Shown: positions 1 to 64,000 of the stretch, piece after piece
Layout: each line of letters starts with the position of its first letter
Position numbering within the stretch: the first letter of the stretch is position 1
Assembly (NCBI GenBank): GCA_018056425.1
Contig: JAGPFR010000006.1
Span: 24,643-88,642 of the forward strand
Source: Lachnospiraceae bacterium
Lineage (GTDB): Bacteria; Bacillota; Clostridia; Lachnospirales; Lachnospiraceae
Direction: 5' to 3'
DNA length: 64,000 nucleotides
Notes under the pieces: generated by a model
The model's input: the letters and a program-made list of their open reading frames with translations, nothing else
Database searches by the model: none
What the model was told of the DNA's origin: nothing
Position numbers and translations under genes: made by a program

Positions 1-336
1 ATCAAGCTTTTCAAGTACACCTGCTTCGCTTCCGAATGATAAAAAGTCGACAAGTCCGGTGCTTTCGAGCAGGGAAACGGATCCTTTAGCATAGAACTCT
101 GCGGAAGACAGTGAGTATACCGGAGGAATCTGTATAACAAGATCCGCACCTTCGGAAAGTGCGCTCTTTGCTCTTGCATATTTATCAATTATAGCCGGGG
201 CGCCTCTTTGTACGAAGTTTCCGCTCATCGCTACGATGCAGTAATCTGCACCTGTCAGTTTTTTGGTTTCTTCTATGTGATATTTATGACCGTTATGAAA
301 CGGATTGTACTCCGCAATGATGCCCGCTGTTTTCAT
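1..336 (-). CDS. tmcAL: tRNA(Met) cytidine acetate ligase, N-terminal part (cut by window edge)
   Basis: The reading frame starts at the ATG complementary to 334-336 and stays open to the window edge, giving the first 112 residues. The N-terminus carries a nucleotidyltransferase-like signature ([13 protein letters not shown]), then MSGNFVQRG, both typical of the TmcAL family (old names YlbM, DUF795). Family members acetylate the wobble cytidine of elongator tRNA-Met using acetate and ATP. The gene is divergent from pta-ackA, which make and use acetyl phosphate and acetate. A purine-rich GGGAGAA lies upstream of the start as a ribosome site. Family call is firm; the C-terminus cannot be judged. 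Confidence 0.9.
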
Positions 337-449
337 TTAATTCTCCCAATGGTACTTTTTGAAATTTTGGATCACAAAAAGTCTGCTAAAAAATTAACGA
401 AATGCCGCAGATTGTATGTGAAATAATACAAGAAAAGATGGACGATTTC

Positions 450-478
450 TTGTCCGTGGTATCTGAATACAGTATAAT
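450..478 (+). promoter_or_regulatory. SigA-type promoter of pta-ackA
   Basis: TTGTCC (450-455), a 17-bp spacer, and a perfect TATAAT (473-478) lie about 70 bp before the pta start. No other good promoter is visible between tmcAL and pta. Confidence 0.65.
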
Positions 479-548
479 ATATAAGTCATTTTATGGCAAA
501 AAATTCATCAATAATTCTGCGCTATGCGCATCTTTTTAAGGAGTCTTT

Positions 549-1553
549 ATGGCATATATTGATCAGATTAAAGAAAGAGCTAAGATCGATAAGAAGACAA
601 TCGTACTTCCCGAAAGTAATGACAAGAGAACACTTCTTGCGGCTGCCGAGATCATCAAGGAAGGCATCGCAAACATCATCATGGTCGGAAACGAAGAGAA
701 GATCCGTGACGGTGCCGGATGGCTCGAAGTTGATCTTGATGACGTTACCGTTATCGATCCCGACTTAACTCCCAAGATGGAGGAATACGTAAATCTCCTT
801 TATGAGACACGTAAGTCAAAAGGAATGACTCTTGAGAAGGCATCTGAGATCCTTCACAAAGATTATCTTACCTTCGGTATCATGATGGTTAAGAATAATG
901 ATGCGGACGGAATGGTTGCAGGTGCATGTCACTCTACCGCAGATACTTTAAGACCCGCACTTCAGATCTTAAAGACCGCACCCGGTGTGAAGCTTGTATC
1001 CGCATTCTTTATCGTTGATACCGTCTTCAAGAATATGGGAGAAAACGGTGCATTTGTATTTGCAGATTGCGGATTAAATCAGGATCCCAATCCCGAAGAA
1101 CTGGCAGCTATTGCGGATTCTTCCGCAAAGAGTTTTAAGCAGCTTGTCGGACCTAAGCCTGTTATTGCAATGCTCAGCCACTCTTCTAAGGGTTCCGCAA
1201 AGCATGCGCTTGTAGATAAAGTAGTTGAAGCGACCAGGATTGCCAAGGAGCAGTATCCTCATCTTGTTATCGACGGAGAACTCCAGCCCGATGCTGCGCT
1301 TGTTCCTCATGTAGCCAAGAACAAGGCACCGGGATCACCTGTTGCGGGTAAGGCAAATGTTCTTATCTTCCCCAACCTTGATGCGGGTAACATCGGATAT
1401 AAGCTCGTTCAGCGACTTGGAGGAGCAGAGGCATACGGCCCCATGCTTCAGGGTATCGCAAAACCCGTTAACGATCTTTCCCGCGGATGTTCATGGGAAG
1501 ATATCGTAGGCGTAGTTGCACTCACGGCCGTACAGGCACAGATTTCTCAGTAA
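549..1553 (+). CDS. pta: phosphate acetyltransferase
   Basis: The 334-residue protein interconverts acetyl-CoA and acetyl phosphate in the cytosol, the first step of acetate formation. It is the short form of the family (one PTA/PTB domain, no N-terminal regulatory part), the usual length in Firmicutes. Visible motifs are [14 protein letters not shown] near residue 124, HSSKGSAKH near 211, and the C-terminal [12 protein letters not shown] then [14 protein letters not shown], which help form the CoA site. The start at 549 is set by AAGGAG at 538-543. ackA follows 58 bp later without a terminator, so the two form one acetate operon driven by the promoter at 450-478. Confidence 0.97.
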
Positions 1554-1611
1554 TATCACGCCGGGACATTACATTTCCGGATCAGAATGTTTATCAGGAG
1601 ATTATATATTC

Positions 1612-2805
1612 ATGAAAATCCTTGTTATTAATTGTGGATCATCATCACTTAAGTATCAGCTCATCGATTCAGAGACCGAAGAATGGCTTGCAAAGGGACT
1701 TTGCGAGAGAATAGGAATTGACGGTCGTATCGTCTATACCCCTGCAGGCGGCGAGAAAGAGATCAAAGAAAGCCCCATGCCCGATCATACCAATGCGATA
1801 AAGCTTGTACTTGAGTATCTCACCAATGATAAGACCGGTGTTCTTAAGAGCCTTGATGAGATCGGTGCCGTAGGACACAGGATCGTACATGGCGGTGAGA
1901 AATTTGCTTCATCCGTAGTCATCGATGATGAAGTCATTAAGGCAATCGAGGAGTGCAACGATCTTGCACCGCTTCACAATCCCGCTAACCTTATAGGTAT
2001 CGATGCATGCAGAAAGCTCATGCCCTCAACTCTCATGGTTGCTGTTTTTGATACCGCATTCCATCAGACAATGCCCGAGAAAGCTTATCTCTACGGTCTT
2101 CCCAGTTCATACTATGAGAAGTACAAGATCCGCCGTTACGGTTTCCACGGAACTTCTCATTCTTTTGTATCAAAGAGATGTGCCGATGTTCTCGGTAAGA
2201 ATTATGAAGACCTTAAGATCATCGTCTGTCACCTCGGAAACGGAGCTTCCGTATCCGCTGTAAAGAACGGAAAGTGCGTGGATACTTCCATGGGACTTAC
2301 TCCGCTTGAAGGACTTATCATGGGAACCAGATCCGGCGATCTCGATCCCGCGATCCTTGAGTTTATCGCTAAGAAAGAAAATCTCGACATCACCGGTGTA
2401 ATGAACATCCTTAACAAAAAGTCCGGTGTATACGGAATGAGCGGAGACCTTTCATCCGATTTCAGAGATCTTGAAGATGCATACAATTCGGGAAACAAGC
2501 TGGCCATTCAGGCACTTGAGGCATTCTGCTACAGAACCGCAAAGTATGTAGGTGCTTATGCCGCAGCCATGAACGGAGTCGATGCTATCTGCTTTACTGC
2601 CGGTATCGGAGAAAATGACGGACTTGTAAGAAGCAAGGTTTGTGAATACCTCGGATATCTCGGAATCAACATCGATGAAGAGAAGAACAAGATCAGAGGT
2701 GAGGAAGTTATCTTCAGCACTCCCGACTCCAAAGTAAAGACTCTCATTATACCTACCAATGAAGAGCTTGCGATTGCAAGAGAGACCGTAGCACTTGTTA
2801 AGTAA
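1612..2805 (+). CDS. ackA: acetate kinase
   Basis: The 397-residue protein turns acetyl phosphate and ADP into acetate and ATP, giving substrate-level ATP in fermentation. ASKHA-fold motifs are in order: NCGSSSLKY at the N-terminus, [34 protein letters not shown], and TAGIGEND near the C-terminus. The frame stays open upstream to 1516, but the family N-terminus ([12 protein letters not shown]) and AGGAG at 1596-1600 point to the ATG at 1612. It is co-transcribed with pta. No terminator follows; the tryptophan leader promoter begins only 7 bp after the stop. Confidence 0.97.
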
Positions 2806-2812
2806 AAAAATC

Positions 2813-2841
2813 TTGACACCCTCGCTTTATTGTATTAAAGT
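2813..2841 (+). promoter_or_regulatory. promoter of the tryptophan T-box leader
   Basis: A consensus TTGACA (2813-2818) is followed after 17 bp by TAAAGT (2836-2841). The same -10 form recurs in the promoter before the second ilvN. It sits just before the T-box. Confidence 0.65.
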
Positions 2842-2849
2842 GAATAAAA

Positions 2850-3122
2850 ATTCATAGTAAACCGTTGAAGCGGAAATAAAGGCATGATAAGAACCTACAG
2901 AGAGACCGGATGCTGAGAAAGGTCGGTAAACTGCTTGTCAAATGGGCCGCTAAGGGCGCAGGGAAAAGGCTATTGCCTGAGTAATATGCGACGGGAACTC
3001 CCGTAACAGAGAAGGGGTATGTTAGTACCCGTAAAGAGGAAATCTTAGGATTTTGAAGCAAGGTGGCACAGCGTATATAACGCCCTTGTCTGATAGTGAT
3101 ATCAGGCAAGGGCGTTTTTATT
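2850..3122 (+). promoter_or_regulatory. T-box leader, probable Trp specifier (UGG)
   Basis: This gene-free stretch between ackA and the trp operon reads as a T-box RNA. Stem I landmarks are AGAGAG followed by GATGCTGAGAAAGG (about 2900-2923). The likely specifier is UGG at 2943-2945, set in AAATGGGCC. The T-box itself is AAGGTGGCACAGCG near 3060-3073, a relaxed form of the family consensus. Its GGTGGCA bulge would pair with the NCCA end of uncharged tRNA. A terminator follows at 3080-3120. T-boxes read tRNA charging: uncharged tRNA-Trp favours the antiterminator and lets trpDCFBA be transcribed. The specifier was chosen by position and by the downstream genes, not by folding. Confidence 0.88.
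3080..3120 (+). terminator. T-box intrinsic terminator
   Basis: ACGCCCTTG then TCTGATA pairs with TATCAGG then CAAGGGCGT around a GTGA loop, followed by a T run. Its 5' arm overlaps the end of the antiterminator element, as expected of a T-box switch. Confidence 0.88.
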
Positions 3123-3144
3123 TTCCGGGAAAGGAGAAAGACAT

Positions 3145-3249
3145 ATGAATCTGCACAGACGATGGCGGCCCTACAGACGATGGCGTTGCCAGGATTCAGA
3201 AATTGCTTACTGTTTTCTTTTTTCCGAAGGAGTAGATTATGATCATTAA
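3145..3249 (+). CDS. putative Trp-sensing leader peptide overlapping the trpD start
   Basis: A 34-codon ORF starts 23 bp after the T-box terminator. It has a strong ribosome site (AAAGGAG at 3130-3136, 8-nt spacing). The peptide is Arg-rich and has Trp at residues 7 and 13 (codons 3163-3165 and 3181-3183), each within a repeated RRWR block. It runs through the trpD ribosome site (AAGGAG 3227-3232) and stops at 3247-3249, just inside trpD. A ribosome that finishes it would cover the trpD start; one stalled at the Trp codons would leave that site free. This resembles the leader peptide of Bacillus rtpA (anti-TRAP), which also follows a Trp T-box. Translation and role are inferred. Confidence 0.5.
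3155..3185 (+). repeat. 13-bp direct repeat carrying the two Trp codons
   Basis: ACAGACGATGGCG occurs at 3155-3167 and again at 3173-3185, an 18-bp period that keeps the reading frame. Each copy encodes Arg-Arg-Trp, so the duplication doubled the Trp codons of the leader ORF. Confidence 0.8.
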
Positions 3250-4258
3250 TGAAGCTATCAAGAAACTTACCAATAAAGAGGATATCGGATATGAGATGTC
3301 CAGAGATGTTATGTTCGAGATCATGAAGGGCGAAGCAACCGATGTTCAGAAGAGTGCATATCTCGTATCTCTTTCCATGAAGGGCGAGACAATCGATGAG
3401 ATCACCGGTTCCGCAGAAGCAATGAGAGCAATGGCTACCAGACTTAACACCGGATGCGATACTCTTGAGATCGTCGGAACAGGCGGGGACAGATCTTTTT
3501 CCTATAATATTTCTTCAACCTCCGCTTTCGTAATTGCCGCAGGTGGTGTTAAGATAACTAAGCACGGTAACAGATCCGCATCATCCAAATCGGGTGCGGC
3601 GGATGTTCTTGAAGCTCTCGGCGTAAATATCGCTCTTGAGCCCGATAAGAACGAAGAGGTATTTAAGGATACCGGATACTGCTTCCTCTTTGCACAGAAG
3701 TATCACAGCGCAATGAAGTATGTAGGTCCCATCAGAAAAGAACTCGGCATCAGAACCGTATTCAATATCCTCGGACCTCTTACAAATCCCGCATATTCAA
3801 CCAAGTTCATCCTTGGTGTATATGATGAAGCGCTTCTTGAGCCCATCGCTCAGGTACTTATTAAGCTCGGTGCCAAACGCGGCATGGTAGTTTACGGCAT
3901 GGAGAAGCTTGACGAGATCTCATCCGTGGGCCCTACTGAAGTAGTTGAGTTTGATGAAGAAGGAAATACAAAGAGATATACGGTTACACCCGAGCAGTTC
4001 GGACTTCAGAAGAGCAATCCCGGAGATCTTACCGGGGGAACTCCCGAAGAAAACGCCGAGATAACAAGACGCATCCTTAAGGGTGAGGAAAGAGGCCCCA
4101 AGAGAGACTGCGTACTTTTGAACGCGGGAGCGGGACTTTATATCGGAGGAGCCGCTTCATCAATGGAAGAAGGCATTAAGCTTGCCGCTGAACTTATAGA
4201 CAGCGGTAAGGCATACGAAAAACTTGAAGAAGTCATAAAGGATACAAATGCAGCCTAA
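3239..4258 (+). CDS. trpD: anthranilate phosphoribosyltransferase
   Basis: The 339-residue enzyme joins anthranilate to PRPP, the second committed step of Trp synthesis. Motifs: GTGGD near residue 81, [21 protein letters not shown] for PRPP and metal binding, and NILGPLTNP. The start at 3239 has AAGGAG 6 nt upstream and lies inside the leader ORF. It is the first trp gene here: trpE and trpG, usual partners upstream, are absent, so anthranilate synthase must be coded elsewhere. The end overlaps trpC by 11 nt, implying coupled translation. Confidence 0.96.
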
Positions 4259-5051
4259 AGCAGAAGAAAACATTTTAAATCAAATAGCGGAAAAGACAAT
4301 TGAAAGAGTAGCCTCATACAAGGAAAAGGTATGCCTCGAAGAAATGAAGGCCAGAGCCCGTGCCTTAAACCCCGATACGGGATTTCCTTTTGAAAATGCC
4401 CTCAGAAAAGAGAACATGTCATTTATCTGTGAGATAAAGAAGGCATCACCGTCAAAGGGTATCATCGCAGCCGATTTTCCGTTCCTGTCGATCGCCAAGC
4501 AGTATGAAAGTGCCGGAGCGGATGCAATTTCCGTTTTGACCGAGCCATATTGGTTTCTTGGAAACGATTCATATCTGACCCAGGTAAAACAAAACGTTAC
4601 GATCCCTGTTTTAAGGAAAGATTTTACGGTTGATGAGTACATGATCTATCAGGCCAAGGTTCTCGGAGCAGACGCTGTTTTACTGATAGTTTCGCTTCTT
4701 TCCGATGAGCAGCTGGCTGAATATCTGGACATTGCCGATGAGCTCGGATTATCCGCACTGACAGAGTGCCATGAGGAAACTGAGATCGAAAAAGCCATCG
4801 GTTTGGGTGCCAGAATGATAGGGGTAAATAACAGAAATTTAAAAAATTTTTCCGTTGACCCCTTGAATGCTTTGACTCTCCGTGATAAAGTACCCCTCGG
4901 ACTACTTTTCGTATCGGAGAGCGGCATCTCGGAGAGAAGTCAGGTTAAAGCTCTCGAAGATGCAGGGATTAATGCAATATTAGTTGGTGAGACTCTGATG
5001 CGAAGCGACAATAAAAAGTTGTGTTTGAGACAGTTAAGAGGCTTAGACTAA
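4248..5051 (+). CDS. trpC: indole-3-glycerol phosphate synthase
   Basis: The 267-residue TIM-barrel enzyme closes the indole ring of CdRP. Barrel motifs are in order: [12 protein letters not shown] with the catalytic Glu and Lys, [17 protein letters not shown] with the second catalytic Lys, [20 protein letters not shown] and ILVGETLM for phosphate binding. The start overlaps trpD, and the stop TAA shares one base with the trpF start. It is a stand-alone enzyme, not fused to trpF as in enteric bacteria. Confidence 0.96.
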
Positions 5052-5653
5052 TGAAGATCAAGATCTGCGGGCTTAGGACTCCCGGCGATGCAAATGCAGT
5101 TAATGAGGCAATGCCTGACTTTGTCGGTTTTATTTTGACCGAAGGTTATAAGAGAACCGTCGATGAGGAAACGGTTCAGTTGCTTAACAAGTTTATCGAT
5201 CCCATGATCAGACGCGTCGGCGTATTCGTAAATGATGACGCATCAAGGATCAAGAGACTTGTATATAACGGACTTATCGATATCGTGCAGCTTCATGGGG
5301 ATGAAGATGACGAATATATCCGTGAACTTAAGTCCGGTAAAGGCAGTATAATCAAGGTCTTTAAAGTGGATGACAAATTCGACCTTGCCAAAGCAGAGAG
5401 CTCACCTGCCGATATGATCATGTTTGATGCCGGAGAAGGAAGCGGCGAGAAGTTTGACTGGAGTAAGATAAAGGATTGTAACAGACCCTTCATCCTTGCA
5501 GGCGGACTCGGCCCCGGCAATATCAAAGAAGCAGTCGAAGCTCTTAAAGGCAGCCAGCTTTATGCCGTAGATATGAGTTCATCCGTAGACAAGGGCGGTC
5601 ACAAGGATCCGGATCTTGTTATGGAAGCCGTTACCGAGGCTCATTCTGCATAA
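5051..5653 (+). CDS. trpF: phosphoribosylanthranilate isomerase
   Basis: The 200-residue TIM barrel does the Amadori rearrangement of PRA to CdRP. It opens with KIKICGL, whose Cys is the general base of the family; GFILTEGYKR, QLHGDE, FKVDD, ILAGGLGPGN and AVDMSSSVD follow. The last block is a slight variant of the usual D-SSGVE. The frame is open from 5021, but the ATG at 5051 gives the canonical N-terminus and a TAATG junction with trpC. Fourth step of the pathway within the operon. Confidence 0.95.
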   Translation: MKIKICGLRTPGDANAVNEAMPDFVGFILTEGYKRTVDEETVQLLNKFIDPMIRRVGVFVNDDASRIKRLVYNGLIDIVQLHGDEDDEYIRELKSGKGSIIKVFKVDDKFDLAKAESSPADMIMFDAGEGSGEKFDWSKIKDCNRPFILAGGLGPGNIKEAVEALKGSQLYAVDMSSSVDKGGHKDPDLVMEAVTEAHSA

Positions 5654-5682
5654 GTCTTTTCCCGCAAGAGAAAGGAATATAA

Positions 5683-6870
5683 ATGAACAGTAAAGGAAGA
5701 TTCGGAGAGTTCGGAGGTCAGTATATTTCCGAGACTCTCATGAATGAACTTATAAAGCTCGAAGAGTGTTACAACCGGGTTAAGGACGATCCGGAATTTA
5801 ACGATGAATTAAACTTTCTTTTAAATGAGTACGCAGGCCGCCCTTCGCGCCTGTACTATGCCGCAAAGATGACAGAAGATCTGGGCGGTGCCAAGATTTA
5901 TCTTAAGAGAGAAGATCTCAATCACACAGGTTCCCACAAGCTTAATAACTGCATAGGTCAGGCTCTCCTTGCGAAAAGAATGGGCAAGACCAGACTCATA
6001 GCAGAGACGGGCGCAGGCCAGCACGGCGTTGCGACCGCTACCGTTGCAGCGCTCCTTGGTATGGAGTGTGAGATTTTTATGGGCAAAGAAGACACCATCC
6101 GTCAGGCACTTAATGTCTACCGTATGGAACTTCTCGGTGCTAAGGTTAATGCCGTAACCACCGGAACAATGACCCTTAAAGACGCAGTTAACGATGCGAT
6201 GAAAGAATGGAGTAACCGGGTGGACGATACTCATTACTGCCTCGGTTCCGTTATGGGACCTCATCCTTTCCCTACCATCGTTCGTGATTTCCAGGCGGTT
6301 ATATCAAGAGAAGCACGTGCTCAGATCCTTGAAAAAGAAGGAAAGCTCCCCGCGGCTGTTATCGCATGCGTGGGCGGCGGATCAAATGCGATCGGCGCTT
6401 TCTATAATTTCATTGAAGATAAAGAAGTAGAGCTGATCGGATGCGAAGCGGGCGGAAGAGGAGTTGATACTCCCGAGACCGCAGCTACCATTGCTACAGG
6501 TACCATGGGAATATTCCACGGTATGAAGTCACTCTTTTGCCAGAATGAGTACGGTCAGATCGCACCCGTATATTCAATCTCTGCAGGACTTGATTATCCC
6601 GGCATCGGACCTGAGCATGCTTATCTTAATTCCATCGGAAGAGCCAAGTATGTTCCTGTTACGGATGATGAAGCCGTTGATGCATTTGAATACATGTCAC
6701 GTACCGAGGGTATCATCCCCGCGATCGAAAGTTCTCATGCCATCGCACATGCCATTAAGATCGCTAAGAACTATTCTAAGGATCAGTCCATTATCATCAA
6801 TGTTTCGGGACGCGGAGATAAGGATGTTGCCGCAATAGCAAGATACAGGGGGGTTGATCTTCATGAGTGA
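5683..6870 (+). CDS. trpB: tryptophan synthase beta chain
   Basis: The 395-residue PLP enzyme condenses indole with serine. Motifs: [13 protein letters not shown] at the N-terminus, [14 protein letters not shown] with the PLP lysine near residue 86, [24 protein letters not shown] for phosphate binding, and the C-terminal NVSGRGDKD. This is the TrpB1 type that pairs with TrpA. The ribosome site AGAAAGGA lies upstream. The stop overlaps the trpA start by 8 nt. Confidence 0.98.
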
Positions 6871-7651
6871 TAAGATAAGAGAATCTTTTGAGAAAAATCC
6901 CAACAAGAAAGCCTTTATAACCTTCATAACCGCAGGTGACCCCGATATCGAATCAACCGAAGAGTTCATACTTAAGATGGCTGATGCAGGTGCGGATATC
7001 ATTGAGGTCGGTATTCCTTTTTCGGATCCTGTTGCTGAAGGAGCCGTGATCCAAAATGCCAATGTCAGGGCGCTTCGCGCGGGAACAACTACCGATAAGG
7101 TGTTTGAAATGGTCAGAAGAGTAAGAGAAAAGAGCGATGTCACTCTTTGCTTTATGACCTATGCTAATCTGATCTTCCATTACGGATATGACAGATTCTT
7201 CGAAAAATGCCGCGAACTTGATGTAAGCGGTGTGATCGTTCCCGATATGCCTTACGAAGAAAAAGAAGAGTTGGAGAGCGTTTCGCTTAAGTATGGTGTC
7301 AACTATATCTCCATGGTAGCGCCCACTTCCGAAGACAGAGTCAGGATGATTGCTAAGGAAGCAAAGGGATTCATCTATGTTGTAAGTTCAATGGGAGTTA
7401 CCGGTGTAAGGGACAATATCAGCACCGATCTGTCACCCATTGTTGGACATATCAGGGAAGTTACTGATGTACCCTGTGCGATCGGCTTCGGTATCAAAGA
7501 GCCGGCTCAGGCAAAGACCATGGCGGGAGTATCCGACGGCGCCATTGTGGGTTCCGCAATTGTCCGTATCGTCGAAAAATACGGCAAAGATGCAGGGCAG
7601 TACATCTACGATTACGTTAAGTCCATGAAAGAAGCTGTACTCGAAGCTTAA
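6863..7651 (+). CDS. trpA: tryptophan synthase alpha chain
   Basis: The 262-residue TIM barrel splits indole-3-glycerol phosphate and passes indole to TrpB. Visible: ITAGDPD, the catalytic Glu and Asp in [32 protein letters not shown] and GFGIKEP. The ATG at 6863 (inside the trpB end, after AGGGGGG at 6847-6853) gives a normal N-terminus; a TTG at 6854 is less likely. It is the last trp gene. A large inverted repeat follows at 7667-7727. Confidence 0.96.
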
Positions 7652-7666
7652 GCTTTTATGACATTT

Positions 7667-7727
7667 TGTGTCACGGGGTCAGACCCTCTGTCACCATTTG
7701 TGACAAGGGGTCCGACCCCGTGACACA
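7667..7727. repeat. near-perfect 28-bp inverted repeat, REP-like, with GGGGTC/GACCCC cores
   Basis: Arm 7667-7694 and arm 7700-7727 are reverse complements except for a few positions, with a 5-nt CATTT loop. Each arm is itself partly palindromic (GGGGTC, 2-3 nt, GACCC). No T run follows, so it is not a classic terminator, though such a stem could end or protect the trp mRNA. The form resembles REP-type elements in other bacteria. No second copy was seen in this window. Confidence 0.75.
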
Positions 7728-7752
7728 TTACTTTATCTCTGCATATTCATGC

Positions 7753-7781
7753 TTGCTTTTTATATCCATATGTTGTATACA
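7753..7781 (+). promoter_or_regulatory. possible promoter of citrate synthase
   Basis: TTGCTT (7753-7758), 17-bp spacer, TATACA (7776-7781), about 54 bp before the start codon. It is the best candidate between the inverted repeat and the gene, but both boxes are imperfect. Confidence 0.4.
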
Positions 7782-7834
7782 TTAATACATGGGTACACAT
7801 GGCTGTGCTTTTTTTGTATATCCGGAGGGTTAGT

Positions 7835-9226
7835 ATGTACGAAGATAAAGAAAAAATTGAAATGCCGGACCTGCTGGAAATTGATGAGATCAAGAGCGAT
7901 GCAGAACTCCTTATCAATGAACTCCACGATGTCCGTAAGATAGACAGTAACCTTTACGTTGAGTATGACGTTAAGAGAGGTCTTCGTGACTCTAACGGAA
8001 AAGGTGTCCTCACCGGTCTTACCGAAGTTTCTGATGTTGTAGCTTTTGATATTAAAGACGGTGATAAGGTTCCCTGTGACGGAAGACTCTATTATCAGGG
8101 AATCAATGTCATGGATATTGTAAACAACCTTGGAGACAGGATCCATGGTTTTGAGGAGGTTTCTTTCCTCCTTCTTTTCGGACATCTTCCCAACAGAGAC
8201 GAACTTGATGCATATCTTCATGTATCAAGTAATCTTCAGGAGCTTGGTGCAAGATTCGTTCGTGACGTTGTTATGAAGGCTTCCAACGGAAACATCATGA
8301 ATGCTCTTCAGAGATGTGTTCTTACTCTTTATACCTACGATAAGAAGCCCGATGACATCACTCCCGAGAATGTACTCAGACAGAGCCTTGAGCTTATCAA
8401 CAAGCTTCCTCTGATCGCAGTTTACTCATATCATTCCTATATGCACTTCAGGAAGGATGAGGCACTCATCATCAGGAATCCCAAGAAAAATCTGTCGCTT
8501 TCCGAGAACATCCTTCAGATGCTCAGACCCGACGGTCACTATACACAGCTTGAAGCAAAGGTTCTTGATATAGCACTTATCGTTCATGCCGATCATGGCG
8601 GAGGAAACAACTCGACATTTACAACTCATGTTGTTACTTCTTCCGGAACTGATACATACTCATCAACCGCTGCATCAATAGGATCTCTTAAGGGACCCAA
8701 GCACGGCGGTGCGAACCTCAAGGTTCAGGAGATGTTCAGGAACCTTAAAGAGAACATTGTCAATATCGAGGATGAAGCGGAGGTCGAGGCTTATCTTAAG
8801 AAGATCCTTGATAAGAAGGCATTTGACGGTGCCGGACTTATCTACGGTATGGGACATGCGGTTTATACCCTTTCCGATCCCAGAGAAGTACTTCTTAAAG
8901 AGTATGCCCGCACCCTTGCTGTTGAGAAGGATCTTGTCAAAGAGTTTGAGTTCTATGACAGAGTAGAGAGGATTGCCAAGAAACTAATTAACGAGAATAA
9001 AGGAATCCTTAAGCCGGTATGTGCCAATGTCGATTTCTACAGCGGATTTGTATATTCGATGCTCGGAATTCCTGAAGAGCTCTTTACTCCTCTTTTTGCA
9101 ATCGCAAGAATGTCGGGATGGAGCGCACATCGTCTCGAGGAGCTTGTAAACGGAGGCAAGATCGTAAGACCTGCATTTAAGTATGTCGGAGAGCATGTTG
9201 ATTACAAGCTGATGGATGAGAGATAA
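7835..9226 (+). CDS. gltA: citrate synthase
   Basis: The 463-residue enzyme condenses acetyl-CoA and oxaloacetate to citrate, likely feeding 2-oxoglutarate and glutamate synthesis. Catalytic residues are in order: His in VHADHGGGNNST, His in YGMGHAVYTLSDPR, and Asp in ANVDFYSG, with CoA-site residues in GSLKGPKHGGAN. The C-terminus has MSGWSAHRLEE. The start is the ATG after GGAGGG (7823-7828); upstream in-frame codons lack a ribosome site. Length is a little above the usual 370-430, owing to an N-terminal extension of about 60 residues. The gene stands alone, with its own candidate promoter. Confidence 0.95.
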   Translation: MYEDKEKIEMPDLLEIDEIKSDAELLINELHDVRKIDSNLYVEYDVKRGLRDSNGKGVLTGLTEVSDVVAFDIKDGDKVPCDGRLYYQGINVMDIVNNLGDRIHGFEEVSFLLLFGHLPNRDELDAYLHVSSNLQELGARFVRDVVMKASNGNIMNALQRCVLTLYTYDKKPDDITPENVLRQSLELINKLPLIAVYSYHSYMHFRKDEALIIRNPKKNLSLSENILQMLRPDGHYTQLEAKVLDIALIVHADHGGGNNSTFTTHVVTSSGTDTYSSTAASIGSLKGPKHGGANLKVQEMFRNLKENIVNIEDEAEVEAYLKKILDKKAFDGAGLIYGMGHAVYTLSDPREVLLKEYARTLAVEKDLVKEFEFYDRVERIAKKLINENKGILKPVCANVDFYSGFVYSMLGIPEELFTPLFAIARMSGWSAHRLEELVNGGKIVRPAFKYVGEHVDYKLMDER

Positions 9227-9255
9227 TTGACATATTCATTGTTTTGTGATAATAA
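9227..9255 (+). promoter_or_regulatory. consensus promoter directly after citrate synthase
   Basis: TTGACA (9227-9232), a 17-bp spacer ending in TGA (an extended -10), and TAATAA (9250-9255). It starts at the base after the citrate synthase stop and fires toward a terminator only about 45 bp on. Confidence 0.55.
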
Positions 9256-9261
9256 TTAATC

Positions 9262-9341
9262 GTACTAAATGAAGTCTGGTACATCATGGACATTACACAA
9301 ACGAAAAGCCTGAGAGTTGCAGCTCTCAGGCTTTTCTTTTA
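9262..9341 (+). ncRNA. candidate small RNA or attenuated metH leader
   Basis: The promoter at 9227-9255 would start RNA near 9262. An intrinsic terminator ends at about 9341, so the default transcript is about 80 nt and has no ORF with a ribosome site. Either it is a free small RNA, or read-through makes it the leader of metH. No known riboswitch consensus (SAM, cobalamin, T-box) was recognised in it. Confidence 0.3.
9303..9341 (+). terminator. intrinsic terminator
   Basis: GAAAAGCCTGAGAG, then a TTGCAG loop, then CTCTCAGGCTTTTC, followed by TTTTATT. The 13-bp perfect stem ends citrate synthase read-through and the short transcript from 9262. Confidence 0.9.
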
Positions 9342-9461
9342 TTGTCCCTCCTTTCCCTGCCGGTATAGGAGTGGCAACATAATGATTTTATTTAATTTTT
9401 CGCGAAATTGTTATAAGATAGTGTCATATTTGGTTAAATTATCATTAAATTGAATTTTTAT

Positions 9462-11963
9462 ATGAATAAAACGGATTTCAGAGAATTTACAAAAGACAGA
9501 ATCATATATTTGGACGGTGCGTGCGGAACGAATCTTGCGAAAGCGGGAATGCCTTCGGGTTTGTGCCCCGAGAAGTGGATATGTGAGCATTCGGATGTGA
9601 TGCTCGAGCTTCAGAGGAGCTATGTTCAGGCAGGTACCGATATTTTATATGCACCTACTTTTACAGCTAACTCCATCAAGCTCGATGAGTACGGATTAAA
9701 GGATCAGGCGGATGAACTTATAAAGACTCTTTGCGGTATTTCAAGACAGGCTGCAGATGAGTGCAGTGACAGAAAAGTACTCGTTGCAGGTGATATTACC
9801 ATGACCGGACGTCAGCTTAAGCCCATAGGCAATATGGAGCTTGAAGACCTTATTGACGTTTATAAAGAGCAGATAAAGCTGCTTGAAAAATACGGATGTG
9901 ACGTTCTTGTGGTTGAGACCATGATGAGCCTTGCGGAAACAAGAGCTGCTCTTATTGCGGCTAAGGAAGTGTCGAATCTTCCCGTTATGGTCACGCTTAC
10001 ATTTGAAGCATCCGGACGTACTCTTTTCGGAACAGATGCCGTAACGGGCGCAGTTGTATGTGAAAGCCTCGGAGCTGATGCAATCGGTGTTAACTGTTCG
10101 ACCGGTCCTAAGGATATGGTGCAGATAGTTGCCGATATGGCTGAAAACACCAGAATTCCGATCATTGCAAAGCCCAATGCAGGACTTCCCGAACTTGATG
10201 AAAACAATAGGACCGTTTATAAGATGGGTCCCGATCTGTTTGCGGAGGAGATGGCTGCACTTGTGGATGCCGGTGCTCAGATCCTCGGCGGATGCTGCGG
10301 GACCGACAGCAGATATATCGATGCAATCGTTAAGAAATTCGGACGCGGTCCTGTCAAACGTACCGGTTCCCGTAAAGACGGGATCAGATATCTGTCTTCC
10401 GAAAGAAGGACACTTTCATTCGGACTTGACGGAAAATTCATCATCGTAGGAGAGAGGATCAATCCTACAGGTAAGAAAGCGCTTCAGGCAGAACTCAGAG
10501 AAGGCAACACCGACAGGGTTCTTCAGTTTGCTACGGAGCAGGAAGAAAACGGTGCGGGCGTTCTTGATATAAATGTGGGAATGGGCGGAATCGATGAGAT
10601 GGCAATGATGCTCAGAGTTATCGATGAGGTCACCCAGACTACGAGCCTTCCGCTTTGCCTCGATTCAAGTTCACCCGAGATACTCGAAGCGGCACTTAGA
10701 CATTATCCCGGAAGAGCTCTTGTTAATTCGGTATCACTCGAGCCTGCAAAGTTTGAAAAACTGCTTCCTACCGTTGCCAAGTACGGTGCGGTGTTCATTC
10801 TTTTACCGCTTTCGGAAAAGGGTCTTCCCAAAGATCTTGATGAGAAAAAAGAAATCATTGATATCATATATAACAGAGCCGTGGAGCTTGGCCTGACCAA
10901 GGACAACATAGTAGTGGACGGCCTTGTACAAACGGTCGGTGCCGATCAGAGCCAGGGCGTTAAGACACTTGAGACCATAAAATATGCTCATGATAACGGC
11001 TTTGCCACGATAACGGGTTTGTCCAACATATCATTCGGACTTCCCGAAAGAAGCTATGTAAATGCAGCATTCCTTACTCTTGCAATAGCTAACGGTCTTA
11101 CGATGGCAATTTCCAATCCGGGTCAGGAACTTCTGGTTGCGGCGGCAAGAGCTACGGACCTTCTTCTCAACAAAGAGGAAAGTGATCTTGAGTATATTAA
11201 TACCGCAGCAAGACTTAAGGCCGAGCGTGAAGCAAAAGAAGAACTTCTGAAAAGTGCAGCGGCATCCGGTGAAAAAGCTGAAAAGAAATCCGGAAAACCA
11301 GCAGCAGGCAGTGAAGAAGAAAAAGTCCCTGCTGAGCTTCTGGATGTGTATAAAGCTGTTGTAAGCGGAAACAGAAGCGCTGCTCCTCAGGCTGCAAAGG
11401 CTGCTCTTGATAACGGGCTGCAGGCTTCCGATATCTTAAACAATGCCCTTATACCTGCGATCAATCAGGTGGGTATTTATTTTGATAAAGGTAAATACTT
11501 CCTGCCACAGCTTATTTCATCGGCAGAAAGCATGAAGCTTACGATAGGCGTGATCGAGCCGCTCCTTGCAGCGGCAAGTGCGGGCGATGATGCTCCGTCG
11601 GTTGTAATAGCTACTGTCGAAGGCGATATACATGACATAGGCAAGAATCTTGTTGCGATGATGCTCGGAAACTACGGTTTCAAAGTCATCGATATGGGCA
11701 AGGACATAAAGGCCGAAGATATCGTAAATGAAGCAGTTTCTAAGGATGCAAAGATCATATGCCTGTCGGCACTTATGACTACCACGATGATCCATATGAA
11801 AGAGACCATCGAACTTGTAAAAGAAAAAGGCCTTGATATCAAAGTCATGGTCGGAGGAGCATGCGTTACCGAAGAATATGCTCAGGAGATCGGAGCAGAC
11901 GGTTATTCGAAGGACGCAGCAGAGGCTGTGAGAGTAGCAAAACAGCTTTTAGGCATGGAGTGA
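9462..11963 (+). CDS. metH: cobalamin-dependent methionine synthase (no reactivation domain)
   Basis: The 833-residue protein transfers methyl from methyltetrahydrofolate to homocysteine through cobalamin. Domain order: homocysteine barrel (about 1-300) with zinc cysteines in GVNCSTGP and LGGCCGT; pterin-binding barrel (about 310-590) with ERINPTGKK and DINVGMGG; a charged, low-complexity linker near 590-630; cobalamin domain with DIHDIGKN and the ligand His. The C-terminal AdoMet reactivation domain of E. coli MetH is missing, as in many anaerobes. No clear Shine-Dalgarno precedes the ATG. The stop overlaps the upstream in-frame ATG of ilvB, so metH and ilvB are probably co-transcribed. Confidence 0.93.
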   Translation: MNKTDFREFTKDRIIYLDGACGTNLAKAGMPSGLCPEKWICEHSDVMLELQRSYVQAGTDILYAPTFTANSIKLDEYGLKDQADELIKTLCGISRQAADECSDRKVLVAGDITMTGRQLKPIGNMELEDLIDVYKEQIKLLEKYGCDVLVVETMMSLAETRAALIAAKEVSNLPVMVTLTFEASGRTLFGTDAVTGAVVCESLGADAIGVNCSTGPKDMVQIVADMAENTRIPIIAKPNAGLPELDENNRTVYKMGPDLFAEEMAALVDAGAQILGGCCGTDSRYIDAIVKKFGRGPVKRTGSRKDGIRYLSSERRTLSFGLDGKFIIVGERINPTGKKALQAELREGNTDRVLQFATEQEENGAGVLDINVGMGGIDEMAMMLRVIDEVTQTTSLPLCLDSSSPEILEAALRHYPGRALVNSVSLEPAKFEKLLPTVAKYGAVFILLPLSEKGLPKDLDEKKEIIDIIYNRAVELGLTKDNIVVDGLVQTVGADQSQGVKTLETIKYAHDNGFATITGLSNISFGLPERSYVNAAFLTLAIANGLTMAISNPGQELLVAAARATDLLLNKEESDLEYINTAARLKAEREAKEELLKSAAASGEKAEKKSGKPAAGSEEEKVPAELLDVYKAVVSGNRSAAPQAAKAALDNGLQASDILNNALIPAINQVGIYFDKGKYFLPQLISSAESMKLTIGVIEPLLAAASAGDDAPSVVIATVEGDIHDIGKNLVAMMLGNYGFKVIDMGKDIKAEDIVNEAVSKDAKIICLSALMTTTMIHMKETIELVKEKGLDIKVMVGGACVTEEYAQEIGADGYSKDAAEAVRVAKQLLGME

Positions 11964-11983
11964 TGACACGGGAGGATAGAAAA

Positions 11984-13609
11984 GTGATTGGTGCAGATGC
12001 GATAGTAAAATGTCTTGAAATAGAAGGTGTTAAGAACGTATACGGATATCCCGGAGTTGCGATATGCCCTTTTTATAACAGCATTCTTCAGTCCGATATC
12101 AGAACAATCCTTGTAAGAACCGAGCAGAACGCGGCACATATGGCAAGCGGTGAGGCAAGGATCTCGGGAAAACCCGGAGTATGCGCCGTAACAAGCGGTC
12201 CGGGTGCAACCAATGTGATCACGGGTATTGCGACTGCTTTTGCGGATTCCATTCCCATGATCATCATTACCGGTCAGGTTAATTCAGAACTTCTCGGATC
12301 GGATGTTTTCCAGGAAGCCGATATTACCGGTGCTGTGGAATCATTTGTCAAATACTCATATCTCGTTAAGGACGCAAACGATCTTCCCCGTATCATGAAG
12401 GAAGCATTTTACATTGCTTCTACCGGAAGAAAAGGCCCCGTCCTTATCGATATTCCCATTGATATTCAGAACCAGACCCTTAAGAATTTCAGATATCCCG
12501 AAGAAGTTAATCTCAGAACCTATAAGCCTACCTTCAAGGGAAATACTCAGCAGATCAAGAAAGTCATCCGTGAGCTTGAGAATGCCAAAAAGCCCATTAT
12601 ATGTGCGGGCGGTGGAGTGTTCCTTGCAAATGCCGATGACGAACTTCAGAAATTTGCAGAGAAGAAAGGCATCCCCGTTGTCTCAACCATGATGGGTATC
12701 GGAGTCCTTCCCACCGCACATCCTCTGTATTTCGGAATGGTCGGAAATAACGGCAAGCCCTATGCGAATAAAGCAATGAACGATGCCGATGTTATAATCA
12801 TGATCGGTGCCCGTGTCGCTGACCGTGCCGTTAACAGACCCGAGCTTATCAGTAACGGTAACAAGACTCTTATCCATATGGATGTCGATCCGGCTGAGAT
12901 CGGCAAGAATGCATACTCAACGATCCCTCTTGTAGGAGATGCCGAAGCAATCCTCGAAGAGCTTACCGCATCCGAAACAGATGCCGATTACTCTGCATGG
13001 GTCAAAGAGCTTACCGCGGCAAGGAAAGCGTTTAAACCAAGCAGAAAGCCTTCATCCAAATTCGTGGATCCCGCTGAATTTGTAAAGCAGCTTACCACCG
13101 ATATGATCGATGGAAGCATCTATGTGGCAGATGTCGGACAGAACCAGATCTGGTCGTGTGCAAATATCGTCATCGGTAAGGGCAGAATGCTTACAAGCGG
13201 CGGTATGGGAACCATGGGCTATGCTATTCCCGCAGCTCTCGGTGCCAAGATAGCAGCTCCCAAGAGACAGACCGTTGCCGTCTGCGGAGACGGCGGATTC
13301 CAGATGTCCATGTGCGAACTTGCTACTTTCGTTCAGCATAATGTTCAGGCCAAGATCGTCGTCCTCAGAAACGGATACCTCGGAATGGTAAGAGAGTACC
13401 AGCACTATACTTACAATGACGATTATTCGATGGTTAAGCTTGACGGAGATCCCGATCTTGAGCATATCGCTGCAGCTTACGGATTCGATTATCTTAAGCT
13501 TGATAACATGAAGGATTCCAAAGCGGTCATCAGGAAGTTCTTAAACGATAAAAAGAATGTTCTTCTTGAGTGCATCGTAGATCCCAAAGATGTTGTTAAT
13601 CCTGAATAA
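11984..13609 (+). CDS. ilvB: acetolactate synthase, large subunit
   Basis: The 541-residue ThDP enzyme makes acetolactate or acetohydroxybutyrate for Val, Leu and Ile. The ThDP glutamate is residue 47 in VRTEQNAAH. Others: YGYPG, TSGPGATN, IPIDIQ, and the C-terminal ThDP-Mg block GDGGFQMSMCELAT then RNGYLGMV. I chose GTG 11984, because GGGAGG (11970-11975) lies 8 nt upstream and the N-terminus then matches the family. The ATG at 11963, overlapping the metH stop, would add 7 residues. Two regulatory-subunit genes follow, which marks it as the anabolic enzyme. Confidence 0.92.
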   Translation: MIGADAIVKCLEIEGVKNVYGYPGVAICPFYNSILQSDIRTILVRTEQNAAHMASGEARISGKPGVCAVTSGPGATNVITGIATAFADSIPMIIITGQVNSELLGSDVFQEADITGAVESFVKYSYLVKDANDLPRIMKEAFYIASTGRKGPVLIDIPIDIQNQTLKNFRYPEEVNLRTYKPTFKGNTQQIKKVIRELENAKKPIICAGGGVFLANADDELQKFAEKKGIPVVSTMMGIGVLPTAHPLYFGMVGNNGKPYANKAMNDADVIIMIGARVADRAVNRPELISNGNKTLIHMDVDPAEIGKNAYSTIPLVGDAEAILEELTASETDADYSAWVKELTAARKAFKPSRKPSSKFVDPAEFVKQLTTDMIDGSIYVADVGQNQIWSCANIVIGKGRMLTSGGMGTMGYAIPAALGAKIAAPKRQTVAVCGDGGFQMSMCELATFVQHNVQAKIVVLRNGYLGMVREYQHYTYNDDYSMVKLDGDPDLEHIAAAYGFDYLKLDNMKDSKAVIRKFLNDKKNVLLECIVDPKDVVNPE

Positions 13610-13620
13610 GACAGAGGTGG

Positions 13621-14118
13621 ATGATGAATAAAAGAATCTATTCCGTAAATGTTGAAAACAGAGCCGGCGTACTTTCCAAGGTAAGCGGTCTCTTTTCCCG
13701 AAGGAATTTTAATATCGACTCTTTGGCTGTGGGCGAGACTGACGATCCCACCGTTTCTTCCATGACGATCGTATCAAGCGGTGACGAGAGAACTTTAGAG
13801 CAGATCGAAAAACAGCTGAACAAAAAGCTTGATGTCATCAAGGTAAAGACCTTCTCCGAGATGCAGTGCGTATCCAGGGAACTTATGCTGATGAAGATCA
13901 AGTATAATAAGAATAACCGTGCTGAGATCATGGAGATCTGTGAGGTGATGAAGGCGGAGATAGTTGATATGAGTCTTCATTACATGATGATCCAGATCTG
14001 TGCATCTCCCGATAAAATAAAACTGCTTCTTGAGATGTTCCGCAGCATATCTATCGTGGAAGTTGCTCGTACAGGAACCCTTGCTCTTGCCAAGTGCTCC
14101 GAAAATGAACAGAATTAA
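13621..14118 (+). CDS. ilvN: acetolactate synthase regulatory subunit, copy 1
   Basis: The 165-residue protein has an N-terminal ACT domain (residues 5-75; ENRAGVLSKVSGLFSRR and FNIDSLAVGET) and the C-terminal half seen in IlvN/IlvH (VEVARTGTLAL). It binds the catalytic subunit and lets valine inhibit it. AGAGG at 13613-13617 fits either ATG at 13621 or 13624. A second, clearly homologous copy follows at 14212, so this locus codes two regulatory subunits. Confidence 0.93.
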   Translation: MMNKRIYSVNVENRAGVLSKVSGLFSRRNFNIDSLAVGETDDPTVSSMTIVSSGDERTLEQIEKQLNKKLDVIKVKTFSEMQCVSRELMLMKIKYNKNNRAEIMEICEVMKAEIVDMSLHYMMIQICASPDKIKLLLEMFRSISIVEVARTGTLALAKCSENEQN

Positions 14119-14141
14119 ATAAAAATAGTTACATAAGGGCG

Positions 14142-14170
14142 TTGACATTAGCGTAGTAAAGCAGTAAAGT
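14142..14170 (+). promoter_or_regulatory. internal promoter before second ilvN and ilvC
   Basis: TTGACA (14142-14147), 17-bp spacer, TAAAGT (14165-14170), 41 bp before the second ilvN. It would let ilvN2-ilvC be made apart from metH-ilvB. Its -10 matches that of the trp leader. Confidence 0.65.
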
Positions 14171-14211
14171 ATTTAAAGTTACGGTTTTACTATTAAAGCA
14201 GGTGGATTTTT

Positions 14212-14712
14212 ATGCAGAAAATGGTACTTCAGCTTCTTGCTGATAACAATTCAGGTGTACTCAGCAGAATATCCGGTCTCTTTTCACGAAGAGGATATAA
14301 TATCGAGAGTATTACTGCAGGAGTAACCGCAGATCCCAAGTATTCGAGGATCACTATCGTAACTTGCGGAGATGAGGAGATCATCGAGCAGATCGAAAAG
14401 CAGGTTGCAAAGCTTGAGGATGTCAGAGATGTCAAAGAGCTTCCCTACGATTCATCCGTACACAGAGAGCTTTGCCTCATCAAAGTAAGATGCGCCGCAT
14501 CCGAGAGAGAAGATATGGTTTCTCTTGCGGGAATCTTCAGAGGAAACATCATCGATGTGGGACCTGATTCGATAATTATCGAGATAACCGGTAACCAGTC
14601 CAAGATCGATGCATTTATCGGACTTCTCGACGGACATGAGATACTTGAGGTTGCAAGAACCGGTATCGCAGGCCTTTCAAGAGGAAGCGAAAACGTCACT
14701 TATCTGCCTTAA
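14212..14712 (+). CDS. ilvN: acetolactate synthase regulatory subunit, copy 2
   Basis: The 166-residue paralogue of the preceding gene has an ACT domain (NSGVLSRISGLFSRR, YNIESITAG) and C-terminal HEILEVARTG. It keeps the same architecture but differs at many positions, so it is a settled duplicate rather than a recent one. AGGTGG at 14200-14205 sets the start. It sits with ilvC behind its own promoter, suggesting a regulatory subunit made under other conditions than copy 1. Which one binds IlvB, or whether both do, cannot be told from sequence. Confidence 0.93.
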   Translation: MQKMVLQLLADNNSGVLSRISGLFSRRGYNIESITAGVTADPKYSRITIVTCGDEEIIEQIEKQVAKLEDVRDVKELPYDSSVHRELCLIKVRCAASEREDMVSLAGIFRGNIIDVGPDSIIIEITGNQSKIDAFIGLLDGHEILEVARTGIAGLSRGSENVTYLP

Positions 14713-14730
14713 TGCAGTTAATGAATATAA

Positions 14731-15780
<1,050 letters not shown>

Positions 15781-15795
15781 TACTCAGAATATATT

Positions 15796-15842
15796 AAATG
15801 CCTTCGCTTTTTGCTATAATAAAAAAGCGGGGGCATTTTTTA
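15796..15842 (+). terminator. intrinsic terminator of the ilv operon
   Basis: AAATGCC-TTCGCTTTTT pairs with AAAAAAGCGGGGGCATTT around a short loop and is followed by a T run. The loop contains TATAAT, which might serve as a -10 for the next gene. Confidence 0.8.
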
Positions 15843-15856
15843 TTGGGAGTATTTCA

Positions 15857-17863
15857 ATGAGTATTAAATTGTTTCGTCGTTCCAAAAAGTGTTTTTCTCT
15901 TTTCCTTTCGGGAGTTCTTCTCTTTGGTCTTATCGGATGTTCTCCAAGCTCTGATCAACCTGTGGATAATTTAACCGATATTGAAACGCCTTCAGATGCT
16001 GAAGGTGCTGTTTTAAATGCTGACACAGATACAAGGATAAGTGATAACGGTCAGCCTATTTACGATTTCGATGAATTTGCAAACAGAGAATGGTATGAAA
16101 GCATTAATGCAGATGCCGAAAGTGTCACATATCTGTCAAATTCATATCTTAACTATATCTATCTTGTTAAAGACATTCTTGAATCCACCGATTTATCTTC
16201 ATTAAGTGAAGATGATGCCTTATATAAGACGGTTTCGCTATACAATGAATTGACTGACAGATCGGATCCGGATGGCAGATTGGAATCTATCAGGGCTTAC
16301 CTTGAACCGATCAATAATGTTAAAACTCTTAATGACCTTTACGATCTTTATTCCGTACCGGAATATGCAATTTCCAATTACCTGATAGATATTAACGTTA
16401 AACCTGATTTTTACTGGGATAATATCGGATATGTCAGCCCCAAGTCCAAAAGAGATTTGTTTGATCTTCTGAAAGAATCTCTTGATAAAAACTGCGGTGA
16501 TATGACTCTTAGATTATATCTTAATGAACTGGGATATGATGATTCCATAATTGAAGAGTTATTCAAAAATGCATATGAAATAGAAGATAAGATAGATGAA
16601 TTGTTTAATAGCGATGAATGGATTAATGATGAATATTTCTATTATTATAATGAGGAAGGCGCAATTGAAGACGGGCTTACAGTTCCTGTTTTTGATATTG
16701 TCGAAAGTCTAAACGGATACGGTACGCACGGATATATCTTATGCAAAACATGTATATTCGATCTTTACAATGAACTATATGTGCCTGAAAACATTGATAA
16801 ATTAAGAGATTATTATGTCCTCTCTTCATTATGGACCGTGTATTACTCGGGATATGAATTTCTTGATGTTACTCAATCCGGAATGCAGTTAACCGGTGAT
16901 GATATAGCTGTTATTTATATTATGAACAATGCTCCCGACGTTATTTCAAAAGAAGTAATGAAAAGGTGTTGTTCAGATTCTGATTCCAAAGAAATCAATT
17001 CTCTTCTTCTTCAGATTAAGACCTCTGCCATTAAGGTTATTGAAGGAATCGATTGGTTGAGTGATGATGCGAAAAATCTTGCCCAGGTTAAGATATCCCG
17101 TCTGACACAGTACATAGGGCAAAACGGACATAATTACAATTTGAACGGTTATGTTATGAATGGCGATCCCATCATTGATCTGATAGGATTGGCAGCCGAA
17201 TCCTACAGATTTGAAATGATCCAGACTTATTTTTCCGATATCGACAGGGCACCATTTGGTTCTTCTGTAAACACCTGTACCGCATATTATTATCGCCAAT
17301 ACAATTGTCTTCTTATCAGTGCAGGTATGATATCCGATTCGTTCGTCACAGGAGCTGAATCTTTTGAAGAAAAGCTTGGGTATTTCGGAGCTATCGCCGC
17401 TCATGAGATCGGTCATTCAAGCGATTCATTGGGTATCCTATATAATGAAACGGGATATTATGGTCCTATCATTACGGATGATGATTACGATGCTTATATG
17501 GAAAAACTTGATTCCATAAAAGCTTTCTTTGACGGTAAAACGGTATATGATGGTTATTCTATCTCCGGTGATATTATTTGTGATGAAACTTACGCCGACC
17601 TTTTTGCTGTCAGAACTTGTTTGAATATTCTTGCTGAAAAAGAAGACGCAGATTATGATCTGTTTTTCAGAACATATGCTATGTATAATGCAGGTCTTTA
17701 CGGAGAATCAAATATCGCGGACTATTCGGAAGACGGACACCTGATGGCAAAAGCAAGAATTAATTATGTTTTGGGTCAGTTTGATGAATTCTATGACACT
17801 TACAATATAGATGAGTCAAGCCCGTATTATGTTCCGGAAAGCGAGCGTCTCAGGATCTTCTGA
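15857..17863 (+). CDS. M13-family (neprilysin-like) zinc metallopeptidase, lipoprotein
   Basis: The 668-residue protein begins with a lipoprotein signal (hydrophobic stretch ending LIGC), so it should be anchored outside the membrane. M13 motifs: a substrate-binding block related to NAYY (TAYYYRQYN then ISAGM) near residue 475, the zinc motif HEIGH at 516-520, the third ligand in DETYAD (Glu about 577, Asp about 581), and a C-terminal HLMAKARINYVLGQF, a relative of the family's end. Much of the middle is acidic and divergent. It most likely trims extracellular peptides. It stands alone between terminators, with lower GC than the biosynthetic genes around it. Confidence 0.82.
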   Translation: MSIKLFRRSKKCFSLFLSGVLLFGLIGCSPSSDQPVDNLTDIETPSDAEGAVLNADTDTRISDNGQPIYDFDEFANREWYESINADAESVTYLSNSYLNYIYLVKDILESTDLSSLSEDDALYKTVSLYNELTDRSDPDGRLESIRAYLEPINNVKTLNDLYDLYSVPEYAISNYLIDINVKPDFYWDNIGYVSPKSKRDLFDLLKESLDKNCGDMTLRLYLNELGYDDSIIEELFKNAYEIEDKIDELFNSDEWINDEYFYYYNEEGAIEDGLTVPVFDIVESLNGYGTHGYILCKTCIFDLYNELYVPENIDKLRDYYVLSSLWTVYYSGYEFLDVTQSGMQLTGDDIAVIYIMNNAPDVISKEVMKRCCSDSDSKEINSLLLQIKTSAIKVIEGIDWLSDDAKNLAQVKISRLTQYIGQNGHNYNLNGYVMNGDPIIDLIGLAAESYRFEMIQTYFSDIDRAPFGSSVNTCTAYYYRQYNCLLISAGMISDSFVTGAESFEEKLGYFGAIAAHEIGHSSDSLGILYNETGYYGPIITDDDYDAYMEKLDSIKAFFDGKTVYDGYSISGDIICDETYADLFAVRTCLNILAEKEDADYDLFFRTYAMYNAGLYGESNIADYSEDGHLMAKARINYVLGQFDEFYDTYNIDESSPYYVPESERLRIF

Positions 17864-17900
17864 TTACCGATTTAGTCATATATTATATGTTTAGTCAATG

Positions 17901-17930
17901 AAAAAGGGAGCTATCATGCTCCCTTTTTAT
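17901..17930 (+). terminator. intrinsic terminator
   Basis: AAAAAGGGAGC, TATCAT loop, GCTCCCTTTTTAT. A clean stem and U run after the M13 peptidase gene; A and T runs on both sides mean it could also act on the other strand. Confidence 0.9.
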
Positions 17931-17984
17931 ATATAATATATATGTTAACGTACGTTATAAGTCATGGCGGCGTGGGAGGCATTT

Positions 17985-19697
17985 ATGAATAATTTATCTA
18001 AAAGAATCTTAGGTATAATATCCGGATTTATACTTGTGGTTTCAGGCTCTTTAAGCGGAGCCGGCGGAGTTGGCTTAGTAAAAGCTGTTGATAATGGCAG
18101 TTATGTAATTGTATACAATAGAGGCAGTGCAAATATCAATAATGCAAATTTAGAATTTACCTTTAAAGATTCAAGCGGAAATACAATACAGCCTTCATTG
18201 CCCGGTGCAAATTTGATTAGCATTTCAGATTCAGTTTCCGGTGGCGAATCATCGGGAAATCTACCTTCGGACATTGCAAAGGTTAATATCAAAGTACAAA
18301 CGGCGGGATGTCCTTTAACCGATAACAGTTATGTGAAGATTTCAGGTTTCCCCGTACAGATTACAGATGAAATGACAGGAAATAGCGGACAGGATTTTGA
18401 TATTACCTGTGATCAGAGTCTGGATGTTAACCTTACCCTTGCGCCTAATAACGGCGGTGGAAATAACGGACAGGGAAATTTTGACGGACAGGAGAGGAAT
18501 GTAACATTAAATATTGCTTCATCCTGTCAGTTCCTCCTAGCAAAGAACGATTTCAGAATCAGCTTTTCATCAGGTGATGATCAGACTCAGTATTTTCATG
18601 AACATACCTCCGGCACTTCAATAAGTGGTGTATATCCTGCAAACAGGGATAAGGTTTACCTGGGAATAACGGTTACCGATCAGTATTTTATTCCCTATAT
18701 GCGAGCTCTTGTTCATTATGAAGACGGTTCAACAAGGGAAGAATCCGATGGAACAGCGGATATGGGAAACAGATATCTGGCTGTTGATATTCCTATCGAA
18801 CCCGGAACCGGTGATATTTCCATAGATCTTTATCTTGAAGTGGATAAAGAAGTTAATGCAAGCGTTTCTTCATCCTCCGTTAACGGCGGAAGCATAAGAT
18901 ACAATGTTTGTGATTCTGACGGAAACACAAACATTCCCGACTCCTCAAATGTTACCCTCTCAATTGCCGATACAACGAAGGATGCTTCCGCTGTTACGGC
19001 TTATGGTGCTGACATAGACGGTACATTTGACTTGGGTATGAGTCTTAACGGATCTGGTTTGACTCTTCTTAATGAGCCTGTCGAAGTATGTATGAAACTT
19101 AATACGGATACATATCAGGGTACAGGCTATCAGGTTGTCAGAAATCATAACGGACGGCTTGAAGAAGTAATGACCGAATATGATTATAGAAGCGGAACTT
19201 TGACATTTTTTACCGACAGATTTTCGTCTTATTCGCTTATCAGAACCGCAGGTTCACCGCAAACCGCCGATGATGCCGGAAATAATGTCAGAAAGGAATT
19301 CGAAAACATATTCGAAGGAAACGATAATCTGGCTGATGGTCTTGTTATAGGCGACGGTGCATTAACCGGTGGTTCAAAACCTGTGATCACAACCACCGTA
19401 AATTCACAGGGTGAGAAGTTCTATGAAGCTGCAAAGCTTGTTACTCCGTCAGGATTTGCGGAAGCGTTCTGTTTTAACATTCTTGTGGACGGCAAGGCCA
19501 CATATGATGAAAAGTCCGGAAATATCCGTATCAAGATTCCTTCATTCTACAAAAAGAGCGGAAGAACATTTGCATTGATAGCGGTGGATAAAAACGGTCA
19601 GCCTTATCTGTTTACGGACCTTGATACATCGGATGATTACCTTACGGTTCATATTGATGTAGAAGGTTATGCTTTTCAGGTTATATATATGGATTAG
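17985..19697 (+). CDS. large secreted or surface protein of unknown function
   Basis: The 570-residue protein has an N-terminal signal or anchor (basic NLSKR then a long hydrophobic run to residue 30). The rest is rich in Ser, Gly, Asn, Asp and Thr, with a Gly/Asn-rich linker near residue 160, suggesting several beta-sandwich domains outside the cell. I recognise no catalytic motif or LPXTG signal, and there is no second membrane segment. The start at 17985 was chosen over 17964 because GGGAGG (17974-17979) lies just upstream. It follows the secreted peptidase but has its own unit, bounded by terminators. Function unknown. Confidence 0.75.
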   Translation: MNNLSKRILGIISGFILVVSGSLSGAGGVGLVKAVDNGSYVIVYNRGSANINNANLEFTFKDSSGNTIQPSLPGANLISISDSVSGGESSGNLPSDIAKVNIKVQTAGCPLTDNSYVKISGFPVQITDEMTGNSGQDFDITCDQSLDVNLTLAPNNGGGNNGQGNFDGQERNVTLNIASSCQFLLAKNDFRISFSSGDDQTQYFHEHTSGTSISGVYPANRDKVYLGITVTDQYFIPYMRALVHYEDGSTREESDGTADMGNRYLAVDIPIEPGTGDISIDLYLEVDKEVNASVSSSSVNGGSIRYNVCDSDGNTNIPDSSNVTLSIADTTKDASAVTAYGADIDGTFDLGMSLNGSGLTLLNEPVEVCMKLNTDTYQGTGYQVVRNHNGRLEEVMTEYDYRSGTLTFFTDRFSSYSLIRTAGSPQTADDAGNNVRKEFENIFEGNDNLADGLVIGDGALTGGSKPVITTTVNSQGEKFYEAAKLVTPSGFAEAFCFNILVDGKATYDEKSGNIRIKIPSFYKKSGRTFALIAVDKNGQPYLFTDLDTSDDYLTVHIDVEGYAFQVIYMD

Positions 19698-19720
19698 TGA
19701 TTAACTTTCTCCCCTGTTTA

Positions 19721-19755
19721 TTGACCTCGTCCGGTTTGGGACGGGGTCAATTTTT
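19721..19755 (+). terminator. intrinsic terminator
   Basis: TTGACCTCGTCC, GGTTTG loop, GGACGGGGTCAA then TTTTTAT. A stem of 12 pairs with one mismatch ends the secreted-protein gene. Confidence 0.9.
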
Positions 19756-19797
19756 ATGCAAAAATCTTGTATATTTGCTGATAAACAGGCGAAAAGA

Positions 19798-19806
19798 TGA
19801 TATAAT
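19798..19806 (+). promoter_or_regulatory. extended -10 promoter of leuCD-ruvAB
   Basis: TGATATAAT, an extended -10 with perfect TATAAT at 19801-19806, lies 50 bp before leuC. No consensus -35 at 17 bp is seen, as is common for extended -10 promoters. Confidence 0.55.
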
Positions 19807-19856
19807 CAAATGGCTTATGGAGAGCAAATTTTTAAGTATAGAAAGAGGATTTACTG

Positions 19857-21125
19857 ATGGGAATGACAATGACTCAAAAGATCCTGGCTAAAGCTGCCGG
19901 TTTGGAATCGGTAAAAGCCGGAGATCTTATCATGGCTGAGCTTGATCTTGTTCTTGGCAACGATATTACTTCGCCCGTTGCCATCCATGAGATCGAGAAA
20001 ATGAAGGTTGACGGTGTATTCAACAAGGATAAGATCGCACTTGTTCCCGATCACTTTGTACCCAACAAGGATATTAAGTCTGCTGAACACTGCAAGTGCG
20101 TAAGAGAGTTTGCACGCAGAAATGAGATCACCAACTATTTCGAAGTAGGTGAGATGGGTATCGAGCATGCACTCCTTCCCGAAAAAGGTCTTACCGTTCC
20201 CGGCGACGTTATCATCGGCGCAGATTCCCATACTTGTACATACGGTGCACTCGGTGCTTTTTCAACCGGTGTAGGTTCTACCGACATGGCTGCCGGAATG
20301 GCTACCGGTAAGGCATGGTTCAAGGTTCCCTCTGCCATTAAGTTCGTTCTTAAGGGAGAGTTCTCCAAGGATGTAAGCGGTAAGGATCTTATCCTTCATA
20401 TCATCGGTATGATAGGTGTGGATGGAGCTCTTTATAAGTCCATGGAGTTTGTCGGCCCCGGAGTAGCATCCCTTTCCATGGATGACAGATTTACCGTTGC
20501 CAACATGGCTATCGAAGCAGGCGGAAAGAACGGTATTTTCCCTGTTGATGATAAGACTGTTGAATACTTAAAAGAACATACAAAGAGAGAATATAAGGTA
20601 TTCGAAGCTGATGAGGATGCCGAGTATGATGAGGTTTATGAGATCAATCTTAATGAACTTCGTCCTACCATTTCATTCCCTCACCTTCCCGAGAATACTC
20701 ATACCATAGATCAGGTACACAAAGAGGGCGATGTTAAGATCGATCAGGTTGTCATCGGATCTTGTACCAACGGCCGTATCTCCGATATGAGGATCGCAGC
20801 TGAAATCCTAAAGGGCAGACATATTGCAAAGGGTATGAGAGCTATCGTTCTTCCCGCAACTCAGGCTGTTTATATGCAGTGCCTTGAAGAAGGTCTTCTT
20901 AAGATCTTCATCGAATCAGGATGTGTTGTTTCCACGCCTACATGCGGACCCTGCCTCGGCGGATATATGGGTGTCATGGCTGCAGGTGAAAGATGCGTAT
21001 CTACGACCAACAGAAACTTTGTAGGACGTATGGGACATGTTGATTCCGAAGTTTACCTTGCAAGCCCCGCAGTTGCCGCAGCAAGTGCAATCAAGGGATG
21101 CATTGCATGCCCCGAAGATCTGTAA
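19857..21125 (+). CDS. leuC: 3-isopropylmalate dehydratase, large subunit
   Basis: The 422-residue aconitase-family protein isomerises isopropylmalate in Leu synthesis. The [4Fe-4S] cluster is bound by Cys in GSCTNGR and by the pair in [21 protein letters not shown] is also visible. It is of the short bacterial/archaeal HacA type, about 420 residues, not the 465-residue enteric form. GAGG at 19845-19848 sets the start; an ATG three codons on is a possible alternative. leuD follows 18 bp later as the obligate partner. Confidence 0.96.
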
Positions 21126-21143
21126 TTTAAGGAGATATACAAA

Positions 21144-21635
21144 ATGGATAACGCTAAAGGCAGAGTATTTAAATACGGTGACAATGTTGACACCGACGTA
21201 ATAATCCCCGCAAGATACCTTAATTCTTCCGATCCCGCAGAGCTTGCAACTCACTGCATGGAAGATATCGATAAGGAATTCACCAGAAAGGTTAATAAAG
21301 GAGATATCATCGTAGCCGCAAAGAATTTCGGCTGCGGATCTTCAAGAGAGCATGCTCCCATCTCCATCAAAGCTTCAGGAGTATCCTGCGTGATCGCAGA
21401 GACCTTCGCAAGAATCTTTTACAGAAATGCGATCAATATCGGACTTCCCATCATCGAGTGTCCCGAAGCTTCCAAAAACATCGAAGCAGGTGATGAAGTA
21501 GAGATCGATTTTAATACCGGCATCATCACCGATATTACCAAGGGAACTTCCTATCAGGGACAGGCTTTCCCCGAGTTCATGCAAAAGCTCATCGCAGCGG
21601 GCGGACTTGTTAACTTCATCAACGAAGGTAAATAA
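21144..21635 (+). CDS. leuD: 3-isopropylmalate dehydratase, small subunit
   Basis: The 163-residue swivel domain completes the LeuCD dehydratase. Visible motifs are DVIIPARYL near the N-terminus and [16 protein letters not shown], the substrate-binding loop, then [21 protein letters not shown] precedes the start. leuA and leuB are not in the window. The stop is only 2 nt before the ruvA start, so DNA repair genes are tied to this amino-acid operon. Confidence 0.96.
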
Positions 21636-21637
21636 AC

Positions 21638-22255
21638 GTGTTTGCATTTGTAGAAGGAATCCTTGATCTTCTCGATCCCGATATGTGTGTGATTGATATC
21701 GGCGGTCTCGGCATCAACGTCAATATCACCGCAAGATGTTCATCCGAGATCGGATCTGTGGGAGATCATGTAAAACTCTATACATATACACAGGTTGCCG
21801 AAGATACATTTCAGCTTTACGGTTTTTCGGACCGTGATGAACTTGATATGTTCAAAAAGCTTATATCTGTATCCGGTGTCGGCCCTAAGAGCGCTCTTTC
21901 TCTTTTATCCGTAATGGATGCCGATTCGGTCAGATATGCGGTTATAAGTGATGATATCAAGGCACTGTCCAAGGCTAAGGGAATCTCAGCCAAGACAGCG
22001 GGCAAGATCATCATCGAGCTTAAAGGTAAGGTTGATCTTTCCGATGATTCGATCGCGAAGAAATTCGCAGGCTCCCCTGCCCCCGTTCAGAGAGCTGACA
22101 TGGGGATAGAAGAATCCGACGCCCTTGCAGCCCTTGTATCACTCGGCTATTCGGAGTCTGAAAGTTCAAGAGCGATCATGTCTGTTGAAGGTCATGAAAC
22201 TCTTGATTCCGGAACTCTTTTATCGCTTGCATTGAAGACTTTATACGGAAAATAA
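21638..22255 (+). CDS. ruvA: Holliday junction branch migration protein RuvA
   Basis: The 205-residue protein holds the Holliday junction as a tetramer and loads RuvB. It has the N-terminal OB domain ([10 protein letters not shown]), two helix-hairpin-helix motifs ([11 protein letters not shown] and [14 protein letters not shown]), an acidic linker with Pro/Ala, and the C-terminal domain III ([16 protein letters not shown]) that binds RuvB. The start is GTG at 21638, giving the family N-terminus. No clear terminator or promoter separates it from leuD. Confidence 0.95.
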
Positions 22256-22262
22256 TTCGTTT

Positions 22263-23261
22263 ATGCCCAGAAGTATTGAAACTAATATCACAAATGAAGA
22301 TAAGCCCGTAGAGCATTCTTTAAGACCTACAAGGTTAAAAGAATACATCGGTCAGGAAGCAATCAAGGAAAGACTCATCATCCAGATAGAAGCTGCCAAG
22401 GCAAGAGGAGAGGCACTTGACCATATTCTGCTGTACGGACCTCCCGGACTCGGAAAGACGACTCTTGCAGGTATAATCTCCAATGAGATGGGAACACATA
22501 TCAGGATCACATCGGGACCTGCTATCGAGAAGCCTTCCGAGATGGCGGCAATCCTTAATTCCTTACAGGAAAGAGATATGCTTTTCATCGATGAGATTCA
22601 CAGACTTAACCGTCAGGTTGAAGAGGTTTTGTATCCTGCGATGGAGGATTTTGCGATTGATGTAATGATCGGCAAGGATTCATCATCATCCGCAAGAAGC
22701 GTAAGACTTCCCCTGCCGCATTTTACGCTTATCGGTGCAACGACCAGGGCGGATATGCTCACAGCTCCTTTAAGAGACAGATTCGGAGAGCAGTTCCATA
22801 TGGAATTCTATACTCCCGACGAACTCGCTGAAGTACTGATGTTTTCATCGGGCAAGCTGAATGTTGAGATCAAAAAGGATGCGGCTTTGGAACTTGCAAA
22901 AAGAAGCCGCGGAACTCCCAGGATTGCCAACAGAATGCTCAAGCGTGTCAGAGATTATGCGCTTGTCAGATATGACGGGATCATCACAAGGGATATTGCC
23001 GTGGAAGCCATGGATCTTATGTCCATCGATAAAGTAGGACTTGATAATACCGACAGAAAGATCCTTGAAACCATTATCAGGAAATTTGAAGGCGGTCCCG
23101 TAGGACTTGATACTCTTGCTGCCGCAACGGGAGAAGATGCGGGAACCATCGAGGATGTATATGAGCCGTATCTGCTCAAGAACGGATTTATCATGCGTAC
23201 TCCCAAGGGAAGAGTCATCACGGATCTTGCAAGAGAGCATCTTGATATGTGGCTCACCTGA
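22263..23261 (+). CDS. ruvB: Holliday junction branch migration helicase RuvB
   Basis: The 332-residue AAA+ motor drives branch migration with RuvA. Motifs: [13 protein letters not shown], Walker [13 protein letters not shown], Walker [11 protein letters not shown], sensor 1 [18 protein letters not shown] with the arginine finger, sensor 2 [10 protein letters not shown], and a winged-helix end with [15 protein letters not shown]. It starts 8 nt after ruvA with only a weak ribosome site, suggesting coupling. No ruvC is nearby; recU at 48045 may be the resolvase. Confidence 0.97.
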
Positions 23262-23322
23262 TTGCTAAATGTTTTTGATTTATATATACTGTTTCTGTGA
23301 TATTTAGTTTCGGAGGTTTCTT

Positions 23323-24150
23323 ATGGCTGATATGAATGAGACTCAGGTAATAATCGCGGGTAAAGTCCTTACCCTTACCGGTTATGAGACTGCCGAGTAC
23401 ACTCAGAAGGTTGCTAATTACATCAATAAAAAGATGGATGAGTGCAGAAATGCTGTATCATTCAGATCTCAGAACAAGGAAACCCAGATGCTCCTTGTCG
23501 CTCTTAATATTGCTGATGATTATATGAAGATAAGTGAAAAACTCACCGAAAACGAGCAGCTTATCAGAGACAAGGACAAAGAGATCTACAATCTTAAGCA
23601 TGATATCGTTACCACTCAGAGCAGACTTGATAAAGCAGATGAGCAAGTAAGAACTCTTCAGGATAAAATGGCTGAAAGCTCCAAGAAGCTTATTCAGCTT
23701 GATGCAAAATTAAGAACAAGAGATAAGTCCGGAAAAGCGGATAAGGCTGAGAAGGAAGACAAAGAAGATAAAGCAGAAGCTAAGGCTGAACCCAAATCAG
23801 AACCCAAATCAGAACCCAAATCAGAACCCAAGCCCGAGCCTAAGGCTGAAGTAAAGCCCGAACCTAAACCCGAGCCCAAGCCTGAACCTAAATCAGAAGC
23901 TCCCAAGGAAGAAGTAAAACCTGAGCCTGTAAAAGAGGCTCCCAAGGCTGAAGATAAGAAGGAAGAAACCAAGACTGAAGTAAAGAAAGATGAGCCCAAG
24001 GCCGAAGCTCCCAAAGAAGATCCCAAGCCCGGTTCAGCCAGAATGGATTCTCAGGAAAATGAAACGGTCGGATTCCGCGGACCTTCTAAGGTTTCCGAAC
24101 CCAGACTTGTCAAAGATAAAGATACGGTACCTTTTCCCATTAAGCATTGA
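23323..24150 (+). CDS. zapA: ZapA-like cell division protein with long Lys/Glu/Pro tail
   Basis: The 275-residue protein has a ZapA domain in its first 100 residues (VIIAGKVLTLTGYETAEYTQKVANYINKK is read at its start in shorter blocks), then a coiled coil to about 135, then a charged tail of roughly 110 residues built from EPKSEPK and EPKPEPK units, and a short conserved-looking end. ZapA bundles FtsZ filaments; normal ZapA is about 100 residues, so the tail is a large addition and is probably disordered. GGAGG gives the ribosome site. The U32 gene follows 3 nt after the stop. Confidence 0.8.
   Translation: MADMNETQVIIAGKVLTLTGYETAEYTQKVANYINKKMDECRNAVSFRSQNKETQMLLVALNIADDYMKISEKLTENEQLIRDKDKEIYNLKHDIVTTQSRLDKADEQVRTLQDKMAESSKKLIQLDAKLRTRDKSGKADKAEKEDKEDKAEAKAEPKSEPKSEPKSEPKPEPKAEVKPEPKPEPKPEPKSEAPKEEVKPEPVKEAPKAEDKKEETKTEVKKDEPKAEAPKEDPKPGSARMDSQENETVGFRGPSKVSEPRLVKDKDTVPFPIKH
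23791..23826 (+). repeat. three perfect 12-bp tandem repeats in the ZapA tail
   Basis: CCCAAATCAGAA occurs three times head to tail (23791, 23803, 23815), coding Pro-Lys-Ser-Glu each time. Degenerate copies follow to about 23900. Exact copies suggest recent slippage and length variation. Confidence 0.9.
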
Positions 24151-24153
24151 GAT

Positions 24154-26349
24154 ATGGCATCTGAATTTATCAAATACAATAAAAAGACTGAGCTCCTTGC
24201 GCCTGCAGGCAGCAAGGAGTCTTTTTATGCTGCAATGAGTGCCGGTGCTGATGCCGTTTATATGGCGGCTCAGAAATTCGGAGCAAGAGCCTATGCCGGG
24301 AATTTTACGGACGATGAGATATTTGAATGCTCTGAGATAGCCCATCTTTACGGAAAGAAGATCTATCTGACCGTTAATACTTTGGTCAAAGAAAAAGAAC
24401 TTGATGACCTTCATGCTTTTGCCGAAAGCGGAGTAGTCGATGTATGTGACGGAGTTATAATCCAGGACCTCGGAGTTGCTTCTTTTTTCCTAGAAAACAA
24501 ACCGAATATCCCGATTCATGCAAGTACTCAGATGTCCGTTACGGGCTCCTATGCTGCGGAGCTTCTTAAGCAAAACGGATTTTCGAGAGTTGTCCCCGCA
24601 AGAGAGATCTCTTTTGAAGAGATAAGAGATATATACGATAAGACCGGAATGGAGATAGAATGCTTCATTCACGGTGCGATGTGCTATTCATATTCGGGTC
24701 AGTGCCTGTTTTCATCTATTCTCGGAGGACGAAGCGGAAACCGCGGAAGATGCGCCCAGCCCTGCAGACTTCCTTACAGACTGGCATCCGATAAATCGGG
24801 GGAAGAAAAGTATCCCTTAAGTCTTAAGGATATGTGTACTCTCGAGATACTTCCCGAGATAATAGGTTCCGGTGTATGCAGTCTTAAAGTTGAAGGCAGA
24901 ATGAAACCTGCCGAGTATGTATACGGAGTAATTTCCATCTACAGGAAATACCTTGATCTGATCGAATCGGGTAAGGAATACAGGATTGATAAAAAAGACC
25001 TCGAGACACTTTCAGGTCTTTACGTTCGCGGTAATCTGTCACATGGGTATTACGACAGACATAATTCCAAGGATATGGTTACCGTAACAAGCCACGGATA
25101 CAGATCCGGTCTTGAAGATACATCATCATCCGACAATAACAGATTTAAGAGCCTTGATTGCATTCCGAAGCTTTCGGTTAATTTCAGTGCATTATTTAAA
25201 AAAGGTCAGCCTGCTTCGTTAAATGCATTTTGCGAAACTGAAGGCGGCAGGAGCGCTTACGGATACGCTGAGGGTGAAGTTGTTCAGCAGGCACAGCGCA
25301 CCGCTATTGCAAGAGAAGATATCATCAAATCTCTCAAAAAGCTTGGAAATACGGTATTTTCAACCGAAGAAGATTTGATAACAATTGATATAGAAAATGA
25401 TGTTTTTTACTCTTTGAAGGGTATAAATGAGCTTAGAAGAGCATGCCTTTCGGACCTTATCCGGAACCTTAAGGTAAAGCCTGATAATAACGAGTGTTTT
25501 TCTTGCAAAAAGCCTGTAAAGCCTGAATCCGTGAGCTTTTCTGAAATTCAGGATAAATCCGGTATGTACAGCATATTGGTAAATACGGCTTCGCAGGTTA
25601 AAGTAATCCACAATTTATATGATGACGGAGAACTTGTCAAAATATGCAGGCTTTACGTGGATGAGTCCCTTTTAACAGGCGATAATGCGATCGATCAGGC
25701 CTCCATTTCCTTGTCTGATATCCCTGTATTTGCCGCAATGGCACCCATCAGGAGAAAAGGAGATGATTTATCTGATCTTTTTAAGATGTATGAAGAAGGG
25801 ATGTTAAAGGGATTTCTGGTCAGGACACTTGAAGATCTTTCTTTGATAAGAAATAAATATCCGGGTGCTCCCGTAATAACCGATCATAATCTGTATACTT
25901 ATAATTCAAAGGCAGCGGATTTCCTTGACCGATACTGCCGTAATCATACATATCCGCTTGAATTATCAAATCCCGAATGCAAGGATCTGTCGGCATCATC
26001 GGACAGTCTTTCCGAAAAGATCATATACGGAAAAGCTCCGCTTATGATCACCGCAAACTGTATTCGTAAGACGCTTAAATCTTGTTCGCATAAACCCGGA
26101 TTTGAGACTATAATAGACAGAAAAGGAATCGCTTTCTCCGTAAGTTGCGATTGCCTTCATTGTATGAATGTAATTTACAATTCGGTACCTCTTTTGATCC
26201 CTGCCGGAAAAGAAACCGTTACGGGCCGAATTGAGTTTACCGATGAAGATGAGGCTATGTGTCGCAAGATAGTCAGGTTTTATAACCTCGGCACCGAAGA
26301 GCCCGATATTGCACATACTACCGGATGGCAAAACAGGCCTGTTATGTAG
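24154..26349 (+). CDS. U32 family peptidase-like protein (RlhA/TrhP type)
   Basis: The 731-residue protein has the N-terminal U32 barrel (ELLAPAGSKESFYAAMSAGADAVY in shorter blocks: LLAPAGS, AGADAVYM) and the U32 hallmark around residues 170-215: ECFIHGAMCYSYSGQC, then RGRCAQPCR. These cysteines bind an iron-sulfur cluster in studied relatives. Members act in prephenate-dependent hydroxylation of tRNA or 23S rRNA (TrhP, RlhA) rather than as proven proteases. The length and the extra C-terminal region with further cysteines fit the RlhA/YdcP branch. It sits with zapA and a rodA-pbpA pair, in one probable operon. Confidence 0.85.
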   Translation: MASEFIKYNKKTELLAPAGSKESFYAAMSAGADAVYMAAQKFGARAYAGNFTDDEIFECSEIAHLYGKKIYLTVNTLVKEKELDDLHAFAESGVVDVCDGVIIQDLGVASFFLENKPNIPIHASTQMSVTGSYAAELLKQNGFSRVVPAREISFEEIRDIYDKTGMEIECFIHGAMCYSYSGQCLFSSILGGRSGNRGRCAQPCRLPYRLASDKSGEEKYPLSLKDMCTLEILPEIIGSGVCSLKVEGRMKPAEYVYGVISIYRKYLDLIESGKEYRIDKKDLETLSGLYVRGNLSHGYYDRHNSKDMVTVTSHGYRSGLEDTSSSDNNRFKSLDCIPKLSVNFSALFKKGQPASLNAFCETEGGRSAYGYAEGEVVQQAQRTAIAREDIIKSLKKLGNTVFSTEEDLITIDIENDVFYSLKGINELRRACLSDLIRNLKVKPDNNECFSCKKPVKPESVSFSEIQDKSGMYSILVNTASQVKVIHNLYDDGELVKICRLYVDESLLTGDNAIDQASISLSDIPVFAAMAPIRRKGDDLSDLFKMYEEGMLKGFLVRTLEDLSLIRNKYPGAPVITDHNLYTYNSKAADFLDRYCRNHTYPLELSNPECKDLSASSDSLSEKIIYGKAPLMITANCIRKTLKSCSHKPGFETIIDRKGIAFSVSCDCLHCMNVIYNSVPLLIPAGKETVTGRIEFTDEDEAMCRKIVRFYNLGTEEPDIAHTTGWQNRPVM

Positions 26350-26371
26350 TTCCTTTAATGAGGTTTTCAGG

Positions 26372-27733
26372 GTGCAGATCACTCTTAAGTTTTATGTAAT
26401 TGAATTATCGAAATATCTTATTGCCTTTATAATGCTTCTATATACCGGTCTTGCTCTGGTATGTAATTTTTCCCGTAATAAAAAGGCCGTATCGATATGC
26501 TGTTCACTTCAGAGCGGAGTTTTACTCGTTCTGATGTTTTTGTGCTTTCTTGATATGACATTCGTATCGGGCAAAGAAGAGTATCTGTATCTGTTTGCGT
26601 TCATTACGCTCTTTTTGTTCTTTATGATCACGATCGTCTCGATCATATACGATAAATCGGACCGCGTACTTTTGAACAATATGTGTCTCTTGTCCGGGCT
26701 TGGACTGTGCATAGTATCGAGGCTTTCTTTTACCAGGGCTTTCAGGCAGTACATCATAACTCTGGTTTCTTTTGCAATCTGTCTTGTGATCCCGTTTTTT
26801 GTGGACCGTTTCAGGTATTTCAGGCAGCTCCTGTGGGCATATGCCGGAATCGGAATAGTAACACTTTCGATCGTACTTTTAAACGGAGCCAAAACAAACG
26901 GAGCCAAGATATCTTATACGATCCACGGCTTTACTTTCCAGCCGTCCGAATTTGTTAAGATCCTTTTCCTCTTTTTCCTTGCGGCTCTTTTATACAAATA
27001 CAATGATCTGAAATGGATCTTTATATCTGCGGTAATATCCGGAATACATGTACTGGTTCTCGTATTATCAAGGGACCTCGGAAGTGCGCTGATCTTTTTT
27101 GTCGCCTATTTCATGATCCTCGTCATGTCCACACACAATTACTGGTATTTGCTTACGGGGCTCGGAGGAGGTGCGATAGCTTGTATTGTCGCATACAACA
27201 TATTTGATCATGTCAAAGTCAGAGTTGTTGCATTCCTCGATCCCTGGACCTATATCGACGATCAGGCATACCAGATAACCCAGTCCCTTTTTGCAATATC
27301 ATCGGGAGGGTGGTTCGGAAACGGACTGATGCAGGGAAGACCCTGGGATATTCCGTATGTCGATCAGGACCTTGTATTCTCCGCACTTTGTGAAGAATTC
27401 GGACTGCTTTTTTCTATATGTGTACTTATCATATGTCTGTGCTGTTTCTTCAGGATGATGGTAATGTCTGCAAGGATCAGCGATAAGTTCTATCAGATTA
27501 TCGTTTACGGTATCGGAGTTATGTACATATTCCAGGTTTTCCTTACCGTAGGCGGCGGAACCAAGTTCATTCCTCTTACCGGTGTTACGCTTCCTTTCAT
27601 AAGCTACGGAGGAAGCTCTGTAATGACCACTTATATAATGTTTTTCATTGTTCAGGGTATTTATATAAAATCCAGAAATTTTGAATCTTCGTCCGATGAA
27701 AAAAATAAGAAACCTGATACAAAAGTACATTGA
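26372..27733 (+). CDS. rodA: SEDS family peptidoglycan polymerase (RodA/FtsW)
   Basis: The 453-residue membrane protein has about ten hydrophobic segments. SEDS motifs: FQPSEFVKI near residue 190, SRDLGSALIFF, the extracellular loop GGWFGNGLMQG with an acidic position in VDQDLVFSALCEEFG, and the end PLTGVTLPFISYGGSS. It polymerises lipid II with a partner class B PBP, coded next and overlapping by 38 nt. I chose GTG 26372 after TGAGG (26359-26363); the frame opens further upstream inside the U32 gene. Naming RodA over FtsW rests on the partner gene and is not certain. Confidence 0.87.
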   Translation: MQITLKFYVIELSKYLIAFIMLLYTGLALVCNFSRNKKAVSICCSLQSGVLLVLMFLCFLDMTFVSGKEEYLYLFAFITLFLFFMITIVSIIYDKSDRVLLNNMCLLSGLGLCIVSRLSFTRAFRQYIITLVSFAICLVIPFFVDRFRYFRQLLWAYAGIGIVTLSIVLLNGAKTNGAKISYTIHGFTFQPSEFVKILFLFFLAALLYKYNDLKWIFISAVISGIHVLVLVLSRDLGSALIFFVAYFMILVMSTHNYWYLLTGLGGGAIACIVAYNIFDHVKVRVVAFLDPWTYIDDQAYQITQSLFAISSGGWFGNGLMQGRPWDIPYVDQDLVFSALCEEFGLLFSICVLIICLCCFFRMMVMSARISDKFYQIIVYGIGVMYIFQVFLTVGGGTKFIPLTGVTLPFISYGGSSVMTTYIMFFIVQGIYIKSRNFESSSDEKNKKPDTKVH

Positions 27734-29153
27734 GGCTTCACCGAGATTTAAATCGATGATACTTATAAACGTCACACTGGCGATTTTCTGTGTGCTGTTT
27801 ATTTGTATGTTCGTTTATCTCGGTATTTTCGTTTCCACATCGACTATGGAGCTTTATGACAACAGCTACAATAACCGTCAGGAGACCCAGAGTCAGAATG
27901 TTTTAAGAGGAACCATCTATGCATCGGGAGGAGAGATCCTCGCAGAATCCAGGATAGATGAAAACGGAGTGGAGAGAAGATATTATCCCTACGGTTCAGT
28001 ATTTGCCCATGCTGTCGGTTATTCCGTTAACGGACGAATGGGGATCGAAGACTATGCCAATTACTATCTGATGCATTCGGGCGCAAGTCTTTCTGAGAGA
28101 GTTGAAAATGACCTCGAAAACGTCAAAGATCCCGGATATGACGTTTTAAGTACTCTTGATGTAAACCTTCAGCAGGTAGCAGATGATTACCTCGGATTAT
28201 ATAACGGTGCCGTTATCGTTACCGAGGCGAAAACAGGACGGGTTCTTGTCATGGTTTCTCATCCGAATTTTAATCCCGGCTCTATAAGGGAAGACTGGGA
28301 TGCCATCACATCGGACCCCAAAGGCTCCCAGCTTCTTAACAGAGCAACCCAGGGTCTTTACCCTCCGGGGTCTACATTTAAGATAATCACAGCCCTTGAG
28401 TATTACAGGGAAAATCCCGATACCTGGCAGGATTATGCATATACCTGTACCGGAAACATCATGCATGAAGATTACCGTATAAGCTGTATTTACGGAACGG
28501 TTCACGGGGATCTTGATCTTGAGTCTTCTTTTGCAAGATCCTGTAATTCATCCTTTGTTAATATCGGGCTTTCGCTGGATCGAAGCATGTGGGCTCAGAC
28601 CATGGATGAACTGTATTTTAACAGGCGCCTTCCGACAGATCTTCTTGCCAATACCGGAAGGGCATATGTCGGAGCAGCCTCCACCGATTATGACATAATG
28701 CAGACTTCAATAGGTCAGGGTAAGACAACGCTCACACCTTTGCACCTGAATATGATCACTCAGGCTATCGCTAATGGCGGTGAGATGCTAAGGCCCTATC
28801 TGATCGATGAAATAGTTGATAAGGACGGACGTGTTATCAGAAGCTATGCTCCCGAAAGTGCCGGAAGCGTGATGAGTGCGGAAGAGGCCGATTATCTGAC
28901 AGACCTTATGACAGCTGTATGTGAGTATGGTACTGCAAGAGTTTTGCTGAATGATAATTACACGGTTGCAGGTAAGACCGGAACTGCGGAATTTGCAAAT
29001 GATATTAATGAATCCCATGCATGGTTCACCGCATTTGCGCCTGTCGAAGATCCTGAGATATGCGTTACGATAATAATCGAAAAAGCAGGAACCGGTGTTG
29101 AGTACGCGGTACCGCTTGCCAAGAGAATATTTGATGCATACTTTGGCGTATAG
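27696..29153 (+). CDS. pbpA: class B penicillin-binding protein (PbpA/PBP2-like transpeptidase)
   Basis: The 485-residue protein has one membrane segment (residues 24-48) and a short N-terminal domain, then the transpeptidase domain with PGSTFKI (Ser nucleophile and Lys), a Ser-Cys-Asn triad as the SxN motif, and AGKTGTAE as the KTG box. It cross-links peptidoglycan made by the SEDS partner before it. The size, smaller than classic PBP2, is like actinobacterial and clostridial PbpA. The ATG at 27696 lies inside rodA and has no clear ribosome site, so coupling is likely. A strong palindrome follows the stop. Confidence 0.92.
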   Translation: MKKIRNLIQKYIEASPRFKSMILINVTLAIFCVLFICMFVYLGIFVSTSTMELYDNSYNNRQETQSQNVLRGTIYASGGEILAESRIDENGVERRYYPYGSVFAHAVGYSVNGRMGIEDYANYYLMHSGASLSERVENDLENVKDPGYDVLSTLDVNLQQVADDYLGLYNGAVIVTEAKTGRVLVMVSHPNFNPGSIREDWDAITSDPKGSQLLNRATQGLYPPGSTFKIITALEYYRENPDTWQDYAYTCTGNIMHEDYRISCIYGTVHGDLDLESSFARSCNSSFVNIGLSLDRSMWAQTMDELYFNRRLPTDLLANTGRAYVGAASTDYDIMQTSIGQGKTTLTPLHLNMITQAIANGGEMLRPYLIDEIVDKDGRVIRSYAPESAGSVMSAEEADYLTDLMTAVCEYGTARVLLNDNYTVAGKTGTAEFANDINESHAWFTAFAPVEDPEICVTIIIEKAGTGVEYAVPLAKRIFDAYFGV

Positions 29154-29156
29154 ATA

Positions 29157-29190
29157 ATCAAACGCTCCCGGATGGGAGCGTTTGATCATA
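29157..29190. terminator. terminator between convergent genes
   Basis: ATCAAACGCTCCC (29157-29169), GGAT loop, GGGAGCGTTTGAT (29174-29186): a perfect 13-bp stem between pbpA (+) and the HD-GYP gene (-). The flanking T runs are short, so efficiency is uncertain. Confidence 0.75.
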
Positions 29191-30241
29191 TAAGTTTTAC
29201 GATCTCAAGATCCGTTCTCTCGGCCAGATTTATTATCGCGTTATCCGCATTTCTGAGCATCGGTCTTGAATAGCAGTTTTTGTTTATCAGCATTACTTCC
29301 CAATCGGTTCCGTCACTTAACTGAACGTTGGTTCCGATCTGAGCTTCGGAAATTCTTTCGATCAGGGGCATGAGGATGGATGAGTCATATTTTTGCATAT
29401 CTTTTTCGAATGCACCGATGATCTGAAGGGGAGTAAATGCAAGTCTGAATGTTCTTGCGGATGCCATTGCGATATAGGTGTCGACGATCGCAAGGTATCT
29501 GGCGTATTCATTGATCTTTTCACCCTTTAAATTGCAGGGATATCCGGATCCGTCCATTATCTCATGGTGCATCAGGATGCACTTCTTGATATCTTCGGGA
29601 AGTGCTGTGTCGTGCTTTACTATCTGGTATCCGAGAAGAGTATGCTGTTTAACAAGTGCATATTCCTGTTCGCTTAATTTGCCGGGTTTCCACAATATCT
29701 CCGAAGGGATCTTCCATTTACCGATATCGTAATAGAAGCCGCACAGTATAAGCATTCTCTTTTTATCTTCGGGAAGAGTAAGCCAGTTTGCGAAAGCTCC
29801 GCACAGAAGGGCAGCGTTGAAAGACTGTGTATAGGTAAGCTCGTCCTCATTGGGAGCGAGATTGTACATGAAATCAAGAAGCTGCTTTTCACTGTTTACG
29901 GTCGAATAGCAGTCATTGAATATTTCAATAAGATTTTTAGAGGGGATTGAAAATTTGGTTCCCAGATAGGAGAGCATAACACCCTTGTATCTGGTCAGAC
30001 AGTCATTGTATTTGACTCTGAAATTCCTGAAATCTTCGTCGAACTGGATTCTTTCGTTATGCGTTGTGGCATAATCGACATCCTCCATTATGGTTACGGC
30101 GATGACATCATAGTGGGATAGTTTGGAGATGACTGACTGATTTACTTTGGTGCCGGCATTATAAATGACCTTGCCCGCTGCTTCAACAGGCTCAGCAAGT
30201 TCCATTCCTTCCTGCAATTCCATTCGAGATATTGTTTTCAT
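29186..30241 (-). CDS. HD-GYP-like protein with degenerate metal site
   Basis: The 351-residue protein resembles HD-GYP c-di-GMP phosphodiesterases: the C-terminal half has QHTLLGYQIV, HHEIMDGSGYP and LAIVDTYIAMAS. But the HD dyad reads YD (FYYDIGKWKIP, normally HDIGK.GIP), and the first helix reads YTQSFN where a His is usual (YTHS.N). Two expected metal ligands are thus replaced, so catalysis is doubtful; it may bind rather than cut its ligand. The N-terminal part (MELAEPVEAAGKVIYNAGT) matches proteins with the usual HD-GYP front domain. GGAAGGA lies before the ATG at 30241, which I prefer to an upstream start. It is convergent to pbpA. Confidence 0.82.
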   Translation of the reverse strand: MKTISRMELQEGMELAEPVEAAGKVIYNAGTKVNQSVISKLSHYDVIAVTIMEDVDYATTHNERIQFDEDFRNFRVKYNDCLTRYKGVMLSYLGTKFSIPSKNLIEIFNDCYSTVNSEKQLLDFMYNLAPNEDELTYTQSFNAALLCGAFANWLTLPEDKKRMLILCGFYYDIGKWKIPSEILWKPGKLSEQEYALVKQHTLLGYQIVKHDTALPEDIKKCILMHHEIMDGSGYPCNLKGEKINEYARYLAIVDTYIAMASARTFRLAFTPLQIIGAFEKDMQKYDSSILMPLIERISEAQIGTNVQLSDGTDWEVMLINKNCYSRPMLRNADNAIINLAERTDLEIVKLI

Positions 30242-30263
30242 AGATAAATCCTTCCGAACATAA

Positions 30264-30292
30264 ATTTTAATTATTTCTAAGGTCCGTGTCAA
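30264..30292 (-). promoter_or_regulatory. promoter of the HD-GYP-like gene
   Basis: On the minus strand TTGACA (complement of 30287-30292), a 17-bp spacer and TAAAAT (complement of 30264-30269) stand 22 bp before the start codon. Near-consensus. Confidence 0.7.
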
Positions 30293-30314
30293 TTTCTGTG
30301 GTATATTTATTCAT

Positions 30315-30650
30315 ATGAAATTGTTTAAAGATTTAATTGAGGTCAATTTCAAATCCTCACTGTATTTATCGGATTCAATAGCCGGTAAGAATCTTCCCAA
30401 GGTCAAAAGCAGGATCTCTAACGGTAAGGGTTCCTATAAAATTATTCTGATCTCGGAAAAAGAGGATGAAAATTTCGATATCGTCTCACCTTCCAATCTT
30501 AAATCCCGCGTATGGGAGAATAAAGTTCCCACGGTTTGCGGGATCGCAGAAGATGAAGATGGGGCGTTTGAACTTGTTGCCAGAATTACCGAAGACTGCC
30601 TGAAAGCAAGGGGAGACCTTCAGCTTAAAGAATATATATGCTCTCTGTGA
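30315..30650 (+). CDS. hypothetical protein, 111 residues
   Basis: I do not recognise this small cytosolic protein. It has no signal peptide or membrane segment. It has a basic N-terminal half and a mixed alpha/beta look, with EDEDGAFELVARITEDCLKARGD near the end in shorter blocks. It is divergent from the HD-GYP gene, and its end overlaps the start of the DUF2953 gene by 13 nt, so the two are translated together. No good ribosome site is seen before the ATG; an A/T-rich stretch lies there. It may belong to the YtfI/YtfJ group that follows. Confidence 0.65.
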   Translation: MKLFKDLIEVNFKSSLYLSDSIAGKNLPKVKSRISNGKGSYKIILISEKEDENFDIVSPSNLKSRVWENKVPTVCGIAEDEDGAFELVARITEDCLKARGDLQLKEYICSL

Positions 30651-31627
30651 TTCTAACAATTTTAAAGGTTGCCGGAATCGTGCTCCTGGCACTTCTGGGG
30701 CTTATTTTGGTACTAGCCTTTCTGGCACTGGTCCTTCCCGTAAGATACCGCCTTTCATGTACTGCAGAGGAAGGGAAGAGACCTCAGGCTCTTCTTAAGA
30801 TATCGTATTTCTTGCGAATTATCAGGGCAAGAGCAGAATATACCGATGCTTTATATGTAAGCGTTAAGGTTTTCTTTTTTACGATATTCCAAATGCAGAT
30901 TCCGGATAAGGATCAGGGAGAGGAAGAAGAATACGACTTAAGCGAGCTTGATGAAGCACTGGATGCTCTTGATGAAGAGGAAGAGGCTCAAACGTTCGAT
31001 TCGGAAACTGCCGCGGAAGATGAAGTTTCTGACGAAAGTGATACCGGGGAAGATGCCGAAATCTCTCAGGAGCCCGAAAATGTCGATGAAACGTCATCTG
31101 AAGATGGCTCAGATGGAGATCCCGAGGGTTTCACCGGGGAGGATGAAGAGCCTTCCGATTCGCTTTATGACAAGATTAAATTCAAAGTAGACGAAATTTG
31201 TGATAAAATAAAAAGAGTCCGTTCGGAGATTCGCTACTACAGGAATCTGTACAATTCGAACGAAGCTAAGAATGCAGTCTTTGTGATCAAAAAGAGGCTG
31301 ATGAGGATCCTTAAAAAGCTTATGCCGAGAAGAGCGCATGCAGATGTGACCTTCGGATTCGATTCGCCGGATCTTACAGGCAAGGTTTACGGCTTATATA
31401 CAATTTTTGCAAAGAGATTTGACAGAGCATCACGCGTCATTCCCGATTTTGACCGTAAGATCTTTGAAGGTGATCTCTGGTGCAAAGGACATTTTAATAT
31501 CTGGTGCTTTATATGGAACGGACTTGCGATAATCCTTAATAAGAATGTCCGTAAGATCTATAAATCCTATAAGCATCACAGTAAGAGAAAAGAAAACGAA
31601 GAATCAGAAGGCAGTAAAGCTGCCTGA
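30638..31627 (+). CDS. DUF2953 (YtfI-like) membrane protein
   Basis: The 329-residue protein has a strong N-terminal membrane anchor (residues 4-34), a beta-rich start (VRYRLSCTAEEG), then a very acidic insert of about 80 residues (residues 85-165, Glu/Asp/Ser runs), and a basic C-terminal half with RAHADVTFGFDSPDLTGKVYG in shorter blocks and GDLWCKGHFNIW. This matches DUF2953, which in Bacillus (ytfI) lies beside ytfJ/gerW, as here. The acidic insert is longer than usual. Role unknown; linked to sporulation by context only. Confidence 0.75.
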   Translation: MLSVILTILKVAGIVLLALLGLILVLAFLALVLPVRYRLSCTAEEGKRPQALLKISYFLRIIRARAEYTDALYVSVKVFFFTIFQMQIPDKDQGEEEEYDLSELDEALDALDEEEEAQTFDSETAAEDEVSDESDTGEDAEISQEPENVDETSSEDGSDGDPEGFTGEDEEPSDSLYDKIKFKVDEICDKIKRVRSEIRYYRNLYNSNEAKNAVFVIKKRLMRILKKLMPRRAHADVTFGFDSPDLTGKVYGLYTIFAKRFDRASRVIPDFDRKIFEGDLWCKGHFNIWCFIWNGLAIILNKNVRKIYKSYKHHSKRKENEESEGSKAA

Positions 31628-31644
31628 TCTTAAGGGGGACCTAA

Positions 31645-32037
31645 ATGGCCGATTCCAATAAAAAAGAAGTAATTGATTCACTGCTGAGCGGTATGGATGC
31701 CGTTCTTTCATCCAAGACCGTAGTCGGTCAGCCCGTAGTTGTAGGTGATACCACCATTATTCCTCTTGTTGATGTTTCATTCGGTGTTGCTGCGGGAAGC
31801 GGTAACGAGAGCAGGAATTATAACAAGAATTCTTCTGCCGGAGGAATGGGAGGAAAGGTTTCACCCAATGCCATCATAGTTATCAAAGACGGCAACACCA
31901 GACTTTTGTCGGTTAAAAATCAGGATTCTATCACCAAGATCCTCGATATGGTGCCCGAAGTGATCCACAGGATTTCCAAGGACAAAAAGGGCGGCCCCGA
32001 AGACGATGAAATAAGAGATGCAGCATTCCCCGAATAA
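31645..32037 (+). CDS. gerW: GerW/YtfJ family sporulation protein
   Basis: The 130-residue protein matches GerW (YtfJ): VVGQPVVVGDTTIIPLVDVSFG in shorter blocks (VGDTTIIP, VSFGVAAG), a glycine-rich middle, GGKVSPNAIIVI, then a helical end. In Bacillus it is a spore protein needed for germination with some nutrients. AAGGGGG upstream is the ribosome site. It follows the YtfI-like gene by 17 nt, a pairing kept across spore formers, which suggests the organism makes or once made spores. Confidence 0.88.
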   Translation: MADSNKKEVIDSLLSGMDAVLSSKTVVGQPVVVGDTTIIPLVDVSFGVAAGSGNESRNYNKNSSAGGMGGKVSPNAIIVIKDGNTRLLSVKNQDSITKILDMVPEVIHRISKDKKGGPEDDEIRDAAFPE

Positions 32038-32055
32038 ATATTTCAGGTAATCCGC

Positions 32056-32619
32056 ATGATTGACTGGGAAACAATAGTTCAAACTGAAAATGAGGAAGAG
32101 TTAAAAAAACTCAAATTGTTTCTTTTCCAGGAAAATATGCGCCTTGATGCCGAGAAGCAAAAGCTCGATCACGAAAAGAGCGAGCTTAAAAACCTTCAGG
32201 AATCATTCATGAAGGACAGGGTACTTCTCAGGGATGAGCTCAATGAACTCAACAGGCGCACTACTCAGGAGAGACAAAGACTTCGTCAGGAAAACATGTT
32301 TTTCGATAAGAAGATGGAGATCCTTAAAGACGGTTTCAGAACTCTTGAGGAAGACAGGCGTAAGTTAGAACGGGAAAAGGAAGAATTTGAAGCGAGCAGA
32401 AGACTGGGAATGTCAGACATGGCTTCTCCGGATCTGTCACATCTGTCCGAATCCGATTTTGACTCGATCGCCACGGTGTTATTTGCTAACATCAATAATC
32501 CCGCTATGCTCAGAAAAAGATACAAGGATCTGGTCAAGATCTTTCATCCCGATAATCTGTGCGGCGACGAAAGACTGAGCCGTGCCATAAACAAGGAATA
32601 TCACAGAAGAAAAGCGTAA
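32056..32619 (+). CDS. coiled-coil protein with C-terminal J-like domain
   Basis: The 187-residue protein is a long, charged coiled coil (about residues 10-115; ENEEELKKLKLFLF, then Arg/Glu heptads), followed by an acidic Ser-rich hinge and a C-terminal helix pair with YKDLVKIFHPDN, the HPD signature of J-domains that stimulate DnaK. The J-like part is short, lacking room for the last helix, and has no DnaJ zinc or substrate domains. It may recruit DnaK to a partner bound by the coil. It follows gerW by 18 nt in the same unit, and a terminator ends the group. The J call rests on HPD and the helix pattern. Confidence 0.65.
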   Translation: MIDWETIVQTENEEELKKLKLFLFQENMRLDAEKQKLDHEKSELKNLQESFMKDRVLLRDELNELNRRTTQERQRLRQENMFFDKKMEILKDGFRTLEEDRRKLEREKEEFEASRRLGMSDMASPDLSHLSESDFDSIATVLFANINNPAMLRKRYKDLVKIFHPDNLCGDERLSRAINKEYHRRKA

Positions 32620-32622
32620 TTT

Positions 32623-32653
32623 AAGTCCCTGCCTTTGAGGCAGGGACTTTTTT
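32623..32653 (+). terminator. intrinsic terminator
   Basis: AAGTCCCTGCC, TTTGA loop, GGCAGGGACTT then a T run. It ends the gerW group. Confidence 0.92.
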
Positions 32654-32654
32654 C

Positions 32655-32686
32655 AGAAAAAAAGAACAGGCCGTAAGCCTGTTCTT
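32655..32686 (-). terminator. intrinsic terminator of rpmB
   Basis: On the minus strand AAGAACAGGC, CTTAC-type loop, GCCTGTTCTT followed by a run of U (complement of A at 32657-32663). It lies just past the rpmB stop. Confidence 0.88.
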
Positions 32687-32700
32687 GATCGTCTTATCTA

Positions 32701-32886
32701 TTATGCACGCTCTACAGCACCGCTGCGAAGGCATCTTGAGCAGACATGCATTCTCTTGGACTGTCCGTTAACCTTGCACTTTACGCTAAGAACGTTGGAC
32801 TTCCAGATTGCATTGGATCTTCTGTGAGAGTGACTCACATTGTTTCCGAAATGGATTCCCTTACCGCATACATCACACTTTGCCAT
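32701..32886 (-). CDS. rpmB: 50S ribosomal protein L28
   Basis: The 61-residue protein starts AKCDVCGKG and has a second CxxC (CSRCLRSG), the zinc-ribbon form of L28, with the family signature GNNVSHSHRR between. GGGAGGTGAG upstream gives a strong ribosome site. It is divergent from the Asp23-fakA-recG group, an arrangement also found in Bacillus. Confidence 0.97.
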   Translation of the reverse strand: MAKCDVCGKGIHFGNNVSHSHRRSNAIWKSNVLSVKCKVNGQSKRMHVCSRCLRSGAVERA

Positions 32887-32997
32887 ATTCTCACCTCCCG
32901 GCGTTATAATCTAATTAACATAATTTATCGCTTGAAACGCAACATATGTATATTATCAGAGCCTATTTAATAATGCAAGAAATATTTTTCAAGATAT

Positions 32998-33029
32998 TTG
33001 ACATTTAATTGAAGATATTATGGTATAAT
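32998..33029 (+). promoter_or_regulatory. promoter of the Asp23-fakA group
   Basis: TGGTATAAT, an extended -10 (TATAAT 33024-33029), stands 33 bp before the start. A TTGACA (32998-33003) lies upstream but with a 20-bp spacer, so the extended -10 probably carries most of the activity. Confidence 0.6.
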
Positions 33030-33062
33030 TAATCGCAGTTTTGCAGTAAAGGAGGATTTTAT

Positions 33063-33425
33063 ATGAAGAGCTCTTCCATGAATACACATATGGGAAACAT
33101 TGTCGTAGACAACGATGTGATCGCTCAATATGCCGGCAGTGTTGCCATTGAATGCATAGGTATAGTCGGTATGGCCGGAATCGGCATGAGAGACGGCATC
33201 GCCAAGATACTGCGCACAGAGAATCTTTCCAGAGGTATCAATGTAAGACTTTCGCCTGATCGTAAGCTTATTCTTGATTTCCATGTCATTGTTGCATACG
33301 GTGTAAGTATTTTGACGGTATCTGACAATCTTATCGAGAGTGTTAAATATAAGGTTGAAGAATTTACAGGACTCGACGTCGAGAAGATCAATATCTTCGT
33401 TGAAGGCGTCAGAGTGATCGACTAA
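33063..33425 (+). CDS. Asp23/Gls24 family protein (YloU-like)
   Basis: The 120-residue protein has the Asp23 fold pattern: NIVVDNDVIAQYAGSVA, IGIVGMAG, a middle strand LILDFHVIVAYG and the end VEEFTGLDVEKINIFVEGV in shorter blocks. It occupies the place of Bacillus yloU, directly before the fatty-acid kinase gene yloV/fakA. Asp23 proteins sit at the membrane and are tied to envelope stress or fatty-acid use; the exact job is not known. AAAGGAGG is the ribosome site. The fakA start is 13 nt after its stop. Confidence 0.92.
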   Translation: MKSSSMNTHMGNIVVDNDVIAQYAGSVAIECIGIVGMAGIGMRDGIAKILRTENLSRGINVRLSPDRKLILDFHVIVAYGVSILTVSDNLIESVKYKVEEFTGLDVEKINIFVEGVRVID

Positions 33426-33438
33426 GGAGGATCTATTC

Positions 33439-35100
33439 GTGGCAATCAAAGAGATAGACGTTAAGCTCTTTTCCAAAATGTTCCTTGCCGGAGCAATCTA
33501 CCTCAACAACAGCAAAGAGGAGATCAATGAGCTGAATGTATTCCCTGTTCCGGACGGTGATACCGGAACCAATATGACTATGACCATCATGTCCGCAGCC
33601 AAGGAAGTCAGAGATCTTGGTGAGGAGCCGGATATGAAATCTCTCTGCAAGGCAATGAGCGGCGGATCGCTCAGAGGCGCCAGAGGAAACTCCGGAGTTA
33701 TTCTTTCACAGCTTCTCAGAGGTCTTACCAAAGCTGTAAGAGATGAGCAGGTTATCACTGTTCCTCTTCTTGGAGCCGCATGTACCAAAGCTGTTGAAAC
33801 TGCATATAAAGCTGTTATGAAACCCACAGAAGGTACCATTCTTACCGTAGCAAGAGGCATGGGTGAGAAGGTTGCCGAGCTCATTGAAAACGGCGAGGAT
33901 GATCTTGAAGTTATCCTTCCCGCTGTTTTGGAGCACGGATATAAAGTACTTGATCAGACTCCCGAACTTCTTCCTGTTCTTAAACAGGCAGGAGTTGTAG
34001 ACTCAGGCGGAGCCGGACTCATGAAGGTTGTTCAGGGTGCCGTAGATCTGTTCTCCGGCAAAGAGATCGACCTTACGATTTCTGACGATCCCATTGCCAA
34101 GGTTGACGATTCAAGACCCGGCAAGATCGAGGATACTCAGAAGAATATCTATCATACCGAAATGAAAGTAATGCTTTCCAAGAATGTTAACAGCAAGCTT
34201 GAAAGCGATGTCAAGTCCTATCTGTCCGATATCGGAGAGCTTAAGAGCTTTAAGGTAAGCGGATCCGAAGTTATTATTGATATCAATACCGATGATCCCG
34301 GACTTGTTCTTCAGAAAGCAATCAAATTCGGTATTCTCAGTGACGTTAAAGTTACCTGCAGGCTTAAGGCTGAAGAAGCTAAGGCTGTAGCAGATTCTTC
34401 ACCTGCACCCGCTGCTGATCCCGAACCCAAAGGAGAGCCCTCCGAATTCGGATTTGTTGCGGTAAGTGCCGGAAGCGGACTTGCCGAGATCTTCAGAAGC
34501 CTCGGTGTCGATTATGTCATTGGAGGCGGACAGACCATGAACCCTTCAACCGCAGACATTCTTGATGCCGTTGAGAAGGTTAATGCAAAGACCGTATTTG
34601 TACTTCCCAATAATAAGAACATCATCATGGCTGCAAATCAGGCAAGGGATCTTACTACCGATAAGACTGTACTTGTAATTCCCACCAAGACCATTCCTCA
34701 GGGAATCACCGCCGCCATTAACTTCAGTGCGGGCAGCTCTGCTGATGAGAATGAACAGGCTATGATCGAAGCTATCGGTCTTGTTAAGACCGGTGAGATC
34801 ACATATGCCGTCAGAGATACCACTATCGATGAGCATGAGATCAAGACAGGCGATTTCATGGGAATCGGTGATAAGAAGATCCTTTCTGTCGGAACCGATA
34901 TGAATCAGGTTGTTCTTGAGATGATCGCTGAAATGGTTGATGATTCTTCAGAACTTATCAGCCTCTATTACGGAGCTGATGTGAATGAGAATGATGCCAA
35001 TGTTCTCAAAGATCAGATTGCCGCTAAGTTCTCATCACTTGATGTAGACATTCAGAATGGCGGACAGCCCGTTTATTATTACATCGTTTCCGTAGAATAA
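33439..35100 (+). CDS. fakA: fatty acid kinase catalytic subunit FakA (YloV, DAK2 domain)
   Basis: The 553-residue protein phosphorylates fatty acids bound to a FakB (DegV) partner, feeding them to phospholipid synthesis. The N-terminal DhaL/DAK2 domain (1-200) has NELNVFPVPDGDTGTNM and GGSLRGARGNSGVILSQ, the Mg-ATP site; KQAGVVDSGGAGL follows. The middle and C-terminal parts are the YloV type (SAGSGLAEIF, GGGQTMNPST, VLPNNKNI). The start is GTG at 33439 with AAGGAGG upstream. A DegV gene sits at 37328, close enough to be the partner. A terminator follows. Confidence 0.94.
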   Translation: MAIKEIDVKLFSKMFLAGAIYLNNSKEEINELNVFPVPDGDTGTNMTMTIMSAAKEVRDLGEEPDMKSLCKAMSGGSLRGARGNSGVILSQLLRGLTKAVRDEQVITVPLLGAACTKAVETAYKAVMKPTEGTILTVARGMGEKVAELIENGEDDLEVILPAVLEHGYKVLDQTPELLPVLKQAGVVDSGGAGLMKVVQGAVDLFSGKEIDLTISDDPIAKVDDSRPGKIEDTQKNIYHTEMKVMLSKNVNSKLESDVKSYLSDIGELKSFKVSGSEVIIDINTDDPGLVLQKAIKFGILSDVKVTCRLKAEEAKAVADSSPAPAADPEPKGEPSEFGFVAVSAGSGLAEIFRSLGVDYVIGGGQTMNPSTADILDAVEKVNAKTVFVLPNNKNIIMAANQARDLTTDKTVLVIPTKTIPQGITAAINFSAGSSADENEQAMIEAIGLVKTGEITYAVRDTTIDEHEIKTGDFMGIGDKKILSVGTDMNQVVLEMIAEMVDDSSELISLYYGADVNENDANVLKDQIAAKFSSLDVDIQNGGQPVYYYIVSVE

Positions 35101-35169
35101 ACCCTGTCTTATATATGCAACTGTTTCATTAAGTGGTTTGTTTAACTATATAGGCGAATATATTATATG

Positions 35170-35200
35170 AAAGAAGGTTCGATTATGAACCTTCTTTTAA
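35170..35200 (+). terminator. intrinsic terminator after fakA
   Basis: AAAGAAGGTTC, GATTAT loop, GAACCTTCTTTT. It separates fakA from recG; read-through is possible, since no strong recG promoter is seen. Confidence 0.85.
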
Positions 35201-35218
35201 TTTGTATAAATATAGATA

Positions 35219-37297
35219 ATGCTGAATAATTGGAACACACCGGTTTCCGAGCTCAAAGGCGTCGGACCTAAGACAGCAGAATATTTTCATAACCTCGGTA
35301 TATCCAACATCTATGATCTTTTGAATCATTTTCCGAGGACATATCTTGTGTTTGGAGGTCTTAAGAAAATCTCCGAATTGCAAAATGATGAGATTGCTGC
35401 AGTCAGAGTCAGGGTGGATCTTGTCGGTAATATCAGACGTGTCAAAAACAAGATGTCCATACTTCCCATTGAAGTAAGCGACGATACGGGAAACATGGTC
35501 ATCAAGTACTTCAATATGCCCTTTATGGCAAAAGCTGTCAGTAAGGGCGGATATTATGTGTTCCGCGGAAGAGTCAAGAAGTCCGGCAAAGAGTTTTCCA
35601 TGGTTCAGCCCAGGAAATTCGCATACGACGAATACACCGAACTGTCGGGTAAGTTCCAATGCATGTACCCTCTGACAAAGGGGCTTAAGAATTCTTCGGT
35701 AATAAAAGCTGAAGAGTCGGCTCTTAAGAAAGCTGATTTTACGGATGATTATCTCGATACAGGATTCAGGGAAAGGCTTCATCTTGTTCCTTCACATGAT
35801 GCTTACAGGATGATCCATTGCCCGGCTGATGAAAATGAGAGCGTCCTGGGCAGAAGAAGGCTTTCTTTTGATGAACTGTTCTTTTTTATCCTGTACCTGC
35901 GTAAAAATAAAGAGCTTCTAAGAGGTGCGCCCAATACATGTCCGATGGTTGAGTCAGCCGAAGTCAAAAGACTGATCGAGCAGCTTCCTTATAAACTGAC
36001 AAAAGGCCAGACCAAAGCTGTTAAAGAGATAATGGATGACCTTTCCGGCGATACCGTTATGAACAGGCTTGTTCAGGGCGATGTCGGAAGCGGTAAAACA
36101 ATAGTTGCGATCGCGGGGCTCCTTAATACCGTGGCAAACGGATATCAGGGTGCGTTCATGGCTCCCACGGAAGTCCTTGCGACCCAGCATTTTAAGACCA
36201 TATCCGATCTTACGATAAAATATAACCTTCCGTTCAAACCGGTTCTTCTGACAGGCTCTGTAACCGCTGCGGGAAAACGTAAGATCTACGAAGAGATCGA
36301 AAGCGGTGAAGCAAACCTTATTATAGGAACACATGCACTGATCCAGGATAAGGTTATTTATAAGAATCTGGGGCTTGTCGTAACGGATGAGCAGCACAGA
36401 TTCGGTGTAAGACAAAGAGAAACTCTTGCAGGTAAGGGAGTCGGGCCGCATATACTTGTTATGAGTGCGACTCCGATTCCGAGAACCCTTGCGATCGTCC
36501 TGTACGGCGACCTGAGCATATCGACGATTAAAGATATGCCCGAAGGGAGAAGTCCCATAAAGAGCTGCGTTGTTGGTGAATCATTCAGACCATCCGCCAA
36601 CAAGTTCATTAAGGATGAGATTGCAAAAGGGCATCAGGTCTATATCATCTGTCCCATGGTTGAAGCATTAGGTGATGAAGAATCCGATTCCGAACTCAGG
36701 AATGTCATAGACTATTCGGATGAACTTCGCGAGGTTCTCGGTGACAGATACAGGATTTCCTACCTGCACGGTAAGATGAAACCTTCGGAAAAAGAAAACA
36801 TCCTCGATCGTTTTTCATCCGGAGATATAGATATATTGATATCGACAACGGTTATCGAAGTAGGAATTAATGTTCCGAATGCCACCGTTATGATGATAGA
36901 AAATTCCGAAAGATTCGGTCTTTCACAGCTGCATCAGCTCAGAGGAAGAGTAGGAAGAGGCAAGGATCAGGGATATGCGATCTTTATGACTTCAAAAAGC
37001 GATGATAAGACTTCCGAAAGACTTGGAATCCTGGCAAAGACTACGGACGGATTTGAGATCGCATCCTACGATCTTAAGACCAGAGGTCCGGGAGAACTAT
37101 TCGGAGTAAGGCAGAGCGGAGATTTTGCTTTTAAGATTGCAGACGTATTTGCCGACGCGGATCTTCTTGCAGAGGCTTCAAATCTTTGTGATGAGATCCT
37201 CACAAAAGACAGAAATCTGCATTCGTCCGAAAATGTTCTTATAAGAGAAGAAGCTGAATTCTATGGAAGGAATTTCCTGGATTTCAGGACTATATAA
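35219..37297 (+). CDS. recG: ATP-dependent DNA helicase RecG
   Basis: The 692-residue helicase remodels stalled forks and Holliday junctions. It has the N-terminal wedge (OB) domain with ELKGVGPKTAEYF, then two RecA-like lobes: Walker A GDVGSGKTIVA, APTEVLATQHF, DEQHRFGVRQR, SATPIPRTLA, and the C-terminal TRG region HQLRGRVGRGKDQGY. The ATG at 35219 lacks a good ribosome site. It keeps the family place after Asp23 and fakA. The DegV gene follows closely. Confidence 0.96.
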   Translation: MLNNWNTPVSELKGVGPKTAEYFHNLGISNIYDLLNHFPRTYLVFGGLKKISELQNDEIAAVRVRVDLVGNIRRVKNKMSILPIEVSDDTGNMVIKYFNMPFMAKAVSKGGYYVFRGRVKKSGKEFSMVQPRKFAYDEYTELSGKFQCMYPLTKGLKNSSVIKAEESALKKADFTDDYLDTGFRERLHLVPSHDAYRMIHCPADENESVLGRRRLSFDELFFFILYLRKNKELLRGAPNTCPMVESAEVKRLIEQLPYKLTKGQTKAVKEIMDDLSGDTVMNRLVQGDVGSGKTIVAIAGLLNTVANGYQGAFMAPTEVLATQHFKTISDLTIKYNLPFKPVLLTGSVTAAGKRKIYEEIESGEANLIIGTHALIQDKVIYKNLGLVVTDEQHRFGVRQRETLAGKGVGPHILVMSATPIPRTLAIVLYGDLSISTIKDMPEGRSPIKSCVVGESFRPSANKFIKDEIAKGHQVYIICPMVEALGDEESDSELRNVIDYSDELREVLGDRYRISYLHGKMKPSEKENILDRFSSGDIDILISTTVIEVGINVPNATVMMIENSERFGLSQLHQLRGRVGRGKDQGYAIFMTSKSDDKTSERLGILAKTTDGFEIASYDLKTRGPGELFGVRQSGDFAFKIADVFADADLLAEASNLCDEILTKDRNLHSSENVLIREEAEFYGRNFLDFRTI

Positions 37298-37327
37298 TAA
37301 CGCGTGTTTTTAGAGGGAGAGTTATCG

Positions 37328-38194
37328 ATGGGTTCAAAAATAGCAGTTGTTACCGATACCAACAGTTCAATGTCTGTTGAGGAAGGAAAAGAACTCGGCA
37401 TTACAGTTATTCCCATGCCGTTTTACATCGGCGGTAAAGAGTTTTTGGACGGGGTAACACTGACACAGGAAGAGTTTTATGAAAGATTGAAGGGCGGTGA
37501 GGAGATACATACCAGCCAGCCTTCACCCGAGGAGGTCATGAAGACCTGGGACAAACTTCTTGAAGAGTACGATGAGATAGTTCATATCCCTATGTCAAGC
37601 GGACTTTCGGGTTCATGCGGATCGGCATACCTTCTTGCTCAGCATTACGATGATAAAGTACAGGTTGTCGACAATCAGAGAATTTCTGTGACTCTCAGAC
37701 AGTCCTGCCTTGATGCACTAGAACTGATAGGCAGAGGAATGAATGCAAGACAGGTAAAGGATGAACTTGAGAGAGTAAAGTTTGAGAGCAGTATTTACAT
37801 TATGATCGATACGCTCGAGTATCTTAAAAAGGGCGGAAGGCTTACCCCTGCTGCAGCTGCCATCGGTACCCTGCTCAGGATCAAACCGGTTCTCCAGATT
37901 CAGGGAGAAAAGCTTGATTCATACGGAAAGACCAGAACTTTCCAGGGCGGAAAAGAGATCATCATGAAAGCCGTTAAGAATGATATGGAGAACAGATTCG
38001 GCTGTACCGATAAGTGCCATAATGTTCATCTGGAAATGGCCTATACCGATGACATCGCCGCTGCCGAGCAGTTTGAGAAGGAGCTGAACGAAATGTTCCC
38101 GGGATATGAGGTTGTTAAGAGACCTCTGTCATTATCCATTGCATGTCATATAGGACCCGGAGCGATAGCTGCTGCCTTATCAAAAAAAATCTGA
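37328..38194 (+). CDS. DegV family fatty-acid-binding protein (FakB-like)
   Basis: The 288-residue protein has the DegV fold: IAVVTDTNSSM at the N-terminus, the lipid-site block HTSQPSPEE, MSSGLSGSCGSAY, the hydrophobic lid, and ARHIGPGA-type end (ACHIGPGAIAAAL). FakB proteins carry the fatty acid that FakA phosphorylates, and fakA is two genes upstream. The start at 37328 follows GAGGGAGAG; an upstream GTG at 37304 is less likely. It ends the recG unit, with a palindromic terminator about 80 bp later. Confidence 0.92.
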   Translation: MGSKIAVVTDTNSSMSVEEGKELGITVIPMPFYIGGKEFLDGVTLTQEEFYERLKGGEEIHTSQPSPEEVMKTWDKLLEEYDEIVHIPMSSGLSGSCGSAYLLAQHYDDKVQVVDNQRISVTLRQSCLDALELIGRGMNARQVKDELERVKFESSIYIMIDTLEYLKKGGRLTPAAAAIGTLLRIKPVLQIQGEKLDSYGKTRTFQGGKEIIMKAVKNDMENRFGCTDKCHNVHLEMAYTDDIAAAEQFEKELNEMFPGYEVVKRPLSLSIACHIGPGAIAAALSKKI

Positions 38195-38275
38195 GTGAAA
38201 ATTACGTAAAATCTTTAAATATTTCGTACAAAACGTATGTTATTGAATCAAAAAATTCATATTTCATACGGTATT

Positions 38276-38302
38276 AAATCCACTACATGTAGTGGATTTT
38301 TT
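38276..38302 (+). terminator. perfect palindromic terminator
   Basis: AAATCCACTACA followed by its exact reverse complement TGTAGTGGATTT, then more T. No separate loop is needed beyond the central bases. It ends the recG-degV unit right before the next promoter. Confidence 0.85.
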
Positions 38303-38303
38303 G

Positions 38304-38332
38304 TTGTCACTTTTCAAAATCTATGATAGAAT
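38304..38332 (+). promoter_or_regulatory. promoter of the topoisomerase pair
   Basis: TTGTCA (38304-38309), 17-bp spacer, TAGAAT (38327-38332) with TGA before it as an extended -10. It starts within the T run of the preceding terminator. The untranslated leader is about 75 nt, and I see no clear structure in it. Confidence 0.7.
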
Positions 38333-38413
38333 TTAGAAGTTGCAAACGATTGTTCGGGGGTTTCACGTAAAACACAGTTTTTATCTGCAAGTCTGATTTC
38401 ACAAGGAGTTTTT

Positions 38414-40339
38414 ATGGCACCTAAAAAAGATAATTATGATGAGCGAAGTATTACGGTACTCGAAGGTCTTGAAGCCGTAAGAGTACGTCCCGGTATGTAC
38501 ATCGGCTCGGTGTCTACCAAGGGTCTGAACCATCTTATATATGAAATAGTCGACAATTCCGTGGATGAGCATCTCGCGGGATTTTGCGATACCATCAAAG
38601 TCACTCTGGAAAAAGACGGATCATGTACCGTTTCGGATAACGGAAGAGGTATTCCCGTAGGCCGTCACGAAAAGGGTATTTCCGCAGAGCGTCTTGTTCT
38701 TACTACGCTTCATGCCGGCGGCAAGTTTGATAATAATGCATACAAGACAAGCGGCGGACTTCACGGTGTAGGTTCTTCCGTAGTAAATGCACTTTCTTCC
38801 AGATTTGATATCACAATTAAAAGAGACGGTAATATATACAAGGACAGTTATGAGAAAGGTGAACCCATTGTTGAACTTGTGGACGGACTCCTTCCTTCAC
38901 AGGGTAAGACCAGGGATCACGGAACCACCATCAATTTCCTTCCCGACGATACCATCTTTGACAGAACAAGATTTAAAGAAGACGAGGTTAAGAGCAGGCT
39001 TCACGAGACTGCATATCTTAATCCCGGACTTACCATTGAATACAAAGATCTCCGAGGTGATGAGCCCGAGACCGTAAGCTTTCATGAACCCGAAGGAATC
39101 GTCGGCTTCCTTAAGGATCTCAATAAACTCAAAGATCCCGTAACAGAGATCATTTCCATTTCAGGTGAATCCGACGGAATTCAGGTTGAAATAGCATTCC
39201 AGTATGTTAATGAGTTTCACGAAAACGTACTCGGTTTTTGCAATAACATTTATAACTCCGAGGGCGGAACGCATCTTACCGGTTTCAAGACTCAGTTCAC
39301 TACCGTCATCAATTCCTATGCAAGACAGCTAGGTAATCTTAAGGATAAGGATGCGAACTATTCCGGTACCGAAGTAAGAAACGGTATGACCGCAGTTGTT
39401 TCTATTAAGCATCCCGCACCCACTTTCGAAGGTCAGACCAAGACCAAGCTCGATAACCAGGATGCATCCAAAGCTGTTGCGAAGGTTACCGGTGACGAGG
39501 TTGTCAGATATTTTGACAGACATCTCGATGTTCTTAAAGCCGTTATTGAAAGCGCAGATAAAGCTGCAAAGATCAGAAAAGCGGAAGAGAAGGCCAAGAC
39601 CAATCTTCTTACCAAGCAGAAGTTTTCTTTTGATTCAAACGGAAAGCTTGCAAACTGCGTTTCAAAAGAAGCCGATAAGTGTGAGATCTTTATCGTAGAG
39701 GGAGATTCCGCAGGAGGTTCAGCCAAGACGGCGCGTGACCGTATGTTCCAGGCAATCCTTCCTATAAGAGGTAAGATCCTTAACGTAGAGAAGGCTTCCA
39801 TCAATAAGATACTTGAAAATGCCGAGATCAAAACAATGATCAATGCTTTCGGCTGCGGTTTTTCCGAAGGATACGGCAATGACTTTGATATCAGCAAGCT
39901 CCGCTATGACAAGATCATAATCATGGCTGATGCGGACGTCGACGGTGCACACATCTCGACACTGCTCCTTACTCTTTTCTACAGGTTTATGCCGGAGCTT
40001 ATTTTCGAGGGTCATATCTATATCGCCATGCCCCCTCTCTATAAGGCAATGCCTTCCAAGGGAGAGGAAGAATACCTTTATGATGACAAAGCTCTCGAGA
40101 AGTACAGAGCAAAGCATAAAGGTCCATTCACGCTTCAGAGATACAAAGGTCTCGGTGAGATGGATCCTGATCAGCTCTGGGAAACCACTCTCGATCCCAA
40201 GACCAGAAGACTTAAGCTTGTAGAGATCGAAGATGCGAGAATGGCATCCGAGACTACTGAACTACTTATGGGAACCGATGTACCTCCCAGAAAGACATTC
40301 ATCTACGAGCATGCAACCGCAGCTAATCTTGATATCTGA
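38414..40339 (+). CDS. parE: type II DNA topoisomerase, B subunit (ParE/GyrB)
   Basis: The 641-residue GHKL-ATPase subunit has EGLEAVRVRPGMYIG, the ATP-site block EIVDNSVDEHLAG, DNGRGIPVG, GGLHGVGSSVVNAL, then the Toprim domain with EGDSAGGSAK, DADVDGAHI and RYKGLGEMDPDQLWETT. It works with the A subunit coded 30 bp downstream. Sequence alone does not cleanly split GyrB from ParE; I lean to ParE because the A subunit lacks a GyrA box and because recF/dnaN are not nearby. AAGGAG marks the start. Confidence 0.9.
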   Translation: MAPKKDNYDERSITVLEGLEAVRVRPGMYIGSVSTKGLNHLIYEIVDNSVDEHLAGFCDTIKVTLEKDGSCTVSDNGRGIPVGRHEKGISAERLVLTTLHAGGKFDNNAYKTSGGLHGVGSSVVNALSSRFDITIKRDGNIYKDSYEKGEPIVELVDGLLPSQGKTRDHGTTINFLPDDTIFDRTRFKEDEVKSRLHETAYLNPGLTIEYKDLRGDEPETVSFHEPEGIVGFLKDLNKLKDPVTEIISISGESDGIQVEIAFQYVNEFHENVLGFCNNIYNSEGGTHLTGFKTQFTTVINSYARQLGNLKDKDANYSGTEVRNGMTAVVSIKHPAPTFEGQTKTKLDNQDASKAVAKVTGDEVVRYFDRHLDVLKAVIESADKAAKIRKAEEKAKTNLLTKQKFSFDSNGKLANCVSKEADKCEIFIVEGDSAGGSAKTARDRMFQAILPIRGKILNVEKASINKILENAEIKTMINAFGCGFSEGYGNDFDISKLRYDKIIIMADADVDGAHISTLLLTLFYRFMPELIFEGHIYIAMPPLYKAMPSKGEEEYLYDDKALEKYRAKHKGPFTLQRYKGLGEMDPDQLWETTLDPKTRRLKLVEIEDARMASETTELLMGTDVPPRKTFIYEHATAANLDI

Positions 40340-40368
40340 TCGATTGAAATAAACTTACAGGTACTGTC

Positions 40369-42609
40369 ATGGAAGAAAAGATAATCAAAACAGAATACTC
40401 CGAAGAGATGCAAAGGTCCTATGTGGACTATGCGATGAGTGTTATCGTATCCAGAGCTCTTCCCGATGTAAGAGACGGACTCAAGCCGGTTCAGAGACGT
40501 ACTCTTTATGATATGAGGGAGCTCGGTATCACATACGATAAGCCTTACAGAAAGAGTGCGAGGATCGTCGGAGATACGATGGGTAAATATCACCCCCACG
40601 GTGATTCTTCGATATATGAAGCTCTTGTCGTAATGAGCCAGGATTTCAAGAAGGGACTTCCCCTTGTAGACGGACACGGCAATTTCGGAACGATCGAAGG
40701 CGACGGCGCCGCTGCGATGAGATATACGGAGGCCCGCCTTAAGAAGATCACCCAGATGGCGTTTCTGGATGAGCTTGCCAATGACACGGTTAATTTCGTT
40801 CCCAATTTCGATGAGACCGAAAAAGAACCTGAGGTTCTTCCCTGCCGTATTCCCAATCTTCTGATCAACGGATCCGAAGGCATTGCCGTCGGTATGGCAA
40901 CCAATATTCCTCCTCACAATTTCGGGGAGACTATTGATGCTCTTAAGGCATTTATAATGAACGAAGAGATCTCTACCAGAGAGCTCATGAGATATATCAA
41001 AGGTCCCGATTTTCCTACCGGCGGTATCATCATCAATAAAGATGAACTCAAGAATATCTATGAGACCGGTCAGGGTAAAGTAAGGATCCGCGGTGTTGCT
41101 TCTGTTGAGAAGCTCAAGAACGGACATCAGAATGTTGTTATATCCGAGATCCCTTACACCATGGTCGGAGCGGGAATCGGCAAGTTCCTTCAGGAAGTCG
41201 CTAACCTTTCCGAATCCAAGAAGACTCAGGATATCGTTGATATTTCCAACCAGTCTTCCAAAGAGGGAATACGTATCGTCATCGAGCTTAAGAAAGATGC
41301 CGATGCGGAGAACTTCATCAATCTCCTTTACAAGAAGACACATCTTGAAGATACATTCGGCGTAAACATGCTTGCGATCAAAGACGGAAGACCGGAGACC
41401 ATGTCTCTCAGATCCGTTCTTAAAGCGATCGCCGATTTCCAGTACGAGATCAATACCAGAAAATATAACAACCTCCTTTCCAAGGAGATGGATAAGAAGG
41501 AGATTCAGGAAGGCCTTATCAAAGCCTGCAACCTGATCGACCTTATAATTGAGATCATCAGAGGATCCCGAGACCGCAAGATGGCCGAGGATTGTCTTGT
41601 CCGCGGTATCACTGACGGTATCAAGTTCAAGACCAAGGAATCATCCATAATGGCTTCACAGCTTCTTTTTACGGAGCGCCAGGCCAAGGCAATCCTTGAT
41701 ATGAGACTGTATCGCCTGATCGGACTTGAGATCGATGCGCTTAACAAAGATCACGAGAACACTCTTGCAAATATCTATCGCTACGAAGATATCCTCGACA
41801 GAAAAGAGTCCATGACCCAGGTCATCATCACGGATCTTGAAGCTCTGAAGAAAGAATTCACGAGCAAGCGCAAGACTGCGATTGAAAATGCCGAAGAAGC
41901 TGTTTATAAGGAAAAAGAATTCGAGGAGATGGACGTATATTTCCTCATGGACAGATTTGGATACTGCAAGATGATCGATACCGTTACTTTCGAGCGAAAT
42001 AAGGAAGCAATCGCAGAAGAGATCAAATTCTGCCTGCCCGTTCGTAACAACGGAAGAATTGCCGTATTTACCGAAAACGGTCAGATGCATACCATCAAGA
42101 TGCTTGACCTTCCCATGTCCAAATTCAGAGACAAGGGCGTACCTGTCGACAACATAACCAATTTCGATTCATCGGATGATATGATCATCTACGCAGAGGA
42201 TCTTTCCACCGTTCTTCTCGGAAAATACCTCTTCGTAACCGCCGCATCAATGTGTAAACTTACTGGCGGTCCCGAATTTGATGTAAGCTCCAGACGTACC
42301 GTCACCGCAACTAAACTGGGCGAGGGCGACAAGATCGTTGCCATCCGCAAAGTGAGAACCGAAGAGAACGTAATCCTTCAGTCAGCAGACGGCTATTTCA
42401 TCCGCTTCAACATCTCCGAGATCCCCGAGATGAAGAAGACCGCAGCCGGTGTAAAGGGCATGAAACTCGGCGATACCGACAAAGTGGAAAACGCCTATAT
42501 TACAGATATAGTTTCAGAAAATATGATAGAATACGGTACAAGAACCATATCCCTTAACTCCATCAAGCTCCTGGGCCGTGGAGCCAAAGGGACCAAGATC
42601 AAAGCATAG
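40369..42609 (+). CDS. parC: type II DNA topoisomerase, A subunit (ParC-like, no GyrA box)
   Basis: The 746-residue subunit cuts and rejoins DNA. It has SRALPDVRDGLKPVQRR, GKYHPHGDSSIYEALV, and the active tyrosine in AAAMRYTEARL. The C-terminal part holds beta-pinwheel repeats, but I find no QRRGGKG-type GyrA box, which gyrase needs to wrap DNA and add negative supercoils. HPHGDSSIYEA and HGNFG also lean to ParC. So topoisomerase IV is more likely than gyrase. It pairs with the gene before it. A long hairpin follows. Confidence 0.88.
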   Translation: MEEKIIKTEYSEEMQRSYVDYAMSVIVSRALPDVRDGLKPVQRRTLYDMRELGITYDKPYRKSARIVGDTMGKYHPHGDSSIYEALVVMSQDFKKGLPLVDGHGNFGTIEGDGAAAMRYTEARLKKITQMAFLDELANDTVNFVPNFDETEKEPEVLPCRIPNLLINGSEGIAVGMATNIPPHNFGETIDALKAFIMNEEISTRELMRYIKGPDFPTGGIIINKDELKNIYETGQGKVRIRGVASVEKLKNGHQNVVISEIPYTMVGAGIGKFLQEVANLSESKKTQDIVDISNQSSKEGIRIVIELKKDADAENFINLLYKKTHLEDTFGVNMLAIKDGRPETMSLRSVLKAIADFQYEINTRKYNNLLSKEMDKKEIQEGLIKACNLIDLIIEIIRGSRDRKMAEDCLVRGITDGIKFKTKESSIMASQLLFTERQAKAILDMRLYRLIGLEIDALNKDHENTLANIYRYEDILDRKESMTQVIITDLEALKKEFTSKRKTAIENAEEAVYKEKEFEEMDVYFLMDRFGYCKMIDTVTFERNKEAIAEEIKFCLPVRNNGRIAVFTENGQMHTIKMLDLPMSKFRDKGVPVDNITNFDSSDDMIIYAEDLSTVLLGKYLFVTAASMCKLTGGPEFDVSSRRTVTATKLGEGDKIVAIRKVRTEENVILQSADGYFIRFNISEIPEMKKTAAGVKGMKLGDTDKVENAYITDIVSENMIEYGTRTISLNSIKLLGRGAKGTKIKA

Positions 42610-42650
42610 TCACGGATGCATCAAGCGTGTAATAATTTTTCTGCTCATGC

Positions 42651-42766
42651 ACCGTCTTCACTAAGCTCGCATTCGTTGTTCAGGGCTGATTGCTTCTGCG
42701 GAACTCGCTTCGCTCAAACAGTCCTCGAAGCAATCATGAACAACTCTGCTTGCTAAGTGAGACGGT
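42651..42766. repeat. long imperfect inverted repeat (about 116 bp), possible MITE or structured RNA
   Basis: ACCGTCTTCACT at 42651 matches, in reverse complement, AGTGAGACGGT ending at 42766. Inward, GTTGTTCA pairs with TGAACAAC and TGATTGCTTC with GAAGCAATCA, leaving a loop with CTCGCTTCGCTC. Mismatches interrupt the stem at several places. No ORF with a ribosome site lies in it. The gap of 218 bp between the topoisomerase and rsmD holds only this. Confidence 0.7.
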
Positions 42767-42827
42767 AAAATCGCAAAAAAATCATTACACACTCAATACA
42801 TCCTGTTATATTTTGAAAGGACGCATA

Positions 42828-43391
42828 ATGAGAGTTATAGCAGGTGAATGCAGATCCATGCCGTTAAAAACACCGGCCGGAGAAGACATTACAAGACCTA
42901 CGCAGGATATCATAAAAGAGACGCTGTTCAACATCATCCAGGGCGATGTCCCGGGATCGGTTTGGATCGATCTCTTTGCCGGAAGCGGCCAGATCGGAAT
43001 TGAAGCACTCAGCAGAGGTGCAAGTAAAGTATATTTTATTGATAACGGTAAAGAGCCCATTAAGTGCATTACGGAGAATGTAGCATTTACCAAGATGACC
43101 GAGAAGTCCGTAATACTTAAGCAGGATGCCGTAGCAGGACTTCAGTCCGTGTATGAGAAACATATAGATATCATCCATATGGATGCGCCATATATGAAGG
43201 ATTACGAGAAGAATGTGCTTAAACAGCTGTCCTTCATGAAGTATGTCGACCGCGATACTCTTATCATAATTGAGGCTGACAAAAAAAGCGATTTCAGCTA
43301 TACTGAAAGCGTCGGATTTGAAATAGTCAGAAGAAAAGAATACAAAGGCAATATGCATTTGTTTCTTCGCAAGATCGAAAAGGGAGAGTAA
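42828..43391 (+). CDS. rsmD: 16S rRNA (guanine966-N2)-methyltransferase RsmD
   Basis: The 187-residue methyltransferase modifies G966 of 16S rRNA. It starts MRVIAGECRS, then TRPTQDIIKETLFNI, the SAM-binding DLFAGSGQIGIEALSRGA, and the acceptor-site motif as MDAPYMKDYE. The family usually has DPPY here; Ala for the first Pro is a mild oddity. GAAAGGA lies upstream of the ATG at 42828. Its stop abuts the coaD start, the common rsmD-coaD pair. Confidence 0.93.
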   Translation: MRVIAGECRSMPLKTPAGEDITRPTQDIIKETLFNIIQGDVPGSVWIDLFAGSGQIGIEALSRGASKVYFIDNGKEPIKCITENVAFTKMTEKSVILKQDAVAGLQSVYEKHIDIIHMDAPYMKDYEKNVLKQLSFMKYVDRDTLIIIEADKKSDFSYTESVGFEIVRRKEYKGNMHLFLRKIEKGE

Positions 43392-43883
43392 ATGAACAGA
43401 GCATTATATCCCGGAAACTTTGATCCCATGACTATGGGACACCTCGATATCATCAGAAGAGCTTCACTTATGTTCGATGAACTCATTGTCGCAGTGCTTG
43501 ATAACACCCAAAAGACTCCGTTGTTTTCAATGGATGAACGTGTTAAAATATTGTGCGAAGCGACTAAAGATATGCCTAATGTCAGAGTCGATTCTTTCAG
43601 GGGTCTGACAGTTGATTATTGTATCAATAATAACCTTCATACAATGGTCAGAGGCCTCCGCGCGGTCACCGATTTTGAGTATGAACTTCAGATCGCACAG
43701 ACCAACAGAAAGATATCGGATAATAAGGTTGATACCGTCTTCCTTACCACCGATCTTCAGTATTCTTATTTAAGCTCTTCAACCGTCAAGGAGATTGCAA
43801 TGTACGGCGGGGATGTAAGTCATTCCGTTCCTCCTTATGTTGAAAGTGCACTTAAGGAAAAATTCAAAGTTATCAAAAGGTGA
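43392..43883 (+). CDS. coaD: phosphopantetheine adenylyltransferase
   Basis: The 163-residue enzyme makes dephospho-CoA from 4'-phosphopantetheine and ATP. It has the nucleotidyltransferase motif YPGNFDPMTMGHLDII, RGLRAVTDFEYE and the C-terminal YLSSSTVKEIA. It starts at the base after the rsmD stop and is followed closely by a coiled-coil gene. Confidence 0.97.
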   Translation: MNRALYPGNFDPMTMGHLDIIRRASLMFDELIVAVLDNTQKTPLFSMDERVKILCEATKDMPNVRVDSFRGLTVDYCINNNLHTMVRGLRAVTDFEYELQIAQTNRKISDNKVDTVFLTTDLQYSYLSSSTVKEIAMYGGDVSHSVPPYVESALKEKFKVIKR

Positions 43884-43894
43884 GGAACCGGATA

Positions 43895-44518
43895 ATGGAA
43901 AGAAAAATGGAAAGCCAGATCTTCGGAGTGATCGATGAACTTGAGCAGTACATTTCCGAATGTAAGCCCAAGCTTCTCTCCAGCACCGAGATCTATGTTG
44001 AAAAAGAAGTAATCCAGGGCTTTATAGATGATCTCAGAAGGAAAGCACCCGAAGAGATCGCAAGATATCAGAAGATCATCAGCAATCAGGACAGCATTCT
44101 CGACAATGCCAGAAAGATGGCTGACGGACTTATCGAGAAGGCAACCGCTCAGACCGATGAGATGCTTTCTCAGAACGAGATCCTTAAGAAAGCCTACGAA
44201 CAGGCTGATGCCGTAACCCAGCAGACAATGGCTGAGGCACAGAATATTCTCGACAATGCTACCAATGAGGCAAATGCATGCAGAGAAGCTGCCATGGGTT
44301 ATATGGAAGATGTCATGAACTATGTTGAAGGACTTCTTTCTGCATCATCAAAGACCGTAACAACTCAGTATGACGATCTTCTCAATGCTCTTAACTCCAA
44401 ACTTCAGGCAGTGAAGAATGATCACGATTCACTCAGAGCTTCCAGAAACGGAAGCCCCGAACCTGAAAGTTCAGGTCCCAATGTCAGTACGGTTTATCCC
44501 GATACCGATAATGAATGA
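43895..44518 (+). CDS. coiled-coil protein after coaD (V-ATPase-H / DivIVA-like)
   Basis: The 207-residue, soluble protein is almost all helix: a short front part (FGVIDELEQYISECKPK), then long Ala/Glu/Gln-rich coiled coils from about residue 45 to 165, and a flexible Ser/Pro-rich end. I do not recognise a specific family; it recalls ATPase subunit H, or DivIVA-type scaffold proteins, often found after coaD in related bacteria. GGTGAGG (43879-43885), which includes the coaD stop region, serves the ATG at 43895. A terminator follows. Function unknown. Confidence 0.75.
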   Translation: MERKMESQIFGVIDELEQYISECKPKLLSSTEIYVEKEVIQGFIDDLRRKAPEEIARYQKIISNQDSILDNARKMADGLIEKATAQTDEMLSQNEILKKAYEQADAVTQQTMAEAQNILDNATNEANACREAAMGYMEDVMNYVEGLLSASSKTVTTQYDDLLNALNSKLQAVKNDHDSLRASRNGSPEPESSGPNVSTVYPDTDNE

Positions 44519-44528
44519 AAGCAATGAT

Positions 44529-44556
44529 AAACCGGCTTGTTTAAAGCCGGTTTTCT
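44529..44556 (+). terminator. intrinsic terminator
   Basis: AAACCGGCTT, GTTT loop, AAAGCCGGTTTTC. It ends the rsmD-coaD unit. Confidence 0.9.
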
Positions 44557-44588
44557 TATATAACAAATAATTCAGGGGGAAAGCAGGA

Positions 44589-45719
44589 TTGTACTGCAGA
44601 TTTAAAAAATTCATATGTCTGTTGCTTTCGGCAGTTCTCTTTTTGCTTGCTCCGAATATGAGGGCTTTAGCAGCCGAAAGAGTATTTCCTTCAGATGATG
44701 ATCTGGTAATAGTCATCGATCCCGGACACGGGGGAAATGATACCGGCACACAGGGCGGCAGGATACAGGAGAGGTTTATGAACCTCATGACAGCCCAGGC
44801 TCTTGTCGAAAGACTGAATATGTACGAAGGCGTTACCGTATATATGACCAGATTCGATAACGATACCACAATGAGTCTGACTGACAGAGCCAAATTTGCA
44901 CAGAACGTTGAAGCGGATTTTGTCTTCAGTATTCACTACAATGCCTGCTATGCTCATGACAGATTCGGAATCGAAGTATATACATCAAGAGTCGCTCCGT
45001 ATAATGCTTATGGCTATCAGTTCGGAGATCTCTTGATGCATAAATTTGAAAATGAATTCGGTATTTTTCCCAGAGGGGTCAAAACCAGAAAGGGACTCAG
45101 GACCGAAGGGGATTATTACACGATCATTTCAGCAAATGTTTACCGCGAGATACCTGCAGTTATCATCGAGCATTGTTTTGCCGACGGAACCGTTGATGCT
45201 CAGTTTACCATGACAGGTGATCAACTCAGGAATTACGGAAGAGCGGATGCCGATGCAATTGCGGAATTTTTCGGACTAAAGAGCTCAATACTTGGTCTTG
45301 ATTATTCCGGATATTCCGAAAATCTTATCGAAGCTGATGTAAACAGCTTTAATGATGCAACATATGAAGACAGGAGTGCGCCTGATTCGGTAAATGTCAG
45401 TGTTACCAATGTGGATCCTTCCACCAATACTGTCAGCATTATAGTTGAAGCTTCCGAATCTGACGGAATGATGATGTTCTATGCGGTTTCTACAGACGGC
45501 GGATGGACCTGGGAAGAATCAAAGCCCTGGCCGGGAGCAAATACATATAACGGAACATTCGATTCATCTTTTGAACTTGATCTGACTTTTGAAGACGGAT
45601 ACAGACCCGATATCGTCATTAAAGGCTTTAACAGATATGATGCATATACCAAGTCCAATCAGATCACTTTCATAGACAGAATGGGAACTGTAGATATGCC
45701 TTTGTACAGAGAGTTTTAA
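44589..45719 (+). CDS. secreted N-acetylmuramoyl-L-alanine amidase (Amidase_3)
   Basis: The 376-residue protein has a signal peptide (to about residue 29, ending ALAA), then an Amidase_3 domain: zinc ligands His47 in DPGHGGND, Glu in IQERF near 62, His in SIHYNA near 117, and the catalytic Glu in IIEHCF near 195. A beta-rich C-terminal domain (about 250-370, with STDGGWTW and IKGFNRYDAY) may bind the wall. It would cut the bond between muramic acid and the peptide. The start is TTG at 44589, behind AGGGGGA (44574-44580); no ATG fits so well. Confidence 0.9.
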   Translation: MYCRFKKFICLLLSAVLFLLAPNMRALAAERVFPSDDDLVIVIDPGHGGNDTGTQGGRIQERFMNLMTAQALVERLNMYEGVTVYMTRFDNDTTMSLTDRAKFAQNVEADFVFSIHYNACYAHDRFGIEVYTSRVAPYNAYGYQFGDLLMHKFENEFGIFPRGVKTRKGLRTEGDYYTIISANVYREIPAVIIEHCFADGTVDAQFTMTGDQLRNYGRADADAIAEFFGLKSSILGLDYSGYSENLIEADVNSFNDATYEDRSAPDSVNVSVTNVDPSTNTVSIIVEASESDGMMMFYAVSTDGGWTWEESKPWPGANTYNGTFDSSFELDLTFEDGYRPDIVIKGFNRYDAYTKSNQITFIDRMGTVDMPLYREF

Positions 45720-45739
45720 AACCTGCGGAGGGAAAGATA

Positions 45740-46510
45740 TTGAAATATATAGCAATAGTAACCGGCGCTTCATCCGGAATAGGACGTGAATTTGCTTTTG
45801 CCATCGATCAAAGCATGAACGGTATCGATGAGATCTGGATCGTTGCCCGCAGAAAAGACCGTCTGGAAGAACTGTCGGAAAAACTTAAACATCATGCACG
45901 TATTATCTGCGGTGATCTTTCAAACAGAAATACCGTAAACAGGATCTCACAGCTTCTTAATGCCGATAAATACCGGGTCAGATTTCTTGTTAACGCAGCG
46001 GGCTACGGCGTTTTGGGTGATTTTGCAAAAGGAGAACGCAAGGAAGAAAGCGGTATGTGCGATCTTAATGTAAGAGCTCTTACCGAGATCACGCATGTAT
46101 GCATTCCGCATATGGGTAAAAATTCCCGGATCATTAACCTTGCTTCAAGTGCCGCATTTGTTCCCCAGCCCGCATTTGCCGTATATGCAGCTTCCAAATC
46201 CTATGTTCTGAGCTTCTCCAGAGCTCTTAATGCAGAGCTTAAGGATAAACAGATTTATGTTACTGCAGTATGCCCCGGACCTGTTAAGACTGAGTTTTTC
46301 GATGTGGCGGAAAAGTATGGGACACGTACTTTATCACTCAAAAAGTTTGCAATGACAACCCCTTCTGTTGTCGTTAAAGAAGCTCTTAAGGATTCCTATT
46401 CCAGAAAAGAAGTATCCGTTCCGACAGTCATAATGAAGCTTTTCCGTATTATCTGCAAGATTGTTCCCAACAGGATCATTATTGCATTGACCAGTAATTT
46501 ATATAAATGA
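45740..46510 (+). CDS. short-chain dehydrogenase/reductase
   Basis: The 256-residue SDR has the NAD(P) motif TGASSGIG, an Arg in VARRKDRL after the second strand (suggesting NADPH), NAAGYG, the active Ser in ASSAAF, and YAASK as Tyr-x-x-x-Lys. CPGPVKTEF follows. The last 40 residues are hydrophobic and basic, which could anchor it at the membrane. The start is TTG at 45740 after GGAGGG (45727-45732). The substrate cannot be told. It lies between the amidase and a small membrane protein. Confidence 0.88.
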   Translation: MKYIAIVTGASSGIGREFAFAIDQSMNGIDEIWIVARRKDRLEELSEKLKHHARIICGDLSNRNTVNRISQLLNADKYRVRFLVNAAGYGVLGDFAKGERKEESGMCDLNVRALTEITHVCIPHMGKNSRIINLASSAAFVPQPAFAVYAASKSYVLSFSRALNAELKDKQIYVTAVCPGPVKTEFFDVAEKYGTRTLSLKKFAMTTPSVVVKEALKDSYSRKEVSVPTVIMKLFRIICKIVPNRIIIALTSNLYK

Positions 46511-46523
46511 TCGGGGTTTGTCG

Positions 46524-47081
46524 ATGCTTTTCAAAAGACTTTTTTCAGGTGATTCTTTCAAAGGAACATATTCGTATCTTGATACGCAACGTAAATATGA
46601 GATAGCAAGAACAATTCTGTTTTTTGCAATCTCATTCGGTATATTCATCGCAGGATATATTTCAACTGGAACGAGGAAAAATCTTCTTACCATTGTTGCG
46701 GTGCTTGGAATGCTTCCCGCATCAAAGAGCCTTGTTTCCGTGATCATGTTCTGCAGATTCAAAAGTTTTAAAGATCATATTGATCAGAAGGGCGTATTGT
46801 CTGCTTATGATATGGTATTTACTTCAGAGAAGGTCAATTACCATGTCTCGCATTTATGTGTATCGGGCGGATGCATTATCGGATATACAGAGCAAAAATC
46901 GTTTAACGAAAATGCTTTTAAGGACCACATTCAGGCATTTTTATCAGCGGAAAAGATTACTGATATGACAGTCAAAGTCTTCACCGATAAAAAAGCTTAT
47001 TTAAACCGTATCGGGTCGCTGACTGCATCCGACAAATCGGATGCAGCATGCATGAATGTTTTAAAACAGATCGTTTTATAA
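46524..47081 (+). CDS. hypothetical membrane protein, 185 residues
   Basis: I do not recognise this protein. It has two hydrophobic segments (about 33-52 and 58-78) after a short basic front, and a soluble C-terminal part of about 100 residues with SEKVNYHVSHLCVSGG and VFTDKKAYLNRI. It lies between the SDR and the pseudouridine synthase, with only one base between its stop and the next start, so it is probably expressed with them. The ATG at 46524 is preferred; a TTG at 46518 is also in frame. Confidence 0.7.
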   Translation: MLFKRLFSGDSFKGTYSYLDTQRKYEIARTILFFAISFGIFIAGYISTGTRKNLLTIVAVLGMLPASKSLVSVIMFCRFKSFKDHIDQKGVLSAYDMVFTSEKVNYHVSHLCVSGGCIIGYTEQKSFNENAFKDHIQAFLSAEKITDMTVKVFTDKKAYLNRIGSLTASDKSDAACMNVLKQIVL

Positions 47082-47082
47082 T

Positions 47083-48048
47083 ATGAAACAGATTACAGTC
47101 ACAAATGATATGGCATCCCAGCGTCTTGATAAGTATCTTCAAAGACTTCTTCCGGCATGCCCCAAAAGCCTTATATATAAACAGCTTCGTAAGAAAAACA
47201 TCACACTTAACTCATCCAGGGCAACAGGAAATGAGATAGTAAAAACGGGTGATGTTATAAATGTATTCTTTTCCGATGAGACATATGAAAAGTTTTCAAA
47301 GGGAGAGGAGATTGATACAGCCCTTTTTGAGAAGGCATATGCTTCAATAAAGGGAATGGGTGTTGTATATGAGGATGAGAAAATAGTTGTATTTAATAAG
47401 CCGGCGAATGTTCTTTCTCAAACTGCAGACCATAAAGATCTGTCGGTAAATGAATATCTGATCGGTTACCTGCTTTCGAAAGGGGCTGCATCCAAAGAAT
47501 CATTGCAGCAATTCAGGCCATCCGTATGCAACAGGCTTGACCGCAATACTTCAGGCCTTATCCTGTGCTCCAAAACCTTCGAAGGATCCAGATATCTGTC
47601 TGATAAAATTGCCGGAAAAGATCTCGAAAAATATTATCTTGCACTTGTTTCAGGTAACTTTAACGGCCCTTCTGAAGACATTAAATATGTTATCAAAGAT
47701 GAAAAAGAAAACAAACTTTTATTTGTGACGGAAGATACTCCGGGAGCAATGCTTATAAAGACGGGTTTTGCACCCGTTAAATGCAGTGAAGAGGTATCAC
47801 TTGTAAAGGTAAGACTCTATACCGGCAAATCCCATCAGATCAGGGCTCATTTAAGTCATCTTGGCTTTCCCATTCTGGGTGACAGAAAATACGGCGATGA
47901 AAAGAGCGCATCCATGGCCAAACGTCAGATGCTTCATTCTTACAGAACTGTTCTTGAAGAAAATATCGACCTGACAGCACCCATGCCTGCCGATATGATG
48001 AATATAGCATCATCCAAACTCGGAATCAGTAAGGAAGACAGCGTATGA
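47083..48048 (+). CDS. RluA-family pseudouridine synthase
   Basis: The 321-residue enzyme has an N-terminal S4 RNA-binding domain (SQRLDKYLQRLLPACPKS in shorter blocks, GDVINVFF) and the RluA catalytic domain. The active motif reads NRLDRNTSGL, with the catalytic Asp; most relatives have HRLDRDTSG, so two neighbours differ. HQIRAHLSHLGFPILGDRKYG marks the C-terminal part. It makes pseudouridine in rRNA or tRNA; whether it is RluC or RluD type cannot be judged. The stop overlaps the recU start (ATGA). Confidence 0.9.
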   Translation: MKQITVTNDMASQRLDKYLQRLLPACPKSLIYKQLRKKNITLNSSRATGNEIVKTGDVINVFFSDETYEKFSKGEEIDTALFEKAYASIKGMGVVYEDEKIVVFNKPANVLSQTADHKDLSVNEYLIGYLLSKGAASKESLQQFRPSVCNRLDRNTSGLILCSKTFEGSRYLSDKIAGKDLEKYYLALVSGNFNGPSEDIKYVIKDEKENKLLFVTEDTPGAMLIKTGFAPVKCSEEVSLVKVRLYTGKSHQIRAHLSHLGFPILGDRKYGDEKSASMAKRQMLHSYRTVLEENIDLTAPMPADMMNIASSKLGISKEDSV

Positions 48049-48584
48049 CCACCTGGAAATCAAGAGGTCTCAGAGGATCCACTCTTGAAGACCTCATTAA
48101 CAGAAGCAATGAAAAATATGACGAAGCCGGTCTTGCGCTGGTTCAGAAGATCCCGACTCCCATAACTCCGATAAACATAGATAAAGAAACAAGACATATA
48201 ACCCTTGCGTATTTTGATCAGAAGAGTACGGTTGACTATATCGGAGCTGTTCAGGGAATTCCGATCTGTTTTGATGCAAAAGAGTGTGCTTCCGATACAT
48301 TTGCCCTTAATAATATCCATGCTCATCAGGTTGAGTTCATGAGAAAATTTGAAAAACAGGGCGGTATAGCATTCTTTCTGATCTATTTTACGGGAAGAGA
48401 TGAGCTTTACTATTTACCGCTTCAGATGCTTGAATTCTTCTGGGAAAGAGCGGAGAATGGAGGAAGAAAATCCTTCAGACATGATGAACTTAATCCCGAT
48501 TATATAATCAAAGAAAATCCGGGGATTCCGGTTCCGTATCTTGATAAAGTCAATCAGGACCTTGCGGACAGACCTGAAAACTGA
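48045..48584 (+). CDS. recU: Holliday junction resolvase RecU
   Basis: The 179-residue nuclease has the RecU pattern: RGLRGSTLEDLINRSN at the N-terminus, KIPTPI, STVDYIGAVQG with the catalytic Asp, CFDAKECAS as the D-x-K part, and HAHQVEFM. It cuts Holliday junctions, probably with the RuvAB coded at 21638-23261. RecU is the rule in Bacilli, while many Clostridia use RuvC. It overlaps the preceding gene by 4 nt and is the end of that unit. Confidence 0.92.
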   Translation: MTTWKSRGLRGSTLEDLINRSNEKYDEAGLALVQKIPTPITPINIDKETRHITLAYFDQKSTVDYIGAVQGIPICFDAKECASDTFALNNIHAHQVEFMRKFEKQGGIAFFLIYFTGRDELYYLPLQMLEFFWERAENGGRKSFRHDELNPDYIIKENPGIPVPYLDKVNQDLADRPEN

Positions 48585-48694
48585 AAGTTCTGATTTCCAA
48601 TTTAGTCACAAATTTCTGATCATTAAACTTTTATAAGCTCCGTTATATTGATAAAATAATGTAAATATAGTTCCATTATCTTTGGAGGGTTATT

Positions 48695-50629
48695 ATGGGG
48701 TTGATCAAGACTAATGATAATTGTATCGGATGCAACAAATGTATCAGAGCCTGCAGCTGTTTCGGTGCCAATGTCGCTGCCGAGAAAGACAGGGGCAATG
48801 TTATTGAAGTAGATCCCAAGAAGTGCATCGCATGCGGTGCATGTATAGATGCGTGCGAACATAAAGCAAGAGAATATGAAGATGATGTTGAGAAATTCTT
48901 CGCAGATCTTCAGAAAGGCCAGAAGATTTCGGTTATCATCGCGCCTGCTTTTCTTGCAAATTATCCCAGAGATTACGAGAAGTATCTTGGCATGCTCAAA
49001 AAGCTCGGCGTCAATCGTTTTATCAGTGTTTCATTCGGTGCCGATATCACAACCTGGGCATATATCAAATATATAACCGAAAATAAATTCTATGGCGGTA
49101 TTTCCCAGCCGTGTCCCGCAGTTGTAGGGTATATCGAAAAATATCTTCCCGAACTGCTTCCCAAACTTATGCCTGTTCACAGTCCCATGATGTGTGCGGC
49201 TATTTATTCCAAGAAATACTTGGGCATTACCGATAAATTGGCCTTTATCAGCCCTTGTATAGCCAAAAAGAATGAGATAGACGATCCGAACAATCAGGGA
49301 TTTATCTCATATAATCTTACTTTCTCCAAACTCGTTGCATATCTTAAGACCCATCCTGTAAGCGGTGCTCAGCCTTTCACAGATGAGATTGAATACGGAC
49401 TCGGATCTATTTATCCCATGCCCGGCGGTCTTAAAGAAAATGTATACTGGCTTCTCGGAGAGGATGCTCTTGTCCGCCAGATGGAGGGCGAGCATCATAT
49501 GTACGAGTATCTGCGCCGTAATAAGGACCGCATTAAAGGCGGCAAGACCAAGTACCTCTTTATCGATGCCCTCAACTGTACGAACGGTTGTCTGTACGGA
49601 ACAGGTGTAGATAACCGCAAGACCATGGATGAAGAAGTATTTGAGACTATCCAGAAGGTTAAGGCTGACAGCAAGAATGAATCCAGGAAGTCTGCATGGG
49701 GCAGAAAGCTTACTCCGGATAAGAGACTTGCAGCGCTTAATAAGCAATTCAGCGATCTTAAACTCAGCGATTTTATAAGGAAATATACCGACAAAAGTAA
49801 AGAATGTTCATACAGGATTCCGTCCGAGGCAGAGATCAATCAGATATTCACAAAGATGCGCAAGAATACCGAGGAGAAGCGCCATATTGATTGTAACTGC
49901 TGCGGATATGACACTTGCCGTGATATGGCGATCGCTATAGCAAACGGATTCAGTCATCGTCATAATTGTGTCCATTATATTAAGGACAGAGCATATGAAG
50001 AGAAGGATAAAGCATTGGCACTTACAGAGCAGGTTCAGAATTCACACGATGAACTTGTTCAAAAGAAAGATTCCCTTACTTCCGGGATTAACGAAAACTT
50101 CAATAATCTGCTTAACTCCATCGGACAGATCCAGAAGATCAGTGAAGATAATGCTCAGCAAACCGGTAAGATTTCCGAATACATGGCAGAGGTTGATAAA
50201 TTTGCGGATAATCTCAGAACAGTGCTTTCAACCGTAGAAGGTTATCTGGATAAGCTTGAATCCAATAATGCGGATGTCATTGCCATTTCCAACCAGACCA
50301 ATTTGCTTGCACTGAATGCTTCGATTGAGGCAGCAAGAGCGGGAGAGGCAGGAAGAGGATTTGCGGTTGTAGCGGATGAGATCAAGAATCTTGCCGAGAA
50401 TTCAAATGTTACGGCAAACGATTCCAATAAGAACAATCAGGACATAAAAGAGACAATAACTAAACTGATAGAAGAATCCGACAGACTTGCTCAGATTGTA
50501 AAGAATGTAAACTCCAGGGCCGAAAACCTTGTTGCATCATCGGAAGAAACAGCAACATCCATAAATATGATGACTGCAGTAACCGAAGATGTGGAAGATT
50601 CTTTAAAACAGCTTCTTGATTCGTTTTAA
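48695..50629 (+). CDS. ferredoxin / H-cluster domain / FeS / methyl-accepting chemotaxis fusion
   Basis: This 644-residue soluble protein joins four modules. (1) Two [4Fe-4S] ferredoxin motifs: Cys10, 13, 16, 20 and Cys44, 47, 50, 54. (2) A [FeFe]-hydrogenase H-cluster domain (about 75-320). L1 reads SQPCPAVV (Cys140), where TSCCP is usual, so the proton-relay Cys is Pro; L2 reads SPCIAKKNE (Cys188); L3 reads LNCTNGC (Cys295, Cys299). All four cluster ligands remain. (3) A small FeS domain with CNCCGYDTC from residue 400. (4) An MCP signalling hairpin: [16 protein letters not shown] near 540. It lacks membrane segments and looks like a cytosolic redox or H2 sensor for chemotaxis, related to sensory (group C) hydrogenases. 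TTGGAGGG is the ribosome site. Confidence 0.9.
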
Positions 50630-50644
50630 TCAGGTATATTAATA

Positions 50645-50675
50645 AGAAAAATCCGCTATATATGCGGATTTTTCT
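50645..50675. terminator. bidirectional terminator
   Basis: AGAAAAATCCGC, TATATAT loop, GCGGATTTTTCT, with T on the plus side and A upstream. It serves the sensor gene (+) and the convergent membrane-protein gene (-). Confidence 0.88.
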
Positions 50676-50687
50676 TTTTGTTAATTA

Positions 50688-51890
50688 TCAAATACCATAA
50701 TTACTTACAGATATCATGATCTTGTAATCGTAAAGATCTGTTTCATTTAAATAGATAAAAATGCCATGATCCTTCTGAGATATATAATCATTTATATTAT
50801 GTTCTCCATCCCTGTATCTAAGGATCATTTTCTCCAGAATGCCGTCCGGCAAAGTGTTTTGTCCGTTTAACCCGTTTACCAGATCATAAATAACACTTAG
50901 ATCATCTTCAAAATTCATTTGTCTTGTGATCGTCATTGAATCGTGATAGATCTCATGATCAAGGCTGAGTTCATACTCTAATCCGATACCGGAAGCAGAA
51001 TTGTCGTTATCGGCCCGGTAAAACCTGACACTTTTGGGTTCGTAGGAATAACCCAGATCCCTTTCGTATCCGTATGAACTTAAGAATGCTTCGTCATCTG
51101 CAATCGCATCCGGAAGCAATTCACTGTAGATCGCATAATTGGTCTTACCGTTATTCATCAGTAAGATCGCAACCAACGCATATATTGCACATTTCAAAAA
51201 CCAGAAAAGAAGTCCGGAGAAAATACCGGTGCTGTAATAGTTTTGTTCGGGATCGTATTTAAAATATGAGGATGGAAGCTTAAAGTCCTCATCTTGTGTT
51301 TTCTTTTCGTTATAACCGGTAAAATATGATCCGCTTTCATGAATCTGTTCGGATTCCTTACAATCTGTAAGAACTTTTATGATCTTAAAGCTGTTTTTGT
51401 CTATCAGATTATCGATATGTTCGATCTTTGAAGCATATCTGCCATGAATCCACCTTTCGGTTTTTTCACCGGAGAATCTTATGAGTCTGTGCGTCTGAAC
51501 ACGAACTCTGTATTTGATAAAGTAGAATGTCCTGTTTTCTTTAACAAAAACCTTGGTTCTTCCAATCGGTGAGAGAACAAAATACAAAAGAACGGATATT
51601 AAGCAAACTGTTTCCAAAACCAAACCCACGGTGGGGATGGAAAAGTTGATATATTTAATATACAGGTATTTTTCCTGATATATAAAGAAAAGACCGGGGA
51701 TCAAAAAGACTACAATGATCAGGTCAAGAAAGAAGAAGATCGCGAACTTTCTGATAAATTCTATTATCCTGTATTTTGCACTGTTTTCGTCAGGAAAATA
51801 GTACTCCCTTACAGGAACCGCATTTTCGGATTTTTCTTTATTCGGATTAACATATACTGTTTTTTCTTTTCCGAAGTATACAGAATCCAT
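50688..51890 (-). CDS. membrane protein of unknown function, 400 residues
   Basis: I do not recognise this protein. It has two close hydrophobic segments (about 47-70 and 84-107) after an N-terminal soluble stretch, a long soluble middle (about 110-225) with many basic and aromatic residues, a third segment (about 226-246), and an outer or second soluble C-terminal part rich in Tyr, Asp and Asn. AAAGGA before the ATG is the ribosome site. It is alone on this strand, between the H-cluster sensor and the his operon. The A/T-rich DNA and lack of known relatives suggest an accessory gene. Confidence 0.75.
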   Translation of the reverse strand: MDSVYFGKEKTVYVNPNKEKSENAVPVREYYFPDENSAKYRIIEFIRKFAIFFFLDLIIVVFLIPGLFFIYQEKYLYIKYINFSIPTVGLVLETVCLISVLLYFVLSPIGRTKVFVKENRTFYFIKYRVRVQTHRLIRFSGEKTERWIHGRYASKIEHIDNLIDKNSFKIIKVLTDCKESEQIHESGSYFTGYNEKKTQDEDFKLPSSYFKYDPEQNYYSTGIFSGLLFWFLKCAIYALVAILLMNNGKTNYAIYSELLPDAIADDEAFLSSYGYERDLGYSYEPKSVRFYRADNDNSASGIGLEYELSLDHEIYHDSMTITRQMNFEDDLSVIYDLVNGLNGQNTLPDGILEKMILRYRDGEHNINDYISQKDHGIFIYLNETDLYDYKIMISVSNYGI

Positions 51891-51968
51891 AATTATCCTT
51901 TCTTATACAGGTCTTTATCGATCATTTTAAGATAAAAATTTGTAGTATAATATGAGTGTTTTTTATTG

Positions 51969-51997
51969 TTGACATATAGTAAAACGGTCTGTATAAT
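51969..51997 (+). promoter_or_regulatory. consensus promoter of the his operon
   Basis: TTGACA (51969-51974), exactly 17 bp, TATAAT (51992-51997). It is the most perfect promoter in the window and drives hisZ-hisG-hisD-hisB-hisIE. A strong promoter like this is usually held down by a repressor or a leader. Confidence 0.85.
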
Positions 51998-52005
51998 TCA
52001 CTATA

Positions 52006-52029
52006 TTAGCATGTTAGCACATTAGCATA
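52006..52029 (+). repeat. three tandem TTAGCA boxes, 8-bp period, in the his leader
   Basis: TTAGCA begins at 52006, 52014 and 52022, each followed by two variable bases. The array starts 9 bp after the -10 box, at the likely transcription start, where a repressor would block. Candidate operator. Confidence 0.65.
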
Positions 52030-52035
52030 GTAAAG

Positions 52036-52061
52036 TGTGAAACATCTTTTTGTGAAACATC
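52036..52061 (+). repeat. TGTGAAACATC direct repeat in the his leader
   Basis: TGTGAAACATC occurs at 52036-52046 and 52051-52061, a 15-bp period, 40-60 bp before hisZ. It lies in the untranslated leader after the TTAGCA array. Role unknown. Confidence 0.65.
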
Positions 52062-52099
52062 AATATTTTACCATGAACAACAGTTAAAGTGAGAAATAT

Positions 52100-53230
52100 A
52101 TGAGTGATTTCAATAATAACTTACTTCATACTCCCGACGGTGTAAGGGATATCTACGGAAAAGAATATGACAATATCAAGTTTGTCAGAAAGACCATCTC
52201 CGATGTGATCTCGTCATACGGATATTCGGATATCCAGACTCCTTCATTTGAGTATTTCGATGTCTTTTCCAAAGAAGTCGGAACGATTCCTTCAAGGGAA
52301 CTTTATAAGTTCTTTGATAAGGATAATGAGACACTTGCGCTTCGTCCGGATTTTACGCCTTCGATCGCAAGATGTGCCGCCAAGTATTTCATGGATGATG
52401 ACAGAACTTTGAGATTTTCCTATATAGGCTCTACATTCCAGAATATTTCTTCGTTACAGGGCAAGTATTCCGAAATAACTCAGGAAGGCGCCGAACTTAT
52501 AGGAGACGGAAGCGTTCAGGCCGATGCAGAGATGGTATCACTTCTTATTGAAAGCCTTCTTAAGACCGGTCTTGAAAATTTCAGGGTATCTATCGGAGAA
52601 GTTGATTATTTTAAGGGACTTTGCAGTGAAGCAAAGCTTTCCATTGATGAAGAAAGAGATTTAAGAGATCTTATTTCTTCCAAGAACCCCATTGCGGCAT
52701 CGGACCTTCTCGGAAGATGCGATATAAGCGATGAGATGAGAGATAAGCTCCTCAGGATCACAGATACATTCGCCGATCATTCCATGCTTTCAGAGCTTGC
52801 AACATCTGCAGGAAATGATATTTCCAAGAATGCGATCGAAAGACTGTGCAAACTCTTTGAACTCCTTAAGATCCGCGGATATGAAAAGTATGTTTCATTC
52901 GATCTCGGAATGCTCTCCAAGTACCAGTATTACACCGGAATAGTATTCAAAGCCTTTGCTCTCGGAGCAGGTTCTCCAATAGCAATGGGCGGAAGATACG
53001 ATCAGCTCCTGTCTTATTTTGGCAAAAATGCAGCCGCAGTCGGATTTGTTATTCTTCCCGATGAAGTTGAAAAGCTTCTTGAAAGACAGGGATTTTCATT
53101 TCCGGATGCCTCGAGCGTTTGTGAGATCTTCTATAAAGATGGCGACGCAGCATCTTATGAGGAGGCAGTGAAAAAGGCCGCAGATATCAGAGGTAAGGGC
53201 GGAAGAGCCGCCGTTTGTGCACAGAAGTGA
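52100..53230 (+). CDS. hisZ: ATP phosphoribosyltransferase regulatory subunit
   Basis: The 376-residue paralogue of histidyl-tRNA synthetase has LLHTPDGVRDIYG, TPSFEYFDVF, LRPDFTPSIAR, and YYTGIVFKAFALG then MGGRYDQLL, but lacks the class II tRNA anticodon domain. HisZ is needed by the short form of HisG, which follows, to give activity and histidine feedback. It opens the his operon, after the promoter at 51969. The ribosome site is weak (AGTGAG). Confidence 0.93.
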   Translation: MSDFNNNLLHTPDGVRDIYGKEYDNIKFVRKTISDVISSYGYSDIQTPSFEYFDVFSKEVGTIPSRELYKFFDKDNETLALRPDFTPSIARCAAKYFMDDDRTLRFSYIGSTFQNISSLQGKYSEITQEGAELIGDGSVQADAEMVSLLIESLLKTGLENFRVSIGEVDYFKGLCSEAKLSIDEERDLRDLISSKNPIAASDLLGRCDISDEMRDKLLRITDTFADHSMLSELATSAGNDISKNAIERLCKLFELLKIRGYEKYVSFDLGMLSKYQYYTGIVFKAFALGAGSPIAMGGRYDQLLSYFGKNAAAVGFVILPDEVEKLLERQGFSFPDASSVCEIFYKDGDAASYEEAVKKAADIRGKGGRAAVCAQK

Positions 53231-53238
53231 GGATGTTT

Positions 53239-53886
53239 ATGAACAGTTACGACGATTATCTTACATTTGCGCTCGGTAAGGGCCGTTTATCCAATAAAAC
53301 AATGGAACTTTTTGAGAAGATCGGTATCACATGTGAAGAGATGAAGGATCCTTCCTCAAGAAAGCTGATCTTCACAAGCGAAGAGACCAAGACCAGATTT
53401 TTCCTGTCAAAAGGTCCGGATGTTCCAACTTATGTCGAGTACGGCTCAGCCGATATCGGAGTTGTCGGAAGAGATACGATACTCGAAGAAAACAGAAATG
53501 TTTATGAGATATTGGACCTCGGATTCGGAAAATGCAGGATGTGCGTATGCGGTCCACATTCCGCTGCGGATAAACTTCTCCATCATGAGAGAATAAGAGT
53601 TGCAAGTAAATACCCCGTAATTGCCAAGGAGTATTTCAATAATAAGAAGAATCAGACAGTTGATATCATCAAGTTGAACGGAAGCGTCGAACTCGGACCC
53701 ATCGTAGGACTTGCAGATGTCATTGTAGATATAGTAGAAACAGGTTCCACCTTAAAAGAAAACGGACTTGAAGTTCTCGAAGAGATCTGTCCTCTTTCTG
53801 CACGAATGATCGTAAATCCCGTTAGCATGCAGCTTAAGGGAGACAGGATAGCGGAGCTTGTTCACAAACTCAAAGAACAGTTATAA
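53239..53886 (+). CDS. hisG: ATP phosphoribosyltransferase, short catalytic form
   Basis: The 215-residue enzyme joins ATP and PRPP, the first His step. It has FALGKGRLSNKTMELF, GSADIGVVGRDTILE, VASKYP and the PRPP loop DVIVDIVETGSTLKENGL in shorter blocks (IVETGSTL). It lacks the C-terminal regulatory domain of the long form, matching the presence of hisZ. The ATG at 53239 follows GTGAGG (53227-53232); ATG 53233 is an alternative. Confidence 0.96.
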   Translation: MNSYDDYLTFALGKGRLSNKTMELFEKIGITCEEMKDPSSRKLIFTSEETKTRFFLSKGPDVPTYVEYGSADIGVVGRDTILEENRNVYEILDLGFGKCRMCVCGPHSAADKLLHHERIRVASKYPVIAKEYFNNKKNQTVDIIKLNGSVELGPIVGLADVIVDIVETGSTLKENGLEVLEEICPLSARMIVNPVSMQLKGDRIAELVHKLKEQL

Positions 53887-53904
53887 ATCCAGGAGGAATA
53901 TTAT

Positions 53905-55197
53905 ATGAAGATCGTAAATCTGACTCAGGATTCGATCGCTGAGATCCAGAGTGCACTCTTAAAGCGCTCACCTGCCCAGTACACCGAATATGAATCCAAA
54001 GTAAATGATATTCTCGCAAATATCAGAGAAAACGGAGACAAGGCACTTTTTGATTATACTTCACAGTTTGACGGATTTAACCTTACTCCCGAGAACATAC
54101 GGGTCACAAGGGCAGAGATCGACGAAGCATATACCAAACTTGATAAAGAATATATAGAAGTACTCAGGGAAGCAGCTGCAAATATCAGATCATTCCATGA
54201 AAAACAGCTCAGAAACAGCTGGTTTGAAACAAAGCCCGACGGATCCCTTCTCGGCATGAAGATCACCGCTATCGAAAGACTCGGTGTATATGTACCCGGA
54301 GGAAAAGCAGCTTATCCCTCATCCGTACTTATGAATATCGTTCCTGCCAAGGTTGCGGGCGTTGACAGGATCATCATGTGTACTCCTCCGGGTAAGACCG
54401 GAGTCATCGATCCCGGCACTCTTGTTGCAGCTGATATCGCCGGTGCAGATGAGATCTACAGGGCAGGTGGTGCCCAGGCAATCGGAGCTATGGCATTCGG
54501 AACAGAGTCCATTCCCAAGGTATATAAGATCACAGGCCCCGGCAATATATTCGTTGCCCTTGCCAAGAAAGCTGTATACGGCTTTGTAAGTATCGATTCC
54601 ATCGCAGGTCCCTCCGAAGTAATGGTTCTTGCAGATGAAACCGCTAATGCGCATTATGTAGCTGCAGATCTTTTAAGCCAGGCTGAGCACGATGAACTTG
54701 CAAGTGCTATACTTGTAACTACCGACAAAGCTCTTGCAGATAAAGTAAATGAAGAGATAGAAGAGTATCTCAAGACTCTCTCAAGAGCTGAGATCATCAG
54801 AAAATCCCTTGATAATTACGGATACATCCTTATAGCCGATAATATGGATGAAGCAATAGACACAGTAAATACCGTGGCAAGCGAACACCTTGAAGTTCTT
54901 ACCGCTAATCCTTTTGAGTTAATGACAAAGATCCGTAATGCGGGAGCTATTTTCCTCGGAGAATACTCGTCAGAACCTCTCGGTGATTATTTTGCCGGTC
55001 CAAATCACATACTTCCCACCAACGGAACCGCAAGATTCTTCAGCCCGGTTAATGTTGATGATTTCATTAAAAAGAGTTCCGTTATATACTATTCAAAGGA
55101 CGCTCTTGAGCGTGATTCAAAGAAGATTCAGCTGTTTGCCAATAATGAAGGTCTTACCGCACATGCAAACAGTATAAAAGTACGTTTTGAGGACTGA
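53905..55197 (+). CDS. hisD: histidinol dehydrogenase
   Basis: The 430-residue zinc enzyme does the last two steps, histidinol to histidine, with NAD. Motifs: [20 protein letters not shown] in shorter blocks ([15 protein letters not shown]), [43 protein letters not shown] with zinc ligands Gln and His, NHILPT, and a C-terminal SEHLEV earlier. AGGAGG sets the start. hisC is not beside it. Confidence 0.97.
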
Positions 55198-55213
55198 TTA
55201 AAGGAGACTGAAT

Positions 55214-55813
55214 ATGCCTTCAAAGAAGATTAGAAAAGCAGATGTTTCCAGAAAAACCGGAGAAACAGATATCAAGATAAGCCTTAATATCGACGGAAAC
55301 GGTAAGAATTCGGTGAATACCGGAATAGGTTTCTTCGATCATATGCTCAGTGCATTTGCAAAGCACGGCTTATTTGATCTTAAATGCTCAGTTAACGGTG
55401 ATCTTAACGTGGACGGACATCACAGCGTAGAGGATACCGGAATAGTTCTCGGAAACGCCATTAAGAAAGCGGTCGGAGACAAGATGGGCATTAACAGATA
55501 CGGATATTTCGTTCTTCCCATGGATGAGGTTCTTGTACTTTGCAGTATTGATCTGTGTGACAGACCCTATCTTGGATTTGATTATGAATTCAGGGTTCCC
55601 ATGATCGGAGATCTTGATACCGAACTTGTTAAGGAATTCTTCTATGCCGTTAGTTATTCCGCCGGAATGAATCTGCACATTAAGGTATTATCTGACGGAA
55701 ATGCACATCACATAACCGAGGCTATGTTTAAGGCGTTTTCAAAGGCGCTTGATATGGCTACAACGACCGATCCCAGGATCACAGGAGTTCTCTCAACGAA
55801 AGGAGCTCTGTAA
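55214..55813 (+). CDS. hisB: imidazoleglycerol-phosphate dehydratase
   Basis: The 199-residue single-function dehydratase removes water from imidazoleglycerol phosphate. It has [29 protein letters not shown] with metal His, [25 protein letters not shown], and a C-terminal [15 protein letters not shown] with the second metal His cluster. The phosphatase domain of the enteric HisB is absent. AAAGGAG is the ribosome site. The stop overlaps the next start by one base (TAATG). Confidence 0.97.
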
Positions 55814-57186
55814 TGTACGTTAAGAAATTTCTTCCATGCATTTATCTGAAAAACGGAAGTGCAGTTTCTTCCGATGAAGATGATTCCATAATCGAGGCTG
55901 ATGCGTATTCCCTTGCAATGAAATTTTGCAGGGATCTTGCCGACGGTATCATCATTTATGATCTGTCCGAAGGAATGGGCGATGATGCTCATGATGAAGC
56001 ATTAAAAGTAATCCGCGCCATCTGCGGAGATTCGGAAGTTCCCATTTATGCTACCGGTAACATCAAACGTCTCGAAGATGTTAAGAAGCTCATCTATGCG
56101 GGATGTTCCAAAGTAATCCTTGATTACGACAAGGAAGTAAACATTCTTCTAACATCCGCGGCAAGCGGAAGATTCGGAAGGGACAAGGTTTACGCTGCGG
56201 TTTCTTATCCCCAGACTCTTACAACACAGGTAGAATCCCTTGACAGAAGCCTGCTTATCGGAACCGATACCAATTATCACTCGGGTGATGATAAGGATAC
56301 GGGAAGCGTTTCTGATTATGCCGCAAAATACTGCTCAGGTGTTCTTCTCAAGAATATCCATGCACTTGATGTTATTGAAAATGATATCGATCTTCCGATC
56401 ATTATCAGTGCCAAGGATCTTGCATTTAATAAGATTATCGAATTCCTCAAAAAGGACAGCGTTGCAGGCGTAACAGGTAATGTTATCTCCCTTAATTCCG
56501 GTGAGATCTCATCGATCAAGGATATCTGTACCGAAAACGGTATCATTGTAAGACGCCTTGAGAGCAAGATTAAATGGTCCGATCTTAAGAAAGGTCCCAA
56601 CGATCTGATACCTGTTATCGTACAGGACTATAAGAACAACGAAGTTCTTATGCTTGCTTACATGAATGAAGAAGCTTTCCTTAATACCATTTCTACCGGC
56701 CTTATGACATATTATTCCAGAAGCCGTGAAGAGCAGTGGGTAAAGGGAGAAACAAGCGGCCATTATCAGTATGTTAAGTCTCTTACTGCAGACTGTGATA
56801 AAGATACCATCCTTGCCAGGGTTTCACAGGTTGGAGTAGCATGTCATACAGGCGCAAGATCATGCTTTTTTAATGAGATCACCGGAAGCGATGAGGTTGA
56901 TGAGTCCAATCCTTTGCTTGTATTTGAGAAGGTTTATGATGTGATCAAGGACCGCAAGCTTCATCCCAAGGAAGGTTCCTATACAAATTATCTGCTTGAT
57001 AAAGGTATCGATAAGATCCTCAAAAAAGTCGGTGAGGAAGCAACCGAGACCATCATTGCAGCAAAGAATCATTCCAATCAGGAAACTGTTTATGAAATAA
57101 GCGATCTGTTGTATCATTTAATGGTACTTATGGCAGAAAAAGACATTACCTGGGAAGAAGTAACCAAAGAATTAGCCGGAAGATAA
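55813..57186 (+). CDS. hisIE: HisA/HisF-like pseudo-barrel fused to HisI and HisE
   Basis: The 457-residue protein has three parts. Residues 1-225 resemble a HisA/HisF barrel, but the N-terminal catalytic region reads PCIYLKNG (HisF has CLDVKDG) and the second position reads YAAVSYPQ (normally an Asp, as in AIDAK), so it is likely inactive. Residues 245-350 are phosphoribosyl-AMP cyclohydrolase HisI ([20 protein letters not shown] in shorter blocks, [18 protein letters not shown], zinc Cys in DCDKDTILA and CHTG). Residues 360-457 are phosphoribosyl-ATP pyrophosphatase HisE ([23 protein letters not shown]). HisI and HisE do steps 2-3. True hisA, hisF and hisH are not in the window. Confidence 0.9.
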
Positions 57187-57187
57187 T

Positions 57188-59074
57188 ATGAGTCAGGATA
57201 ATCTGTTTTTGTCCAATGACATTTTAATGTCTGTGGAAAAACCTGAACGTTATATCGGGCACGAAGTCAATTCATGCATAAAGGACCCTGATTCTGTCAG
57301 GGTCCGTTTTGCGATGTGCTTTCCCGATGTTTACGAAATAGGAATGAGTCATCTGGGAATCCAGATACTCTATGATATGTTCAACTCTTTTGACGATGTA
57401 TGGTGTGAAAGAGTTTATTCACCATGGGTTGATCTGGACAAGATCATGCGTGAAAAGAATATCCCTCTTTTCATGCTGGAATCTCAGACTCCCGTTAAAA
57501 ATGCCGATTTTCTCGGTATAACGATCCAGTACGAAATGTGCTATACAAACATCTTACAGATACTGGACCTGTCCGGAATCCCTCTCGAATCAAGGGATAG
57601 AACCGATGATGATCCCATCGTAATAGGCGGAGGCCCCTGTACTTATAATCCTGAACCTATTGCGGACTTTTTCGATATCTTTTACATCGGAGAAGGTGAG
57701 ACGAGATATCGCGAGCTTATTGACCTTTATGAAAAGTGCAAGGATGAAGGTTATTCAAGGAATGATTTCCTTATCAAAGCAGCTTCAATAAAAGGCCTTT
57801 ATGTTCCCGGATTCTATAATGCAGAGTATAACGAGGACGGAACCCTTAAATCCTTTGAACCTTCGGTTGAAGGAATACCCCGTAAGGTTCGCAAGGAAGT
57901 TGTTAAAAACCTCGATGATACATACTATCCCAGGAAACCGATCGTCCCTTATATCAGATGTATTCAGGACAGAGTAGTTCTGGAGATCATGCGCGGATGT
58001 ATCAGAGGATGCAGATTCTGTCAGGCGGGTGAACTCTACAGACCTGTACGTGAAAGAAGCGTTGATAAGCTTCTTGAAACCGTATACCGGATGCTTGATG
58101 CAACAGGTTACGAAGAAGTATCACTAAGCTCACTTTCATCTTCCGACTATACGCATCTTCCCGAACTTCTGGATAATCTTATAGAAGAGTGCAGTAAGAG
58201 AAAGGTAAATATCACTTTACCTTCGCTTCGTATTGATGCATTTTCTCTTGATGTAATGAATAAAGTAGAAGATATCAAGAAATCTTCGGTTACATTTGCT
58301 CCGGAAGCAGGTTCACAGAGACTCAGAAATGTTATTAACAAAGGTCTTACCGAAGAAGATATTCTCTCCGGAGCCGGTCAGGCAATTCAGGGCGGATGGA
58401 CCAAATTCAAGTTTTATTTTATGCTCGGACATCCTTTCGAAACCGATGAAGATATTGAAGGCATCGGTGATCTGGCCAATAAAGTTGCTGTCGAGTTTTT
58501 TGAACTTGTTCCCAAGGATAAACGTACCAACGGTCCCATATCCATAACCGTAAGTACATCATTTTTTGTACCCAAGCCCTTTACCGCTTTTCAGTGGGTG
58601 CCCCAGTGCACTCAGGATGAGTTCATCAGAAAAGCTTACGTATGCCGCGGAGGCATAGCAAATCAGCTTAACCAGAAGCGTATACATTACAACTGGCATG
58701 ATGCCGATACAAGCGTAATCGAGGCCCTTCTTGCAAGAGGTGACAGGAAAGTAGCTTCTGTCATTAAGAAGGTATACGAAAAAGGCGGCATCTATGATGC
58801 CTGGTCCGATTATTATGATCATGGAAGATGGATCGAAGCCATTAATGAATGCGGTCTGTCTCTTGATTTCTATGCATTCAGGGAAAGAGGAGAGGATGAA
58901 CTCTTCCCTTGGGATTTCATTGATATCGGTGTAAGCAAGGCATTTTTGCTTAAAGAATATAAAAAAGCAGCACGCGGAGAGATCACCTATAACTGCCGTC
59001 ATCAGTGCAGCGGATGTGGTGCCGCATCATTTGGTGCAGGCATTTGCCCCGGTGTTGTCAAGAGTGGTAATTAA
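57188..59074 (+). CDS. B12-binding-like radical SAM protein, TIGR03960 type
   Basis: The 628-residue protein has an N-terminal cobalamin-like fold (FPDVYEIGMSHLGIQILY in shorter blocks, IVIGGGPCTYNPEP) and a radical SAM core with Cys271, 275, 278 in MRGCIRGCRFCQAG. APEAGSQRLRNVINKG follows, and a Cys-rich end (CRHQCSGCGA). This family commonly lies next to DUF2344 and RNase E/G genes; here they are 3 kb away, past an inserted cassette. It is thought to act on RNA or ribosomes; the reaction is unknown. It starts 2 nt after the hisIE stop and so shares that transcript. Confidence 0.9.
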   Translation: MSQDNLFLSNDILMSVEKPERYIGHEVNSCIKDPDSVRVRFAMCFPDVYEIGMSHLGIQILYDMFNSFDDVWCERVYSPWVDLDKIMREKNIPLFMLESQTPVKNADFLGITIQYEMCYTNILQILDLSGIPLESRDRTDDDPIVIGGGPCTYNPEPIADFFDIFYIGEGETRYRELIDLYEKCKDEGYSRNDFLIKAASIKGLYVPGFYNAEYNEDGTLKSFEPSVEGIPRKVRKEVVKNLDDTYYPRKPIVPYIRCIQDRVVLEIMRGCIRGCRFCQAGELYRPVRERSVDKLLETVYRMLDATGYEEVSLSSLSSSDYTHLPELLDNLIEECSKRKVNITLPSLRIDAFSLDVMNKVEDIKKSSVTFAPEAGSQRLRNVINKGLTEEDILSGAGQAIQGGWTKFKFYFMLGHPFETDEDIEGIGDLANKVAVEFFELVPKDKRTNGPISITVSTSFFVPKPFTAFQWVPQCTQDEFIRKAYVCRGGIANQLNQKRIHYNWHDADTSVIEALLARGDRKVASVIKKVYEKGGIYDAWSDYYDHGRWIEAINECGLSLDFYAFRERGEDELFPWDFIDIGVSKAFLLKEYKKAARGEITYNCRHQCSGCGAASFGAGICPGVVKSGN

Positions 59075-59161
59075 CCTCCGAAAAACTGTATTTTTTCCGT
59101 GTTTTCAGATAAAATATAGACATCGTTATCTTTATGTGTCTGTTTAACTCGGGGGTTCAAA

Positions 59162-59958
59162 ATGGATAAGTATAAGATTCTGATCTGTGGCAAACAAACC
59201 AGTATCATCGATGATTTCTTTAATCATCTTTCGGATGATTTCGATCTTCTAACAACCTCTTTCAGGTACGAAGATATCGTCAAACATGTAAGTCTGTTTC
59301 ATCCCGACGTATTTATACTTTGCCTTAACGGTGAGTCCAAGGACGATCTCAACGTTATGAATGAATTGAAACGAATTTTCACGAGAGAAAGCATTTTTGT
59401 ATTTATTGCAGGATCCCGTGAAGATTGTGATTTCTTCAGAAATACCGTTGTTTATATGGCAGAGGAATCATTCGAAAAGCCAATCTCCGTAGCCGCCATA
59501 AGAAATCGTATCAACGATTATATGGATGAAAAGAAAAAGAAAGCTATCGAAGAAGAAAAGCTTCATGCCGAGCTTGAAAAGATCAAGGAACAAAACCGAC
59601 GAAAGCATGTCCTTGTTATTGATGATGATCCAATTATGCTGAAGGTCGTTAAAGAACACCTTCATGAAAATTATGATGTAGCCACCGCCATAAGCGGAAA
59701 AATAGCATATAAATTCCTTGAATCAAAACAGACGGATATTATCCTTCTGGATTATGAAATGCCCGGTGAAGACGGACCGGATGTATTGATCAACTTAAGA
59801 AAACGAGAAAATCTTGAAAACACCCCATTGTATTTTTAATCGGTGTATCCGATAAAGATAAGATCACAGCAGCACTGTCACTGAAACCTCAGGGTTATCT
59901 GTTAAAACCCATAGACAAAGATAAGCTAATCGGAACCATTGAAAAATTCGTAGGTTGA
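59162..59958 (+). pseudogene. double receiver response regulator, frameshifted
   Basis: The first frame runs to a stop at 59839 (225 residues): an N-terminal receiver-like domain with no phosphoacceptor (LCLNGES in place of the Asp block), a Lys/Glu coiled coil (about 118-145), then a true receiver (VLVIDDDP, LLDYEMPGEDG). At the C4 run near 59823-59826 the frame breaks. Moving back by one base continues as IVFLIGVSDKDKI then YLLKPIDKDKL to a stop at 59958, restoring the missing Thr/Ser and Lys of the receiver (265 residues in all). Either one C has been lost in the genome, or the sequence has an error. The Shine-Dalgarno is weak (GGGGGT). Adjoining genes are also signalling parts. Confidence 0.75.
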
Positions 59959-60076
59959 TCATAAACAGAAATCCCGAGATCAATTTTGTCGAATTGATCG
60001 ATCTTACGTCCGATTACAGCACAAAAAAGCAAATGTAAGGATCAATAAAAAGCCTTTGTCATCTCTTACGATCGCA

Positions 60077-61177
60077 ATGGCTTTGAATAATGAAGAACTT
60101 AAGATATCAAGAAGTGATCAGGCAATTCAATTTGATTACACCGCACCCGATGCCAGGGTCCTTATCGTTGATGACAACGAGATCAATCTTAATATTGCAG
60201 AAGGTCTCCTTGAGCCTCTGAAGATGCAGATAACAAGAGCTACGGGCGGCAAGGAAGCCATCGATATCATCAGCAAAAATAAATTCGATCTTATCCTTAT
60301 GGATCACATGATGCCTGAGATAGACGGAATAGAAACTACCAGGATAATCAGAAGACTTCACAAGGAATATGACGAAGTGCCGATAATCGCTTTGACCGCA
60401 AATGCCATGGAAGGCAGCAAGGACATGTTCTTGTCGGAGGGAATGAACGATTTCATAGCAAAACCGATAGAAGTCCTTAACATGGTCAATACGGTGCGCA
60501 AATGGCTTCCTGTTGAGAAGGTTAAAAAGGATATCGTTATTTCGGAGATCTCCGATGAAAAAAATGAAGATTCCGTATATGAGGATCTCTATAATATATC
60601 AGACCTTAATGCTGAAGCTGCGATCAAGCTTCTGGGCAGTGAGAAGATGTATTATAACCTTTTAAAGGAATACCACAAAGCGATTCCGGGTAAGAGTGCA
60701 CTTATAAGGCAGTACCTTGAAAATAAGGATTGGCCCAATTACACAGTTGAGGTTCATGCATTAAAGTCCCTGTCAAGACAGGCCGGTGCACTGGAACTTG
60801 CAGATATGGCAGCTGAGCTGGAAAAAGCCGGTAATGACAGAAATATCGGATTTATCGAAAAATATACCGAGCCCATGCTTCAAAAATATCTGTCATATGA
60901 GCCTCTAATCGGAATTCTTTTTGACGATAAGAAAGTTGAAAAGAAGAAGCGTAAAACTAAAGCATCCCGTAAGGTTCTTCTGGAACTTTTCGATATGATG
61001 ACCATAGCGCTGGATAATCTTGATATCGATATGATGGAGGAAGTGATATCCGGACTCGATAAGTACAATTTCGATCTTGAGCAGAGCAAATTGTATGAAC
61101 GGCTTTCCGAAGAAGTTTCGAATATCGATATAGATGCATGCGATAAAACGATTGCAGAGTGGAAAGAACTAATCTAG
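60077..61177 (+). CDS. receiver plus HPt protein, resembles the tail of a hybrid kinase
   Basis: The 366-residue product has a receiver (VLIVDDNEINLN, LILMDHMMPEIDG, ALTANA, AKPIEV) and an HPt domain with the phospho-His in VHALKSLSRQAGAL near residue 230, then a charged linker (KKKRKTKASRK) and a helical end. The text before the receiver (FDYTAPDARVLIVDD) is like that found between kinase and receiver in hybrid histidine kinases, but no kinase core lies upstream. The 118 bp before it hold no ORF with a ribosome site. The start is unclear: ATG 60077 or TTG 60056, neither with a good Shine-Dalgarno. It may be a true phosphotransfer module or a kinase remnant. Confidence 0.7.
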   Translation: MALNNEELKISRSDQAIQFDYTAPDARVLIVDDNEINLNIAEGLLEPLKMQITRATGGKEAIDIISKNKFDLILMDHMMPEIDGIETTRIIRRLHKEYDEVPIIALTANAMEGSKDMFLSEGMNDFIAKPIEVLNMVNTVRKWLPVEKVKKDIVISEISDEKNEDSVYEDLYNISDLNAEAAIKLLGSEKMYYNLLKEYHKAIPGKSALIRQYLENKDWPNYTVEVHALKSLSRQAGALELADMAAELEKAGNDRNIGFIEKYTEPMLQKYLSYEPLIGILFDDKKVEKKKRKTKASRKVLLELFDMMTIALDNLDIDMMEEVISGLDKYNFDLEQSKLYERLSEEVSNIDIDACDKTIAEWKELI

Positions 61178-61186
61178 GAGGAATCC

Positions 61187-62047
61187 ATGTCAGACAGATC
61201 ATATTCTTTGGGAATACTATTTGAAGATGAAGCAAATAACGGTCTTACCCACGATTTCTTCGCAGCTGTTCTTAACGGGTTTAAAAAAGAAGCGGAGAGT
61301 AAGGGGTATGAGATAACTTTTATCAATACTCATAAAGATGCTCCGCACAGAAAGCCCTATCTGGAAAGGATTCAGGAAAGAAAGATCGAAGGGGTCGGTA
61401 TAATCTGCACCGATATCAAAGATCCCGAGGTACTTGAAGTTGTCGGAAGCGATATCCCCGTTGTTACCATAGATGAGCCCTTGGATGGGGTTATTTCGGT
61501 TTTATCGGATAATGCGCAGGGAATCAAGAATCTTGTATATCATATTTCGGGAATGGGACATACCAAAATTGCCTTCATTCATGGTAATATGAATAGTGTC
61601 ACTCAGATCAGGCTTGAGAATTTCAAAGAGGCATGCAGCAAACTCGGAATTTCGATACCCGAAGAGTATATCAGACAGTCATCATTCAGGGATATAAATA
61701 AAACCGCCTTTGAAACAGAAGCCCTGCTCAGATTGCCCGATCCTCCTACCTGTATTATTTTTCCGGATGATTATGCGGCAATCGGGGGAATCAATATAAT
61801 CAAAGCCTACGGCCTTGTTATACCGGATGATATCTCTGTTGCAGCATATGACGGAATAGATATTCCTTCCAGATACGATCCTCAGATTACTACCATCAAA
61901 CAGGATATGGAAGGCATGGGTAAGATTGCCGCCGAAAAGCTGATCAAACTGATCGATACGCCTGAAGAGATCACTGATTTCAGTGACGTTCTGGTAGAGA
62001 CCAGGCTTATTGAAGGTCATACCATAAAACAAATGTTGTGGAAGTAA
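61187..62047 (+). CDS. LacI/periplasmic-binding-type sensor domain without HTH
   Basis: The 286-residue protein matches the effector half of LacI/GalR regulators: LGILFEDEANN start, GVGIICTD, IPVVTIDEPLDG, HISGMGHTKIAFIHG, RLENFKEACSKLGI, PTCIIFPDDYAAIGG and ISVAAYDGIDIPSRYDPQITTI in shorter blocks. No helix-turn-helix precedes it and no signal peptide is present, so it is a cytosolic ligand-binding module that cannot bind DNA alone. GGAGG lies 6 nt before the ATG, just after the REC-HPt stop, so the two are co-expressed. A role as the ligand input of this signalling cassette is inferred. Confidence 0.85.
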   Translation: MSDRSYSLGILFEDEANNGLTHDFFAAVLNGFKKEAESKGYEITFINTHKDAPHRKPYLERIQERKIEGVGIICTDIKDPEVLEVVGSDIPVVTIDEPLDGVISVLSDNAQGIKNLVYHISGMGHTKIAFIHGNMNSVTQIRLENFKEACSKLGISIPEEYIRQSSFRDINKTAFETEALLRLPDPPTCIIFPDDYAAIGGINIIKAYGLVIPDDISVAAYDGIDIPSRYDPQITTIKQDMEGMGKIAAEKLIKLIDTPEEITDFSDVLVETRLIEGHTIKQMLWK

Positions 62048-62051
62048 AGTA

Positions 62052-62768
62052 ATGAAAAAGATTCGTGTCAGATTTTCGAAACATGGTGCAGTCAGATACA
62101 TCGGACATTTGGATGTAATGAGATATTTCCAGAAATGCATCAGAAGAGCAAAGGTTAATGTATCTTATTCTGCCGGATATTCTCCTCATCAGATCATGAC
62201 TTTCGCTGCCCCTTTGGGTGTCGGTCTTGAAAGCGAAGGTGAATATATGGACCTTGGCATCGAGGATGAAAATCCCGATTGTGAAGCAATCAAAAATGCC
62301 TTAAATGAAGCAAGCGTTCCCGGAATCAGGATAAAATCCGTTAAAGTATTACCTGAAGATGCCGGAAATGCAATGGCTTCTGTATTTGCTTCATCATATG
62401 AGATCACATTTTTTGATGATAAAAAAGATGCATGTCCGGATGTAAAAACGATGTGTGATCTTATCGGCCGGATGAATGCGATGGATCACTGCATATATCA
62501 TAAAGAAACAAAAAAAACATCAAGGGATATCGATCTTAAAGAATTCATTTACGAATTGAAAATATCCGATTCAAGTGATGTTCCTGTTATAAACATGACG
62601 ATCAATTCTTCAAGTGCCGATTCCATTAAACCCATATTTGTAATGGAGTTTTTATGCGGACTTGATAACATCATACTTCCCGCTAATGCACTTAAGATTA
62701 CCAGACTTGATATGTATACTCAAAACGAAAACGGTAATCTGTTATCGCTTGAAAAGGTTGGTGTTTAA
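62052..62768 (+). CDS. DUF2344 / TIGR03936 protein
   Basis: The 238-residue protein has the family N-terminus KIRVRFSKHGAVRYIGHLDVMR in shorter blocks (FSKHGAVRYIGHLD), RRAKVNVSYSAGYSPHQ and APLGVGLESEGEYMDL. It normally lies between the TIGR03960 radical SAM gene and RNase E/G; here the radical SAM gene is 3 kb upstream. In some bacteria both are one fused protein, implying shared function. The start is 4 nt after the LacI-like stop. Role unknown. Confidence 0.9.
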   Translation: MKKIRVRFSKHGAVRYIGHLDVMRYFQKCIRRAKVNVSYSAGYSPHQIMTFAAPLGVGLESEGEYMDLGIEDENPDCEAIKNALNEASVPGIRIKSVKVLPEDAGNAMASVFASSYEITFFDDKKDACPDVKTMCDLIGRMNAMDHCIYHKETKKTSRDIDLKEFIYELKISDSSDVPVINMTINSSSADSIKPIFVMEFLCGLDNIILPANALKITRLDMYTQNENGNLLSLEKVGV

Positions 62769-62773
62769 GTTTT

Positions 62774-63820
62774 ATGAGCCGATCCGTATTACAAACATCC
62801 GTTAAAGAAACGGCACGTGATCTGGAAAATCTTCGCACGTCCGATACCGGAAAAATGATAGTCACATCCCTTGATAAGATGATCCTTGCTTTTCTATGCG
62901 TTTCGGGAAAAATGAAATGCATCACGGTTCTCGGAAATGAATCAGGTGGTGAAGAAAAGGATATTTCACCGAACGATATCGTCATAGCTTACGTTAAAGA
63001 TGTTAAAAATGATATTGGTGCCTGTTTTATTGAATATTCACCCGGATGTGACGGATATCTGCCGTTAAATAAGATCCACAAAGGGACTGATATCAAACAG
63101 GGTGATCTCATCCCGGTAAAGCTTACATCTCAGGCCCAAAAAGGGAAAAGAGCATCTTTTACCGCCAAAATCGATTATTCAAAGATTGAAAACGGTAAAG
63201 AGCTTGAAGAAAAAGCATCACATCTTACAAAGTATTCTTATCTGTATAAATCCGAGACGTCATATAAAGACAGAATAAATAAAGTCTTTAAAAAAGAAGA
63301 ATACGAAGAGATCGTTACGGATAAAAATGAAGTATTTGATGTATTAAACAAAGAGTTTCCGAATGTACGGTTATATGATGATCCGTCTTTTGGACTGGAC
63401 AAACTATACAGCTTAAGAACCGCTCTTGATGAAGCTCTTGATCGCAATGTATGGCTTAAATGCGGAGGTTTTCTTATATTCGATAAAACCGAAGCCATGA
63501 CCGTTATAGACGTAAACAGCGGTAAATATAAGCCTGTAAAAGGAACAGATAAAGAATCCGCATATATGACGGTCAATACTGAAGCTGCTGTTGAAATATG
63601 CAGGCAGTTAAGACTCAGAAATATATCCGGTATCATTATCATAGATTTTATTAATCTTAAAAACGATGAGGATCGTGAAGAGCTTCTCAGTATTTTAAGA
63701 AAAGAATCCGCACTCGATACAGAAACGGTTATGGTAATAGATATTACTGAACTTGGACTTGCAGAGGTTACACGTAAAAAAGAATTTCCGCCTCTTTACG
63801 AACAAATAAGGAATTCCTGA
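62774..63820 (+). CDS. rng: ribonuclease E/G family protein
   Basis: The 348-residue protein has an N-terminal S1-like domain (about 45-125; IVAYVKD-type, GACFIEY, GYLPLNK) and the RNase E/G catalytic core with metal acids in AMTVIDVNSGK and IIIIDFINLKNDEDRE. It cuts AU-rich single-stranded RNA in rRNA and mRNA maturation. It is shorter than E. coli RNase G (about 490) and lacks the zinc-link cysteines; the end (DITELGLAEVTRKK) is where clostridial forms also taper off, so it may be whole. It is 5 nt after DUF2344. rplU, often next, is replaced by an insertion element. Confidence 0.88.
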   Translation: MSRSVLQTSVKETARDLENLRTSDTGKMIVTSLDKMILAFLCVSGKMKCITVLGNESGGEEKDISPNDIVIAYVKDVKNDIGACFIEYSPGCDGYLPLNKIHKGTDIKQGDLIPVKLTSQAQKGKRASFTAKIDYSKIENGKELEEKASHLTKYSYLYKSETSYKDRINKVFKKEEYEEIVTDKNEVFDVLNKEFPNVRLYDDPSFGLDKLYSLRTALDEALDRNVWLKCGGFLIFDKTEAMTVIDVNSGKYKPVKGTDKESAYMTVNTEAAVEICRQLRLRNISGIIIIDFINLKNDEDREELLSILRKESALDTETVMVIDITELGLAEVTRKKEFPPLYEQIRNS

Positions 63821-63875
63821 ATCATCTGTTTGAGGGGTCAGATATATCAGTGAAAAAGAAAATATTAACATTAAC

Positions 63876-64000
63876 GAGAGTATGAAACTTTTTCTGTAAA
63901 TAACATAAGCACCTAAGAATAAGGTCTTCTATGATACACTACATCATAGGAGGCCTGTTATTATGGCAAAAAAAGAAAAGCAACCCGTACACCATGTTCA
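63876..64000 (+). mobile_element. left end of an IS256-like insertion sequence (cut by window edge)
   Basis: GAGAGTATGAAACTTTTTC at about 63876-63894 looks like the terminal repeat of clostridial IS256 relatives, and a transposase-like start codon follows at 63963. Only the left end is in the window, so the matching right repeat and target duplication cannot be checked. It sits 55 bp after rng. Confidence 0.45.
63963..64000 (+). CDS. probable IS256-family transposase, first 12 residues
   Basis: ATG at 63963 has TAGGAGG (63947-63953) 9 nt upstream. The product begins MAKKEKQPVHHV, like the N-terminus of many clostridial IS256 transposases. Too short to be sure. Confidence 0.45.
   Translation, partial: MAKKEKQPVHHV

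Follow-up and report, generated by a model that had tools for sequence, protein, structure and literature searches.

The receptor gene and its surroundings

The window, which is the whole 64-kb stretch of DNA analysed here, contains a gene for a putative chemoreceptor in which an [FeFe]-hydrogenase H domain is joined to an MCP signalling hairpin (Table 1). The gene is flanked by recU on one side and on the other by a convergent ORF (400 aa, 50688-51890) for which no Pfam family was found. Other neighbours with Pfam calls are an RNA pseudouridylate synthase and a histidyl-tRNA-synthetase-like (HisZ-like) protein at 52100, and no che gene was found by Pfam among the neighbouring ORFs, as an earlier note on this DNA had stated. 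Terminator-like sites, one of which lies 3' of the receptor gene, were observed about as often in the 64-kb stretch as expected by chance (2 found by the consensus scan and 2.2 expected from shuffles). A perfect TTGACA-17-TATAAT promoter-like site was noticed at 51969-51997, before the HisZ-like gene, and the genes 3' of the latter resemble histidine biosynthesis genes by eye.

Two further genomes of this genus contain orthologues of the receptor with 91% identity, and this identity, together with the low dN/dS described below, rules out the ORF as a chance or artefactual frame. At another locus of the genus (L037, G016:C117) the orthologue occupies two overlapping frames, as from a frameshift or an assembly error.

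Table 1. Features of the receptor gene, in window coordinates
Feature	Coordinates	Strand	Basis
CDS of the H-domain/MCP fusion receptor, 644 aa	48695..50629	+	one open frame, translation, Pfam
RBS-like GGAGGG, 5 bases 5' of ATG	48684..48689	+	direct sequence reading
Two N-terminal [4Fe-4S] motifs (C10, C13, C16, C20; C44, C47, C50, C54)	48707..48871	+	Pfam Fer4 families
H domain, residues 77-302, cluster Cys 140, 188, 295, 299	48923..49600	+	PF02906, 108.3 bits; Foldseek
Pro139 (equivalent to CpI relay Cys299) and ligand Cys140, motif ISQPCP	49109..49114	+	alignments, pocket table
C-terminal FeS domain Cx2Cx4Cx16C (C400, C403, C408, C425)	49886..49972	+	PF04060
Helical MCP signalling hairpin, residues ~430-644 (start inferred)	49982..50626	+	PF00015; model helix 426-643
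MCP tip motif, residues 545-556	within 49982..50626	+	motif positions
Terminator-like hairpin, 13 pairs, 3' of the gene	50644..50676	+	consensus scan

Domain architecture and structure model

Pfam detected Fer4_10 (residues 5-54) and Fer4 (37-59; 33.9 bits, cutoff 21.1) at the N-terminus, followed by Fe_hyd_lg_C (77-302; cutoff 22.1), the FeS family PF04060 (398-426), which passes narrowly with 24.4 bits at a cutoff of 23, and MCPsignal (PF00015; 528-640; 87.3 bits, cutoff 34.6). A PAS domain was not found by Pfam, and no transmembrane stretch is evident, the highest 19-residue Kyte-Doolittle mean being 0.9. The soluble architecture proposed in the earlier note, with two ferredoxin clusters, an H domain, a third FeS domain and an MCP hairpin, agrees with these calls, and its positions for the four H-cluster ligands and for the proline at the relay position were confirmed. 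None of the four ligands (Cys140, 188, 295 and 299) varies, either among 22 aligned rows or among 47 full-length ones, the receptor included in each, and the eight N-terminal cluster cysteines and the four of the C-terminal FeS domain are likewise invariant in the 22 rows.

An AlphaFold2 model built from 47 sequences has a mean pLDDT of 81.3 and a pTM of 0.66; in it the hairpin appears as a single long helix with its turn unresolved. The best 50 Foldseek matches listed for this model are [FeFe] hydrogenases, with 8a6t_A as the best of them (E 5.2e-17; TM-score 0.47 by query length). The CpI residue numbers used here were assigned by motif and are approximate for F417 and G418.

Class of the H domain

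The pocket table places S186 at M353, L293 at M497 and Pro139 at C299. The proline at C299 and the leucine at M497 set the receptor apart from the catalytic groups A and B, and its scores with the catalytic-family profiles are low (140.9 of 450 bits for TIGR04105 and 86.5 of 405.95 bits for TIGR02512). Group C2 of HydDB is entitled 'chemotactic (putative)' and covers [FeFe] hydrogenases possibly acting via MCPs, for which H2 sensing is proposed (PMC5037454). The receptor possesses both an H domain with the four H-cluster cysteines and an MCP domain in the same chain, while the genomic HydEFG set for H-cluster supply was not found over cutoff in the genus. On its architecture the receptor is C2-like, a description that carries no formal group placement. 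It also has the features of group D (M2e), namely the lack of a PAS domain, a hydroxyl residue (S186) at M353 and the Cx2Cx4Cx16C motif; TamHydS, an enzyme of group D, is reported to have Ser at M353 and Leu at M497, and the same paper gives the Cx2Cx4Cx16C motif for groups C and D (PMC8163306). The membership of group C suggested in the earlier note is unsure, given the TamHydS-type Ser/Leu pair and the lack of a PAS domain by Pfam.

The earlier note had also regarded the loss of the relay cysteine as fitting a sensor with slow turnover. This argument is weak because proline is reported at the relay position in about 10% of the sensory sequences of HydDB, and introducing Cys at this position of TmHydS is reported to lower its activity (PMC10055695). 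Sensors with a CC motif that keep the relay cysteine were observed at two loci (L100 and L101), which lie far off the receptor clade on the gene tree (branches 7.5 and 2.1); L101, the one of the two that was scanned, contains a PAS domain.

Probable Che-type output

The receptor has the two marks of an MCP chemoreceptor: its signalling tip is conserved, and partners with CheW domains are encoded in the genome. No variation was seen across 47 rows at the tip residues N536, L538, N541, E545, R548, G550, G553 and F556, and the one methylation-like site, ASSEETAT at 614, fits what we take to be the methylation consensus. The earlier note had proposed a search of the genome for CheA and CheW, and CheW-domain matches were found in 31/31 genomes of the genus. 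In the source genome of the window, a CheW-sized and a CheA-sized frame lie side by side on contig C76 and a CheV-sized frame is present on C40; all three match the CheW domain and are named from frame length and order. In most genomes the final part of the CheW match of the CheA-sized frame extends across stop codons, which was taken as an overrun of the profile past the end of the gene.

Because the tip is invariant and CheW domains are present across the genus, it is likely, judging by sequence, that the receptor controls CheA. The Che-type output proposed in the earlier note is likely on the same grounds, with a putative role in taxis. Whatever its input, the hairpin might instead serve a CheA-type pathway other than taxis, or a scaffold, as could be suspected from the lack of a che gene beside the receptor gene and from the same-clade H domains of the genus that feed GGDEF-EAL or histidine-kinase outputs. 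We regard such a role as improbable, given the invariant tip and the frames of CheW, CheA and CheV size in the source genome, which contain CheW domains.

Search for the H-cluster maturases

None of HydE, HydF and HydG was found over its curated cutoff by profile search in the genus (0/31 genomes for each), of which 10/31 have at least 90% completeness and at most 5% contamination. The source genome is 90.8% complete in 84 contigs, and two of the negative assemblies are 98-99% complete in 9-10 contigs. Sub-cutoff HydG matches in three genomes (G003, G018 and G019) were rejected as ThiH (509-512 bits, cutoff 380), and the sub-cutoff HydF matches listed cover the first profile half alone, which is the GTPase part. 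In relatives the same profiles score above 500 bits for HydF and above 900 bits for HydG.

An ordinary H-cluster in a true H2 sensor would require that HydEFG was missed through assembly gaps or through divergence beyond the profiles. Fragmentation of the source genome and the modest number of near-complete assemblies leave some room for this, but the zero count for each of three families, the two nearly complete assemblies, the GTPase-only nature of the listed HydF matches and the high scores in relatives make it very improbable. The earlier note had stated beforehand that a genome without HydEFG would refute its proposal, and the proposed sensing of H2 by an H-cluster in this organism is accordingly not supported. 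This negative result falls short of a full refutation in view of the conserved pocket and of the catalytic-looking hydrogenase retained by the genus. In vitro, HydG is reported to be indispensable, with zero activity of CpI in its absence (PMC3457958). A few species with [FeFe] hydrogenase genes and no maturases are also reported (PMC3226654), as are some hydrogenase-bearing eukaryotes without maturases, for which activity without them is claimed (PMC9161772).

Hydrogenase-type protein of the genus

Three H-domain proteins were found in the source genome, namely the MCP receptor, a GGDEF-EAL form and a hydrogenase-type protein. The last passes TIGR04105 (542.9 bits, cutoff 450), and three others scanned in the genus score 553-578 bits. 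Intact residues at 13/13 active-site positions, C299 and M497 included, were observed in 25/25 copies from 25/31 genomes, down to 34% identity; two of these copies are cut (G000 and G017), four at 34-35% identity were left unclassified, and a cut copy of G021 was left out. G003, G004, G020, G022 and G030 have no hydrogenase-type copy among the matches listed. The dN/dS of the protein is 0.012-0.044 (9/11 pairs with finite dS). C299 is described as a proton relay and not as a ligand (PMC10055695), and its retention therefore suggests, from sequence, that the hydrogenase-type protein is catalytic.

In G002 the receptor gene is located about 290 bases behind the hydrogenase-type gene on the same strand, and the same pair is found in G007, G014 and G017. 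No alternative maturase was recognised beside the hydrogenase-type gene in three neighbourhoods (G001, G009 and G029), where most ORFs were judged by eye and three were scanned; the scanned neighbours are a CHASE2-cyclase (G001, G029) and a Bax1-I protein (G001). In G001 and G029, we noticed that the gene immediately 5' of the hydrogenase-type gene is that of the CHASE2-cyclase, and an unscanned ORF with a similar start takes this place in G002; the ORFs of this upstream set are L230 9493-11316, L232 8712-10523 and L116 4515-6326.

These observations bear on a possible second route, in which the genus matures its group-B-type hydrogenase and the receptor without HydE, HydF and HydG, so that the receptor is a true H2 sensor that steers by H2. 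The TIGR04105 scores, the intact active sites, the low dN/dS of the protein, the paired genes in four genomes and the maturase-less species and eukaryotes in the literature (PMC3226654, PMC9161772) are in keeping with it. It has to contend with the zero in vitro activation without HydG (PMC3457958) and with the three neighbourhoods, viewed mostly by eye, in which no candidate maturase was recognised. We consider this route quite possible, if short of probable, and a HydEFG-free H-cluster is the close rival of the Fe-S-only reading given below. The fuller claim, that functional H-clusters arise in the genus without the three maturases and that a cytoplasmic chemoreceptor for H2 employs one, seems to us somewhat doubtful; if true, the genus would be a parallel among bacteria to those anaerobic eukaryotes for which hydrogenases without maturases have been reported. 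Lachnospiraceae bacterium P6A3, whose record is not marked as a MAG, provides a cultured-strain genome within the genus and has a receptor orthologue with 91% identity.

Relatives across the family and their maturase status

Among 80 named loci, the MCP tip motif was found by text pattern in 75/82 H-domain ORFs. Within the genus, all or part of the MCP form was found in at least 25/31 genomes; among the matches listed, G003, G004, G006, G018, G019 and G028 show none. At four loci (L144; L154, of strain AD3010; L174; and L191) the orthologue is clustered with hydE, hydG and hydF, the HydE of L191 being called by phmmer only. At L150, the MCP form precedes hydG and then, after other ORFs, a hydF that is cut by the contig end. 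Orthologues thus stand beside hydE-hydG-hydF at 4/80 loci, or beside maturase genes at 5/80 counting L150, which is a lower bound because many other loci have short flanks. The receptor lineage is therefore tied to H-cluster assembly.

In a family sample of 220 genomes, 46 have a same-clade H domain with any output (E <= 1e-60) and 17/46 lack HydF; in the 31 of these that are at least 95% complete, HydF is missing in 12/31. HydF was not significantly commoner with the sensor clade (29/46) than without it (95/174; Fisher p=0.32). These family counts (46, 17, 29/46 and 95/174) were typed by hand from the result tables. Outside the genus, HydG was over cutoff in 0/15 of the sensor genomes that lack HydF, against 6/6 HydF-positive controls. 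That HydF had been missed through the scoring of at most 8 candidates per genome was rejected, as rescoring of all candidates gave 0/20 with controls 2/2; the 20 rescored HydF-less genomes held 13/15 of the sensor genomes outside the genus, G046 and G094 being left out. Two HydF searches gave an identical 31 positives in the 60 genomes common to both.

On the sensor gene tree (67 rows), HydF status changes 16 times by parsimony, 13 of the changes being forced by starred branches, and the HydF labels cluster somewhat (2/500 shuffles as low). The tree is a gene tree from a quick search with long branches flagged, on which transfer is indistinguishable from maturase loss, and it leaves out five cut or short loci (L061, L067, L070, L041 and L027) and ORFs below 430 aa.

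As a separate observation, 81/220 genomes of the family sample match the ferredoxin-plus-H-domain part of the query (E <= 1e-8) and have no HydF, some of them possibly with ferredoxin-only matches. Seven of these (G089, G156, G161, G178, G190, G201 and G204) have frames of the size of PAS-type sensors.

Selection and pocket conservation

The H domain of the receptor is under strong purifying selection, with a dN/dS of 0.023-0.055 (12/13 genus pairs with finite dS); many of the dS values are above 1 and rough. At fifteen pocket positions, the members of the close clade with maturases and those without them have identical residues; variation at the S232, Q325 and G418-like positions is found in both sets. 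C299, M353, M497 and Q325 of CpI are replaced throughout the close clade regardless of HydF in the genome. A recently decayed receptor was ruled out by the low dN/dS and by the lack of pocket drift in maturase-less genomes. In far clade members (L085, L088 and L099) several pocket residues are lost and the four H-cluster cysteines are kept; the Lys358 position is changed in L088 and L099.

Proposed function of the receptor

We tentatively favour the reading that the protein is a soluble, CheA-coupled Fe-S redox receptor which belongs to an H2-sensor lineage and probably lacks the diiron site in this genus. Regarding cluster content, sensed signal, signalling direction and coupling to CheA, we infer the following. 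The [FeFe]-hydrogenase H domain, together with its three accessory [4Fe-4S] sites, would form the input module, and the MCP hairpin would be the output, controlling CheA through CheW. The receptor would have descended from an H2-sensor lineage, and in this genus its H domain most likely holds the [4Fe-4S] cubane only, because the known H-cluster route was not found there. It may read the cytoplasmic redox or ferredoxin poise: electrons would enter via the N-terminal clusters, the H-domain and C-terminal clusters would switch state in response, and this change would travel down the helix into the hairpin.

This Fe-S-only reading is preferred because of the domain architecture, because HydE, HydF and HydG were not found over cutoff in any of the 31 genomes of the genus and HydG is reported to be indispensable in vitro (PMC3457958), and because same-clade H domains persist without HydF, and without HydG over cutoff, elsewhere in the family. 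The low dN/dS of the H domain together with the replacement of C299, M353, M497 and Q325 regardless of HydF, the repeated changes of HydF status on the sensor tree, and the dropping of group C2 candidates in the validation checks of a genome survey of acetogenic Clostridium (PMC9431212) also argue for it. On the other hand, hydEGF adjoins the gene in relatives whose pocket residues are the same, no drift of the pocket is seen in genomes without maturases, and 25/25 intact hydrogenase-type copies would be odd if no H-cluster were made. The H2-sensor proposal of the earlier note is thus supported in part: the architecture, the soluble nature and descent from a lineage linked to H-cluster assembly are supported, and H2 sensing through an H-cluster in this organism is not supported in the form proposed. 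Either the genus may use an undescribed H-cluster route, or the receptor and the hydrogenase-type proteins may use [4Fe-4S] clusters otherwise.

Fermentation in the gut and rumen uses H2 as a central currency, and measuring H2 is the assumed task of the putative sensory [FeFe] hydrogenases. If H-domain proteins work without a diiron site, the scoring of such genes as H2 sensors or producers in gut surveys would be undercut, and surveys that equate H-domain genes with H2 metabolism may be affected by the HydF-less genomes. Otherwise, H-clusters would be made by an undescribed route in a genus that keeps both the receptor and a catalytic-looking hydrogenase.

Other outputs of related H domains

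Fusions of the same-clade H domain with GGDEF and EAL were noticed in the source genome (L117 7986-10589, contig C19) and at L083, L088 and L099, and fusions with a HisKA-HATPase-receiver module at L039 (1501-4569), L084 (also with Hpt) and L090. Adjacent divergent pairs of H-domain genes are found at L200 (5980-7965 and 8009-9961) and L092 (2182-4107 and 4195-6162), the second copies of which have about 35-40% identity to the receptor. The table of classes C1-C3 in HydDB holds no c-di-GMP output for [FeFe] enzymes (PMC5037454), and no report of c-di-GMP-linked [FeFe] H domains was recognised among the titles and abstracts listed by a search of the open-licence literature.

Comparison with known systems

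Among solved chains, the best sequence match to the receptor hairpin is the cytoplasmic hairpin of the MCP in PDB 3g67/3g6b (E 2.8e-14), a chain of 213 residues which, unlike the receptor, has no H domain. The residue of TamHydS at C299 is presumably Ala. This group D (M2e) enzyme (PMC8163306, PMC13104023) resembles the receptor in having Ser at M353, Leu at M497, the Cx2Cx4Cx16C motif and no PAS domain, and differs from it in that C299 is changed to another residue and that no MCP output is reported in the available text of the two papers. TmHydS of Thermotoga maritima (group C; PMC10055695, PMC8163306) shares the two N-terminal clusters, the C-terminal FeS motif and an H domain in which C299, M353 and M497 are changed. 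Unlike the receptor, it contains a PAS domain and has Ala, Gly and Ser at C299, M353 and M497, respectively, and its H-cluster is reported as demonstrated after artificial maturation.

The closest system by description is group C2 of HydDB (PMC5037454), with which the receptor shares an H domain linked to MCPs and for which H2 sensing is proposed; in this comparison of descriptions rather than of sequences, the receptor is distinguished by Ser/Leu at M353/M497 and by a genus in which no HydEFG was found. In the part of the open-licence literature covered, no test of a chemoreceptor-form [FeFe] sensor was seen. Because the putative group C2 of HydDB already covers [FeFe] hydrogenases linked to MCPs, the fusion is of a known kind; its setting in a genus in which no HydEFG was found provides a clean test of whether HydEFG is always needed.
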